A stretch of DNA of 37,827 nt from a virus, in IMG/VR virus record IMGVR_UViG_3300042937_000322, positions 1-37,827 of that record; one strand, written 5' to 3'. Under the pieces are notes generated by a model. It saw only the letters and a program-made list of their open reading frames with translations, had not been told where the DNA came from and made no database searches. Positions 1 to 37,827 of the stretch are shown here, piece by piece (within the stretch, counting starts at the first letter, position 1; each line of letters opens with the position of its first letter). The position numbers and the translations under genes were made by a program.

Positions 1-127
1 AGTCATAAATTCGATAGATTAGAAGAATTGCTTGCAGAAAATCAAAGAGATTGTACAATGATTTTTTACATGTACAAGGAAGAACTTGAAGAACTCAAAC
101 GAAGATACCCTCACGCTCAAACATTAG
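1..127. repeat. Left copy of 127-bp terminal direct repeat (contig overlap)
   Basis: Bases 1-127 are identical to 37701-37827. The repeat lies inside a protein-coding gene and the frame is kept across the join (918 nt, 306 codons, from the helicase start to the repeat). A length of exactly 127 equals the largest k-mer commonly used by SPAdes-type assemblers, so it most likely marks a circular assembly graph rather than a physical terminal repeat. A true short terminal repeat cannot be excluded from sequence alone. Confidence 0.95.
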
Positions 128-429
128 ATGATAATAATGCTGTTGAACGTTGGAATACGGGGAAGATTGAGTTGTTATTGGCGCACCCTAAGAGCGCAGG
201 GCATGGACTGAATCTTCAGCATCACGGCAATAAGATAGTGTTCTTATCATTGCCGTGGTCATTGGAGTATTTTGAACAGGCAATCGGTCGTATTCACCGG
301 AGTGGTCAGAAACGTGAAGTGTGGTGTTATATATTAATGACTGAAAATACTATAGACGAGCGCATTTATTCTGTCTTACAAGAAAAATGTACTTTATCTG
401 AAATTGCGATAGGAGAACTTTCAAAATGA
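1..429 (+). CDS. SNF2/DEAD-like helicase, C-terminal part (continues from 36783)
   Basis: This is the carboxy-terminal 142 residues of the helicase whose amino-terminal 306 residues start at 36783. The open frame runs in from base 1 with no start codon needed. It carries the second RecA-like lobe of a superfamily 2 helicase: a strand-turn with HGLNLQ near position 200, and motif VI as QAIGRIHRSGQ with the arginine finger around 280-310. These motifs are typical of SNF2-type phage helicases that act in replication or recombination. The stop codon overlaps the next start as ATGA at 426-429, so the two genes are translationally coupled. The apparent truncation is produced only by the contig break. 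Confidence 0.93.
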   Translation, partial: SHKFDRLEELLAENQRDCTMIFYMYKEELEELKRRYPHAQTLDDNNAVERWNTGKIELLLAHPKSAGHGLNLQHHGNKIVFLSLPWSLEYFEQAIGRIHRSGQKREVWCYILMTENTIDERIYSVLQEKCTLSEIAIGELSK

Positions 430-611
430 AATTAAGTTGGCGAAAACTAAATGAAGTATTACCGGATTTAGAAGAAGAAGAAGTGCTAACCCTTCTTGAG
501 ATGGAAAAAGTAGGTGCTAGACGTGCGATGGTTTTAATACGGCTACATCAACGTTTTTGCACCTTGAGGATGGCTAGAGAGCGCAATCAATTATTTGGAG
601 AACAACAATGA
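426..611 (+). CDS. Small conserved phage protein downstream of helicase
   Basis: A 61-residue, highly charged protein that is probably all helical: an acidic run (EEEE) followed by a basic half rich in arginine. The motif SWRKLNEVLP, then GARRAMVLIRLHQRF, looks like the small protein often found directly after phage SNF2 helicases; that is pattern recall, and no function is established. An AGGAG lies about 10 nt before the ATG. Both ends overlap neighbours by ATGA, so it is part of the rightward operon. It may be a helicase accessory or DNA-binding protein, but this is inference. Confidence 0.75.
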   Translation: MKLSWRKLNEVLPDLEEEEVLTLLEMEKVGARRAMVLIRLHQRFCTLRMARERNQLFGEQQ

Positions 612-922
612 TCTTTTATAACTGTGAAGAATTAGAAGCTAAACTTTATAAAGCTAGAATGATTAACTTATATCTTACTATAGCGTTAATCATATCCTTA
701 ATGGTTAATGTAGCATCAGCAGAATCAATCAACTGCACAACTTTTGGTACTTTAACAACGTGTACTAATGGAATGACTATTAATAGAATGGCATTAGGCA
801 CAAATATTACTACACCTGAAATGCCGATCTTACCCCCAATGGAGCAAATAGCACCTGCTATGCTAGTTGCGCCATTTCCTCAAATTCAACCTATTGAGCC
901 AATACCCGGCTTCAATAAGTAA
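608..922 (+). CDS. Secreted or membrane-anchored small protein, unknown function
   Basis: A 104-residue protein with a hydrophobic stretch at about residues 20-36 ending in an ASA-E site that fits signal peptidase I cleavage. The mature part has a cysteine pair (INCTTFGTLTTC) and then a proline- and methionine-rich tail. It is the last gene of the rightward operon and starts by ATGA overlap with the 61-residue gene. It could be a periplasmic or inner-membrane protein, possibly for lysis or exclusion. There is no clear lipobox, so a spanin call is not supported. Its stop codon directly abuts the stop of the opposing gene. Confidence 0.7.
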   Translation: MIFYNCEELEAKLYKARMINLYLTIALIISLMVNVASAESINCTTFGTLTTCTNGMTINRMALGTNITTPEMPILPPMEQIAPAMLVAPFPQIQPIEPIPGFNK

Positions 923-1084
923 CTATTCAACTACTTCTTCAGCAGGCATCGCTTGAACTTGTGGGCCTGCTTGAAGTTGTATCTTTTGAATGACTGGAGC
1001 AACTTGGGTAAATTGACCAACACCTAACGCGTTCATGATGATGTTTAGTTCTTCTAATGACAATGACAATGTAATTTCGTTCAT
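923..1084 (-). CDS. Last gene of late operon, 53-residue protein of unknown function
   Basis: A short frame from ATG at 1084 to TAG at 923 encodes 53 residues beginning MNEITLSLSLEELN and ending in an acidic tail (MPAEEVVE). The start overlaps the lysozyme stop as ATGA, the same coupling seen through the operon, which supports it as real. The pattern of a leucine/glutamate-rich start, then NALG, then a Gln/Pro-rich part resembles small proteins near phage lysis genes, but I know no function. It ends back-to-back with the convergent gene at 922. Confidence 0.65.
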   Translation of the reverse strand: MNEITLSLSLEELNIIMNALGVGQFTQVAPVIQKIQLQAGPQVQAMPAEEVVE

Positions 1085-1512
1085 GATAATATTAAATTTG
1101 CTTCTTTATTTCTACGAATAGTAAGGCCTTTTAAGACCTTACCGCCTGCTTTATCCCAACGTTTGATTTCAATCGCTGCGGAAATCCAATCATTAGCATC
1201 TACTTTTTTCTTCAACGTTGAAGAAGTGTAATTGCCAATGCCTAAATTATAAACAAAATCTGCTATTGCAGCTTGTTTTTCCATATTAACTGTTGCTAGT
1301 ATGGGGGAAGCCTTAATCGCTTGATTAAGCACCTCTAATGCCGTTTTAATTAAATCTTCATCAGCTTGGTTTTGAGTCCAAGTCATTCCTTCTTTGATAC
1401 CTTTGGTTTGACCGTAACCTATCGTCCAAATCCCTGCTGGGCATTTATAACTGGTAAGTTTACATCCTTCTGACTCTTTAATTAACTTGATTAGTATCTC
1501 TAATGCCGACAT
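1081..1512 (-). CDS. Endolysin, GH24 phage lysozyme
   Basis: A 143-residue T4/P22-type lysozyme that hydrolyses the N-acetylmuramic acid to N-acetylglucosamine bond of peptidoglycan at the end of infection. The catalytic signature is visible: E15 in KESEG, eight residues, C24 in YKCPAG, five residues, T30 in WTIGYG, i.e. E-8-C-5-T. Cysteine in place of the usual aspartate is a known variant. The length is normal for the family. There is no N-terminal signal or anchor segment, so it needs a holin. The start overlaps the stop of the upstream 77-residue gene (TAATG), placing it in a compact lysis cassette. Confidence 0.93.
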   Translation of the reverse strand: MSALEILIKLIKESEGCKLTSYKCPAGIWTIGYGQTKGIKEGMTWTQNQADEDLIKTALEVLNQAIKASPILATVNMEKQAAIADFVYNLGIGNYTSSTLKKKVDANDWISAAIEIKRWDKAGGKVLKGLTIRRNKEANLILS

Positions 1513-1745
1513 TAACCTTTACCAAAAACGTATGCTATAACAGAGAAAATAGCGGCCACAGCAAAGACCACCCCTCCAAAGAAACCCTTGTTGTTTGCAG
1601 ATTCTTTTTTAAGTTCATCGAGAGCTGTAAAAATTCTATCAGACCTTCTTCTGGAATCTTCAAGTTCTTTATGAAGTTCTTGCGTAAGTCCTTCAATCTT
1701 TTGTTCTACTTTAGCAACTCTACAGTTAAGGTCAAGGTCTGTCAC
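1512..1745 (-). CDS. Coiled-coil protein with C-terminal membrane helix, XhlA-like lysis protein
   Basis: 77 residues. Residues 5-50 are charged with heptad-like spacing (coiled coil), and about 55-74 form one hydrophobic helix (GFFGGVVFAVAAIFSVIAYVF) ending FGKG. This layout matches XhlA-type haemolysin/holin-associated proteins. It sits between a small two-helix holin candidate and the endolysin, which supports a role in holin function or in timing lysis at the inner membrane. A single-pass spanin-like protein is a less likely alternative because the membrane helix is at the C-terminus. Confidence 0.7.
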   Translation of the reverse strand: MTDLDLNCRVAKVEQKIEGLTQELHKELEDSRRRSDRIFTALDELKKESANNKGFFGGVVFAVAAIFSVIAYVFGKG

Positions 1746-1756
1746 GTTATTTCCTT

Positions 1757-1918
1757 TTAATCTTTTAAAACCAATCCTAATCCACCTGCAACTGCACTGG
1801 CAAGTATCAAAAGCTGATCTATAGGCTTACCTAGATAAATAAATACTGAACCTGCAATGGCTGTTGAAAGCCAAATAAGCCCACGTTTAGTTGATGCTTC
1901 TGACCAAATTATTTTCAT
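1757..1918 (-). CDS. Putative small holin with two membrane helices
   Basis: 53 residues from ATG at 1918 to TAA at 1757. Two hydrophobic segments are visible: LIWLSTAIAGSVFIYLG (about 14-30) and LLILASAVAGGLGLVL (about 36-51), separated by a short KPID turn, with basic residues near the N-terminus and the C-terminal KD. Length, topology and position just before the coiled-coil membrane protein and lysozyme fit a class II-like holin that permeabilises the inner membrane. The start overlaps the stop of the collar-domain fibre gene as ATGA. Confidence 0.72.
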   Translation of the reverse strand: MKIIWSEASTKRGLIWLSTAIAGSVFIYLGKPIDQLLILASAVAGGLGLVLKD

Positions 1919-2859
1919 GTTTTTATGATATACATCATTGCTACGTTTTTAGGACGGGTTTCTGTACCACCAGTAATGCCAGTTGTATTGGATTGAATAT
2001 TTGCAACGCCTGATCCGGTATTATGTGTTCCTGACCATGTTTGAGCGCTATCACCGCCAGAATTACTTCCAAAAGAATTAGAAGTTCCATTATCTGTATG
2101 CGTATGTCCTGCGTCAGTATGAGTATGCCCTGGATCAGTAATTGGGCCGACTAAATCTGCTTGATAAGACCCTAAAACACGCCCTACATCCACACCAGCA
2201 CTATCATCCCAACCTCGAACAAAATAACCTCTTAAATCAGGAAGGTTGAATGTCGTTGTGCTATCGCCTGCCCCGTATAAAATACCGCAGACACCAAACA
2301 GATTAACATAAGTCGTTCTTGATACGGCTGCGCCATTACATTCTAAGTACCCTAAAGGTACTACATTACCAGCGTAAGCAGCTACATGACCAATAGGCCC
2401 TGCTGATCCAGTTATGTTAATAGGCCAGTTAGCACCAAAATCAGTAGTATCTTGTGAAGCAGTAAAATTAACACCATTCCATCCCATGAAGATGTCAGTG
2501 TTAGATTGTGAAGTTGACGTGCCTGCAAACACATAAGGAGGTGCAAACGATGTCGGAGCGTTGACACCGTAGATGTTATCAAAGGTTGAGATAGCAGGGC
2601 CATTAGTTTCACCAACTAAAGGAGCGCCTTGCAATACCAACTTGTAAATACCATCTAACCAAATTTCACCGCCTGTTTCTCCTCTAGCGTTTAAAATTAT
2701 AGGGTTAGGCCAAGGTGTTGTAGCAGCACCGTCTTGATAAGCAGTTAAAGGTGTCGAAGTGCCAGCCGCGTAGAACCAAATAAGACCACCATTTAGGAAA
2801 GTCCCATCATCGCTAAACTGAGCGTTTTGTAAAATCGGTGATAAGTAAGCTTGAGTCAT
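1915..2859 (-). CDS. Tail fibre with phage collar domain
   Basis: 314 residues. The N-terminal 100 or so residues form a beta-rich module (GGLIWFYAAGTSTPLTAY, then NPIILNARGE, then YKLVLQG) that is also found fused to the gp4-like protein at 13.9-15.0 kb, suggesting a shared virion-attachment domain. Residues from about 150 carry the collar domain: GHVAAYAGNVVPLGYLECNG, then FNLPDLRGYFVRGWD. It is followed by HTHTDAGHTHTDNG, His-x-His repeats that in T4 fibres and related tips bind metal ions, and the usual RPKNVAMMYIIKT end. It is probably a receptor-contacting distal fibre or tip. Confidence 0.85.
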   Translation of the reverse strand: MTQAYLSPILQNAQFSDDGTFLNGGLIWFYAAGTSTPLTAYQDGAATTPWPNPIILNARGETGGEIWLDGIYKLVLQGAPLVGETNGPAISTFDNIYGVNAPTSFAPPYVFAGTSTSQSNTDIFMGWNGVNFTASQDTTDFGANWPINITGSAGPIGHVAAYAGNVVPLGYLECNGAAVSRTTYVNLFGVCGILYGAGDSTTTFNLPDLRGYFVRGWDDSAGVDVGRVLGSYQADLVGPITDPGHTHTDAGHTHTDNGTSNSFGSNSGGDSAQTWSGTHNTGSGVANIQSNTTGITGGTETRPKNVAMMYIIKT

Positions 2860-2873
2860 TTCAATTCCTGTAT

Positions 2874-3386
2874 CTATCTATTATAAAGATCAGCCATCAA
2901 CGTGCCTGATCTACTTGGTAATAAAGAAGGTTGATCGTTTATTCCAGCAAATGCAGCCAAACCATTAAGCTTTCTAAAAGCAGCATGGCTAGATGCTTTT
3001 CTATATACTGATTCAGGAAATTGCTGACCTTCTCCAGCAGTTAAAACCGATTGCATTTCATTAGGTGTTAAGCCTGGAACCATTGAAGGTATATCACCAT
3101 AACCCGTATCAACACTTATTTCACCTGAAAAACCACCTTCAGGTCTAGCTACTTCACCGTAATATCCAGTGCCTTTAGGCATCTTTGAATTATAACGATT
3201 ACCATATCCATAATTAGGTTGACCGTTTTGCATACCTCGAACCATAGGGTTAGCATTAACTCTAAAATTCATCGGTGTAGCAGCTTGTTGAAATTGACTA
3301 GGCATATATGATTGCCTCATAGCAGCTAATCTATTGTATGCGTCATCTTCATTTTGACCTTGTAATAAATCGTATAATGATGCCAT
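2874..3386 (-). CDS. Virion-associated protein of unknown function
   Basis: 170 residues, rich in Gln, Gly, Asn, Tyr and Met, of low complexity in the middle (GYGNRYNSKMPKGTGYYG), with no membrane segment. The start overlaps the preceding ejection-protein stop by one base (TAATG). Its place between the large ejection protein and the distal fibre suggests a structural or ejected protein, but I do not recognise the family. The C-terminal half (TPNEMQSVLTAGEGQQFPE, then SHAAFRKLNGLAAFAG) looks folded and helical. Confidence 0.7.
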   Translation of the reverse strand: MASLYDLLQGQNEDDAYNRLAAMRQSYMPSQFQQAATPMNFRVNANPMVRGMQNGQPNYGYGNRYNSKMPKGTGYYGEVARPEGGFSGEISVDTGYGDIPSMVPGLTPNEMQSVLTAGEGQQFPESVYRKASSHAAFRKLNGLAAFAGINDQPSLLPSRSGTLMADLYNR

Positions 3387-5026
3387 TATCTTCTACCTTG
3401 TTGTGCTGCGCCTGCTCCGACCGAACCTACATAAGGCCCCATCCGAGATAAACCTTGACCAACTGCTGATCTAATAGGCCCTGCTTCTTTTAATGATTGC
3501 TCAACCATTAATTTTTGAAGTTCAGGTGAATAAAATGCTTTACCACCAAAAAAAGTAGCAAGACCAGCAGGAATACCTGTAATGCCAGCACCTATCAATT
3601 CGTTAAGCCCTAATCGACCAGCAGAACCAGAATCAGGATACTTATTACCAATAATATCTTGTGCTTGTCTAGCAGATACTTGCATTGGCATTTGACCTTC
3701 AGCGTAGCCTGCGCGGTTTCTACCTCGCAAAGCTTGTAGAAGTGAAGCTGGAGTAGCCATTTCATGACCTACGCTTGATGTCATTGCAGTTTCCATACGT
3801 TTAACATCACGATATGCATTATCAGCAGCGTTTAATGCTTCAGCATAACGAGGATTTTGCATTTCCATCATTTGTTTTAATTGATTAGCCGCTTCTTTAG
3901 CTGCATCGCCAACGCGTCTTTCATCAGCAATTGAACTTTTACCATAACTTTCACCAACAGTTCGTAATTCAGAAAGCATTTCTTTTAATGATCTGCCATC
4001 TACTCTTTGACCATCTTTAAAACGGCTAATTACGCTATTTTCTAAAATATCATCAATTTGATTTCTAAACTCAGGGCGTAGATTTTTTGATAAGTCTTTA
4101 ATACCTTGAAGCCCAGATGCAAGCTCAGGTGTCATTGCACCGCTTGATTGAGATACTAAATTATCGTAAGCATTACTAACTGCTTTTTTAACTTTAGAAA
4201 ACCCTTCCGCAGTTGGCTCAATTTTACCTAAATCTACAACTTCACGTTGAATAGCTGCTTGACCTGGCAATGCAACTTCTTGACTCGGTGCAGTACGAAT
4301 ACCTTTATTTAAGGTATCAACAATACTTTGAAGTGTAGATGTATTAAAACTTTCTAAACCTCGTTTTTGAGCTTCAGCAATATGAGTTCCAATAAAAGGT
4401 AATGAAGTAGCTTTTTCTTCAAGCGGTTTAAACCCTCCCCCTAATGCTTGACCAATAGTAGGTGTACCGCCAGCTTCAACAAATTCCTTAACGCCTGGTG
4501 CAGCAACAGGCCCTCTAAACATAGCACCTAATCCTTTAGCTACACTTTCGCCTACACCTTGACCAACAGCACCGTACATTCCAGCTTTAGCACGATCTTC
4601 AGGCGATAATGCAGCAGCAGTCCCACCAGCGCCAATTATTCTAGCCAAGAATGGTAATTTACCCATAGGAGTCATAGCAGCGGCTTCAGCTGCAATGTCA
4701 ACGCCTAAACCACCTAAAGTTGCAGGAAGGCCTGCTTCTTGCATATATACTTCACCAGCTCTTAATTTAGCAATATCTTCTTCAGTTAAATCAGCAAATA
4801 AGCCTTTCAGTCCTGTTCCAGCTTTAGTTAAAGCGACATTTGCACCGCGCCCCATTCGCATGAGGGTATTTTCTTGGGCAGGATATTTAGGCACGCCATA
4901 AGCTTCCCAAGGAGAAGGGGTTACTTGGGCAGGTTGTTTACCTGTAGCAATATTAAAGGCTTGGGAAAACGCATCATTAACTTGCGGTTTAGAATTAAAC
5001 GCTGCGGTAAATTCTTCATCATTCAT
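3386..5026 (-). CDS. Large internal virion / DNA ejection protein
   Basis: 546 residues. After a polar N-terminus (about 1-60) comes a Gly/Ala-rich, amphipathic or hydrophobic region (about 90-180: LPATLGGLGVDIAAEAAAM, FLARIIGAGGTAAAL), then a long helical, charged middle (about 220-430) and another Gly/Ala-rich C-terminus. This composition, with membrane-active segments and long helices, is typical of podoviral ejection proteins such as P22 gp16/gp20. These travel with the DNA and form a conduit across the envelope. Assignment is by composition and by position next to two similar genes; sequence-level homology is not claimed. Confidence 0.7.
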   Translation of the reverse strand: MNDEEFTAAFNSKPQVNDAFSQAFNIATGKQPAQVTPSPWEAYGVPKYPAQENTLMRMGRGANVALTKAGTGLKGLFADLTEEDIAKLRAGEVYMQEAGLPATLGGLGVDIAAEAAAMTPMGKLPFLARIIGAGGTAAALSPEDRAKAGMYGAVGQGVGESVAKGLGAMFRGPVAAPGVKEFVEAGGTPTIGQALGGGFKPLEEKATSLPFIGTHIAEAQKRGLESFNTSTLQSIVDTLNKGIRTAPSQEVALPGQAAIQREVVDLGKIEPTAEGFSKVKKAVSNAYDNLVSQSSGAMTPELASGLQGIKDLSKNLRPEFRNQIDDILENSVISRFKDGQRVDGRSLKEMLSELRTVGESYGKSSIADERRVGDAAKEAANQLKQMMEMQNPRYAEALNAADNAYRDVKRMETAMTSSVGHEMATPASLLQALRGRNRAGYAEGQMPMQVSARQAQDIIGNKYPDSGSAGRLGLNELIGAGITGIPAGLATFFGGKAFYSPELQKLMVEQSLKEAGPIRSAVGQGLSRMGPYVGSVGAGAAQQGRR

Positions 5027-5028
5027 GG

Positions 5029-6465
5029 CTATTGACCTTTATTTCGATTAGCACGAACTTTCATTGCAGTTTCAAGAGTAATTTTACCTTCTCTACCCAA
5101 ATCTAACAATTCAGCATCTGAATATTTACCATATTTCCCAATGTAGCGTTGTTCTTTTTTGAACCATTCTTCAAACGCAGCCATCTTTTGATCGATAGTC
5201 ATATCAGATTCAAGATTACCAACTTGTTTTAATCGTTGTGCTAATTCTTTATCTGATTGTGATCCTGGTGCAAAAGGTACAGTGTTAGCCATATCATTTG
5301 CGACAACTGCTAAAGCTGATTGAATATCACCTGATGCTAAAGATTCACCTATAGTTTGACCAAATCTATTAGTCCAATATTCAATATCACTTCCTATAGA
5401 ACCTTTAACTAAATCTCGGATATGATTAATGTCAGGAAGCGTTTCAAATGAATTAAGCGATTTATTGATTGTCTGCTGTTCTTCAGCTTGTTGTTTAGCC
5501 GTAATTATTGCGCCTTCTTTTTCAGCAGCTTGTTCAACCCTTGCTTTACTTATTTGTTGAGGCGTAACAATTTCGCTTTGAGGCGTTAAAGGTTGTTCAC
5601 CGCCTTGCAATTCTATTTTTTGCCTTTGTGCAATCACTGATCTTCGTAAAGCTTCATCATTAGGATTTGCGTTCAATAACTCTTGAAGTACATTGAATTG
5701 CGCGTTTTGTTCAGGAGTATATCCTGCGCCTTCATTACCTGTAAGTTGAGCGCCAACAGGAGGTTGATTTCCTCTAAGAGGTGGTCTAAAAAATGGCAAT
5801 CCTGTAGCTGGGTCTATTTCTACCGAACCAAGTTTTTGCTCAGGTGTCATAACAGGCCCTACATTAACTCTAGCTTGTTGTTCTGCTGTTGTTTTTGATG
5901 CTTCATGCAAAGCTAGAAGCCTACGCGAAGGAAAACCTAATCCAGCAGAAGCATTTTCAACAGCTTCAGGAGATATAGTATTAGGATCGTAAGGGGGGAA
6001 ATTTTTATCTATTAATCCTTGTTGTTGAAAATTTGATAAAGCTTGTCCACTTTCAGAATGAAACATTTGAAGTGCTTGATCTTGAGGAACACCTTTAGCT
6101 AATCTTTCATAATACATATCAACAATTGGAACGGCTGTTTGCGCTCTTATTTTTGCACGTTCTCGATCCATTTTATCTTCAATTTCACCAGTCTGCGCTT
6201 GTTGATGGCGCATCCCTATCATAGCTTGTTGCAATTCTAACTGGTTTTTCATTGCCGTTTGTGCGTATTCAGGGCTGATAGCCCCGATCGCTTGATACGA
6301 TGGATTAGCTTTTTGAGCATATAACGCTTTCAAGTCCATACGTTCTTGTTGCGCTCTACGGGCGTTTTGTAAAGCTATAGCGTTAGCTTGTGCTTCTTGT
6401 CCAGTTTTTAAGGCGTTAGGATATGCTTCCCATTGCATTTTTAAAATTTCAGTTAAGTCACTCAT
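5029..6465 (-). CDS. Helical Gln-rich protein, probable ejection protein
   Basis: 478 residues, mostly helical and rich in Gln, Ala, Glu and Lys. Coiled-coil-like stretches lie at about 25-140 (ALQNARRAQQERMDLKALYA) and about 305-345 (KEGAIITAKQQAEEQQ), with a proline-rich linker near 220-250. There are no membrane segments. It lies second in a run of three genes that look like the P22 gp7-gp20-gp16 ejection set: similar sizes, consecutive, only 1-2 bases apart. A role as an internal head protein injected with DNA is inferred from position and composition. Confidence 0.65.
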   Translation of the reverse strand: MSDLTEILKMQWEAYPNALKTGQEAQANAIALQNARRAQQERMDLKALYAQKANPSYQAIGAISPEYAQTAMKNQLELQQAMIGMRHQQAQTGEIEDKMDRERAKIRAQTAVPIVDMYYERLAKGVPQDQALQMFHSESGQALSNFQQQGLIDKNFPPYDPNTISPEAVENASAGLGFPSRRLLALHEASKTTAEQQARVNVGPVMTPEQKLGSVEIDPATGLPFFRPPLRGNQPPVGAQLTGNEGAGYTPEQNAQFNVLQELLNANPNDEALRRSVIAQRQKIELQGGEQPLTPQSEIVTPQQISKARVEQAAEKEGAIITAKQQAEEQQTINKSLNSFETLPDINHIRDLVKGSIGSDIEYWTNRFGQTIGESLASGDIQSALAVVANDMANTVPFAPGSQSDKELAQRLKQVGNLESDMTIDQKMAAFEEWFKKEQRYIGKYGKYSDAELLDLGREGKITLETAMKVRANRNKGQ

Positions 6466-6466
6466 T

Positions 6467-7258
6467 TTAACCCCCTAAACCAGGTTGATAGCCCCAAGAT
6501 ACTTGCGATGAAGGCGAACCGCCTGGATATGAGCCTATCCCCCCTGATGAACCAATACCGCCTCCACCAAATAAGCTTCCTAATGAACCTACTGCACTAG
6601 CAGCTCCAGTCCATCCAGCAGATGCGCCCGCTGCATTTGCAGCGCCTAGTGATTGATAAGCTGGAGCCATTGCATTAGCCGCGCCTACACCGATATTACC
6701 TAAACCTAATACAGAGTTTTGACCTAACTTGGCAGGTTCTAAATACATCGTGCCAATTTGTGCTTTTTGATTTAAATCTTGGGTAAATGCTGTACCGTAA
6801 GCTTTTTGCGCTCTTTCCCAAGCCGATTGATAACCTTGAGCGGCTTGACCTTGAGCGTAATTGTTCATGGCTTGACCAGCAGCACCAGATAGTAAGCCAC
6901 CTTTAGCGGCTGCACCTTGTTGAACGCCTTGCAGACCTTGTTGCAATTGAAATTGATAACCGGGTGTTGCTTGTAGTTCAGCTAAGTTACTGACCATCGG
7001 AGTGTATAATGGACTCTTTTTATAGTCCTCCATACCGTATTGCGATGTTAAATACGGTAGGTTAGCTTCATAACCTTTAGCGCCTACTTCACCTAGATGC
7101 GTGTAAGGTACAATGTCTTTTTGAGCGTTTTCATAGACTTTCTTTGTCCAAGCTAATTGCTCTCTTGCAACGGCGGCTGATGCTGCTGCTGCGTCAGATT
7201 GCCCCGCTGCGCTTAGTGCGCCGCCCGCTATACCAGCTGCTGCTATTCCCCAAGGCAT
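6467..7258 (-). CDS. DNA transfer/ejection protein (P22 gp7-like position and composition)
   Basis: 263 residues. The N-terminus is a Gly/Ala-rich hydrophobic segment (MPWGIAAAGIAGGALSAAGQ) followed by a helical, Ala/Gln-rich middle (GYQFQLQQGLQGVQQGAAAK, NNYAQGQAAQGYQSAWERAQ) and a Gly/Ser-rich low-complexity C-terminus (about 215-260). This is the usual look of podoviral DNA transfer proteins. A strong AGGAGG precedes the ATG at 7258, and the oxygenase gene upstream ends inside this ribosome site (16-nt overlap). I infer it is an internal virion protein ejected into the host. Confidence 0.75.
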   Translation of the reverse strand: MPWGIAAAGIAGGALSAAGQSDAAAASAAVAREQLAWTKKVYENAQKDIVPYTHLGEVGAKGYEANLPYLTSQYGMEDYKKSPLYTPMVSNLAELQATPGYQFQLQQGLQGVQQGAAAKGGLLSGAAGQAMNNYAQGQAAQGYQSAWERAQKAYGTAFTQDLNQKAQIGTMYLEPAKLGQNSVLGLGNIGVGAANAMAPAYQSLGAANAAGASAGWTGAASAVGSLGSLFGGGGIGSSGGIGSYPGGSPSSQVSWGYQPGLGG

Positions 7259-7818
7259 GAAAACCTCCTATCTGATTTAATACAGAAAATTAATGTGATC
7301 CGGTCAACCGGAGAATTATTACGCACCCAATGAACGGCTTGGTTATTAAACCAATAGACTTCACCTGGTGGAGATATATGCTCTCCTTCTTCAAAACAGA
7401 ACGCTTGATCTGGATGGCTTTCTAACTGTACTGCATATTTATCATAATACTTGGCATGCCAAGTAGTATCAGTATGGGGTTTGCATAATCCACCTGGAGG
7501 GATTTTAGAAATTAAAATTCCACCTAGCTCTTCACCTTTCACGGTAGTCATTAACTGAAAGGCTAAGTCTTTAATAGCTGGAAGGCTATCTGCTTCTTTA
7601 TACCAGCATGAACGGTGTTCACCATTGAACTTAGTCCAATCTCCACCGTCATACTCAGCAAGATCGCGAAATCTAACATGGATGTCCTCAAATCCATAAT
7701 GAGGGCTAGAAGGGGTATTAGTCCTAATAGGGTTTCTATTCCAAAGCTGAGGATTACGTTTCAACTGTAACAGTATCTGCGTAATATCTACTTTAGCAAT
7801 AGCCATAATGTTGTTCAT
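7243..7818 (-). CDS. 2-oxoglutarate/Fe(II) oxygenase, aspartyl/asparaginyl beta-hydroxylase type
   Basis: 191 residues. The iron-binding facial triad is visible as H115-x-D117 in KPHTDTTWH and H163 in AVHWVRN, with R173 in VDRITLIF ten residues later as the expected 2-oxoglutarate ligand. The core (PPGG, GEVYWFNN) is double-stranded beta-helix-like. The family hydroxylates Asp/Asn side chains or small substrates using O2 and 2-oxoglutarate. It starts by ATGA overlap with the sulfotransferase gene and its 3' end overlaps the ejection-protein start, so it belongs to the late operon. The substrate is unknown; a virion or host-surface target is inference. Confidence 0.82.
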   Translation of the reverse strand: MNNIMAIAKVDITQILLQLKRNPQLWNRNPIRTNTPSSPHYGFEDIHVRFRDLAEYDGGDWTKFNGEHRSCWYKEADSLPAIKDLAFQLMTTVKGEELGGILISKIPPGGLCKPHTDTTWHAKYYDKYAVQLESHPDQAFCFEEGEHISPPGEVYWFNNQAVHWVRNNSPVDRITLIFCIKSDRRFSCLGE

Positions 7819-8285
7819 ACTAGCCCTCTGACACGTTCAATAGCTACGGTGTTTTCAATATTCATTTGGCATAACATCCGATGCCGTTCTTGGTTAAGCT
7901 CTTTACGCAGTAAATAATAATACGCTTCAGCCATAATATCGTAATTAAACAAGTCCTTAAAAGCTATTCTATACCCTTTAAGTTGAATCATCAAATCATA
8001 CGATAGCATCGTTTTAAAGCCTAGCTTTGCTATTGATTCATTCACTTCGTTCAATGGCCGCTCTATAACGAGCTTTTTAGCAGAGTGCTGATTGATCTCG
8101 TCTACTTTGGTAAATGCACTGGTTTCAGCAATTCCTAACAATCCATCGTAAGATCGAGTATCCAAATTATCGATGGAGTGATCCATAAATGCTTCATGAA
8201 TACACAGCGATGTATCAGTCGTTAAAAGATTAGCTACCCAAGCTGTTCCCGATCTAGGAAGCGCTAAAACCATGAAGTCAATCAT
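7815..8285 (-). CDS. Compact PAPS-dependent sulfotransferase-like protein
   Basis: 156 residues. The 5'-phosphosulfate loop is clear at residues 8-16 (ALPRSGTAW), matching the PRSGTTW motif of PAPS sulfotransferases. A 3'-phosphate-binding motif is plausible as ERPLNEVNESIAKLG (Arg-Pro then Ser). Typical enzymes have 250-300 residues, so this is a minimal version lacking the usual C-terminal part; small phage members exist, but activity is unproven. It starts by ATGA overlap with the S74 tail-fibre stop, with AAGGA before the ATG, and ends by ATGA overlap with the oxygenase. Co-translation with a fibre gene suggests modification of a late product. Confidence 0.75.
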   Translation of the reverse strand: MIDFMVLALPRSGTAWVANLLTTDTSLCIHEAFMDHSIDNLDTRSYDGLLGIAETSAFTKVDEINQHSAKKLVIERPLNEVNESIAKLGFKTMLSYDLMIQLKGYRIAFKDLFNYDIMAEAYYYLLRKELNQERHRMLCQMNIENTVAIERVRGLV

Positions 8286-11200
8286 AGTCCATCCTTTGTT
8301 TTCAATGCCTCTACATCTGCTTGTAGCTGGACAATGATGGTTTGTTGTTCTTCGATTGTTGTCAATGCTTTTTGTAACGACATAACGGCAACTGCTAAAA
8401 CTGATCTATCATAATAACCCCAAGGCTTAGTTTTAATAACCTCAATGCCATTTTCATCAAGTTCAGTAAATGTTTCAGGTATTGGTGCTGCTTCTACACC
8501 TATTGCTTGATTAACATTTTGAGCATAAAACCCTAATTGTCTTTCAGCACCAAATATAAGCGCTTTTTCTTCATTATAAAACCAATATCCCGGCTCAAGC
8601 TTTTTGAGCATGGAATCAGCATCAACGGGCGCACCATCTTTTATTTTCCAAGTTTCATCTGAAACAGAACTAATAACCCCAGCTGCTGAAAATGTAGCTG
8701 CCCCTGCGCCATAAGCCGCCATAGTAACAATGCCTGTGGAGGCTAACTTTAAACGCTCTAATCCATTCGTGTAAAATACTCTGGGGTTAGCCCCATATAC
8801 ATAATCCGCTAAACCTAACGCTCCCCCTCCAATAATTCCTCTTAAAGAACAAATTAGATATTCATTCGTTCCAGATGCTAATCCTTTAATAGTTGAACCA
8901 TTAGCGCCTGTACTGCCGCCGTTAATAGTTAGTGTAGGAAAACTAGCCACAGCCCCATTCCCTACAGTAACATCTCCTATAACATCTAATTTAACTGTTG
9001 GCGTGTTAGTGCCAATCCCCACGTTGCCGGAAGCATCTTTATAGACTTGACCTGAGCCAATATTAAGTATGCCTGTGCCACCTGTTAATGTACTTGAGTA
9101 TTCTAAAGTGGTAAATTTGCCTGTATTTGCGGTTGTAGCGCCAACTGATCCATTAATATTGATTGATGCTGTACCCGTTAAATTAGTAACTGTACCACTT
9201 GATGGCGTTCCTAAAGCACCGTTAAATGTTACAAATGCGCCAGCAGAGCCTACATTAGTTCCAAGTGCAGTTAATACCCCTGTTCCAGTTGTAGTTGTAG
9301 CAGGGGCGCTTCCAGCTCCACCGCCAATCATTAAAGCATTAGCTGTTAATGCTGCGGAAGTAGCCCAAGTAGATGCTGAACTGAAATATGGAATACCACC
9401 TGAAGTTCCTGCAACAGTAAATGCTGGAGTAGTAGTAGGAGTTGCAACTGTTATTAGTCCTCCGGTAAATCCTACTGAAGTAACTGTACCTACTGATATT
9501 GACCCACCTAAGCTAGTAGAGGTTCCATTAATTGTAATGGCTGAATTGGTCAATCCCGCATTAGGTATACCTGTAAAGTTTGTGCCTAAAAAAGTAGGTG
9601 CTGCTCCACTATTAATACTTTGAGGTAAACTTAATGTAACTGCTCCTGTTGATGCAGACGCAATAACTTGATTAGCCGTACCTGTAATTGACGTAACGCC
9701 ATTAGACCCTTGAATACCTGCAACTGATATTGTCCAATTAGCATAAGTACCCGATCCTCCAATAGAGTCAACATTAACTACTAAAGTTGTACCGCTGAAA
9801 GATGTAATTACACCTTCCATGAAATTAGCAGGTGTAGTGACGTAAGCCACTCTAACTCTAGTTCCTACTGTAAAAGCAGTTGATAGATTAGAAAGATTTG
9901 TAGTAAATGTTTTCGATCCTGTTGCGATAGCTACAGAAGAAACGGATGTTAAATTGTAATATCCGATTCCAATTTCAGTAATTGGTGTTACAGTTACAAT
10001 AACTCCGGGCGTTTGAGGAACTGTTGGGCTTGATGTAGCTGGCAAAGTTGCAATCAAAATATCAACGTCACTAACAGCCCACATTAATTGTATATAATCC
10101 CCTGCGTTTAATGACAGCACATAATTTACAGCTGCAATTAACTCACCTTTAACAGTTGAATTCTTTGAAGGTATCCAATAGGTACTATTACTATCAGGTA
10201 TATCTACTCCATTTAATCGAAACCATACATCTACATTATAATTTTTATTTCCAGTTCCAATGTTTTCAAATTGTATGGAATATTGAATATTGTATACGCC
10301 AGCATGTGCGACAGTAATTTGATTACTGCTAACTATACTAACACCACTATTATTAGGGTCAGAAGTACCAATATTAATTGTGTACGCTACAGTTGTACTG
10401 GCTGCGGTTTGATTAGTTGTATCCCAGAACGATCCCCAATAACCTGTTGTACCAATACCAGTTGCTACAGTTGCCCAAGTAGGCACTGTTGAGCCATTAG
10501 ATGTTAAAACTTGACCTGCTGATCCTGCTGCGGTAAATGCGTATTGAGTGCCATTACCGACAGCTACTGCACCTGCTGTGGGGGTAGCTGTGCCATTTGT
10601 ACCGCCATTGGCAATAGGTAGCGTTCCTGTAAACGTAATGTTAGGTGTAGTTCCTCCACTAGAAGCAATATTTCCACTTCCAGTAACAGCCGTAATTGTA
10701 CCGCCTGATCCAGTAGCACTTAATGTTCCAGCTACAAATGTAACTCCGCTTCCAATCGTTACATTACTAAATCCACCAGTACCATCACCATATAAAATAG
10801 ATGTTCCCGACGTTGCAGGAGCTTTACTATTAAAAATATTCCAATCAGTCGAAGATAAGTACCCATTTGTACTTATTCCCGCTTGACTGATGCTAATAGC
10901 TGGAGTATTACCGCCAGATGATGCGATAGGTGCTGTTCCTGTTACGGAAGTAACTGTACCGCCTGATCCAATTGCAGATAAAACACCGCCAGCAAAAGTA
11001 ACTCCTGATCCTATAGAAACTGAACTAAATCCTCCAGCACCATCGCCATACAAAATAGCATTGCCTGATGTTGCAGGAGCAAAATCAATGCCAACTATGG
11101 CGTTATTAAACCCACCTGTACCATTACCCTTTAAAATACTGGTTCCGGTAGTAGAAGGCGCATAAGTTACCCAAATGACACCGTTCCAGTAAACCGTTTG

Positions 11201-11389
11201 GTCTATTGTTGTATCGAAATAAGGATACCCTATAAAAAGATTTTGTGTGGGTCTGCCTGACGTAGGGCCACTTGCTACAACAGATTGTAGAACAGGTTGT
11301 AATTGGCTAAACCATTGCGCCCAAGGTGTTTGCACCCGATCATCAGCATCAACTAAAGTAGATTGAAAAGGAGGTTGAGAAATAGACAT
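8282..11389 (-). CDS. Tail fibre/tailspike with C-terminal S74 intramolecular chaperone
   Basis: 1035 residues. The N-terminus (FQSTLVDADDRVQTPWAQWF) looks like a virion-attachment segment. The shaft is long, rich in Gly/Ser/Thr and built of imperfect repeats; ATSG-x2-ILYGDG-x-GGF, IGSGVTF and GTxTxVTG recur around residues 100-250. The last 126 residues form the peptidase S74 chaperone domain: S910-D911 and K915 in SDETWK, then GFYAQNVNQAIG and a terminal coiled coil. In this family the domain drives trimerisation and then cleaves itself off before the catalytic serine. Its stop overlaps the sulfotransferase start. The DNA is repetitive, so assembly collapse in the shaft is possible. Confidence 0.9.
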   Translation of the reverse strand: MSISQPPFQSTLVDADDRVQTPWAQWFSQLQPVLQSVVASGPTSGRPTQNLFIGYPYFDTTIDQTVYWNGVIWVTYAPSTTGTSILKGNGTGGFNNAIVGIDFAPATSGNAILYGDGAGGFSSVSIGSGVTFAGGVLSAIGSGGTVTSVTGTAPIASSGGNTPAISISQAGISTNGYLSSTDWNIFNSKAPATSGTSILYGDGTGGFSNVTIGSGVTFVAGTLSATGSGGTITAVTGSGNIASSGGTTPNITFTGTLPIANGGTNGTATPTAGAVAVGNGTQYAFTAAGSAGQVLTSNGSTVPTWATVATGIGTTGYWGSFWDTTNQTAASTTVAYTINIGTSDPNNSGVSIVSSNQITVAHAGVYNIQYSIQFENIGTGNKNYNVDVWFRLNGVDIPDSNSTYWIPSKNSTVKGELIAAVNYVLSLNAGDYIQLMWAVSDVDILIATLPATSSPTVPQTPGVIVTVTPITEIGIGYYNLTSVSSVAIATGSKTFTTNLSNLSTAFTVGTRVRVAYVTTPANFMEGVITSFSGTTLVVNVDSIGGSGTYANWTISVAGIQGSNGVTSITGTANQVIASASTGAVTLSLPQSINSGAAPTFLGTNFTGIPNAGLTNSAITINGTSTSLGGSISVGTVTSVGFTGGLITVATPTTTPAFTVAGTSGGIPYFSSASTWATSAALTANALMIGGGAGSAPATTTTGTGVLTALGTNVGSAGAFVTFNGALGTPSSGTVTNLTGTASININGSVGATTANTGKFTTLEYSSTLTGGTGILNIGSGQVYKDASGNVGIGTNTPTVKLDVIGDVTVGNGAVASFPTLTINGGSTGANGSTIKGLASGTNEYLICSLRGIIGGGALGLADYVYGANPRVFYTNGLERLKLASTGIVTMAAYGAGAATFSAAGVISSVSDETWKIKDGAPVDADSMLKKLEPGYWFYNEEKALIFGAERQLGFYAQNVNQAIGVEAAPIPETFTELDENGIEVIKTKPWGYYDRSVLAVAVMSLQKALTTIEEQQTIIVQLQADVEALKTKDGL

Positions 11390-13881
11390 TATTTAGATGC
11401 CTGTGTTGCGTAAGCAGCAGCGCCAATTAAAACTGTTTTAATCGGATCAGTTATTCTAAATTTAAAGACGTAGTTTCTTGATACGCCTAATCTTCGCCAT
11501 TCAGCGCGGCTTAAGAAATTACCTTGCGATCCACAAGTTGCCCACATTTCATCACCCCATGTGTACCCCCCATCTCGGCTTACTTGTAACATGACTTGTG
11601 GATTTTGACCTTGACCATCATTAAGACCTCCCCCTTGTTCCATATCTAATCGCAAACGATAAATGTGAAGTTTATTAAACGAGGTGTTTACAAAGAAATG
11701 AGGAGTGATTAATTCTCTAGCTATTAAATCACCATTATCTGTGTAAGATGCAGGATCAAGAATATACAAATTACCATTACGATAATCCGAAGTTATTACA
11801 TGGAAGTCAAATTGACAGCCAAAATTAGCATAATGTCTTGTGGTAGCACCAGATAATAAGGTACTCCAAACTTGTGAAGTTGCATCATATAGCCAAGTAA
11901 CTCCTTGTTGTTGAAAGCTTATCTGATAAAATTCATGTCCATTTTGACGATAACTAAATGCAATAGCATCACCAGGATTTACATACTCATTGAATAGAAA
12001 ATCTAAGTCGGGCGTTGACACGGTAACAGGTCGATAATTTCGGATCGTTACAACTGATAAACCCCCTCGCCTTGCTCGACCTAAATAAATTAATTCACCA
12101 TTACATCGAGCAATGCTCCATCTAGCAGCTACGCCCATATCGGTAGGTGAACCAGGTATTCTTAATAATGGAAAAGGAAATGCACCGATATCTTGCCAGT
12201 ATTCTTGCGAAATAAACCCTAATAAAACTAAACAACTGTTATCAACCGCAACTGCTTCTAAAGTATCGGTATATGCTTCTTTACTGGCGAAACTTAAAGC
12301 GTTCCAAGTAAAGCCGTCGTATAACTGGGATAAGTAAAATTGACGTGTATTAGGCGCATTAACGATAAAATACCCGTCTAAGAAAGTTACAGTATTGCCT
12401 CCAGGGAAGCCCTCTGCTGTAATAGCTCTAAAATTATTAACTACTTCTAAACCTCCCGCGCCAGCAGGAGTAGTATTAGGTACGGTAAATGTCCATTCAT
12501 TAGCTAATGTACATGTGCCAGTTCCTGGTGTAGTTCCGGTAGCCGCAAAAGAAGTACCAACTTCATTATTTATAGCGCCAACTAATTGAAAATCAGAAGT
12601 GCCTACACTATTAATTACATATTGAGTGCTAACAACTAAGGCTGTAGCGGCTGTCAAAGGAAAATTAACTACATAGCTACCTGAAGATACAGGCCCTGCG
12701 GTTTTTAAAATTTCAACATTATCATTAGAATGACGATTGGTTGCATTTTCAGTTACTGCAACGATACCGTTTTGCGTATAGGTAAGCAATCCTGAAGAAC
12801 TATTGTTTATAGCTACACCAGTGCCAGTAGGTATTTCGTAAACTGTTCCTGTCCCAACACCTACGCTAGTTGCAGTAAATATAGTGCCTACAGTATTGGT
12901 TGCAGCTCCATAAAGCGTAAAATCTGTAGTGCCTAATGTTAAAATTTGATAACTTGTACCATTTACTAAAGCAGTAGCATTAACGACAGGTAATGACGCT
13001 GTAAATGTTAGCCCAACAGTGTTAGATGCAGCGCCATAAAGTGTAAAATCTGTAGTTCCAATAATTAAAATTATATATTTCTGCCCCACTACTAAAGATG
13101 TTGCTGGAACATTAACATCGATAGTTGCTGGAACTGCTGTACCTGTGCCAGTTGCGGCTTTAGTAGCTGTAAAAACAGCGCCTAATACGTTAGCTGCTGC
13201 GCCTGCAATAGTAAAATCTGATGTACCTAATGTTAAAACAACATACTTTGATCCTGCTACTAAAGCAGTTGCTAGAATTGGGGTTTGCAATGATGGTAAA
13301 ACAACAGTAAAAGCCCAACTGCCTTGTGTAGCTGTAGCAATTGTATAGGCTCCTGAAAGGACATCGCCGCCATCAGTAGTAATGGTAGCAGTATCGCCAG
13401 CAATGCCAGCATTAACATATCCTGTTACAGTAATAGTTAATCCGGTACGGCTATAAACATTTGAAACTGAATTAGCGGGATAGGTATAGCTTAACTGAAG
13501 TGTTTTAGGCTCGTAGATATAGCCGTTTTCGCCATCTACAATTATAATTTGTTGAGCATTATCCGAAATCGATACTGTGCCTTCAGCCGTTGAAAGCGTT
13601 CCTCTTTCAGTAACTACGCCATTTTTATCAATCTCTAATAGCTTATTAGCGTTGACTGAATAAAGTAAATTTAATGATTGAAGCCACCAAATTCCACGCG
13701 AAGGATTTTTACCCACATTAGCAAATAAAGTTAGCCCTGGTGTTGGATAGGCAGCTAAATTTGTTTTATCTTTTTCAGGTTTAACTTCAAGAAAAAGATT
13801 CTGCCTTTTTTGCGCAGAAACAGCTTTAGATCGCCCAGCTATGCCAGCCCCTAATATAGGAAGAACAATGGCTTCTGGCAT
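11389..13881 (-). CDS. P22 gp10-like tail-hub (DNA stabilisation) protein with inserted repeats
   Basis: 830 residues, much longer than P22 gp10 (about 470). The ends look like the gp10 family: residues 25-130 (RQNLFLEVKPEKDKTN, PGLTLFANVG, RGIWWLQSLNLLYSVN) and about 485-830, which is beta-propeller-like. Between them, residues about 140-480 are an insertion containing Ig-like beta sequence and four copies of a roughly 45-residue motif (ALV-x-GTxYxILTLGTTDF, then YGAATNTVGTIFTAT). The protein would form the tail hub that closes the portal channel and anchors the spikes. Start and stop each overlap neighbours by one base. Confidence 0.8.
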   Translation of the reverse strand: MPEAIVLPILGAGIAGRSKAVSAQKRQNLFLEVKPEKDKTNLAAYPTPGLTLFANVGKNPSRGIWWLQSLNLLYSVNANKLLEIDKNGVVTERGTLSTAEGTVSISDNAQQIIIVDGENGYIYEPKTLQLSYTYPANSVSNVYSRTGLTITVTGYVNAGIAGDTATITTDGGDVLSGAYTIATATQGSWAFTVVLPSLQTPILATALVAGSKYVVLTLGTSDFTIAGAAANVLGAVFTATKAATGTGTAVPATIDVNVPATSLVVGQKYIILIIGTTDFTLYGAASNTVGLTFTASLPVVNATALVNGTSYQILTLGTTDFTLYGAATNTVGTIFTATSVGVGTGTVYEIPTGTGVAINNSSSGLLTYTQNGIVAVTENATNRHSNDNVEILKTAGPVSSGSYVVNFPLTAATALVVSTQYVINSVGTSDFQLVGAINNEVGTSFAATGTTPGTGTCTLANEWTFTVPNTTPAGAGGLEVVNNFRAITAEGFPGGNTVTFLDGYFIVNAPNTRQFYLSQLYDGFTWNALSFASKEAYTDTLEAVAVDNSCLVLLGFISQEYWQDIGAFPFPLLRIPGSPTDMGVAARWSIARCNGELIYLGRARRGGLSVVTIRNYRPVTVSTPDLDFLFNEYVNPGDAIAFSYRQNGHEFYQISFQQQGVTWLYDATSQVWSTLLSGATTRHYANFGCQFDFHVITSDYRNGNLYILDPASYTDNGDLIARELITPHFFVNTSFNKLHIYRLRLDMEQGGGLNDGQGQNPQVMLQVSRDGGYTWGDEMWATCGSQGNFLSRAEWRRLGVSRNYVFKFRITDPIKTVLIGAAAYATQASK
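12514..13272 (-). repeat. Four ~45-residue coding repeats inside the gp10-like gene
   Basis: Residues about 204-248, 259-300, 302-346 and 412-456 of the gp10-like protein share the pattern A-x-LV-x-G-x2-Y-x-I-x3-GT(T/S)DF-x-x-x-GAA-x-N-x-VG-x2-F-x-AT, often followed by GTGT. The third and fourth are separated by about 65 residues of other sequence. The DNA copies are also similar (GCCATAAAG and GTAAAATCTGTAGT recur). I have seen this motif type in phage tail proteins; it probably forms small beta domains displayed on the hub. Confidence 0.8.
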
Positions 13882-14984
13882 TATCGTCCGTATCCATCGC
13901 TATAAATATTGTATCTCATTTGGCTGGTACTCATAAGCGCTACATCCGTACTAAGGGTAGGAGTTCGTTGATTAATCCTCTTAATGCGTTTAATAGCATT
14001 TTGAGCTAAAGCAACAGAAGTTTGTCTAATATCAAATTGGTATTCTTCAGCGATACGAATAGCTAAATTAAACACAATCGCTTCCCAATAACCTGGAGGA
14101 AGGCTAATGTACGCAGTAGGATCATTAACAACTGTAAATGGCTTCCATGATGTTAAAGTAATTGTTTCATTACTTGATGAACATATTGGATATATGTAAG
14201 CATTTCCGATAGGAAATCCTCTATCATAAAATAAATAGCCAGGGAAATTAGTTTGTAAACTTTTAAGCCTTACGGAATTATAATCATCCCATTCCATAAT
14301 TTGCATGGGGTAATCGACAGGGATACTTCCGGTATAGATAGTAAAATAAGCATCTATTATTCGACTTGGCCTGATAGTATTCCACATAGCCCCTAACCCT
14401 ATAGTATAAGGGTTAGTACCGGAGGTTAAAGGAAAGGTTTCCCTGGTGATTTGATAGAGCATCAATTCATCAGCAGACCACGAGTCTAACATACGATTAA
14501 GTGATTCTATGCCGTCTTTAAGCTCATTTGCGGTTAAATCAGTATCTACAGAGGATACTTGAATTAATCGCATTGCAGCGCGTACTAAATCATTTGCTGT
14601 ATAAAGTTGACCAACATTGCTGACCATTGAAACGGCAATAGGATAAGGTGAAATATGCGCCCATTCTTCTGGAGCATTACTCCAAAATACTGAACGATTC
14701 CCCCAGATAGGCCCTGGCAAAGTCCAAATATCATTAATGAATACTGTTGATATGAGATTGCCACCTATCAACTGAATGTCATAATCCTGAGTACCGTCAG
14801 CTACCCAAAAAGATATATTATAGCCGCTAGTAATTACTATAGGATTAGCAATAGGTGTAGTCATTGCTTGATCTTCAAAGATCGCTATCGCAGAGGAAGT
14901 GTTCGCATAGAACACTCCAGCGGAAATCAACCCTAATTGACCCCCTAACTGAGGAACTAAATCAAGAGTGAAATACCTTGCCAT
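13881..14984 (-). CDS. P22 gp4-like tail accessory/head completion protein with N-terminal fibre-like domain
   Basis: 367 residues in two parts. Residues 1-95 (AGVFYANTSSAIAIFEDQAM, TTPIANPIVI, YDIQLIGG) match the N-terminal domain of the collar fibre at 1.9-2.9 kb. Residues about 125-367 match the gp4-type portal-ring adaptor: YTANDLVRAAMRLIQVSS, ANELKDGIESLNRMLDSWSA, then LPPGYWEAIVFNLAIRIAEE. gp4 proteins are about 165 residues or more and bind the portal after packaging. The extra N-terminal domain suggests a fusion that could dock another tail protein. It overlaps the gp10-like gene by one base. Confidence 0.8.
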   Translation of the reverse strand: MARYFTLDLVPQLGGQLGLISAGVFYANTSSAIAIFEDQAMTTPIANPIVITSGYNISFWVADGTQDYDIQLIGGNLISTVFINDIWTLPGPIWGNRSVFWSNAPEEWAHISPYPIAVSMVSNVGQLYTANDLVRAAMRLIQVSSVDTDLTANELKDGIESLNRMLDSWSADELMLYQITRETFPLTSGTNPYTIGLGAMWNTIRPSRIIDAYFTIYTGSIPVDYPMQIMEWDDYNSVRLKSLQTNFPGYLFYDRGFPIGNAYIYPICSSSNETITLTSWKPFTVVNDPTAYISLPPGYWEAIVFNLAIRIAEEYQFDIRQTSVALAQNAIKRIKRINQRTPTLSTDVALMSTSQMRYNIYSDGYGR

Positions 14985-14996
14985 ATAGTTACCCTA

Positions 14997-17015
14997 TTAA
15001 TTGATTGATCTACAAACTTCAAACCATGTTGCACCGTCACAAACGAGCGTAAGCGTTGAATTTGCCGATGAAGTAAAATTTCCTGCCAGTTGCAAATTTG
15101 CTGACGCATCAACAATTACATCTACCGCATTGAATTTAAGCGTAATTTGATGACTTATATAAGTAGCTGTTATACCTGTGATAGATGTTGTACCAGTAAC
15201 CACTATAAATGTACTAGCTGGGCTAATTATTAAAGTAGTGGCTGAAGCAACAGTATATGCAACGGTAGTTTGTTCCTGTTGTATTGCAGAATATTGATTG
15301 TAGGCTCCAATATCACTTACTTCAGAACCTATATAACACCCAGACCAAAAATTAAATCGGCTATTTGCATTTGAATAGACGTCAAGAACACCACCTGTTC
15401 CATTGCCAGCTATTCTACACCCTACAAATTGCGCTCCAACAAACTGTGCTGATGCGTTATTATTAAACACGCCATATTTATTGGTTGTGGCTAATAATCC
15501 ATTGCCTTGAATAACACACCCTGTAAACATAAAATCAGCATTAGGGGTATCTATATAAACCCCTGCGCCACGCGATGAATGTAAATTACATCCTGTAAAT
15601 TGTATGTTTTGATAACCCTGAGGAATTGCATCTAAATAAATACCGCAAGCTTCATTGTTATAAGGTGCTATAACACCACCGCTTGCAAACCAACAATTAT
15701 CAAAACTGGTATTCACTAATGATCCTGAGCCTGTTACTTTTACACAATCCCCACCAGCCGTTGCATCAAAAAAACATTGTTGAAAATAATGGTTAGCATT
15801 TCTGCCTTGTGGAGAAGCAGCGCCATCAATCAACATATCATTTATGGCATTGCCGCCAATGTCACAATTAACTGCATAAATAGCGTCAGATTGGTGTACC
15901 CAAATACCATAAAGACCAACTATAGGACTTGGCTGTATTGTATCACTTGTTCCTCTAACAGTTACTGTATCTAAACAAAGTCCTGATACTGATTGTTGCA
16001 AAACTGTTGAGCCAATAATTATCGCAGTTCCTGCACCTGTAGGATCAACAATGAGTGAATTTTTAAGGTACGTTATTTCTGCACCTTCAAAATTAATACC
16101 ATCAAAATGTTTTGATATTTTTAATCTTTCAAATAATGCTCTACGTTCTTCTTTAACATGGATCATTGCGCCGCTTGTGCGAGTGACTGATGATGTTATA
16201 GTGAAATCTCTGAACGTATTGTAATAACTGTTACCTGAATTATAAAAAACATCGCCTGTTGTAGCATTGGTTTTTATAATGGTGTTGTCTTGTCCATCCC
16301 CATATATGAACGTATTGTTTAACCCTGCTAATGCAATAGTTGAACTAACTATATACGTTCCTTTTGGTATGTTTAAACGAATACCTCCAGATGATATTGC
16401 GTAATTAATTGCCGCTTGTATCGCTGCGGTATCATCAGCTATACCATTCCCTACAGCACCAAAGTCTTTGACACTAACCGTTTCATTTAACTTAGATGCT
16501 ACTGTACGAGTAACCGAGCCTGTGCCACCATTGGTTGTGCTTACAAATGTTGAGCCTGTTGAAGTCCCTAAAGATGCTAAATTTGAAATATAATTAACTG
16601 TTCCAGTAACAATAGTAACTACGCCAAAGCTATAAAATATACCTGTAACAGTACCTATAATTTTATAACTTCCAGCGGGGATAGCTACACCTAGAGGGCT
16701 AGCGGCAATAGCTGCAGTAAAAGCGGCAGTATCATCCGCAACTCCATCACCAACCGCCCCAAAATCTTTAACTGAAGGCATATCACCAAAGCCATCACTG
16801 ATTAACCTTGGTAAAGCTCCAACTATTGTAGTGCCGTCTATAGATGCTTGAAAAGTGCTTGATGTGGTTACAGAAGCGCCAGCAGAACTTAAACTTAAGC
16901 CTGTAACATTTCCATCGCCATCTTGAACTTGTTGAAGGGTTGAAGTAATGCCGCCAGGAACCTGCAATAAGCCTGGGAAGGATAGATTTTGTTGCTGATT
17001 CGCTAGGCTAGACAT
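14997..17015 (-). CDS. Tailspike with pectate-lyase-type beta-helix (probable depolymerase)
   Basis: 672 residues. Two copies of the pectate-lyase-3 entry motif VKDFGAVGDGVADDTAAF lie at residues 82-99 and 182-199, exactly 100 residues apart; the second leads into a long right-handed beta-helix (about 200-600, with N-x-F-x-GC-type turns such as FTGCVIQGNG and FVGCRIAGNG). Such spikes bind and cleave host surface polysaccharide. The C-terminus (about 590-672) is a beta sandwich-like trimerisation or binding tip. The first 80 residues probably hold the virion anchor. The specific polysaccharide cannot be told from sequence. Confidence 0.85.
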   Translation of the reverse strand: MSSLANQQQNLSFPGLLQVPGGITSTLQQVQDGDGNVTGLSLSSAGASVTTSSTFQASIDGTTIVGALPRLISDGFGDMPSVKDFGAVGDGVADDTAAFTAAIAASPLGVAIPAGSYKIIGTVTGIFYSFGVVTIVTGTVNYISNLASLGTSTGSTFVSTTNGGTGSVTRTVASKLNETVSVKDFGAVGNGIADDTAAIQAAINYAISSGGIRLNIPKGTYIVSSTIALAGLNNTFIYGDGQDNTIIKTNATTGDVFYNSGNSYYNTFRDFTITSSVTRTSGAMIHVKEERRALFERLKISKHFDGINFEGAEITYLKNSLIVDPTGAGTAIIIGSTVLQQSVSGLCLDTVTVRGTSDTIQPSPIVGLYGIWVHQSDAIYAVNCDIGGNAINDMLIDGAASPQGRNANHYFQQCFFDATAGGDCVKVTGSGSLVNTSFDNCWFASGGVIAPYNNEACGIYLDAIPQGYQNIQFTGCNLHSSRGAGVYIDTPNADFMFTGCVIQGNGLLATTNKYGVFNNNASAQFVGAQFVGCRIAGNGTGGVLDVYSNANSRFNFWSGCYIGSEVSDIGAYNQYSAIQQEQTTVAYTVASATTLIISPASTFIVVTGTTSITGITATYISHQITLKFNAVDVIVDASANLQLAGNFTSSANSTLTLVCDGATWFEVCRSIN

Positions 17016-17018
17016 TCG

Positions 17019-17195
17019 TTATTCCTCAAATGGGGTATTTCTAATACGTTTTTTAGGGGTTTTACCCTGATCGTCCCATTCTTGGGAAGTAAGCCATCCA
17101 TCCTTGGATAAAGCTTTATATTCTTGCTCATCAACGGCAATTGTTGAATTGTCATATGAGTCTTTGTGCATCGAGCATGGATATTCGATTGCCAT
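17019..17195 (-). CDS. Small phage protein between coat and tailspike genes
   Basis: 58 residues from ATG at 17195 to TAA at 17019, with AGGTG 5 nt before the start. It begins MAIEYPCSMHKDSYDNSTIA and continues with DEQEYKALSKDGWLTSQEWD, ending in a basic KKRIRN stretch. The pattern of a short N-terminal segment, then EEYxALxxxGW, is common in small proteins near phage head genes, function unknown. It is the first gene after the intrinsic terminator at 17213-17241, so its expression relies on read-through or antitermination. Confidence 0.75.
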   Translation of the reverse strand: MAIEYPCSMHKDSYDNSTIAVDEQEYKALSKDGWLTSQEWDDQGKTPKKRIRNTPFEE

Positions 17196-17212
17196 ATTTC
17201 ACCTAAAAAAGG

Positions 17213-17241
17213 AAAAAGGTGGAGGACTTTATCCCTCCACC
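17213..17241 (-). terminator. Intrinsic terminator after coat/decoration genes
   Basis: On the minus strand GGTGGAGG pairs with CCTCCACC (17218-17225 with 17234-17241) as a perfect 8-bp GC-rich stem with an 8-nt loop, followed by TTTTTCCTTTTTT. It lies 10 nt after the 124-residue gene and just before the 58-residue gene. Partial read-through would lower tail-gene expression relative to coat protein. Confidence 0.85.
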
Positions 17242-17250
17242 TCCATCTTA

Positions 17251-17625
17251 CTATGGGTTATTAGCTGGTATTGCACCGTAGTTACTTGGTGATGCCGACA
17301 TGAAGTCAGTAGCAACAGGGTAAGAACGAACAATTTGAACTAAATATGTATCGGCTGCTGGAGTTTTACTTGCTGCAGTTGGATTCACATAAGTGATACT
17401 GATAGTGTTAGCAGATTTTACTCTTGCACCAGCTATAGCAACGCCAGCAGTTTGAGCTGCTGTAGTTGATACTGATACAAAGTCACCTACTGCTACACCA
17501 TTAAGGGTAAAATCCTGTTCAGCAGTTGTAATAGTTGCAACTGCAACAGGTGTTACATCTAACGATACAATAGATGTAGCTCTGATTGCAGAGACAGCAA
17601 CTATATTGGGGCCTGGATTACTCAT
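17251..17625 (-). CDS. Putative head decoration protein
   Basis: 124 residues, rich in Ala, Val, Thr and Ser, predicted all-beta, no cysteine, no membrane segment. It begins MSNPGPNIVAVSAIRATSIV and has FTLNGVAVGDFVSV in the middle and VKSANTISITYVNPTAAS near 70-85, a fold pattern seen in small capsid-associated proteins. It follows the coat gene by 15 nt (AGGAGA before the ATG) and shares its promoter and terminator, which implies high late expression. Decoration or capsid-stabilising protein is the best guess; family membership is not certain. Confidence 0.6.
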   Translation of the reverse strand: MSNPGPNIVAVSAIRATSIVSLDVTPVAVATITTAEQDFTLNGVAVGDFVSVSTTAAQTAGVAIAGARVKSANTISITYVNPTAASKTPAADTYLVQIVRSYPVATDFMSASPSNYGAIPANNP

Positions 17626-17640
17626 GTTAATATTCTCCTA

Positions 17641-18894
17641 TTAACCAGTTACACGGCAAGCCAGCTCAGGATAAACTGTGCTGAAGCCATAAAGAACATC
17701 AAGACGAGTCGGCAATTGGTCAGAGTTAATATCGTATTGGCGAACCAAACGAATTGACAAACCATCAGCAGAAGCACGTCCAGCCATATCAACACCTTGT
17801 GGCAATAACAGATCAGCAGTACCAAGAGCAAAAGCATCGCGATGGAACGCAATAGCATTAGCGTAGCTTGCACCAGCAGAACCTGAAATTACAGTAGCGT
17901 TGCCAGAAGCAATAGTACCAGTGGTGCTAGTTACGTTTTGGAATTGACCACTAAATACTGGAGTTGGGAATACTTGAACTGTTTGTGAAGATCCAGTACC
18001 AGTAGTCAACGCAGTTACTACAAAGTTTCGTAGTGTACCAGTTGATTGACGGTTTTGTGGGTTCACAGCGTAAACGCCAGGTATTGTAAAAACAGTACCT
18101 TGAGTTAATGTTTTACCGTTTGTAATAGTAGCAGTTAAACCAAAAGATGTTGCAGCGTTAGTTTGAACAGAACCGCCAGCTTGTGCAGCTACAGCGATAG
18201 TGTCAGTACCAACGATGAAAGATCCAGAAGTAAAGTTACCTACGTTTTGATCCATTGCAAAGTTAAAACCTAAAGTGCTGTCGCCCATTGCGCCTTTCTT
18301 AAATATTTCAGAAATAACACCTTGTGGGTTGAACAAGTTAGTCAAACCAGAAACGATACCAACATCAATAGTAGGATCAACAATAATGCTTCTTAATTCA
18401 TCAACAGGCGCAGCTTCTTGATTCAATCTAGCACGAGCAGCTAAGATTGTGTTTAAAGATTGTGCTTGAGTTGGTGAGTTAGATAACACGCCAGGAGTAC
18501 CGACCATGTTATATACATTCAAGAATTGTTGTAAACCGTCATAATCGATTTTGTTAGCAACCGCAGCAATAGCTGGCTTAATAAAACGATCTGAGAAATC
18601 AGAAATGTTTAAGCTCAAATCTTGAGTTGTAAACGCCATATCAACACCGAACTGAGTGTTCAGAGTCAATGGAACGTAAGTTTCAACAGAAGATTCAATT
18701 TGAAGTGCAGGGCCAGTTCTACCAACATAACGAGGAGGTTTTCTCAAGTTAATAGTAGTACCGATTTTTGCGCCTTCGATGGCAAATTTGTCGTCATATT
18801 GACGGCTAATAGCGCGAGTAAAAACTAAGCTGTTGGTCAAGACCCGCAAAGCTTCGTTTGTAATCATGCTTATGGTAAGCAATTGATTAGACAT
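17641..18894 (-). CDS. Major capsid protein, P22 coat (gp5) type
   Basis: 417 residues from ATG at 18894; GGAG lies 6 nt upstream. A longer frame from TTG at 18906 would place the start over the ribosome site and is less likely. The N-terminal part (MSNQLLTISMITNEALRVLT, FTRAISRQYDDKFA, IGTTINLRKPPRY, then VDMAFTTQDLSLNISDFSDR) matches the P22 coat family, an HK97-fold shell protein. A Gly/Ser/Thr-rich stretch (about 235-345) probably is the inserted surface domain. It has a private promoter (about 19026) and is bounded by terminators on both sides. Confidence 0.9.
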   Translation of the reverse strand: MSNQLLTISMITNEALRVLTNSLVFTRAISRQYDDKFAIEGAKIGTTINLRKPPRYVGRTGPALQIESSVETYVPLTLNTQFGVDMAFTTQDLSLNISDFSDRFIKPAIAAVANKIDYDGLQQFLNVYNMVGTPGVLSNSPTQAQSLNTILAARARLNQEAAPVDELRSIIVDPTIDVGIVSGLTNLFNPQGVISEIFKKGAMGDSTLGFNFAMDQNVGNFTSGSFIVGTDTIAVAAQAGGSVQTNAATSFGLTATITNGKTLTQGTVFTIPGVYAVNPQNRQSTGTLRNFVVTALTTGTGSSQTVQVFPTPVFSGQFQNVTSTTGTIASGNATVISGSAGASYANAIAFHRDAFALGTADLLLPQGVDMAGRASADGLSIRLVRQYDINSDQLPTRLDVLYGFSTVYPELACRVTG

Positions 18895-19025
18895 AGTTGT
18901 CTCCAAATGAAAAGAAAAAGGTATTTAGCCTGATTTATTTCCAGATGGGAGCCAATCCCTCGAATTATCTGTACTGAGGTTGCCTAGCTATCTAAACAGG
19001 CAAAAGTTTAAATAGATGTGAGGTC

Positions 19026-19056
19026 ATTATATACCATATCATATTTAAAATGTACA
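19026..19056 (-). promoter_or_regulatory. Promoter for coat gene
   Basis: On the minus strand a perfect TATAAT (19026-19031) sits in ATGGTATATAATG. TGTACA with 19-bp spacing is a weak -35 (4/6). The upstream TGG would also give an extended -10 to the overlapping TATATA. It directly follows the scaffold terminator and gives a leader of about 130 nt with small hairpins (TTGCCT with AGGCAA, GGGA with TCCC) before the coat start. Confidence 0.65.
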
Positions 19057-19057
19057 T

Positions 19058-19089
19058 AAAAAAAATGCCACCAATAAATTATTGGTGGC
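19058..19089 (-). terminator. Intrinsic terminator after scaffold gene
   Basis: GCCACCAAT (19067-19075) and ATTGGTGGC (19081-19089) form a perfect 9-bp stem with a 5-nt loop; on the minus strand it is followed by A then eight T residues. It lies 14 nt beyond the scaffold stop codon and immediately upstream of the coat promoter. Confidence 0.9.
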
Positions 19090-19103
19090 GAGTCGGAGAG
19101 TTT

Positions 19104-19943
19104 TTAGCGTTTTAGACGTGCTACCAGTTTAGCTTTATCTTCAGCATTACGAGCAGCTATATATTCCGAAGTAGACATTTCAGCGTATGATTTCGTACCA
19201 TTTACAGTGCCACCAGTCCCATTAATAGGGCGTATTGGCTTTGGTGCTGAACTTGTTCTAGTATCTTGCCTAACAATCGCTGCTAATCTCATGCCTGCCT
19301 GTACAGGTGACATATTAGAGATTTCATAGGCTACATCAAGGTTTCTACCTAATTGATAGGCTATATCAGGGCCGTTTTCCATACCTAATATAGCTTCTCT
19401 GATAGTTTGGTTCTGCGCTAATATTGGATCAGATGTAATTCTTTCAATAACAGAATCGTAATCCGCATATCTAACACGAGCAGCTGCTTCAGCGGTTTCC
19501 AATTTGGCTTGTGCAGCTTGTTGGGTTTGCAATCTTGCCCGTTGCTCATATTCCTGAGCGACAGCTTGTTTTGCCTCCATAACCGCAGATTCACGGGTAT
19601 ATTGCATCATTGCATCCATATACCGAGGATCATACTGACCGCCAGCAAATTGTGATGGATCAGGTGGTGCTAATGATGGTGCTTGTTGCTCTTGAGCAGG
19701 AGAATACTGTCTAAGTATTTGCTCCTGCTGCTCAAGCATCTTTTCCAAACGTTCTGCTTGCCTTCTTGCTTCGTGCTTATCACGAGTTAATTCATCAATC
19801 CGTTTCTTATACCAAGGGTCTTGTTTTTCGGAGGTAGGTTCTTCAGTTGCTTCTACCTCCTCCTGATTGCCCTCTGATTCAACTTCTTGTGATTCAACTT
19901 CTTGAATTTCTACGGGTGTACTTTCGATTATTTCTTCGCTCAT
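19104..19943 (-). CDS. Capsid scaffolding protein
   Basis: 279 residues, highly charged and helical: a Glu-rich N-terminal 45 residues (EEIIESTPVEIQEVESQEVE), a basic coiled-coil stretch (about 47-80: KKRIDELTRDKHEARRQAER), a Gln/Ala-rich middle, and a basic C-terminus (NAEDKAKLVARLKR) suitable for coat binding. Size, composition and position between portal and coat are those of P22-type scaffold proteins, which guide procapsid assembly and then exit. The start overlaps the portal stop by ATGA. Confidence 0.85.
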   Translation of the reverse strand: MSEEIIESTPVEIQEVESQEVESEGNQEEVEATEEPTSEKQDPWYKKRIDELTRDKHEARRQAERLEKMLEQQEQILRQYSPAQEQQAPSLAPPDPSQFAGGQYDPRYMDAMMQYTRESAVMEAKQAVAQEYEQRARLQTQQAAQAKLETAEAAARVRYADYDSVIERITSDPILAQNQTIREAILGMENGPDIAYQLGRNLDVAYEISNMSPVQAGMRLAAIVRQDTRTSSAPKPIRPINGTGGTVNGTKSYAEMSTSEYIAARNAEDKAKLVARLKR

Positions 19944-22135
19944 TTCGTTTCTCCGGGTTTTGCTTCACTTGTTAATGCTGCAATATCAGGTTCCCTTCGC
20001 ATAGCGCCTGGTCTAATAGGTTGACCAGCAGGTGCTTGACCTTGTGGTGCGCCTTGAGGCATACCTTGAGGCTGTGGAGGTGGCTGAGTTGCTTGCATTT
20101 CTAATTGTTCAAATTCTTGATTATTTTCTACTAGCTCTTGAGTCCCCATACCCATCATTAAGGTTAAATTTTCTCTGACAGCAGCTTGTAATTGCGTATC
20201 AGTCATCATAATTTTACCTTCGACATCCATACGTTTAGTTTGGGCTTCAAACCATTCACGTTCTTGCTTTTGAAGTTCAATCATGCGTTGGTCACGAAGT
20301 TGAGTAATTTCTTGACTCATATGCTCCATTTGACCTGCCAATTCATCCATCATTTGCCGAGCTTGAAGGACTTGAGGATCAACTTTATCACCACTCTTAG
20401 CCACCGCTTGTATTTGCGGAGGTAGCATGGCTTGAAGTCGTTTGCTGATTTCTTCAGCTCCTGGCCAATCCATATTTTTCAACATCAAATCACCGATGAT
20501 ATTAAATAATGATGGATTTGCTTGGGTTAAAGTCAGCATCATTGTGGCTGCTTCATCGCGTTTAGTTGCATATGAAGGGCCTGCATCGCAAACAACGTCA
20601 TAACGTCCAATAGTCGGATTGAAAATTGAATCAATCGCAGTATTTTCAGTGTTAGCGGACGGAGTTTGAATGTTAGGGTTAAGTTGTACAGTTCTTGGCG
20701 TTCCATCTTCACCTAAAATTCGTGCAACTCTGGGTCTATCATAGACTTTTGGAATCATATCCAATACAACACGGCCAATTTGACGAACTGAGCGTGATAA
20801 ATTATCTTGATAGTGGAAAGTGTTAATATCAGCCTGTTTTTGCCTCAATAATAAGGCTCTACCAGACGTTTCATTAGACTGTGCGCCTAAAGTAGGTTGG
20901 TAAATCCCCATGCTTTGCATGATGTCATTTTCAGCTAATTGAATAGCTTGCATGATCGCTGGGCTTGATTGTGGAGGCATTGCTCGTTGAGGTGAGCCAA
21001 CAGGTGTTCCAGCTATTGATACAGGGTCATATTCGAGGTATGCGACTGATTCTTTGTTTACCCTTCCCCAATTAGGATCAGTTTCAAATTGCCCTGCTAC
21101 ACCTATAAACGGAGCTTTAGGCGACAATGCAACATTTTCAGCATTAGCAGATAAATAATAGTTATACAACCGTTGAGCATCTTTAGCATTGCGAATCAAA
21201 CCTGATAAATAGCGTCTACCTTGTAGCCATAGTTCATGACCGATGACTGGAACAATAGGGATATACTTCGTAGGAAGCTCACCACGCTCTAAAATAGTAT
21301 CACCAGTAGCCTTACACCACATACAGCGTTTTTTATCAGCTATACGCACCTGTGTTGGGTCTTGAGGATCGGTTATCTCTACTTCTTCATGCTCTATATA
21401 ATAGTATTCAGCGATACGAACACTGTCTTTAGTATACCAACCTTGAGCATCGCCATTACCTGCATCATCGAAATGCGTTTCATCGACGCCAGGATATAAA
21501 CGCTCAAATTCATCTTTAGAAATTTCTTCCGCTAAAATACACCATTCAGCATCAGAACCATCCGGAGATTTGCTGTGCGGATCCATGTAGACTTTAAATG
21601 GATCAGGGATACGGTCAATGTAAATCTCTTGATCGAAACTGGAATCATCAGCCCAATCATTACGAATACGCACATAGCCAATACCCATATCTACTTGCGA
21701 TTCCACAGCCGTATCGTAAGCCATACCAGCATTACTATTATCTTGAATGTGACGAATCAGCCCTTGCAATACTTCCGCGGTTTCCTGATCGGCTTCATCG
21801 TTGACCGGACGAATACGAATACTGGGAGTATTCTGACGAATTTCATTGACCACTCGATCACGATACTGAAGCAATCGGTTAATCACCAACATTGGGCGTT
21901 CTTTACCTGGGCGATTACGATCATACTTTGCAGACTCAGGCCATTGATCGCCTAATCGTGCAAACCGAACGTCATCCAACATTTCTTGTCTATTTGTAGA
22001 TGTAAATTCCACTGCGGTACTAAAACGCTCACGTATGTCCTTTAGTGTATCTTCATCCATTTGTTCTTGATCTGTTTCGGTATCCATACCAACTCCTAAT
22101 GATTCCATTATTGAATCTGTATCTAAATTTGCCAT
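19940..22135 (-). CDS. Portal protein, P22 gp1 type
   Basis: 731 residues, close to P22 portal (725). The N-terminal region carries the family pattern: FARLGDQWPESAKYDRNRPG, then PMLVINRLLQYRDRVVNEIRQ, IRIRPVNDEADQETAEVLQG and VDMGIGYVRIRNDWADD. The C-terminal 150 residues are long, helical and Gln-rich (QMEHMSQEITQLRDQRMIEL), as in the P22 barrel, ending in a Pro/Gln-rich tail. It forms the dodecameric channel for DNA packaging and exit. AGGAAA precedes the ATG. It follows the large terminase by 24 nt. Confidence 0.93.
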   Translation of the reverse strand: MANLDTDSIMESLGVGMDTETDQEQMDEDTLKDIRERFSTAVEFTSTNRQEMLDDVRFARLGDQWPESAKYDRNRPGKERPMLVINRLLQYRDRVVNEIRQNTPSIRIRPVNDEADQETAEVLQGLIRHIQDNSNAGMAYDTAVESQVDMGIGYVRIRNDWADDSSFDQEIYIDRIPDPFKVYMDPHSKSPDGSDAEWCILAEEISKDEFERLYPGVDETHFDDAGNGDAQGWYTKDSVRIAEYYYIEHEEVEITDPQDPTQVRIADKKRCMWCKATGDTILERGELPTKYIPIVPVIGHELWLQGRRYLSGLIRNAKDAQRLYNYYLSANAENVALSPKAPFIGVAGQFETDPNWGRVNKESVAYLEYDPVSIAGTPVGSPQRAMPPQSSPAIMQAIQLAENDIMQSMGIYQPTLGAQSNETSGRALLLRQKQADINTFHYQDNLSRSVRQIGRVVLDMIPKVYDRPRVARILGEDGTPRTVQLNPNIQTPSANTENTAIDSIFNPTIGRYDVVCDAGPSYATKRDEAATMMLTLTQANPSLFNIIGDLMLKNMDWPGAEEISKRLQAMLPPQIQAVAKSGDKVDPQVLQARQMMDELAGQMEHMSQEITQLRDQRMIELQKQEREWFEAQTKRMDVEGKIMMTDTQLQAAVRENLTLMMGMGTQELVENNQEFEQLEMQATQPPPQPQGMPQGAPQGQAPAGQPIRPGAMRREPDIAALTSEAKPGETK

Positions 22136-22159
22136 GATTTTTCCTGAGCTATTAAAATG

Positions 22160-23695
22160 TTAAGCGCCCATCCAAGAAGAACTGCTTCCCCCAGATGAAT
22201 TATACGACCGATTTCCTCCTTCCCTATGCTCTCGCTGTTCCCTATGGGCTACCGGAAACGCAAAAGTAACCGCTAATGCGTCCGCTGCATCAGGTGAGGC
22301 TAAACCCCTAGACCGCATTTCTTTCTTACCTTCAAGAAAGATAGTCCCTGAAGAATTAGGCTTCTTCATAGGCCCTATTAAATCAGATTTCAATTGCCTA
22401 TCCTCCTTAATACTGGCAGTTTTTAACCAATCCCTCATTGCACCCCACATCTCTGCGCGTTTGTTGCCCCACATAATAGCATTAGTCGCCTTCCAACCAA
22501 AATTCACGCCTCTTACCTTATACCGTTGTTCAACTAAACGATCAAGAATACCATAGCCCAAACCACCTTCATCAATCACCGTCAAGGCAGGGCGATACTG
22601 TTCAATCGCATCAATCACTCGCCCAACAATCGTCATGGTATCTTCACCGGAGTACCGTTTAATCGCTAATAAGTCACGCCCCTGCCTGACAATAATCACC
22701 GTTGAGTCAGCCCCACCTCGTGCAGGATCGACACCAATAACAATAGGCGCAGTTGTATCCTTATATAATGGACGTTGAAACGCATCTTCAATGAGGTCGG
22801 GTGATATGAACTGATCTTCACCTGCGGTGGGAAATTCACCATACACCTCAACCCGTGCTTGGGAAGAATCTTCACCATATTCCGCAATAATCTGTTCATA
22901 AACTTGTTTATCCGTATCCTCGACAGTTCTTGCGTCCACCATACGGCTTTTCCAGAACGCTCTTTTGCCATGAAAGCACTCAAAGAAATACCCTTCATTT
23001 CGTCTAGGGTTGCTGAAAGCAAACCAATACCGATCAAGAATGTTCTCAGTAAAGAAACCAGCTCCTACCGACCATATCTCATTAGGAATACCTGAGGCTT
23101 CATCAAAGATTAACATCATTCCGTCATGGTTGTGAACACCTGCATAACTGTCGGGGTTCTCTGCGCTCCATAACTTACCTTCAGCGCCCCAATATCGAGT
23201 ACCTTTCTTCAGTTGCATTTCCACCAAGTTAGTCAGCCATGTAGCTGGAGTTATCTTAGTAGCAGACAATTCAAACCAATGCGTGTTGATTGACATGGCG
23301 TACCAGCGTGACAATTCGCCCCATGTGACGGACTTCAATTGTGATTCTGAGTTAGCTGACACGATTACCGTTGAGCCTACCCGTGTTGTCAACATCCACA
23401 ATATTAGCCATGACACCAACGCAGACTTACCAATACCACGTCCAGATGACACGGCTGACCGCAGGGTGTTCATATCTACTTGGCCTTTATTCTCCTTAAT
23501 ATGCTCGGCAATATCCCTTAGCACTTCTCGTTGCCATTTTCTTGGCCCGTGAAAGTGTTCTAATGGTGTGTTCTTCTTCCCCCAAGGAAATACGAACAAC
23601 ACAAACGCTTCGGGATCATCCGCTATCTTGGGCGACCATAACTCCACCATCAACGTCTGTTCTTCGTCTGGACGATATATTGGTTGTTGAGCCAT
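22160..23695 (-). CDS. Terminase large subunit (packaging ATPase/nuclease)
   Basis: 511 residues. ATPase motifs: Walker A at 84-91 (SGRGIGKS) and Walker B at 193-199 (MMLIFDEA with D198-E199). RNase H-like nuclease motifs: D323 in VIGVDPARGG, D375 in TVIDEGGLG and D469/D472 in SPDAADALA. It pumps DNA into the procapsid and cuts the concatemer. The C-terminus is a Ser/Gly-rich tail (NRSYNSSGGSSSSWMGA). GAGGAA precedes ATG 23695; the gene overlaps the small terminase by 80 nt, a long but plausible overlap because both frames are clearly coding. Confidence 0.95.
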   Translation of the reverse strand: MAQQPIYRPDEEQTLMVELWSPKIADDPEAFVLFVFPWGKKNTPLEHFHGPRKWQREVLRDIAEHIKENKGQVDMNTLRSAVSSGRGIGKSALVSWLILWMLTTRVGSTVIVSANSESQLKSVTWGELSRWYAMSINTHWFELSATKITPATWLTNLVEMQLKKGTRYWGAEGKLWSAENPDSYAGVHNHDGMMLIFDEASGIPNEIWSVGAGFFTENILDRYWFAFSNPRRNEGYFFECFHGKRAFWKSRMVDARTVEDTDKQVYEQIIAEYGEDSSQARVEVYGEFPTAGEDQFISPDLIEDAFQRPLYKDTTAPIVIGVDPARGGADSTVIIVRQGRDLLAIKRYSGEDTMTIVGRVIDAIEQYRPALTVIDEGGLGYGILDRLVEQRYKVRGVNFGWKATNAIMWGNKRAEMWGAMRDWLKTASIKEDRQLKSDLIGPMKKPNSSGTIFLEGKKEMRSRGLASPDAADALAVTFAFPVAHREQREHREGGNRSYNSSGGSSSSWMGA

Positions 23696-24107
23696 TGTGA
23701 GTTTGTTCCTCTAGTTGAATAGGAGACGACGTCCCTTCAATGACTCGACTACGCGCTTCATCTAAGGCAGATTGTATATTGATAGTTTCAATTGACATGG
23801 ATATTTCTTGCTTGGCAGTCCAACCATGAACGTGTTGCAGGATTGACAGCGCCGCTTTAGCATCACCGTTTCTGGCAGCTTCTCTTAATTGAGATGACGC
23901 TTCCATTTCTCCATCCGCTGCACCTTTTAACGCTGCCATTTCAGCAACAGGATCAAGTTGACATAACTGTCGATATTCGGAAGGTAACATTCCTGCGGCT
24001 AAGGCAAGCTTGTCGCCTTTCAACCCTAAAGCAGCAGCATCATATATTTGTTGTAAGCGCCATTCGGTGGCTTGCACTTCTCTTGGCGTAAACGGGATTG
24101 ATATCAT
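23616..24107 (-). CDS. Terminase small subunit
   Basis: 163 residues. The N-terminal third holds a helix-turn-helix-like region (YDAAALGLKGDKLALAAGML, PSEYRQLCQLDP) that would bind the packaging site. It is followed by a helical oligomerisation segment (MAALKGAADGEMEASSQLRE, AARNGDAKAALSILQHVHGW) and a Ser/Thr/Arg-rich tail. Of two adjacent ATGs (24110 and 24107) the second has the better spacing to AGGAGG. It is the first gene of the leftward late operon, next to the repeat-rich region at 24.17-24.34 kb that may be its target. Confidence 0.82.
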   Translation of the reverse strand: MISIPFTPREVQATEWRLQQIYDAAALGLKGDKLALAAGMLPSEYRQLCQLDPVAEMAALKGAADGEMEASSQLREAARNGDAKAALSILQHVHGWTAKQEISMSIETINIQSALDEARSRVIEGTSSPIQLEEQTHNGSTTNISSRRRTDVDGGVMVAQDSG

Positions 24108-24210
24108 CATTCCTCCTATTTAACATGTTTTACTTATAGTAGCAAAATTTTTTACATCTGCGTTAGATTTTTTTAAAAAAAAATTTTTAGAGGGTTAACT
24201 TTTCAATTTT

Positions 24211-24341
24211 AAAAAAATTTACTGCGGAGGAGCAGTTTCTAAAAAAAAATTTACTGCGGGGGCAGTTTTAAAAAATAAAAAAATTTAGTTTGGGGGGTGT
24301 ACATGGGCAACGGACGGTTCAAAATCCCCCTATCACCCCCC
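24211..24341. repeat. Phased A-tract/hairpin repeats next to terminase genes
   Basis: The 17-mer AAAAAAATTTACTGCGG occurs at 24211-24227 and 24243-24259, and AAAAAAATTTA recurs at 24277, so A-tracts lie 32-34 bp apart (about three helical turns). Two hairpins follow the first two tracts: ACTGC-GGAGGA-GCAGT (24221-24236) and ACTGC-GGGG-GCAGT (24253-24266). A third dyad, GGGGGGTG with CACCCCCC, spans 24292-24341. The region is non-coding and precedes the small terminase. It could be a bent-DNA protein-binding site such as a packaging site, or stacked bidirectional terminators. Confidence 0.7.
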
Positions 24342-24431
24342 CATCGACCAGGCACGTTACGTTATAACATACCATTACAAGCTAACCTATTGATTCATAT
24401 ACAGTTTACGGTTTGAGTATTGAATCTATTG

Positions 24432-24464
24432 GCTATTCAAGTTCGATGGCAGGACTTGAATAGC
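24432..24464. repeat. Perfect 11-bp dyad in the control region
   Basis: GCTATTCAAGT (24432-24442) and ACTTGAATAGC (24454-24464) are perfect inverted repeats with an 11-bp spacer. There is no T-run on either side, so a terminator is unlikely. It may be an operator or an RNA hairpin. Apart from this dyad, bases 24342-24540 show no gene or signal that I can support. Confidence 0.6.
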
Positions 24465-24540
24465 ATTGCAAGTTATTGTTATCATTAATGTTTTGCATCG
24501 GTGCTTTATAAAAGGTAACGAAAAAGGACATGTTTTTATT

Positions 24541-24923
24541 TTGTGGGTAATGTGCATAACTGTTTTTATAGTTGTACACATTGCCCACAATATTTAGTGT
24601 TTTGACGCTCCAGTTTTGTGTACAACGTTGTGTATAGTGTTGTGTATAAGATTTTGACCCCTTTTGTACACAACAAAGCCATATACATCAAGGGCTGTGG
24701 CGATTGTGTACAATGTGCATAGTCATTTGTGAGAAACCCCGTAGAATTTCCCAGTATTTTTCCCACAATATTATTATGGTTATTATTATTATATTTTATA
24801 ACCCTTATAATAAATAATATATACACATTATACACACAGCTCTCAAAGCCCCGCCAATAAAGGGAATGTTGTGTACAAAACTGCTTGAAAATCTTATACA
24901 CAACGATACCCACAATATACACA
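24541..24923. other. Candidate replication origin: DnaA-box matches, iterons and AT-rich segment
   Basis: Four perfect matches to the DnaA consensus TTATNCACA occur: minus strand at 24551-24559 and 24641-24649, plus strand at 24828-24836 and 24894-24902. The ten-mer TTGTGTACAA occurs at 24616, 24704 and 24869, with an inverted copy at 24664-24673. TGTGTAYA units repeat every 12 bp at 24617, 24629 and 24641. CCCACAATAT occurs at 24584, 24762 and 24909. Between the boxes, 24768-24827 is almost only A and T, suited to unwinding. The stretch lies between divergent operons and has no convincing gene. Confidence 0.6.
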
Positions 24924-24932
24924 AAATAACTA

Positions 24933-24961
24933 TTGACAATTAAACTTAATAGTTTTATTCT
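24933..24961 (+). promoter_or_regulatory. Promoter for rightward cassette at 25.0 kb
   Basis: A perfect -35 TTGACA at 24933-24938 is followed, after 17 bp, by TATTCT (24956-24961, 4/6 to TATAAT). Alternative -10 TATAGT at 24961-24966 has 22-bp spacing. The first gene starts at 25017, giving a leader of about 50 nt. Confidence 0.55.
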
Positions 24962-25016
24962 ATAGTCAAGTTCTTGGAATGGCCAGGAACTAAAACACTA
25001 AAAAAAGGTAATCGAC

Positions 25017-25190
25017 ATGAGAAAATATATCGTTAAAAACGAAAGGTTAATTTTAAACCCCTCCTATAAACAAAATGTAATTCCATCAATCAACTTTAAA
25101 ATTTATGTATTGGCCGCAACAAGCGCTTTGTTATTTGTTGGCGGTATTCGCCTAATCTGTGAATTGCTTGTAATGATTCAAGCAGCTTAA
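25017..25190 (+). CDS. Small single-pass membrane protein, unknown
   Basis: 57 residues from ATG 25017 to TAA 25190. The first 28 residues are polar and basic (MRKYIVKNERLILNPSYKQN); about 29-56 form one hydrophobic helix (VLAATSALLFVGGIRLICEL). AAGGTAA lies 5 nt before the start, the same ribosome site as the next two genes. It is first in a four-gene rightward cassette downstream of a consensus -35. An inner-membrane early protein, for example a superinfection or host-takeover factor, is possible, but nothing in the sequence proves it. Confidence 0.6.
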   Translation: MRKYIVKNERLILNPSYKQNVIPSINFKIYVLAATSALLFVGGIRLICELLVMIQAA

Positions 25191-25219
25191 AAATTAAAAT
25201 AAACTAAAGGTAAACTAAA

Positions 25220-25525
25220 ATGAACACTACAATAAAACAAGATCATTACAAACATTGGATAGCAAAAACTGATATTGACTTACCTAATGGTAAATTGCTA
25301 ACAATAACCACTCGAAAAAGTAATAACGGCGGTTTGCTATCTAGTGCAAGCGTGGCAAGTTATGAAAAAAGCTTTTTAACTCACATTATGTTCCAGGACT
25401 TCAATATTAGATTGGAACATTCAAACCCTAAAAGAATTACCTCCAAAGTAGTAGAGCAACAACATAATTCAATAAATATTGATAGCGTTAAATTGCAAGC
25501 GCTTGCATTCTATAAACTAAACTAA
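25220..25525 (+). CDS. Protein of unknown function
   Basis: 101 residues, basic, mixed alpha/beta, with no cysteine and no membrane segment. The middle is Ser/Asn-rich (KSNNGGLLSSASVASYEKSF) and the C-terminus helical (INIDSVKLQALAFYKLN). The start is supported by AAGGTAA 6 nt upstream, shared with its neighbours at 25017 and 25537. It has a higher Asn, Lys and Ile content than the structural genes. I do not recognise a family. Confidence 0.6.
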   Translation: MNTTIKQDHYKHWIAKTDIDLPNGKLLTITTRKSNNGGLLSSASVASYEKSFLTHIMFQDFNIRLEHSNPKRITSKVVEQQHNSINIDSVKLQALAFYKLN

Positions 25526-25536
25526 GGTAATCTATC

Positions 25537-26148
25537 ATGCTACATTTAACAACTCACTCAGATAAACATAAACTCGCCGGCTTTCAATCATTAAACACTA
25601 GTACATTAGATAATGAATTTTGTGTAAAAATGATGAGAAAACAAGAGTTAAAACAAGATATTAATATTATATGTCAAGAGTGCTATGCCGCCTTGATGCA
25701 AAAACGTTATAAAAACTTAGATATTGCTATAAGCAAAAACGGCCCTATTTTATCAAACGGCCCAATACCAATTAGATTAATACCAGTAATTAATGCAAGG
25801 GCCTTTCGTTTCCATTCTTTAGGTGAATTAATCAATCTGCAACATCTAGAAAACTATGCAGCTATTGCAGCTTATAACCCTGATACATTTTTCGCGTTAT
25901 GGACTAAAAGAAAAGATATAGTAAACGACTACTTTAAAGCCGGTAATGTTAAGCCGGATAATCTAAGTTTTATTTATAGTAGTTCTGTAATCGGTAAAAT
26001 TGAAAAATTACCCGTACATTTTGACAAAGTTTTTACGGCCCATTTTAAAAACACCAAAGAAAGCATAAATTGCCATAGCAAATGCATTGATTGCATGTCT
26101 TGTTATTCGAAAAACAATATTATTTATATTAATGAGATAAAAAAATGA
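25537..26148 (+). CDS. Cys-rich protein resembling mycobacteriophage gp88-type proteins
   Basis: 203 residues. N-terminal cysteines C46-x2-C49-Y-A (IICQECYAAL), then FRFHSLGELINLQHLENYAA, a hydrophobic-WTKR element (FFALWTKR), and a C-terminal cluster C179-x3-C183-x2-C186-x2-C189. Order and spacing resemble the gp88-like phage family (CxxCYA, RxHxxGDF, YTKS, terminal CxxC), as I recall it; such clusters could bind Zn or an Fe-S centre. No enzymatic role is established. AAGGTAA precedes the ATG, and its stop overlaps the next start by ATGA. Confidence 0.6.
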   Translation: MLHLTTHSDKHKLAGFQSLNTSTLDNEFCVKMMRKQELKQDINIICQECYAALMQKRYKNLDIAISKNGPILSNGPIPIRLIPVINARAFRFHSLGELINLQHLENYAAIAAYNPDTFFALWTKRKDIVNDYFKAGNVKPDNLSFIYSSSVIGKIEKLPVHFDKVFTAHFKNTKESINCHSKCIDCMSCYSKNNIIYINEIKK

Positions 26149-26306
26149 TTAATAAACCAGGTAGGCCATCAATAGCAAAAGAAGATAAAAACATACTTCA
26201 AACATTTAGTCTAAAACAATGGCAAGTAAGGCGGTTAAAAGAAACAAAAAACAAAAGTAAATTGATACAGTTACTTTTAACCAAACATTTTACTAATACA
26301 CTCTAG
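26145..26306 (+). CDS. Small ribbon-helix-helix-like DNA-binding protein
   Basis: 53 residues from ATG 26145 (ATGA overlap with the upstream stop) to TAG 26306. It is basic, begins INKPGRPSIAKED, and then has a strand-like TFSLKQWQ followed by two helices (VRRLKETK, NKSKLIQLLLTKHF). This matches the size and layout of MetJ/Arc/CopG-type regulators. It is the last gene of the cassette beside the origin-like region; autoregulation or copy control is an attractive inference, with the TTGTGTACAA sites as possible targets. Confidence 0.55.
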   Translation: MINKPGRPSIAKEDKNILQTFSLKQWQVRRLKETKNKSKLIQLLLTKHFTNTL

Positions 26307-26330
26307 ACCAATTTAACTTAATAATTCAAT

Positions 26331-26358
26331 AAGGCCGCCTAATAAGCGGCCTTTTTTT
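26331..26358 (+). terminator. Intrinsic terminator of rightward cassette
   Basis: AAGGCCGC (26331-26338) pairs with GCGGCCTT (26346-26353) around a 7-nt loop and runs into seven T residues (26352-26358). It lies 24 nt after the ribbon-helix-helix-like gene. Confidence 0.92.
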
Positions 26359-26577
26359 ATGTCTTGCACTCTGCTATTCCAGCCTATAACCTACTATCTA
26401 CCATCTAACTTAACACTAAATAATACGTTTTAAGGCTTTAACTACAAAAAGCAATAGCTACACAGCCATAAAAATAAACGTGCTTAGAATCGCTTAAAAA
26501 CAGCCTAAAAAATAACCCTATTTCCTACTAGGTTGTAGGGTATTCTAATCAGTATACTGAAAATCCACCCACCAGCC
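26359..26577. other. Convergent intergenic spacer, nothing recognised
   Basis: AT-rich spacer between the terminators of the rightward cassette and the leftward replication operon. I find no open frame with a ribosome site, no tRNA and no clear repeat. A weak TTGCAC (26364) with TATAAC (26385) pair has only 15-bp spacing and is not called as a promoter. An ACCCTA/TAGGGT stem near 26515-26541 is imperfect. Confidence 0.5.
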
Positions 26578-26611
26578 AAAAAAGTTTTGCTCAACTATTT
26601 CTGAGCAAAAC
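26578..26611 (-). terminator. Intrinsic terminator of replication operon
   Basis: GTTTTGCTCA (26584-26593) and TGAGCAAAAC (26602-26611) form a perfect 10-bp stem with an 8-nt loop; on the minus strand it is followed by six T residues (26583-26578). It lies about 45 nt beyond the primase-helicase stop codon. Confidence 0.9.
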
Positions 26612-26655
26612 CCAATTTAATCCGATTTGATTTGAAATTTAGAAATTTTGGTTTT

Positions 26656-28953
26656 TCAATTCACAAGTGACAATTTTCTGTTTAGTTCTGGCTCAACTTT
26701 TTTCCTAAGCTCTGTCTTACTCAGCTTCAATAACTCTTCGTCATCAGGAGCCATGTAAATATGTTTCACGCTGGGGAATTCACGCGATTTAAGGCGACCC
26801 ATATCTTTCCAGCCAGCTTCTTTAAGAGCGTGTAGAAGTGCAGCTTGAGGAACCTTGATGTTACCTGGTGCAGTATTAACCAACCGATCACAGAGCGCAT
26901 GGAATGGCGATGCTATCACACCTGCTGCAAACTCACCGACACGGTTACGCATCAGCTCAACAAGATAAGACTCAGCGCTCGACATGCCTTGCTCAACTAG
27001 GTTTATTTTGAACTCGGTCATCATCGGTGCAGCTGATGGATTGAACGCGCTAACATCACGAGCATACAACCAACTGGCAATTGCTTCATAACCTCCTCCG
27101 GTCTTAAACCACTCCCACATCGATTGCGCTTCTACGTAATCCATACGAGGTGCATGTGACCAAACGCAGAACCATCGTCTGTCTTGTGTTTCTAATTGAA
27201 TAGGCACAGGATCGTTTGAATAAGCCAACACAAACAAACGGTTCACCATATCGTAAGGGTGCAATCCTTTACGGTTGATAGACAGCGTTTCTGGAGGTGC
27301 AGCAATGATAGGTTTTAATTTGTTAGCCAACGCTCGTCTTTCTCGTGCATCGGTTTCTTTTAACTCGTTAAGGACTAAGATTTCACACTCTAATGCGTAA
27401 CCAAACTGGCTGTTCATCGAATCGTTATCAATGTACCCTCGGTTCTTAAAGTGAGGGCCACACACTGCCCAGATGAAAGGCGCATACATCGTATCCTTTC
27501 CAGCTCCTTGATCGCCACCATGCAGAATGGCGTGATTGATCTTGATCTTAGGGTTCTGGACTTTGTAAGCCATGACGTTGAAAATATGCTCCAACTCAGC
27601 TTCGTTAGGCACTAAGTTCTTGCAATGGTCAAGCCAACGAGTGACATTACCAGCCTTACCCGTCACATCAGGACGTGCATCACGCCAACGATTGCCGTAC
27701 ATGTCACCATCAAGAGCGGTCAACATGGTTTCCCCAGCAGCGTAAGTAATCCCCACCAAAGCATGTGCGCCCATCGCTTGTCTGTTCTCGTCATAGCAAA
27801 CTGAGGCTTCTATCTTACGCCCAGTATGAATGGACTTGCACTCAAGATGACGAAACAAAGCGTTGAAAGTAGATCGGCTGACTTCACGTCTGGCAACCAA
27901 ATCAAAATAAGATTCATCGGCTTGAATGTAAGCGAATCTGCTGAACCAATCTTTCTTTTCCAATCGTCCTAACTCCTTACGTTCAACTTCAGCGATAGCA
28001 CTAGCCGCATCTTGGCTAAACATGTCAGTAGGTTCGAGTTTAGCTAACGTGTCAACCATAACTGAGGCTAACAATTCCTCACGGATCCCATGCGAATGTT
28101 TCGGGCCACCTTCTGCCTGCACCCATTCAAGGTAGGTCTTACTGTCAAGATGTTGGCATGACTCATGAAAGCACATGAACGCCCGATTAACAGGATGATA
28201 ACGTGCCATTGGATTGCCATCTGAGTGCGCTGTTGCGTTAATGCAGGTTACACCAACCCAGCCTTCACCATTAGCGCCCTCGATAACATCACCACGCTCA
28301 ACAAGCCACGTTAAAACATCATCTTTACCATCATCGATCAGATCGATACGTTTAACTGTTGCGGTGTCTGCTTCACATGGCGTAACGCCTAACGCTTCAC
28401 ATATCTGAGGTAGGGTGAACTCTAATTCAGGATTAAATTTAACCAATACGGACTTAAAATTATCTCTACCAGGCTTAAGATTGACACTATCAGGAAGCCG
28501 AAAATTACGCACAGCGTTAATTGCGCCCCCATCAGTATAACCTGCATCAGCAATCGCTTTAATAGCTGCACTGAAATCTCCTTTTGTTGGTTGATCGTCA
28601 AGGCTGAAAGTATAACCGTATTGGTAGTTACCTGGTGAAGTTTCCATAATCCATGTTGGAATCAAATCAGGCATTTTTGATTTAGTTCCGACATCATCCA
28701 ACACGAGAAACGCCACCAATTCACAATTGCTTGCAGAAGCACTTGGTTTGCCATCTTTAAAACGCTTAATGATAAAACTTGCCGTGTTACAGTACCAAGC
28801 ACCTTTATAATCATATTTAGAAGGAAGGTAAGCAGGCCAAGTACATTTTTGCGCTCCATCAGCGTGAAAAAGATCGGCTTTAGGAACCTGCTTAACAAAT
28901 AGACAGGTTTCCCCTTCCGGTGATATACTAACAAGGTAATCTATGAAGTTCAT
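26656..28953 (-). CDS. AEP (RepB-like) primase fused to SF3-like helicase
   Basis: 765 residues. The N-terminal part has archaeo-eukaryotic primase motifs: D86-D87 in FLVLDDVGTK, METSPGNYQYGY (about 103-114) and VRNFRLPDSVNLK (148-160). A Cys/His-rich segment follows (C238, H243, C261, H263, C266, H268). The C-terminal half is an SF3/DUF5906-type ATPase: Walker A GGDQGAGKDT at 479-488, Walker B-like CEILVLNELKETD. This primase-helicase layout resembles NrS-1-like and plasmid RepB-type proteins; it would prime and unwind phage DNA beside the family A polymerase encoded one base upstream. The ORF ends just before the operon terminator. Confidence 0.88.
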   Translation of the reverse strand: MNFIDYLVSISPEGETCLFVKQVPKADLFHADGAQKCTWPAYLPSKYDYKGAWYCNTASFIIKRFKDGKPSASASNCELVAFLVLDDVGTKSKMPDLIPTWIMETSPGNYQYGYTFSLDDQPTKGDFSAAIKAIADAGYTDGGAINAVRNFRLPDSVNLKPGRDNFKSVLVKFNPELEFTLPQICEALGVTPCEADTATVKRIDLIDDGKDDVLTWLVERGDVIEGANGEGWVGVTCINATAHSDGNPMARYHPVNRAFMCFHESCQHLDSKTYLEWVQAEGGPKHSHGIREELLASVMVDTLAKLEPTDMFSQDAASAIAEVERKELGRLEKKDWFSRFAYIQADESYFDLVARREVSRSTFNALFRHLECKSIHTGRKIEASVCYDENRQAMGAHALVGITYAAGETMLTALDGDMYGNRWRDARPDVTGKAGNVTRWLDHCKNLVPNEAELEHIFNVMAYKVQNPKIKINHAILHGGDQGAGKDTMYAPFIWAVCGPHFKNRGYIDNDSMNSQFGYALECEILVLNELKETDARERRALANKLKPIIAAPPETLSINRKGLHPYDMVNRLFVLAYSNDPVPIQLETQDRRWFCVWSHAPRMDYVEAQSMWEWFKTGGGYEAIASWLYARDVSAFNPSAAPMMTEFKINLVEQGMSSAESYLVELMRNRVGEFAAGVIASPFHALCDRLVNTAPGNIKVPQAALLHALKEAGWKDMGRLKSREFPSVKHIYMAPDDEELLKLSKTELRKKVEPELNRKLSLVN

Positions 28954-28954
28954 A

Positions 28955-30835
28955 TTATTTTCCGTATCGAAACATTGTTGTTATTTCAATGTCTAATGGT
29001 ATCCCCTCAGCCCAAACTGGGGGAGTACACATGACAGACATCATTCTTTTTGTAACTTCTTCAGCGTCATCTGCTTTACACTCCACAACAATCTCGTCAT
29101 GAATATGTGCGATCACGTTATCTAATTGGCGTAGCGAGTATCTTAGTAGATCATTAGCAGTTGCTTGAGCGCAGTTTTCTTGTGCGATACCTTGCCACAA
29201 TCGAGCGCGAGGCCATTCTTCAGCATCAGAAGCAGGTTTGAACGCTGCCTTAAGGTAAGTAACAGCGCCATCTTCTAACCGAGCAAATGGGTAACATAAC
29301 ACTCGCCCAGAAGGTAGAATATACCACAGGTGATTACCATCAAACAAATACGTCACTCGACCTGCCGAGAACTCGTGCCCCTTATGACGCATTGCGCTCA
29401 TGTAAGCACGTTCTAACTCTTGGCCGTACGGGATGCACCAGGGGTTTGCCACGCGCCAACCATTAATCATGCGTTTGATTTGGTGTTCAGGCATCTCAAG
29501 ACCGTAAATTCTAGCCATCGATGCAAACGCACCAGCTCCACCTGAATATCCTAGCGCCAACTCTTGCACCTTACCGATGAAACGTTGATCTTTAGTGACT
29601 TCTTTAACGTTAAAAGTAGACTTAGCATTTTCGACATAAACATCGCCACCGGATCGAAAGATGTCCAACTTTGCTTCCGATGCCACATGATTAGATAACC
29701 ACGGATTACATCTTGCTTCAATACCTGCCCAATCAGCCACAACTAAAACACTACCTTTAGCAGGGATAATAGCAGGTCTAATCATGCCTTTCAGCACGTC
29801 TGTAACACGATTACCAAACGCACCAAGATCAGCACCTGCCATCATGGCTGAACGCACAGCAACAGGGTCTTTGGCACACACACGACTCATGTTCTGTAAC
29901 TGAACGCCATACGAACTAGCACGGCCTGTCGCAGAACCGCCATTAAAAACAAACGCACCACGAACGCGCCCATCTTCAATATCTGCCAGCTCTGCCATGC
30001 GTTTAAACTTAGCTACTGATGATGCACTAATGTCATCGATACACTGAACAACATCCAGCACTTCATCAGGTAGATCAAGTTGCAGTAAAGCCGAGCGCGT
30101 AGCTTTGTTGAGCGACAGCTTGTCGTCAACCATCATCAGTTCAGGATCAACGCGGTCAGCTACCCATTCTTTTAATTTAGGCGAACGGGCGGAAGCGATG
30201 CCAGTAATGTCTTTGACTAAGGCTTGAATGTCCTCCAGTTCAGCCGTAGCGTAGCCAATAGCAGCATGGCATAACGGCACATCAATCAACAGCCCTTTAT
30301 CATTAATGCGTTCATTGACATGGTAATCCAGCAGTTCATCATCAGATAATTGACGTAATGCTAAACTGACTTCACGCATAGCGCGAACGTCTTGCTCACA
30401 GTAATGAATTAACTCAGGCAATAACGCAGTATTGTACGGAGGTACGCAACATTGACGGATCAACTGCTTACCTCGATGATCTTTTTTCATCTTGGCTGAC
30501 ATCGCCCGTCCAATATCTTCAAGACTTCCAGGCAAGCAATTAGCCCTTGCTTGTGTAGCGGTGCAATAGAACTGCTCCAGCTCAAAGTTAATACCTAACA
30601 CAAACCAAAAAATTAATCTCTCGAATACCGAATTATGTGCGCGTATCTGACCTTTGAAGTTTCTGACACGTTCAGGGAATGGTTGTTCAGGTGTCCAAGT
30701 TTGGACATCTTCATCATCAAAAGCATAAGACATGCACAACACTTCAGTGCTTCTGTCTTGACAATAATTGTAAATTCCAAATTTTTTTAGGTCACAAGCT
30801 GATTTACTTTCAAAATCAATAAACAACATGTGCAT
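28955..30835 (-). CDS. DNA polymerase, family A
   Basis: 626 residues from ATG 30835, chosen because AAGGAG lies 6 nt upstream; a start at 30895 would precede that site. Exonuclease: D7-x-E9 in FIDFES and YCEQD near 145-149. Polymerase: TGRAS (303-307), motif A VVADWAGIEAR with D368 and E373, motif B RFIGKVQELALGY with K422, motif C HIHDEIVVE with H579-D580-E581. Both proofreading and synthesis residues are present. Motif A has Trp where cellular enzymes have Tyr, common in phage members. It copies the genome together with the primase-helicase. The HNH gene overlaps its first 20 bases. Confidence 0.94.
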   Translation of the reverse strand: MHMLFIDFESKSACDLKKFGIYNYCQDRSTEVLCMSYAFDDEDVQTWTPEQPFPERVRNFKGQIRAHNSVFERLIFWFVLGINFELEQFYCTATQARANCLPGSLEDIGRAMSAKMKKDHRGKQLIRQCCVPPYNTALLPELIHYCEQDVRAMREVSLALRQLSDDELLDYHVNERINDKGLLIDVPLCHAAIGYATAELEDIQALVKDITGIASARSPKLKEWVADRVDPELMMVDDKLSLNKATRSALLQLDLPDEVLDVVQCIDDISASSVAKFKRMAELADIEDGRVRGAFVFNGGSATGRASSYGVQLQNMSRVCAKDPVAVRSAMMAGADLGAFGNRVTDVLKGMIRPAIIPAKGSVLVVADWAGIEARCNPWLSNHVASEAKLDIFRSGGDVYVENAKSTFNVKEVTKDQRFIGKVQELALGYSGGAGAFASMARIYGLEMPEHQIKRMINGWRVANPWCIPYGQELERAYMSAMRHKGHEFSAGRVTYLFDGNHLWYILPSGRVLCYPFARLEDGAVTYLKAAFKPASDAEEWPRARLWQGIAQENCAQATANDLLRYSLRQLDNVIAHIHDEIVVECKADDAEEVTKRMMSVMCTPPVWAEGIPLDIEITTMFRYGK

Positions 30836-31343
30836 AGGTAGCTCCTTTTTTAAGTTTATAAATAGTACTTCTATTAACTTTAAAAATGGCTGCAATAGCT
30901 ATATTTGATAAGCCTTCAGAAATCAATCTTTTTATAGTTAAAGCTTCTTCATAAGTAAACTTACCACTTTCATGAAGTAATCTCCTATCAGCTCTATTTT
31001 CTTTTACAGTCCCCCAAGATAAATTTAATACACAATTATTTTTAGGATTACCATCTGCATGTAAACATTCAATACGTAAGCTATCAGGATGAATAGGTTT
31101 CAAAGAAACAAAAGTTAATAATACTAAATGGTGAACGTAATAAAAAGAACCTTCAAGCCGTACAAAACAATGCCCGCTTTGCAAAACAGTTACATTTAAA
31201 AGCTTACCTTTTACAAAATATCTTCTTCTTTTGTCTGTTTCAAGTCTAATCTTACTTAATCTATCTAAAGACCTTACATTACCTAAATCACTAACTTGGT
31301 ATCGGCCCTCATAATTAGGTATATCTTTCCAAATCTCATTCAT
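30816..31343 (-). CDS. HNH homing endonuclease with NUMOD4 domain
   Basis: 175 residues from ATG 31343 with AGAGG 5 nt upstream; the longer upstream frame would run through the leader RNA and is not used. NUMOD4 lies at residues 2-27 (NEIWKDIPNYEGRYQVSDLG). The HNH core is about 85-110: ECLHADGNPKNNCVLNLSWG. The C-terminus is a helix-turn-helix (EALTIKRLISEGLSNIAIAA, STIYKLKKGATYAHV), also found in the second HNH protein at 35.3 kb. Such free-standing enzymes cut alleles lacking the gene and so spread. It sits between replication genes and is preceded by its own promoter and structured leader. Confidence 0.9.
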   Translation of the reverse strand: MNEIWKDIPNYEGRYQVSDLGNVRSLDRLSKIRLETDKRRRYFVKGKLLNVTVLQSGHCFVRLEGSFYYVHHLVLLTFVSLKPIHPDSLRIECLHADGNPKNNCVLNLSWGTVKENRADRRLLHESGKFTYEEALTIKRLISEGLSNIAIAAIFKVNRSTIYKLKKGATYAHVVY

Positions 31344-31358
31344 AAAGCCTCTTAAAAC

Positions 31359-31461
31359 AAAAAAGCCTTGTGCTACATTCTCACCCAAAGGCGTTGGCGG
31401 ACTCGAAAGGTATCGAGCAGAATGTAGTACAAGGCTTACCTTAAAATACGCCGCCAAGCGT
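31359..31461 (-). ncRNA. Structured leader RNA with pseudoknot and terminator stem upstream of HNH gene
   Basis: On the minus strand, 5' to 3': hairpin P1 TACGC/GCGTA (31458-31462 with 31447-31451) whose six-base loop TTGGCG is fully complementary to CGCCAA at 31394-31399, predicting a pseudoknot. A 19-bp stem with one A-C mismatch (31419-31437 with 31363-31381) encloses a hairpin CTCGA/TCGAG (31402-31417), the pseudoknot strand, and a small CGCC-TTTG-GGTG hairpin (31382-31393). A T-run follows directly. The RNA is about 100 nt long and ends 16 nt before the HNH start. It could be an attenuator, riboswitch-like element or stable RNA; the family is not recognised. Confidence 0.7.
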
Positions 31462-31467
31462 AATGAA

Positions 31468-31476
31468 ATTATACCA
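31468..31476 (-). promoter_or_regulatory. Extended -10 promoter for leader RNA/HNH/polymerase operon
   Basis: The minus strand reads TGGTATAAT, a perfect TATAAT with the TGn extension. No good -35 is visible because that region is the upstream terminator hairpin. Expected start is near 31461, at the first bases of the P1 hairpin of the leader RNA. The coat promoter contains a similar ATGGTATA and also follows a terminator. Confidence 0.6.
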
Positions 31477-31477
31477 T

Positions 31478-31500
31478 AAAAAACCCCTCATAAAGAGGGG
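31478..31500 (-). terminator. Intrinsic terminator after 210-residue gene
   Basis: CCCCTC (31484-31489) pairs with GAGGGG (31495-31500), with a 5-nt loop; on the minus strand it is followed by six T residues. It begins 12 nt after the upstream gene's stop codon and ends beside the extended -10 promoter, so it separates the first two replication genes from the rest. Confidence 0.87.
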
Positions 31501-31512
31501 CTTTCTCTTTAC

Positions 31513-32145
31513 TTAGACTGAACGTCTACGTCTGCCAGTTTCTTCTGGCACGCCATCTTCATCCTTAGTTTCGCCATCCAAACCTACCCATTCAACAACT
31601 TCAAACACCGGAGTGTAAATCTTACCGTACGCTTTGTGCTGGTAAAATTCTTTCTTCAGGTTAATAACTGGAACAGGTTTATCTTGATCGGCATCTACTT
31701 GCGTAGCTATTTCTACCGCAAGAGTCTGTACTGAACGTTTACCGCCAACTGAAGTGGTTGAGTAACGAACTTCCAAGCCTTTATCTTCACCGGATAAGCA
31801 TTTTAAGCTCATGCCGACTTGAGTTTCCCATCCACGCTTACCACCAGCAGGAGCAGCGTCAAGTTCAGGCAATGGCGATGTAATACTTACCATCTTTTCA
31901 CCTAAAACTTCACCTTCACCCCAGCAAATGAACCCGTGAACAAAAGAGAACGGATTAACCGCCCATGTAGAGTCTGATTCAACTTCAGATTCCCCTGCAC
32001 CAAACACCCAATGACCTGTACGATCCATTTTAAGGATAGCAGAACCATTGCTTCCACCCACTTCAGTTTCCAAAGAACGAAGCGCAGTAGATAGTGAAGT
32101 AACAGAAGGAAGGTTAGAACCAGAAAAAGCAACTAAATTAGACAT
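31513..32145 (-). CDS. Unknown phage replication-region protein
   Basis: 210 residues, largely beta, with conserved-looking WAVNPFSFVHGFICWGEGEV and KKEFYQHKAYGKIYTPVFEV segments and a charged C-terminus ending GRRRRSV. No catalytic motif is visible. It follows the Cas4/RecB-like nuclease by 11 nt and ends at an intrinsic terminator, so both are one transcript. Phages often have a single-strand DNA-binding or recombination partner at this place; that role is possible but only positional, and the acidic-tail signature of typical SSBs is absent. Confidence 0.7.
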   Translation of the reverse strand: MSNLVAFSGSNLPSVTSLSTALRSLETEVGGSNGSAILKMDRTGHWVFGAGESEVESDSTWAVNPFSFVHGFICWGEGEVLGEKMVSITSPLPELDAAPAGGKRGWETQVGMSLKCLSGEDKGLEVRYSTTSVGGKRSVQTLAVEIATQVDADQDKPVPVINLKKEFYQHKAYGKIYTPVFEVVEWVGLDGETKDEDGVPEETGRRRRSV

Positions 32146-32156
32146 AATATTGTACC

Positions 32157-33278
32157 TTATTGAAGTTTAGTAAGAGCAGCAGACAACTGTTGCCCGATTA
32201 ACAGCACAGCAGGACGAGGATCGTCTACATGTGCCATTGTATTACCCGATGAAATTGAAACGGTTGATCCTTCTGGTAAAGGCTGTTTAAGCTTCTTGAG
32301 CTTCTTTTCAGCCTGAGCAGGAGAGATAAACGATGCTTCCATCACATCAGATTCTGTTAAGCCAGTTGCAAGCAAGGCTTTCTTAGCCTCAACTTCATCT
32401 GACCATTTACGGGTTGACCTTTTGGCAACCAGTTTGTAATTCGGTAAATCACGGCCTGATTCTAGCATAGTGAACGCTAAAGCCCGCAAGTCTTTTATCC
32501 ATTCTTCCAGAATCTCAGCGTTCTGAAGGTACGCATCTATGGTAGGCGCGTCTATCGCATCTATCTTCACTTTCAAAGCGCGATCAACTGCGCCTGTCAT
32601 TAGCGGGCAGGTAGGTTTAGCCGCACACCATTTACAGTGAGAACCTTCCCTAAGCGGTGCGTCAAGTCTTTGCGAGGCTTTAACAGCACTTAACAACTGC
32701 TGTTCAAATGCTTTAATACGTTCTACAGTTGTTACCCAACGCTTAATCATCGGAGGCTGGATAATGATTAGCTCGACTTCTTTTATATCTTTAAACGCCC
32801 ACTGAGCCTTCTCAGTACGCATAGCCGCTGCCGCGTAGAACATTAGCTGTTCATTTTCTTTTGCTTCTACGATAACGCCATTGCCAAACTTCCAATCCAA
32901 GACAATAGCACGATCATGTACACGACCAAGCAGATCGCAGCTGCCAAATACATCAGGCATGAAATCACCGAAATTAACTTCAACTTCGACTTCATAAACC
33001 ATTTCATTTTCTGGATCAACTTCATCTAGTAACCCCAGTGCGACATTGATTTTTTCATCGATTAAGTCTTGAGTCAGTATAACATCTTCATATTGATCCC
33101 CGACTACCGGCTTTGTACCAATACCTAAGTATTCAGCAATAGTATTATGAAGAAGCGTACCTTCATCAGCATAAGAGCTGGAAGGCTTTTCAGGTGCTTC
33201 ATTGCACAGCTTGACTGAGCCTGGGCAGTTGATAACACGTTTGGCAGTAGAACCACCAACAATTTTTGAGTGTGCCAT
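32157..33278 (-). CDS. DUF2800-like PD-(D/E)XK nuclease (Cas4/RecB type)
   Basis: 373 residues. N-terminal C18 and neighbours in VINCPGSVKLC, then H44 in DEGTLLHNTIAEYL. The nuclease core is VFGSCDLLGRVHDRAIVLDWKFG, with acidic residues and the D-x-K motif near 114-135, followed by ENEQLMFYAAAAM. A second Cys group lies at HCKWCAAKPTCP (about 220-231), so C18 plus these three can ligate an Fe-S cluster as in Cas4/AddB proteins. It probably processes DNA ends in replication or recombination. The start is 12 nt after a TAAACGAAAC element mirrored before the opposite gene. Confidence 0.85.
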   Translation of the reverse strand: MAHSKIVGGSTAKRVINCPGSVKLCNEAPEKPSSSYADEGTLLHNTIAEYLGIGTKPVVGDQYEDVILTQDLIDEKINVALGLLDEVDPENEMVYEVEVEVNFGDFMPDVFGSCDLLGRVHDRAIVLDWKFGNGVIVEAKENEQLMFYAAAAMRTEKAQWAFKDIKEVELIIIQPPMIKRWVTTVERIKAFEQQLLSAVKASQRLDAPLREGSHCKWCAAKPTCPLMTGAVDRALKVKIDAIDAPTIDAYLQNAEILEEWIKDLRALAFTMLESGRDLPNYKLVAKRSTRKWSDEVEAKKALLATGLTESDVMEASFISPAQAEKKLKKLKQPLPEGSTVSISSGNTMAHVDDPRPAVLLIGQQLSAALTKLQ

Positions 33279-33393
33279 TAAATTATTCTCGTTTCGTTTA
33301 AAGTGAATATATTATTTCACAAAAAAATATATTGTACAAATGTTTTTTACAGTGATAAGCTATAACCTCACTAAACGAAACTGGAATACTCAA
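33279..33393. promoter_or_regulatory. Mirror-symmetric divergent control region
   Basis: Both diverging genes are preceded by TAAACGAAAC exactly 12 nt before their ATG (33291-33300 on the minus strand, 33372-33381 on the plus strand); including the 12-nt leaders 17 of 22 bases match. The palindrome TTGTACAA (33332-33339) is within half a base of the dyad centre. On the minus strand TTGTAC-17-AATAAT gives a good promoter; on the plus strand TTGTAC-16-GATAAG is weaker. This suggests joint control of replication and accessory operons. Neither gene has a strong Shine-Dalgarno. Confidence 0.65.
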
Positions 33394-33609
33394 ATGAACA
33401 AAAATACAATGATCGCAATAGCAGCAGCAATTTCTTTTATTTCTGGAGGATTAGCTATTAATAAACTTTCTAATAATGAATCTAGTGTAATCCACAAAAC
33501 TCGCAGCGGATCATTCATTATTCAAAAAAATTTAAAAGGCGAGGAACAAATATATCAGGTGTTGGAATTGCCTGGTAATGTTCCCAGCTTTGTAACTCCA
33601 AGAGATTAA
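33394..33609 (+). CDS. Small membrane-anchored protein, unknown
   Basis: 71 residues from ATG 33394; this start, rather than 33340, fits the 12-nt leader shared with the divergent gene. One hydrophobic helix at about 5-23 (TMIAIAAAISFISGGLAINK), then a polar domain with KTRSGSFIIQKNLKGEEQIY and a Pro-rich end. It could be an inner-membrane-tethered or secreted protein. It is the first gene of the rightward operon and ends one codon before the VRR-NUC start (TAAATG). I know no family. Confidence 0.6.
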   Translation: MNKNTMIAIAAAISFISGGLAINKLSNNESSVIHKTRSGSFIIQKNLKGEEQIYQVLELPGNVPSFVTPRD

Positions 33610-33897
33610 ATGTTAGAACGTGACATTGAAAAATATTTTAAATGGATAGTTGAAGTGAACGGAGGAAAGACGTATAAATTCACTTCACCTGCACATCGAG
33701 GTGTAGCAGATCGGATTGCTTGCATGTCAGATGGCACAACTTGGTTTGTGGAACTTAAAACAAAAGGGGGTAGATTATCAGAATTACAAAAACTATTTGC
33801 ACAAGAAATGATAAGGCTTAACCAAAACTATGCGTGTCTTTGGACAATAGAACAGATTGATAATTGGGCAATAGAATGTTTGGGATTACATATTTAA
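33610..33897 (+). CDS. VRR-NUC domain nuclease
   Basis: 95 residues, the usual size of stand-alone phage VRR-NUC proteins. The PD-(D/E)XK signature is clear: G31-V-A-D34-R, then E48-L-K50 in WFVELKTKGG, and Q60 in SELQKLFAQE. These enzymes cut branched or flapped DNA, for example Holliday-junction-like structures, and are often encoded near SNF2-type helicases; here the helicase is in the same operon about 2.9 kb downstream. The start directly follows the previous stop. Confidence 0.92.
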   Translation: MLERDIEKYFKWIVEVNGGKTYKFTSPAHRGVADRIACMSDGTTWFVELKTKGGRLSELQKLFAQEMIRLNQNYACLWTIEQIDNWAIECLGLHI

Positions 33898-33986
33898 TTA
33901 GATTGATTATATGTTTAGTAATTTTAACGGTCATGCTACCGCTGGCCATCATTAATTTAGGGGTAATGAAATGGAAAGAGAAATAG
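33876..33986 (+). CDS. Possible 36-residue hydrophobic peptide
   Basis: ATG 33876 to TAG 33986 encodes MFGITYLIRLIICLVILTVM followed by LPLAIINLG and a basic end (MKWKEK). One strong membrane helix with positive charges after it is unlikely by chance alone, and the frame exactly bridges the gap between VRR-NUC and the next gene, overlapping both. There is no clear Shine-Dalgarno, so expression is uncertain. Confidence 0.4.
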   Translation: MFGITYLIRLIICLVILTVMLPLAIINLGVMKWKEK

Positions 33987-34153
33987 ATCAAGACATAGAC
34001 TGGTTGTATGCACAAACAGTAAAAGGAGGACTTAAACGTCCAACTGAGAAGCAGGAAGATGAATTTGATTATCTAGTGAGCCGATACAGACGGTTGTTAG
34101 GCTTAACTGTTTCATCAGCCAGAACACGAGCTTTCAAAGAAGTTATGATGTAA
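33971..34153 (+). CDS. Small helical protein, unknown
   Basis: 60 residues, very charged (MEREIDQDIDWLYAQTVKGG, then EKQEDEFDYLVSRYRRLLGL), ending SSARTRAFKEVMM. It is helical, with no cysteine and no membrane segment. AGGGG lies 7 nt before the ATG. It is in the run of small early genes; no function recognised. Confidence 0.65.
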   Translation: MEREIDQDIDWLYAQTVKGGLKRPTEKQEDEFDYLVSRYRRLLGLTVSSARTRAFKEVMM

Positions 34154-34189
34154 TTAACTTTCCCACCGATAAACTTATGGAGTTATCCA

Positions 34190-34402
34190 ATGCCCGACAA
34201 AAAGATGGTTGGAGGTAAGCACTACTTATTACCGATCCAACCCGTTACTTACATCCATGCTAACAATCTACCGTTTATGGAAGGCAACATCGTAAAGTAC
34301 ATCACGCGTCATCGAAGTAAGAATGGCGCAGAAGATATAAAGAAAATCATACACTACTGTGAACTAATCCTGGAGCTTGAATACAATGAATCAACGAGAT
34401 AA
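34190..34402 (+). CDS. DUF3310-family protein
   Basis: 70 residues matching the DUF3310 core: GGKHYLLPIQPVTYIHANNL, then FMEGNIVKYITRHRSKNGAE, DIKKIIHYCELILELEY. The family is common in phages and sometimes annotated as nucleotide-kinase-like, but no activity is established. GGAG lies 8 nt before the start, and the gene end overlaps the next start by 17 nt. Confidence 0.88.
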   Translation: MPDKKMVGGKHYLLPIQPVTYIHANNLPFMEGNIVKYITRHRSKNGAEDIKKIIHYCELILELEYNESTR

Positions 34403-34847
34403 ACAACGAAAAAGATGCCTTGAATATTACCATAAGAATAAAAAAGCCATACACGAACGCGTTATGCTAAAACGCAAAATGGATCGTTTAAAAGCTAATG
34501 TTGTAATTCCTCCAGTACCTCAAAAAAGCATCACCAAGAAAGAAATAATGGCTTTAATTGGCATTAAAGCATTGATGCTCGATAAGATCGTGAAAGACCC
34601 TCGCTATTGTATGCCTAAGCATGTCGCCACCCATATTGACGGATCAATTCTATTCAACCGAGCCGAGATCATGGATTGGCTTCCTTATATCAGAGAAGTC
34701 TGCGCGTTCATGTATAAACGTCCTCCGATCAAATTAACTGGCATGGCCGCCTCAATAGTTGAGTTCATGCGTCGCAGTAAAGACATGGAATTGTATTGTG
34801 ATGAAATTAGACGCAGAAACATGGATGGGAGGATAAATAATGGCTAG
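34386..34847 (+). CDS. Putative DNA-binding protein (winged-helix-like)
   Basis: 153 residues from ATG 34386, with GGAG 10 nt upstream; the earlier TTG at 34377 lies on top of that site. The basic N-terminus (QRDKQRKRCLEYYHKNKKAI) is followed at about 50-105 by SITKKEIMALIGIKALMLDK, HIDGSILFNRAEIMDWLPYI, the arrangement of AlpA/excisionase-type winged helices. It could regulate phage genes. The C-terminus is charged. It overlaps the next gene by 8 nt. Confidence 0.6.
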   Translation: MNQRDKQRKRCLEYYHKNKKAIHERVMLKRKMDRLKANVVIPPVPQKSITKKEIMALIGIKALMLDKIVKDPRYCMPKHVATHIDGSILFNRAEIMDWLPYIREVCAFMYKRPPIKLTGMAASIVEFMRRSKDMELYCDEIRRRNMDGRINNG

Positions 34848-35115
34848 AGATGTTGATTATGCGCTTGTACTACAAGTGCTTTATAGCAAAGGCTATAGTT
34901 TAGCCAGTATATCCCGATTGACTGGCGCAGCAGTAAGTACATTGAGCAATGTTAAACAAGAATTAAAAAATGCCCCTGAATCATGGCATGATGGTTGGGA
35001 AGGTTTGTCAATGCAAGAATATTACCGTAAAGCAACAGGTGAAGCACCGCCCCGTATCGGGGATTACATTGAACTAGGAGATTATTGTGAAGATGAAGTA
35101 TCCATTGCCAAATGA
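34840..35115 (+). CDS. Helix-turn-helix DNA-binding protein
   Basis: 91 residues. Residues about 7-35 form a helix-turn-helix (LVLQVLYSKGYSLASISRLT, GAAVSTLSNVK), followed by a Trp-rich segment (ESWHDGWEGLSMQEYYRKAT) and an acidic tail. GGGAGG precedes the ATG. This is a possible transcription regulator of the phage; it is too small for a CI-type repressor with a cleavage domain, so it does not by itself indicate lysogeny. Confidence 0.65.
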   Translation: MARDVDYALVLQVLYSKGYSLASISRLTGAAVSTLSNVKQELKNAPESWHDGWEGLSMQEYYRKATGEAPPRIGDYIELGDYCEDEVSIAK

Positions 35116-35281
35116 AAATGCCAGATGTCTTGGTAGCAACTGCGATAAGAAAGAAAACTGCGCTAGGTATTTAAGTATAGAGGTAGACACTAAAGATTAT
35201 TTTTGGCATGGAGATTTTAAAAAAGAATTAAAACAACATGAGTGTGATTTTTTCATAGATTTTAGGGAGGAATTACTATGA
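35087..35281 (+). CDS. Small Cys-rich, probably zinc-binding protein
   Basis: 64 residues. Cysteines C14, C19, C25 and a later H-x-C (HECDFF) form a plausible metal site in ARCLGSNCDKKENCARYL. The GTG at 35087 is preferred because AGGAG lies 6 nt before it; an ATG at 35093 is the alternative. The gene overlaps its upstream neighbour by 29 nt and its stop overlaps the HNH start by ATGA. Similar small Cys proteins are common in phage early regions; function unknown. Confidence 0.65.
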   Translation: MKMKYPLPNENARCLGSNCDKKENCARYLSIEVDTKDYFWHGDFKKELKQHECDFFIDFREELL

Positions 35282-35820
35282 GCATTGAGAAAGAGGATGT
35301 CAAAAACAAAAAGTATTTAAAAGCAATTTATGATAAACAAAGAGTACCCAAAAAACCTAATGAATCAGCTTTTTATGAAAGAGTTATTCCTGTAACTGAG
35401 TCTGGTTGTTGGTTATGGGTAGGAAAGGTTAGCAATGTAAGGTGTGGAGGTTATGGTGTGTATAACGGCTATACCATGCACAGATTTTCTTACGAATTGC
35501 ACAATGGCGATATTCCTAAAGGTTTATGTGTTTGTCATAAATGCGATGTTCCTTCATGTGTAAACCCATCTCATTTATTTTTAGGAACGCATAAAGAAAA
35601 TATGAAGGATATGCAAGACAAAGGAAGAAAATGGAGTGGCATAGTTATGCGGAAAATAGACGGGTTACCAGCATCTGCAAAACTAACACCAAGCATAGTT
35701 AAGGAAATAAAAAACCTATTAACAGATGGTATGTCTCAAAATCAGATAGCAAAAATTTACGGAGTTACACAAAGCACAATTAGCTTTATTAAAAGAGGTG
35801 CGACATGGCAGAACGTGTAA
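35278..35820 (+). CDS. HNH endonuclease with zinc site
   Basis: 180 residues. N-terminal ESGCWLWVGKVSNVRCGGYG and YTMHRFSYELHNGDIPKGLC lead into the core CVCHKCDVPSCVNPSHLFLG, THKENMKD (about 77-108), which has the Cys-x2-Cys/Cys ligands and HNH residues of phage homing endonucleases. The C-terminal 45 residues are a helix-turn-helix (VKEIKNLLTDGMSQNQIAKI, ISFIKRGATWQNV) related to that of the HNH protein at 30.8 kb. GGGAGG precedes the ATG. It is fitted into the operon with overlaps at both ends, so it has no promoter of its own. Confidence 0.9.
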   Translation: MSIEKEDVKNKKYLKAIYDKQRVPKKPNESAFYERVIPVTESGCWLWVGKVSNVRCGGYGVYNGYTMHRFSYELHNGDIPKGLCVCHKCDVPSCVNPSHLFLGTHKENMKDMQDKGRKWSGIVMRKIDGLPASAKLTPSIVKEIKNLLTDGMSQNQIAKIYGVTQSTISFIKRGATWQNV

Positions 35821-36218
35821 GCCGTGAAAGAGAGTTACTTAAAAGAGTTATATCTGGCGACAATAAAGGTGATTTCTTTATCAGTTATGATCTATACAAA
35901 GAGATTTATGAATTTCTCGCCCAACCTGAGCAAGAACCTGTGGCTTGGATGTCGCTCAGTGATATTGAATGGATGAATATTGTTAATCACCCAAAAATAC
36001 TGGAATTGACAGACGGAAGGCATAACTCGGAAGAAGCGGTTAATCTTGCAGTTAAAATGACTGAGGAAAAGTGCAAGAAAAATAACTCAGATTCAATACC
36101 AAAACGTGAGCCTTTGTCTTATGAGCATCTTGAGGATTTAGTAGATAAGTATCATGGCTATCCGATGACGTTGGGTAGAGCAATAGAAAAAGCACACGGC
36201 ATTGGAGGTGGGGAATGA
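35805..36218 (+). CDS. Unknown phage protein with EPVAWM motif
   Basis: 137 residues, acidic and mostly helical. QPEQEPVAWMSLSDIEWMN carries the EPVAW-type motif that recurs in many phage hypothetical proteins. The region KREPLSYEHLEDLVDKYHGY looks like a second small domain. AGAGGTG precedes the ATG, which lies inside the end of the HNH gene (16-nt overlap). No function is known to me. Confidence 0.65.
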   Translation: MAERVSRERELLKRVISGDNKGDFFISYDLYKEIYEFLAQPEQEPVAWMSLSDIEWMNIVNHPKILELTDGRHNSEEAVNLAVKMTEEKCKKNNSDSIPKREPLSYEHLEDLVDKYHGYPMTLGRAIEKAHGIGGGE

Positions 36219-36496
36219 GTAAAGAAATAAATGATCTTAAGCAACAAATAATGTGGCTACAGAATCAAAATGCTTTCCTTATAAATAGACAAGAAGCCCT
36301 CCGTGACCATTTTGCAGGACTTGCAATGCAATCGCTTTATTTATCTAATACAAGATGGGAAGCAACAGGAGAAGAACGTGATGAAGAATCTGTAGCACTA
36401 ATCAAAGAACTTGCTTGTGATGCTTACCATCTGGCAGACGCAATGATCGCAGAGAAAGCGAAAAACGTTTTTAATGAATCAAACAAAAACAATTAA
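36215..36496 (+). CDS. Small helical phage protein
   Basis: 93 residues. A coiled-coil start (KEINDLKQQIMWLQNQNAFL) is followed by RDHFAGLAMQSLYL and KELACDAYHLADAMIAEK. This FAGLAMQ...AYxxADAMxxE pattern is frequent in small phage proteins of early operons, without known role. It begins by ATGA overlap with the previous gene and overlaps the next by 23 nt. Confidence 0.7.
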   Translation: MSKEINDLKQQIMWLQNQNAFLINRQEALRDHFAGLAMQSLYLSNTRWEATGEERDEESVALIKELACDAYHLADAMIAEKAKNVFNESNKNN

Positions 36497-36689
36497 AGAA
36501 ATACGTTATTTATGTAGAATTAACGGTTTATCATTTAGAAAAAGTATTACCTCTTTTAATAACAAACCGCTCTATTATTTTATCAATAGAGAAACGGGCG
36601 CTGTTGTGTTGTCTAATATGACTTTATCAAGCGCATTAGACAACGCAGAAAAAATAAATGAGATCATCAATAATGAAACCAAAAATTAA
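36474..36689 (+). CDS. Small protein of unknown function
   Basis: 71 residues, basic, with IKEIRYLCRINGLSFRKSIT at the start, a beta-like middle (FNNKPLYYFINRETGAVVLS) and a helical end (MTLSSALDNAEKINEIINNE). It looks like a compact alpha/beta domain. It overlaps its upstream neighbour by 23 nt and its downstream neighbour by 17 nt, as do others in the operon. Confidence 0.6.
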   Translation: MNQTKTIKEIRYLCRINGLSFRKSITSFNNKPLYYFINRETGAVVLSNMTLSSALDNAEKINEIINNETKN

Positions 36690-36792
36690 ACGAGTAGGAC
36701 GATTTTGGGTATGTGGAGGGCCTTACGAAATTGCAGGGTATGGACGCACGCCTTGTGAAGCTTATTTAAATTGGAGAAACCAATGGTTTTAA
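36673..36792 (+). CDS. Phage micro-protein, 39 residues
   Basis: ATG 36673 to TAA 36792 encodes a 39-residue basic peptide with RFWVCGGPYEIAGYGRTPCE and AYLNWRNQW. The pattern W-x-C-x-G-x-G-x-TP-x-x-AY-x-x-W is one I have seen in tiny phage proteins, which supports it as real despite its length. It overlaps the helicase start by 10 nt. The function is unknown. Confidence 0.7.
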   Translation: MKPKIKRVGRFWVCGGPYEIAGYGRTPCEAYLNWRNQWF

Positions 36793-37827
36793 GACCTTAT
36801 CAGGATGAAGCTGCTGATTTCTTGTACAGCCGTGATCGAGCGATGATTCTTGCACCTGTTGGTGCTGGTAAAACAGCCATCACTCTAACAGCTATGCAAG
36901 CGATGATACAGGACGGGCATGTTAAACGATTCTTAGTGCTTGCGCCTAAACGTGTGTGTACTGACGTTTGGAGGCAGGAAGGGCTTAAATGGGCTTCTAA
37001 CATATTCATTGAAATAGCTATTGGAACTGCTAAGAACAGAATAGCAGCGTTTAATTGCGCTGCTAATGTAATCGTTACCAATTACGATAATCTGTTATGG
37101 CTTTGCCGTGAACGTCCAGACTTGCTTCAAGGCTTTGACGGCATCGTTTTTGACGAGCTGACACGTTTGAAGAACCCGTCTGGATCACGTTTTAAAGCCT
37201 TGTTCAAAGTGATAGACCTGTTCAAGATACGTTGGGGTTTGACCGGATCGTTTACTAGCAATGGTTTAGAAGATGTGTTTGGACAATGTAAAGTAGTAGA
37301 CCAATCATTGCTAGGCAGAAGCAAAAACGCTTTCCTACAGCAATATTTTGTTCTGATGAATCGTGATTATGGTGAATGGGCTGCACGGCCTGATTCCTTA
37401 CCTAAGATTATGAAAACTATCAAACCAGCTACCTATCTATTGGATGCAGGAGATTACGCTGATCTGATGCCACCTTTGCACATGGTTGAGATTAAGTGCC
37501 AAATGGATATGGAACACTATAATACTATGAAGAAGGATTTAGTTGTAGCGTTTCCCAGTGCAACTGCGGTTGCAACTAATCTTGCAGTAGTGACGGGTAA
37601 ACTTCAGCAAATGAGTTCTGGGTTCGTTTATCATTCGACAACTACACCCAGTAAGTCGCCAGGTAAATTTAATATTTCCACACAATCAATATGGTTTTCT
37701 AGTCATAAATTCGATAGATTAGAAGAATTGCTTGCAGAAAATCAAAGAGATTGTACAATGATTTTTTACATGTACAAGGAAGAACTTGAAGAACTCAAAC
37801 GAAGATACCCTCACGCTCAAACATTAG
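36783..37827 (+). CDS. SNF2/DEAD-like helicase, N-terminal part (continues at base 1)
   Basis: ATG 36783 has GGAG 6 nt upstream. The first 306 residues, up to base 37700, join in frame to the 142 residues at 1-429. Motifs: Q7 in LRPYQDEA, Walker A A24-T31 (APVGAGKT), motif Ia VLAPKRVCTDVW, DEAH-box variant IVFDELTRLKNP (DELT), motif III GLTGSFTSNG. With QAIGRIHRSGQ in the second part it is a complete superfamily 2, SNF2-type translocase of about 448 residues. These phage enzymes act on replication or recombination intermediates, and a VRR-NUC gene is in the same operon. Confidence 0.93.
   Translation, partial: MVLRPYQDEAADFLYSRDRAMILAPVGAGKTAITLTAMQAMIQDGHVKRFLVLAPKRVCTDVWRQEGLKWASNIFIEIAIGTAKNRIAAFNCAANVIVTNYDNLLWLCRERPDLLQGFDGIVFDELTRLKNPSGSRFKALFKVIDLFKIRWGLTGSFTSNGLEDVFGQCKVVDQSLLGRSKNAFLQQYFVLMNRDYGEWAARPDSLPKIMKTIKPATYLLDAGDYADLMPPLHMVEIKCQMDMEHYNTMKKDLVVAFPSATAVATNLAVVTGKLQQMSSGFVYHSTTTPSKSPGKFNISTQSIWFSSHKFDRLEELLAENQRDCTMIFYMYKEELEELKRRYPHAQTL
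37701..37827. repeat. Right copy of 127-bp terminal direct repeat (contig overlap)
   Basis: Identical to bases 1-127. Removing one copy gives a 37,700-bp circle in which the helicase frame is unbroken. Confidence 0.95.

Follow-up and report, generated by a model that had tools for sequence, protein, structure and literature searches.

A promoter-led leader RNA with competing predicted folds, a candidate transcription attenuator in a phage homing-endonuclease cassette

What does the structured stretch in front of a phage homing-endonuclease gene do, when the genes behind it encode replication proteins? The question arises in the window studied here, the whole 37,827 nt of IMG/VR virus record IMGVR_UViG_3300042937_000322. 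A 120-nt leader precedes genes for an HNH protein, a DNA polymerase and a primase-helicase-like protein (Table 1). The gene upstream of the element encodes 210 aa and matches phrog_9528; the polymerase gene lies on the other side. The HNH protein matches NUMOD4 strongly and HNH_3 weakly (E 0.012). Its gene runs at the 3' end into the polymerase start, and this end contains the polymerase ribosome site, AAAAAGGAG. A NUMOD4/HNH gene at one site, present or absent among close relatives, fits on sequence comparison the description of a free-standing homing endonuclease cassette.

The initial annotation described a leader that carries its own promoter and an internal terminator-like hairpin, placed before the HNH, polymerase and primase genes. 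Every part that it listed is found where it was placed on the minus strand: a terminator-like hairpin, an extended -10, a loop and its complement, a 19-bp stem with one mismatch, a T-run and the HNH ribosome site. Anatomy and comparison with relatives support the arrangement; termination and switching stand as predictions. The element is real and probably a transcription attenuator. For the full proposal, a cis-acting transcription attenuator carried by the phage homing-endonuclease cassette, we consider the chances about even.

Table 1. Features of the leader and its surroundings (positions in the window).
Feature	Position	Strand	Basis or remark
Hairpin and T6, terminator-like, after the 210-aa gene	31478..31498	-	kept as hairpin at same junction in relatives
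Extended -10 promoter TGGTATAAT	31468..31476	-	sequence
Leader RNA unit, 120 nt	31344..31463	-	same sequence in L002, L004, L018
5' hairpin TACGC(TTGGCG)GCGTA	31447..31462	-	sequence, fold
Alternative three-way junction	31394..31458	-	MFE of first 70-86 nt
P1 of three-way junction: CTTGGCGG/CCGCCAA
P2 of three-way junction: GTA..TAAGG/CCTTG..TAC
P3 of three-way junction: GCTCGA/TCGAGT, loop TACCTT
CGCCAA, partner of TTGGCG 31457-31452; pseudoknot strand or P1' of three-way junction	31394..31399	-
19-bp stem, one mismatch, two small hairpins inside; terminator hairpin	31363..31437	-
U-tract TTTTTTGTTT, predicted 3' end of short transcript	31355..31364	-	sequence
AAGAGG, HNH ribosome site	31348..31353	-	sequence; ATG at 31343
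NUMOD4-HNH homing-endonuclease gene, 175 aa	30816..31343	-	PF07463 E 2e-15, phrog_59 HNH endonuclease
Family A DNA polymerase gene	28955..30835	-	PF00476, phrog_17
Primase-helicase-like gene	26656..28953	-	PF19263, phrog_1156 DNA primase

The predicted transcription start (+1) is 31461 on the minus strand. The motif TGNTATAAT occurs once in the whole window, both strands counted. A promoter-like consensus scan from the element to the polymerase gene finds nothing better than the extended -10. L018 (TGCTATACT) and L012 (TGGTATAGT) retain TGnTATAnT at the same distance from the start, although adjacent bases differ; preservation in three cassettes with different surroundings argues for the attenuator, and use of the promoter by the leader is presumed from sequence. 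The counterpart in relatives of the hairpin upstream of the promoter lies just before the polymerase ATG. The -10 may have arisen by duplication of the polymerase start by the cassette, since ATGCTATAC/ATGGTATAA past the U-tract resembles the polymerase start of relatives, ATGCTATAT.

The long stem is formed by AAGCCTTGTACTACATTCT (31437-31419) and AGAATGTAGCACAAGGCTT (31381-31363), and the T-run follows. It is the only inverted repeat of 19 bp with one mismatch and a gap below 60 nt on the minus strand of the window. On the plus strand no T follows the stem, so the terminator would work in one direction. A simple consensus terminator scan with a loop limit of 8 does not list this long-loop hairpin, a point against the attenuator. 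Folding 31350-31470 yields a minimum free energy of -43.1 kcal/mol (z = -4.74; none of 200 shuffles as good), with a 5' hairpin of 6 bp and a loop of 4 nt. The conflict-free nesting of the parts had been called rare by chance. The long stem and the fold stability are unusual. The loop and its complement, which lies 53 nt downstream, are weak evidence; 12 of 4000 region shuffles contain a hairpin with a 5-bp stem whose entire 6-nt loop can pair with a later 6-mer, and about one per window strand is expected.

Folds were also computed on growing transcripts. The first ~76 nt give a three-way junction (-24.7 kcal/mol, z -3.5; none of 500 shuffles does as well), in which P1, an extension of the TTGGCG/CGCCAA pairing, closes the junction around two hairpins. 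The 19-bp stem is favoured from about 90 nt on, before the U-tract is made, and in the full-length transcript its fold is 13 kcal/mol better than the junction. The junction uses strands of the 5' hairpin and of the long stem, and excludes both alike. The six loop pairs had been read as a pseudoknot, among parts said to nest without conflict. The parts do conflict, and the pseudoknot is one reading of pairs that can also form a nested three-way junction; in closing it they are incompatible with the 5' hairpin and the long stem. On the computed folds, closure of the junction accounts better for these pairs: no pseudoknot geometry has to be assumed, and the complementarity is given a reason. A pseudoknot atop the completed terminator hairpin is possible. 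All leader copies found are identical, and the pairs thus have no covariation support.

Classical transcription attenuators have two mutually exclusive folds, one of which is the terminator. The window leader resembles them in that its early fold shares strands with the terminator; it differs in that no leader peptide, ligand or protein has been identified for it. A stable stem with a U-tract directly after it lies between the promoter and the first gene, and a competing upstream fold that excludes the terminator is predicted. Two mutually exclusive folds, one of them the terminator, make up the anatomy of an attenuator, and since each of these strand-sharing folds is far better than shuffles, they favour this reading. 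Transcription would begin at about 31461 at the extended -10 promoter, and the first ~76 nt would adopt the three-way junction closed by CTTGGCGG/CCGCCAA. As the 3' arm emerges, the 19-bp stem would displace the junction; stem and U-tract would then release polymerase at about 31358. The majority of transcripts would be RNAs of about 104 nt, and a minority would read on into the HNH, polymerase and primase genes. Its purpose would probably be to hold endonuclease levels down and to make both the endonuclease and the replication genes behind it depend on read-through. If this is true, a homing-endonuclease cassette can insert its own promoter and a two-state terminator in the middle of a replication operon, and the host phage's polymerase is placed behind the cassette's own brake.

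Precedent for this reading comes from terminators and hairpins of T4-like phage endonucleases (PMC2988022). Stable hairpins precede the ribosome sites of homing endonucleases in T4-like phages, and mobE and segF have terminators at their 5' end, with about 30% termination for mobE (PMC2988022). There, as proposed here, a terminator lowers the transcripts of a free-standing endonuclease among essential genes (PMC2988022). In mobE and segF the terminator lies within the coding sequence, and neither a promoter of its own nor an alternative fold is described for it (PMC2988022), whereas the window terminator is part of a leader that a dedicated promoter precedes. By analogy, the kind of device is already known from T4-like phages (PMC2988022); what is new is the promoter joined to a two-state leader.

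The closest loci compared number 26 (L002-L027). The leader and an HNH gene occur together in four of them (L002, L004, L006, L018), and in one (L012) a different HNH gene occupies this junction, preceded by an int-alpA-like leader. No cassette is present in the remaining 21, where the polymerase gene begins within 32-77 nt of a short U-tract hairpin. Leader and HNH gene go together in all four related contigs (4 of 4), and none of the 21 cassette-free relatives has the leader, which argues for the attenuator, as does the recurrence of promoter, structured leader and HNH gene at the L012 junction with another RNA. The polymerase had also been proposed to depend on read-through of the element. 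This is plausible, but the dependence would not be new with the element, since relatives lacking the cassette also have a U-tract hairpin directly in front of the polymerase gene, which leaves a promoter little space. HNH bodies of the window, L004 and L018 are 34-41% identical, so three endonucleases would be served by one leader.

The leader is sharply bounded. Between the window and L018 the neighbouring genes have 80-87% DNA identity; for the stretch of hairpin and promoter the value is 88.6%, and for 79 nt at the HNH start it is 82%. The leader is 100% identical over its 120 nt, which begin 2 bases 5' of the predicted start and run up to the ATG; a stretch as diverged as the flanks should show about 18 changes. 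An identical leader between diverged flanks favours the attenuator. From these comparisons it is a discrete unit, either very strongly constrained or recently exchanged. A functional unit is favoured because the edges fall at the start site and the start codon; recent exchange is favoured because the linkers are identical too, and the 100% identity may, against the attenuator, reflect such exchange and not function. A sharp-edged identical leader in diverged phages is a clear test candidate for how cassettes limit their cost.

L004 shares the leader but has a replaced HNH body. In L004/L366 and L026 the polymerase gene has a replaced stretch of about 270 nt at its start (75% aa identity for L366), while the upstream gene is about 96% identical to that of the window. 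The HNH/polymerase start thus appears as a recombination edge, as expected for homing-associated exchange. Searches further afield add no copies. Distant blastn against phages and plasmids gives terminator, NUMOD4-start or chance matches only. A genome-contig scan with the P1/P1' pattern gives 31 matches, judged to be chance (GC-rich, coding-looking sequence). R2, a single-sequence-like covariance model, finds only the known copies in all fetched loci, and a search from the L004 HNH protein finds no further leader.

The leader may instead be a small-RNA gene, whose ~104-nt structured RNA works on targets in trans or serves as a decoy, with HNH and polymerase expressed mainly by upstream read-through; we regard this as possible, on the unlikely side. 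The anatomy of such a gene is complete (promoter, hairpin at +1, terminator and 3' U-tail), the exact conservation exceeds what a plain attenuator needs, and the pyrimidine loop TACCTT could pair with ribosome sites. However, the leader is found solely beside HNH genes, at one junction, and no clear target in trans emerges among the many complementary 6-mers. An extension of the attenuator proposal is that the leader represents a new sensing or protein-binding class, in which a phage or host factor would stabilise the junction and so link expression of the endonuclease and the replication genes to infection state, and which would move between phages as a unit. This is clearly unlikely.

A passive insulator, a strong hairpin close before the ribosome site that shields the HNH transcript or prevents other structures from forming upstream, with hardly any regulatory effect, is decidedly unlikely. 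Its precedent is seg43(25) of Aeromonas phage 25, where a hairpin of great stability lies right in front of a ribosome site that is itself unsequestered (PMC2988022). The window hairpin likewise lies directly 5' of the endonuclease gene's unsequestered ribosome site; for seg43(25), unlike the window, neither a U-tract nor a competing three-way junction is described (PMC2988022), and in an insulator both the U-tract right after the stem and the competing junction would be superfluous.

In a search of Rfam at gathering and permissive thresholds (to E 10) the leader matches no family. This agrees with the annotation's remark that the conserved bases of a known class are not seen, and leaves the suggested likeness to a pistol ribozyme or known riboswitch unsupported, as the Rfam models of both give no match. 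Relationship to int-alpA RNA (RF02996) was considered separately. It likewise provides a three-way junction leader before phage genes, and the window leader has the P1-P2-P3 junction as a predicted transient fold only. The leader of L012, at the same junction, scores 35 bits with our model R1, whose training set contained L012, and 15.8 bits with Rfam's int-alpA model, below threshold; the similar leader of L103 is just above it (35.9 bits against 35.8). The window and L012 leaders each fold as a three-way junction, and have the 10-mer GAGTCCGCCA in common at a corresponding position (18 of 3000 shuffles). Membership of the window leader was rejected: it has no Rfam match, scores -0.6 bits with R1, and lacks the conserved junction core of CUAGG and CCCGAAAAG. 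In the int-alpA-like leaders found here the P3 loop pairs with a strand near the ribosome site; in the window leader it does not. That the leader is a divergent int-alpA relative with its central part replaced is improbable.

The HNH frame is open across the whole leader (31457-31343) from a TTG, probably by chance, and it is very improbable that the leader codes for an N-terminal HNH extension; 38 stop-free codons are not unusual, and the reading was rejected since the TTG has no ribosome site, related HNH proteins begin MNEIWKD, and the AAGAGG is properly spaced from the ATG. A self-cleaving ribozyme is scarcely credible: the pairing of loop to junction resembles the pistol topology in resemblance only, and no Rfam ribozyme matches up to E 10.

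Other RNAs came to light in the comparison. An int-alpA-like RNA heads very many phage genes, in about 120 IMG/VR contigs at least (L012:6679-6730, L103:3368-3416, and L124-L243, e.g. L129, L136, L185). A strand that can pair with its P3 loop lies mostly 8-14 nt past P1'. A P3-loop complement of at least 6 nt is found in 77% of 35 distinct loci, versus 19% with loops and downstream parts swapped. Several loci have a second copy of the complementary strand, overlapping the ribosome site. Rfam labels this RNA an sRNA, but these patterns look more like those of a translational switch that acts in cis.

In more distant relatives the junction before the polymerase gene has other RNAs that look structured, with GGGG...CCCC as closing pairs and CCCC(A/G)CCT at the end (L030, L043, L065, L080, L376, L382, L384, L386); they are also found at the homologous junction in L033, L034, L040, L057, L062, L063, L071, L072, L074 and L081. 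An Rfam scan of ten such loci gave no match. They often abut the polymerase start codon, with no obvious ribosome site. In cassette-free L003, L331, L342 and similar loci the order is AAGGAG, hairpin, U6-7 and polymerase ATG; this hairpin may both serve as a terminator and bring a distant ribosome site near the start codon.
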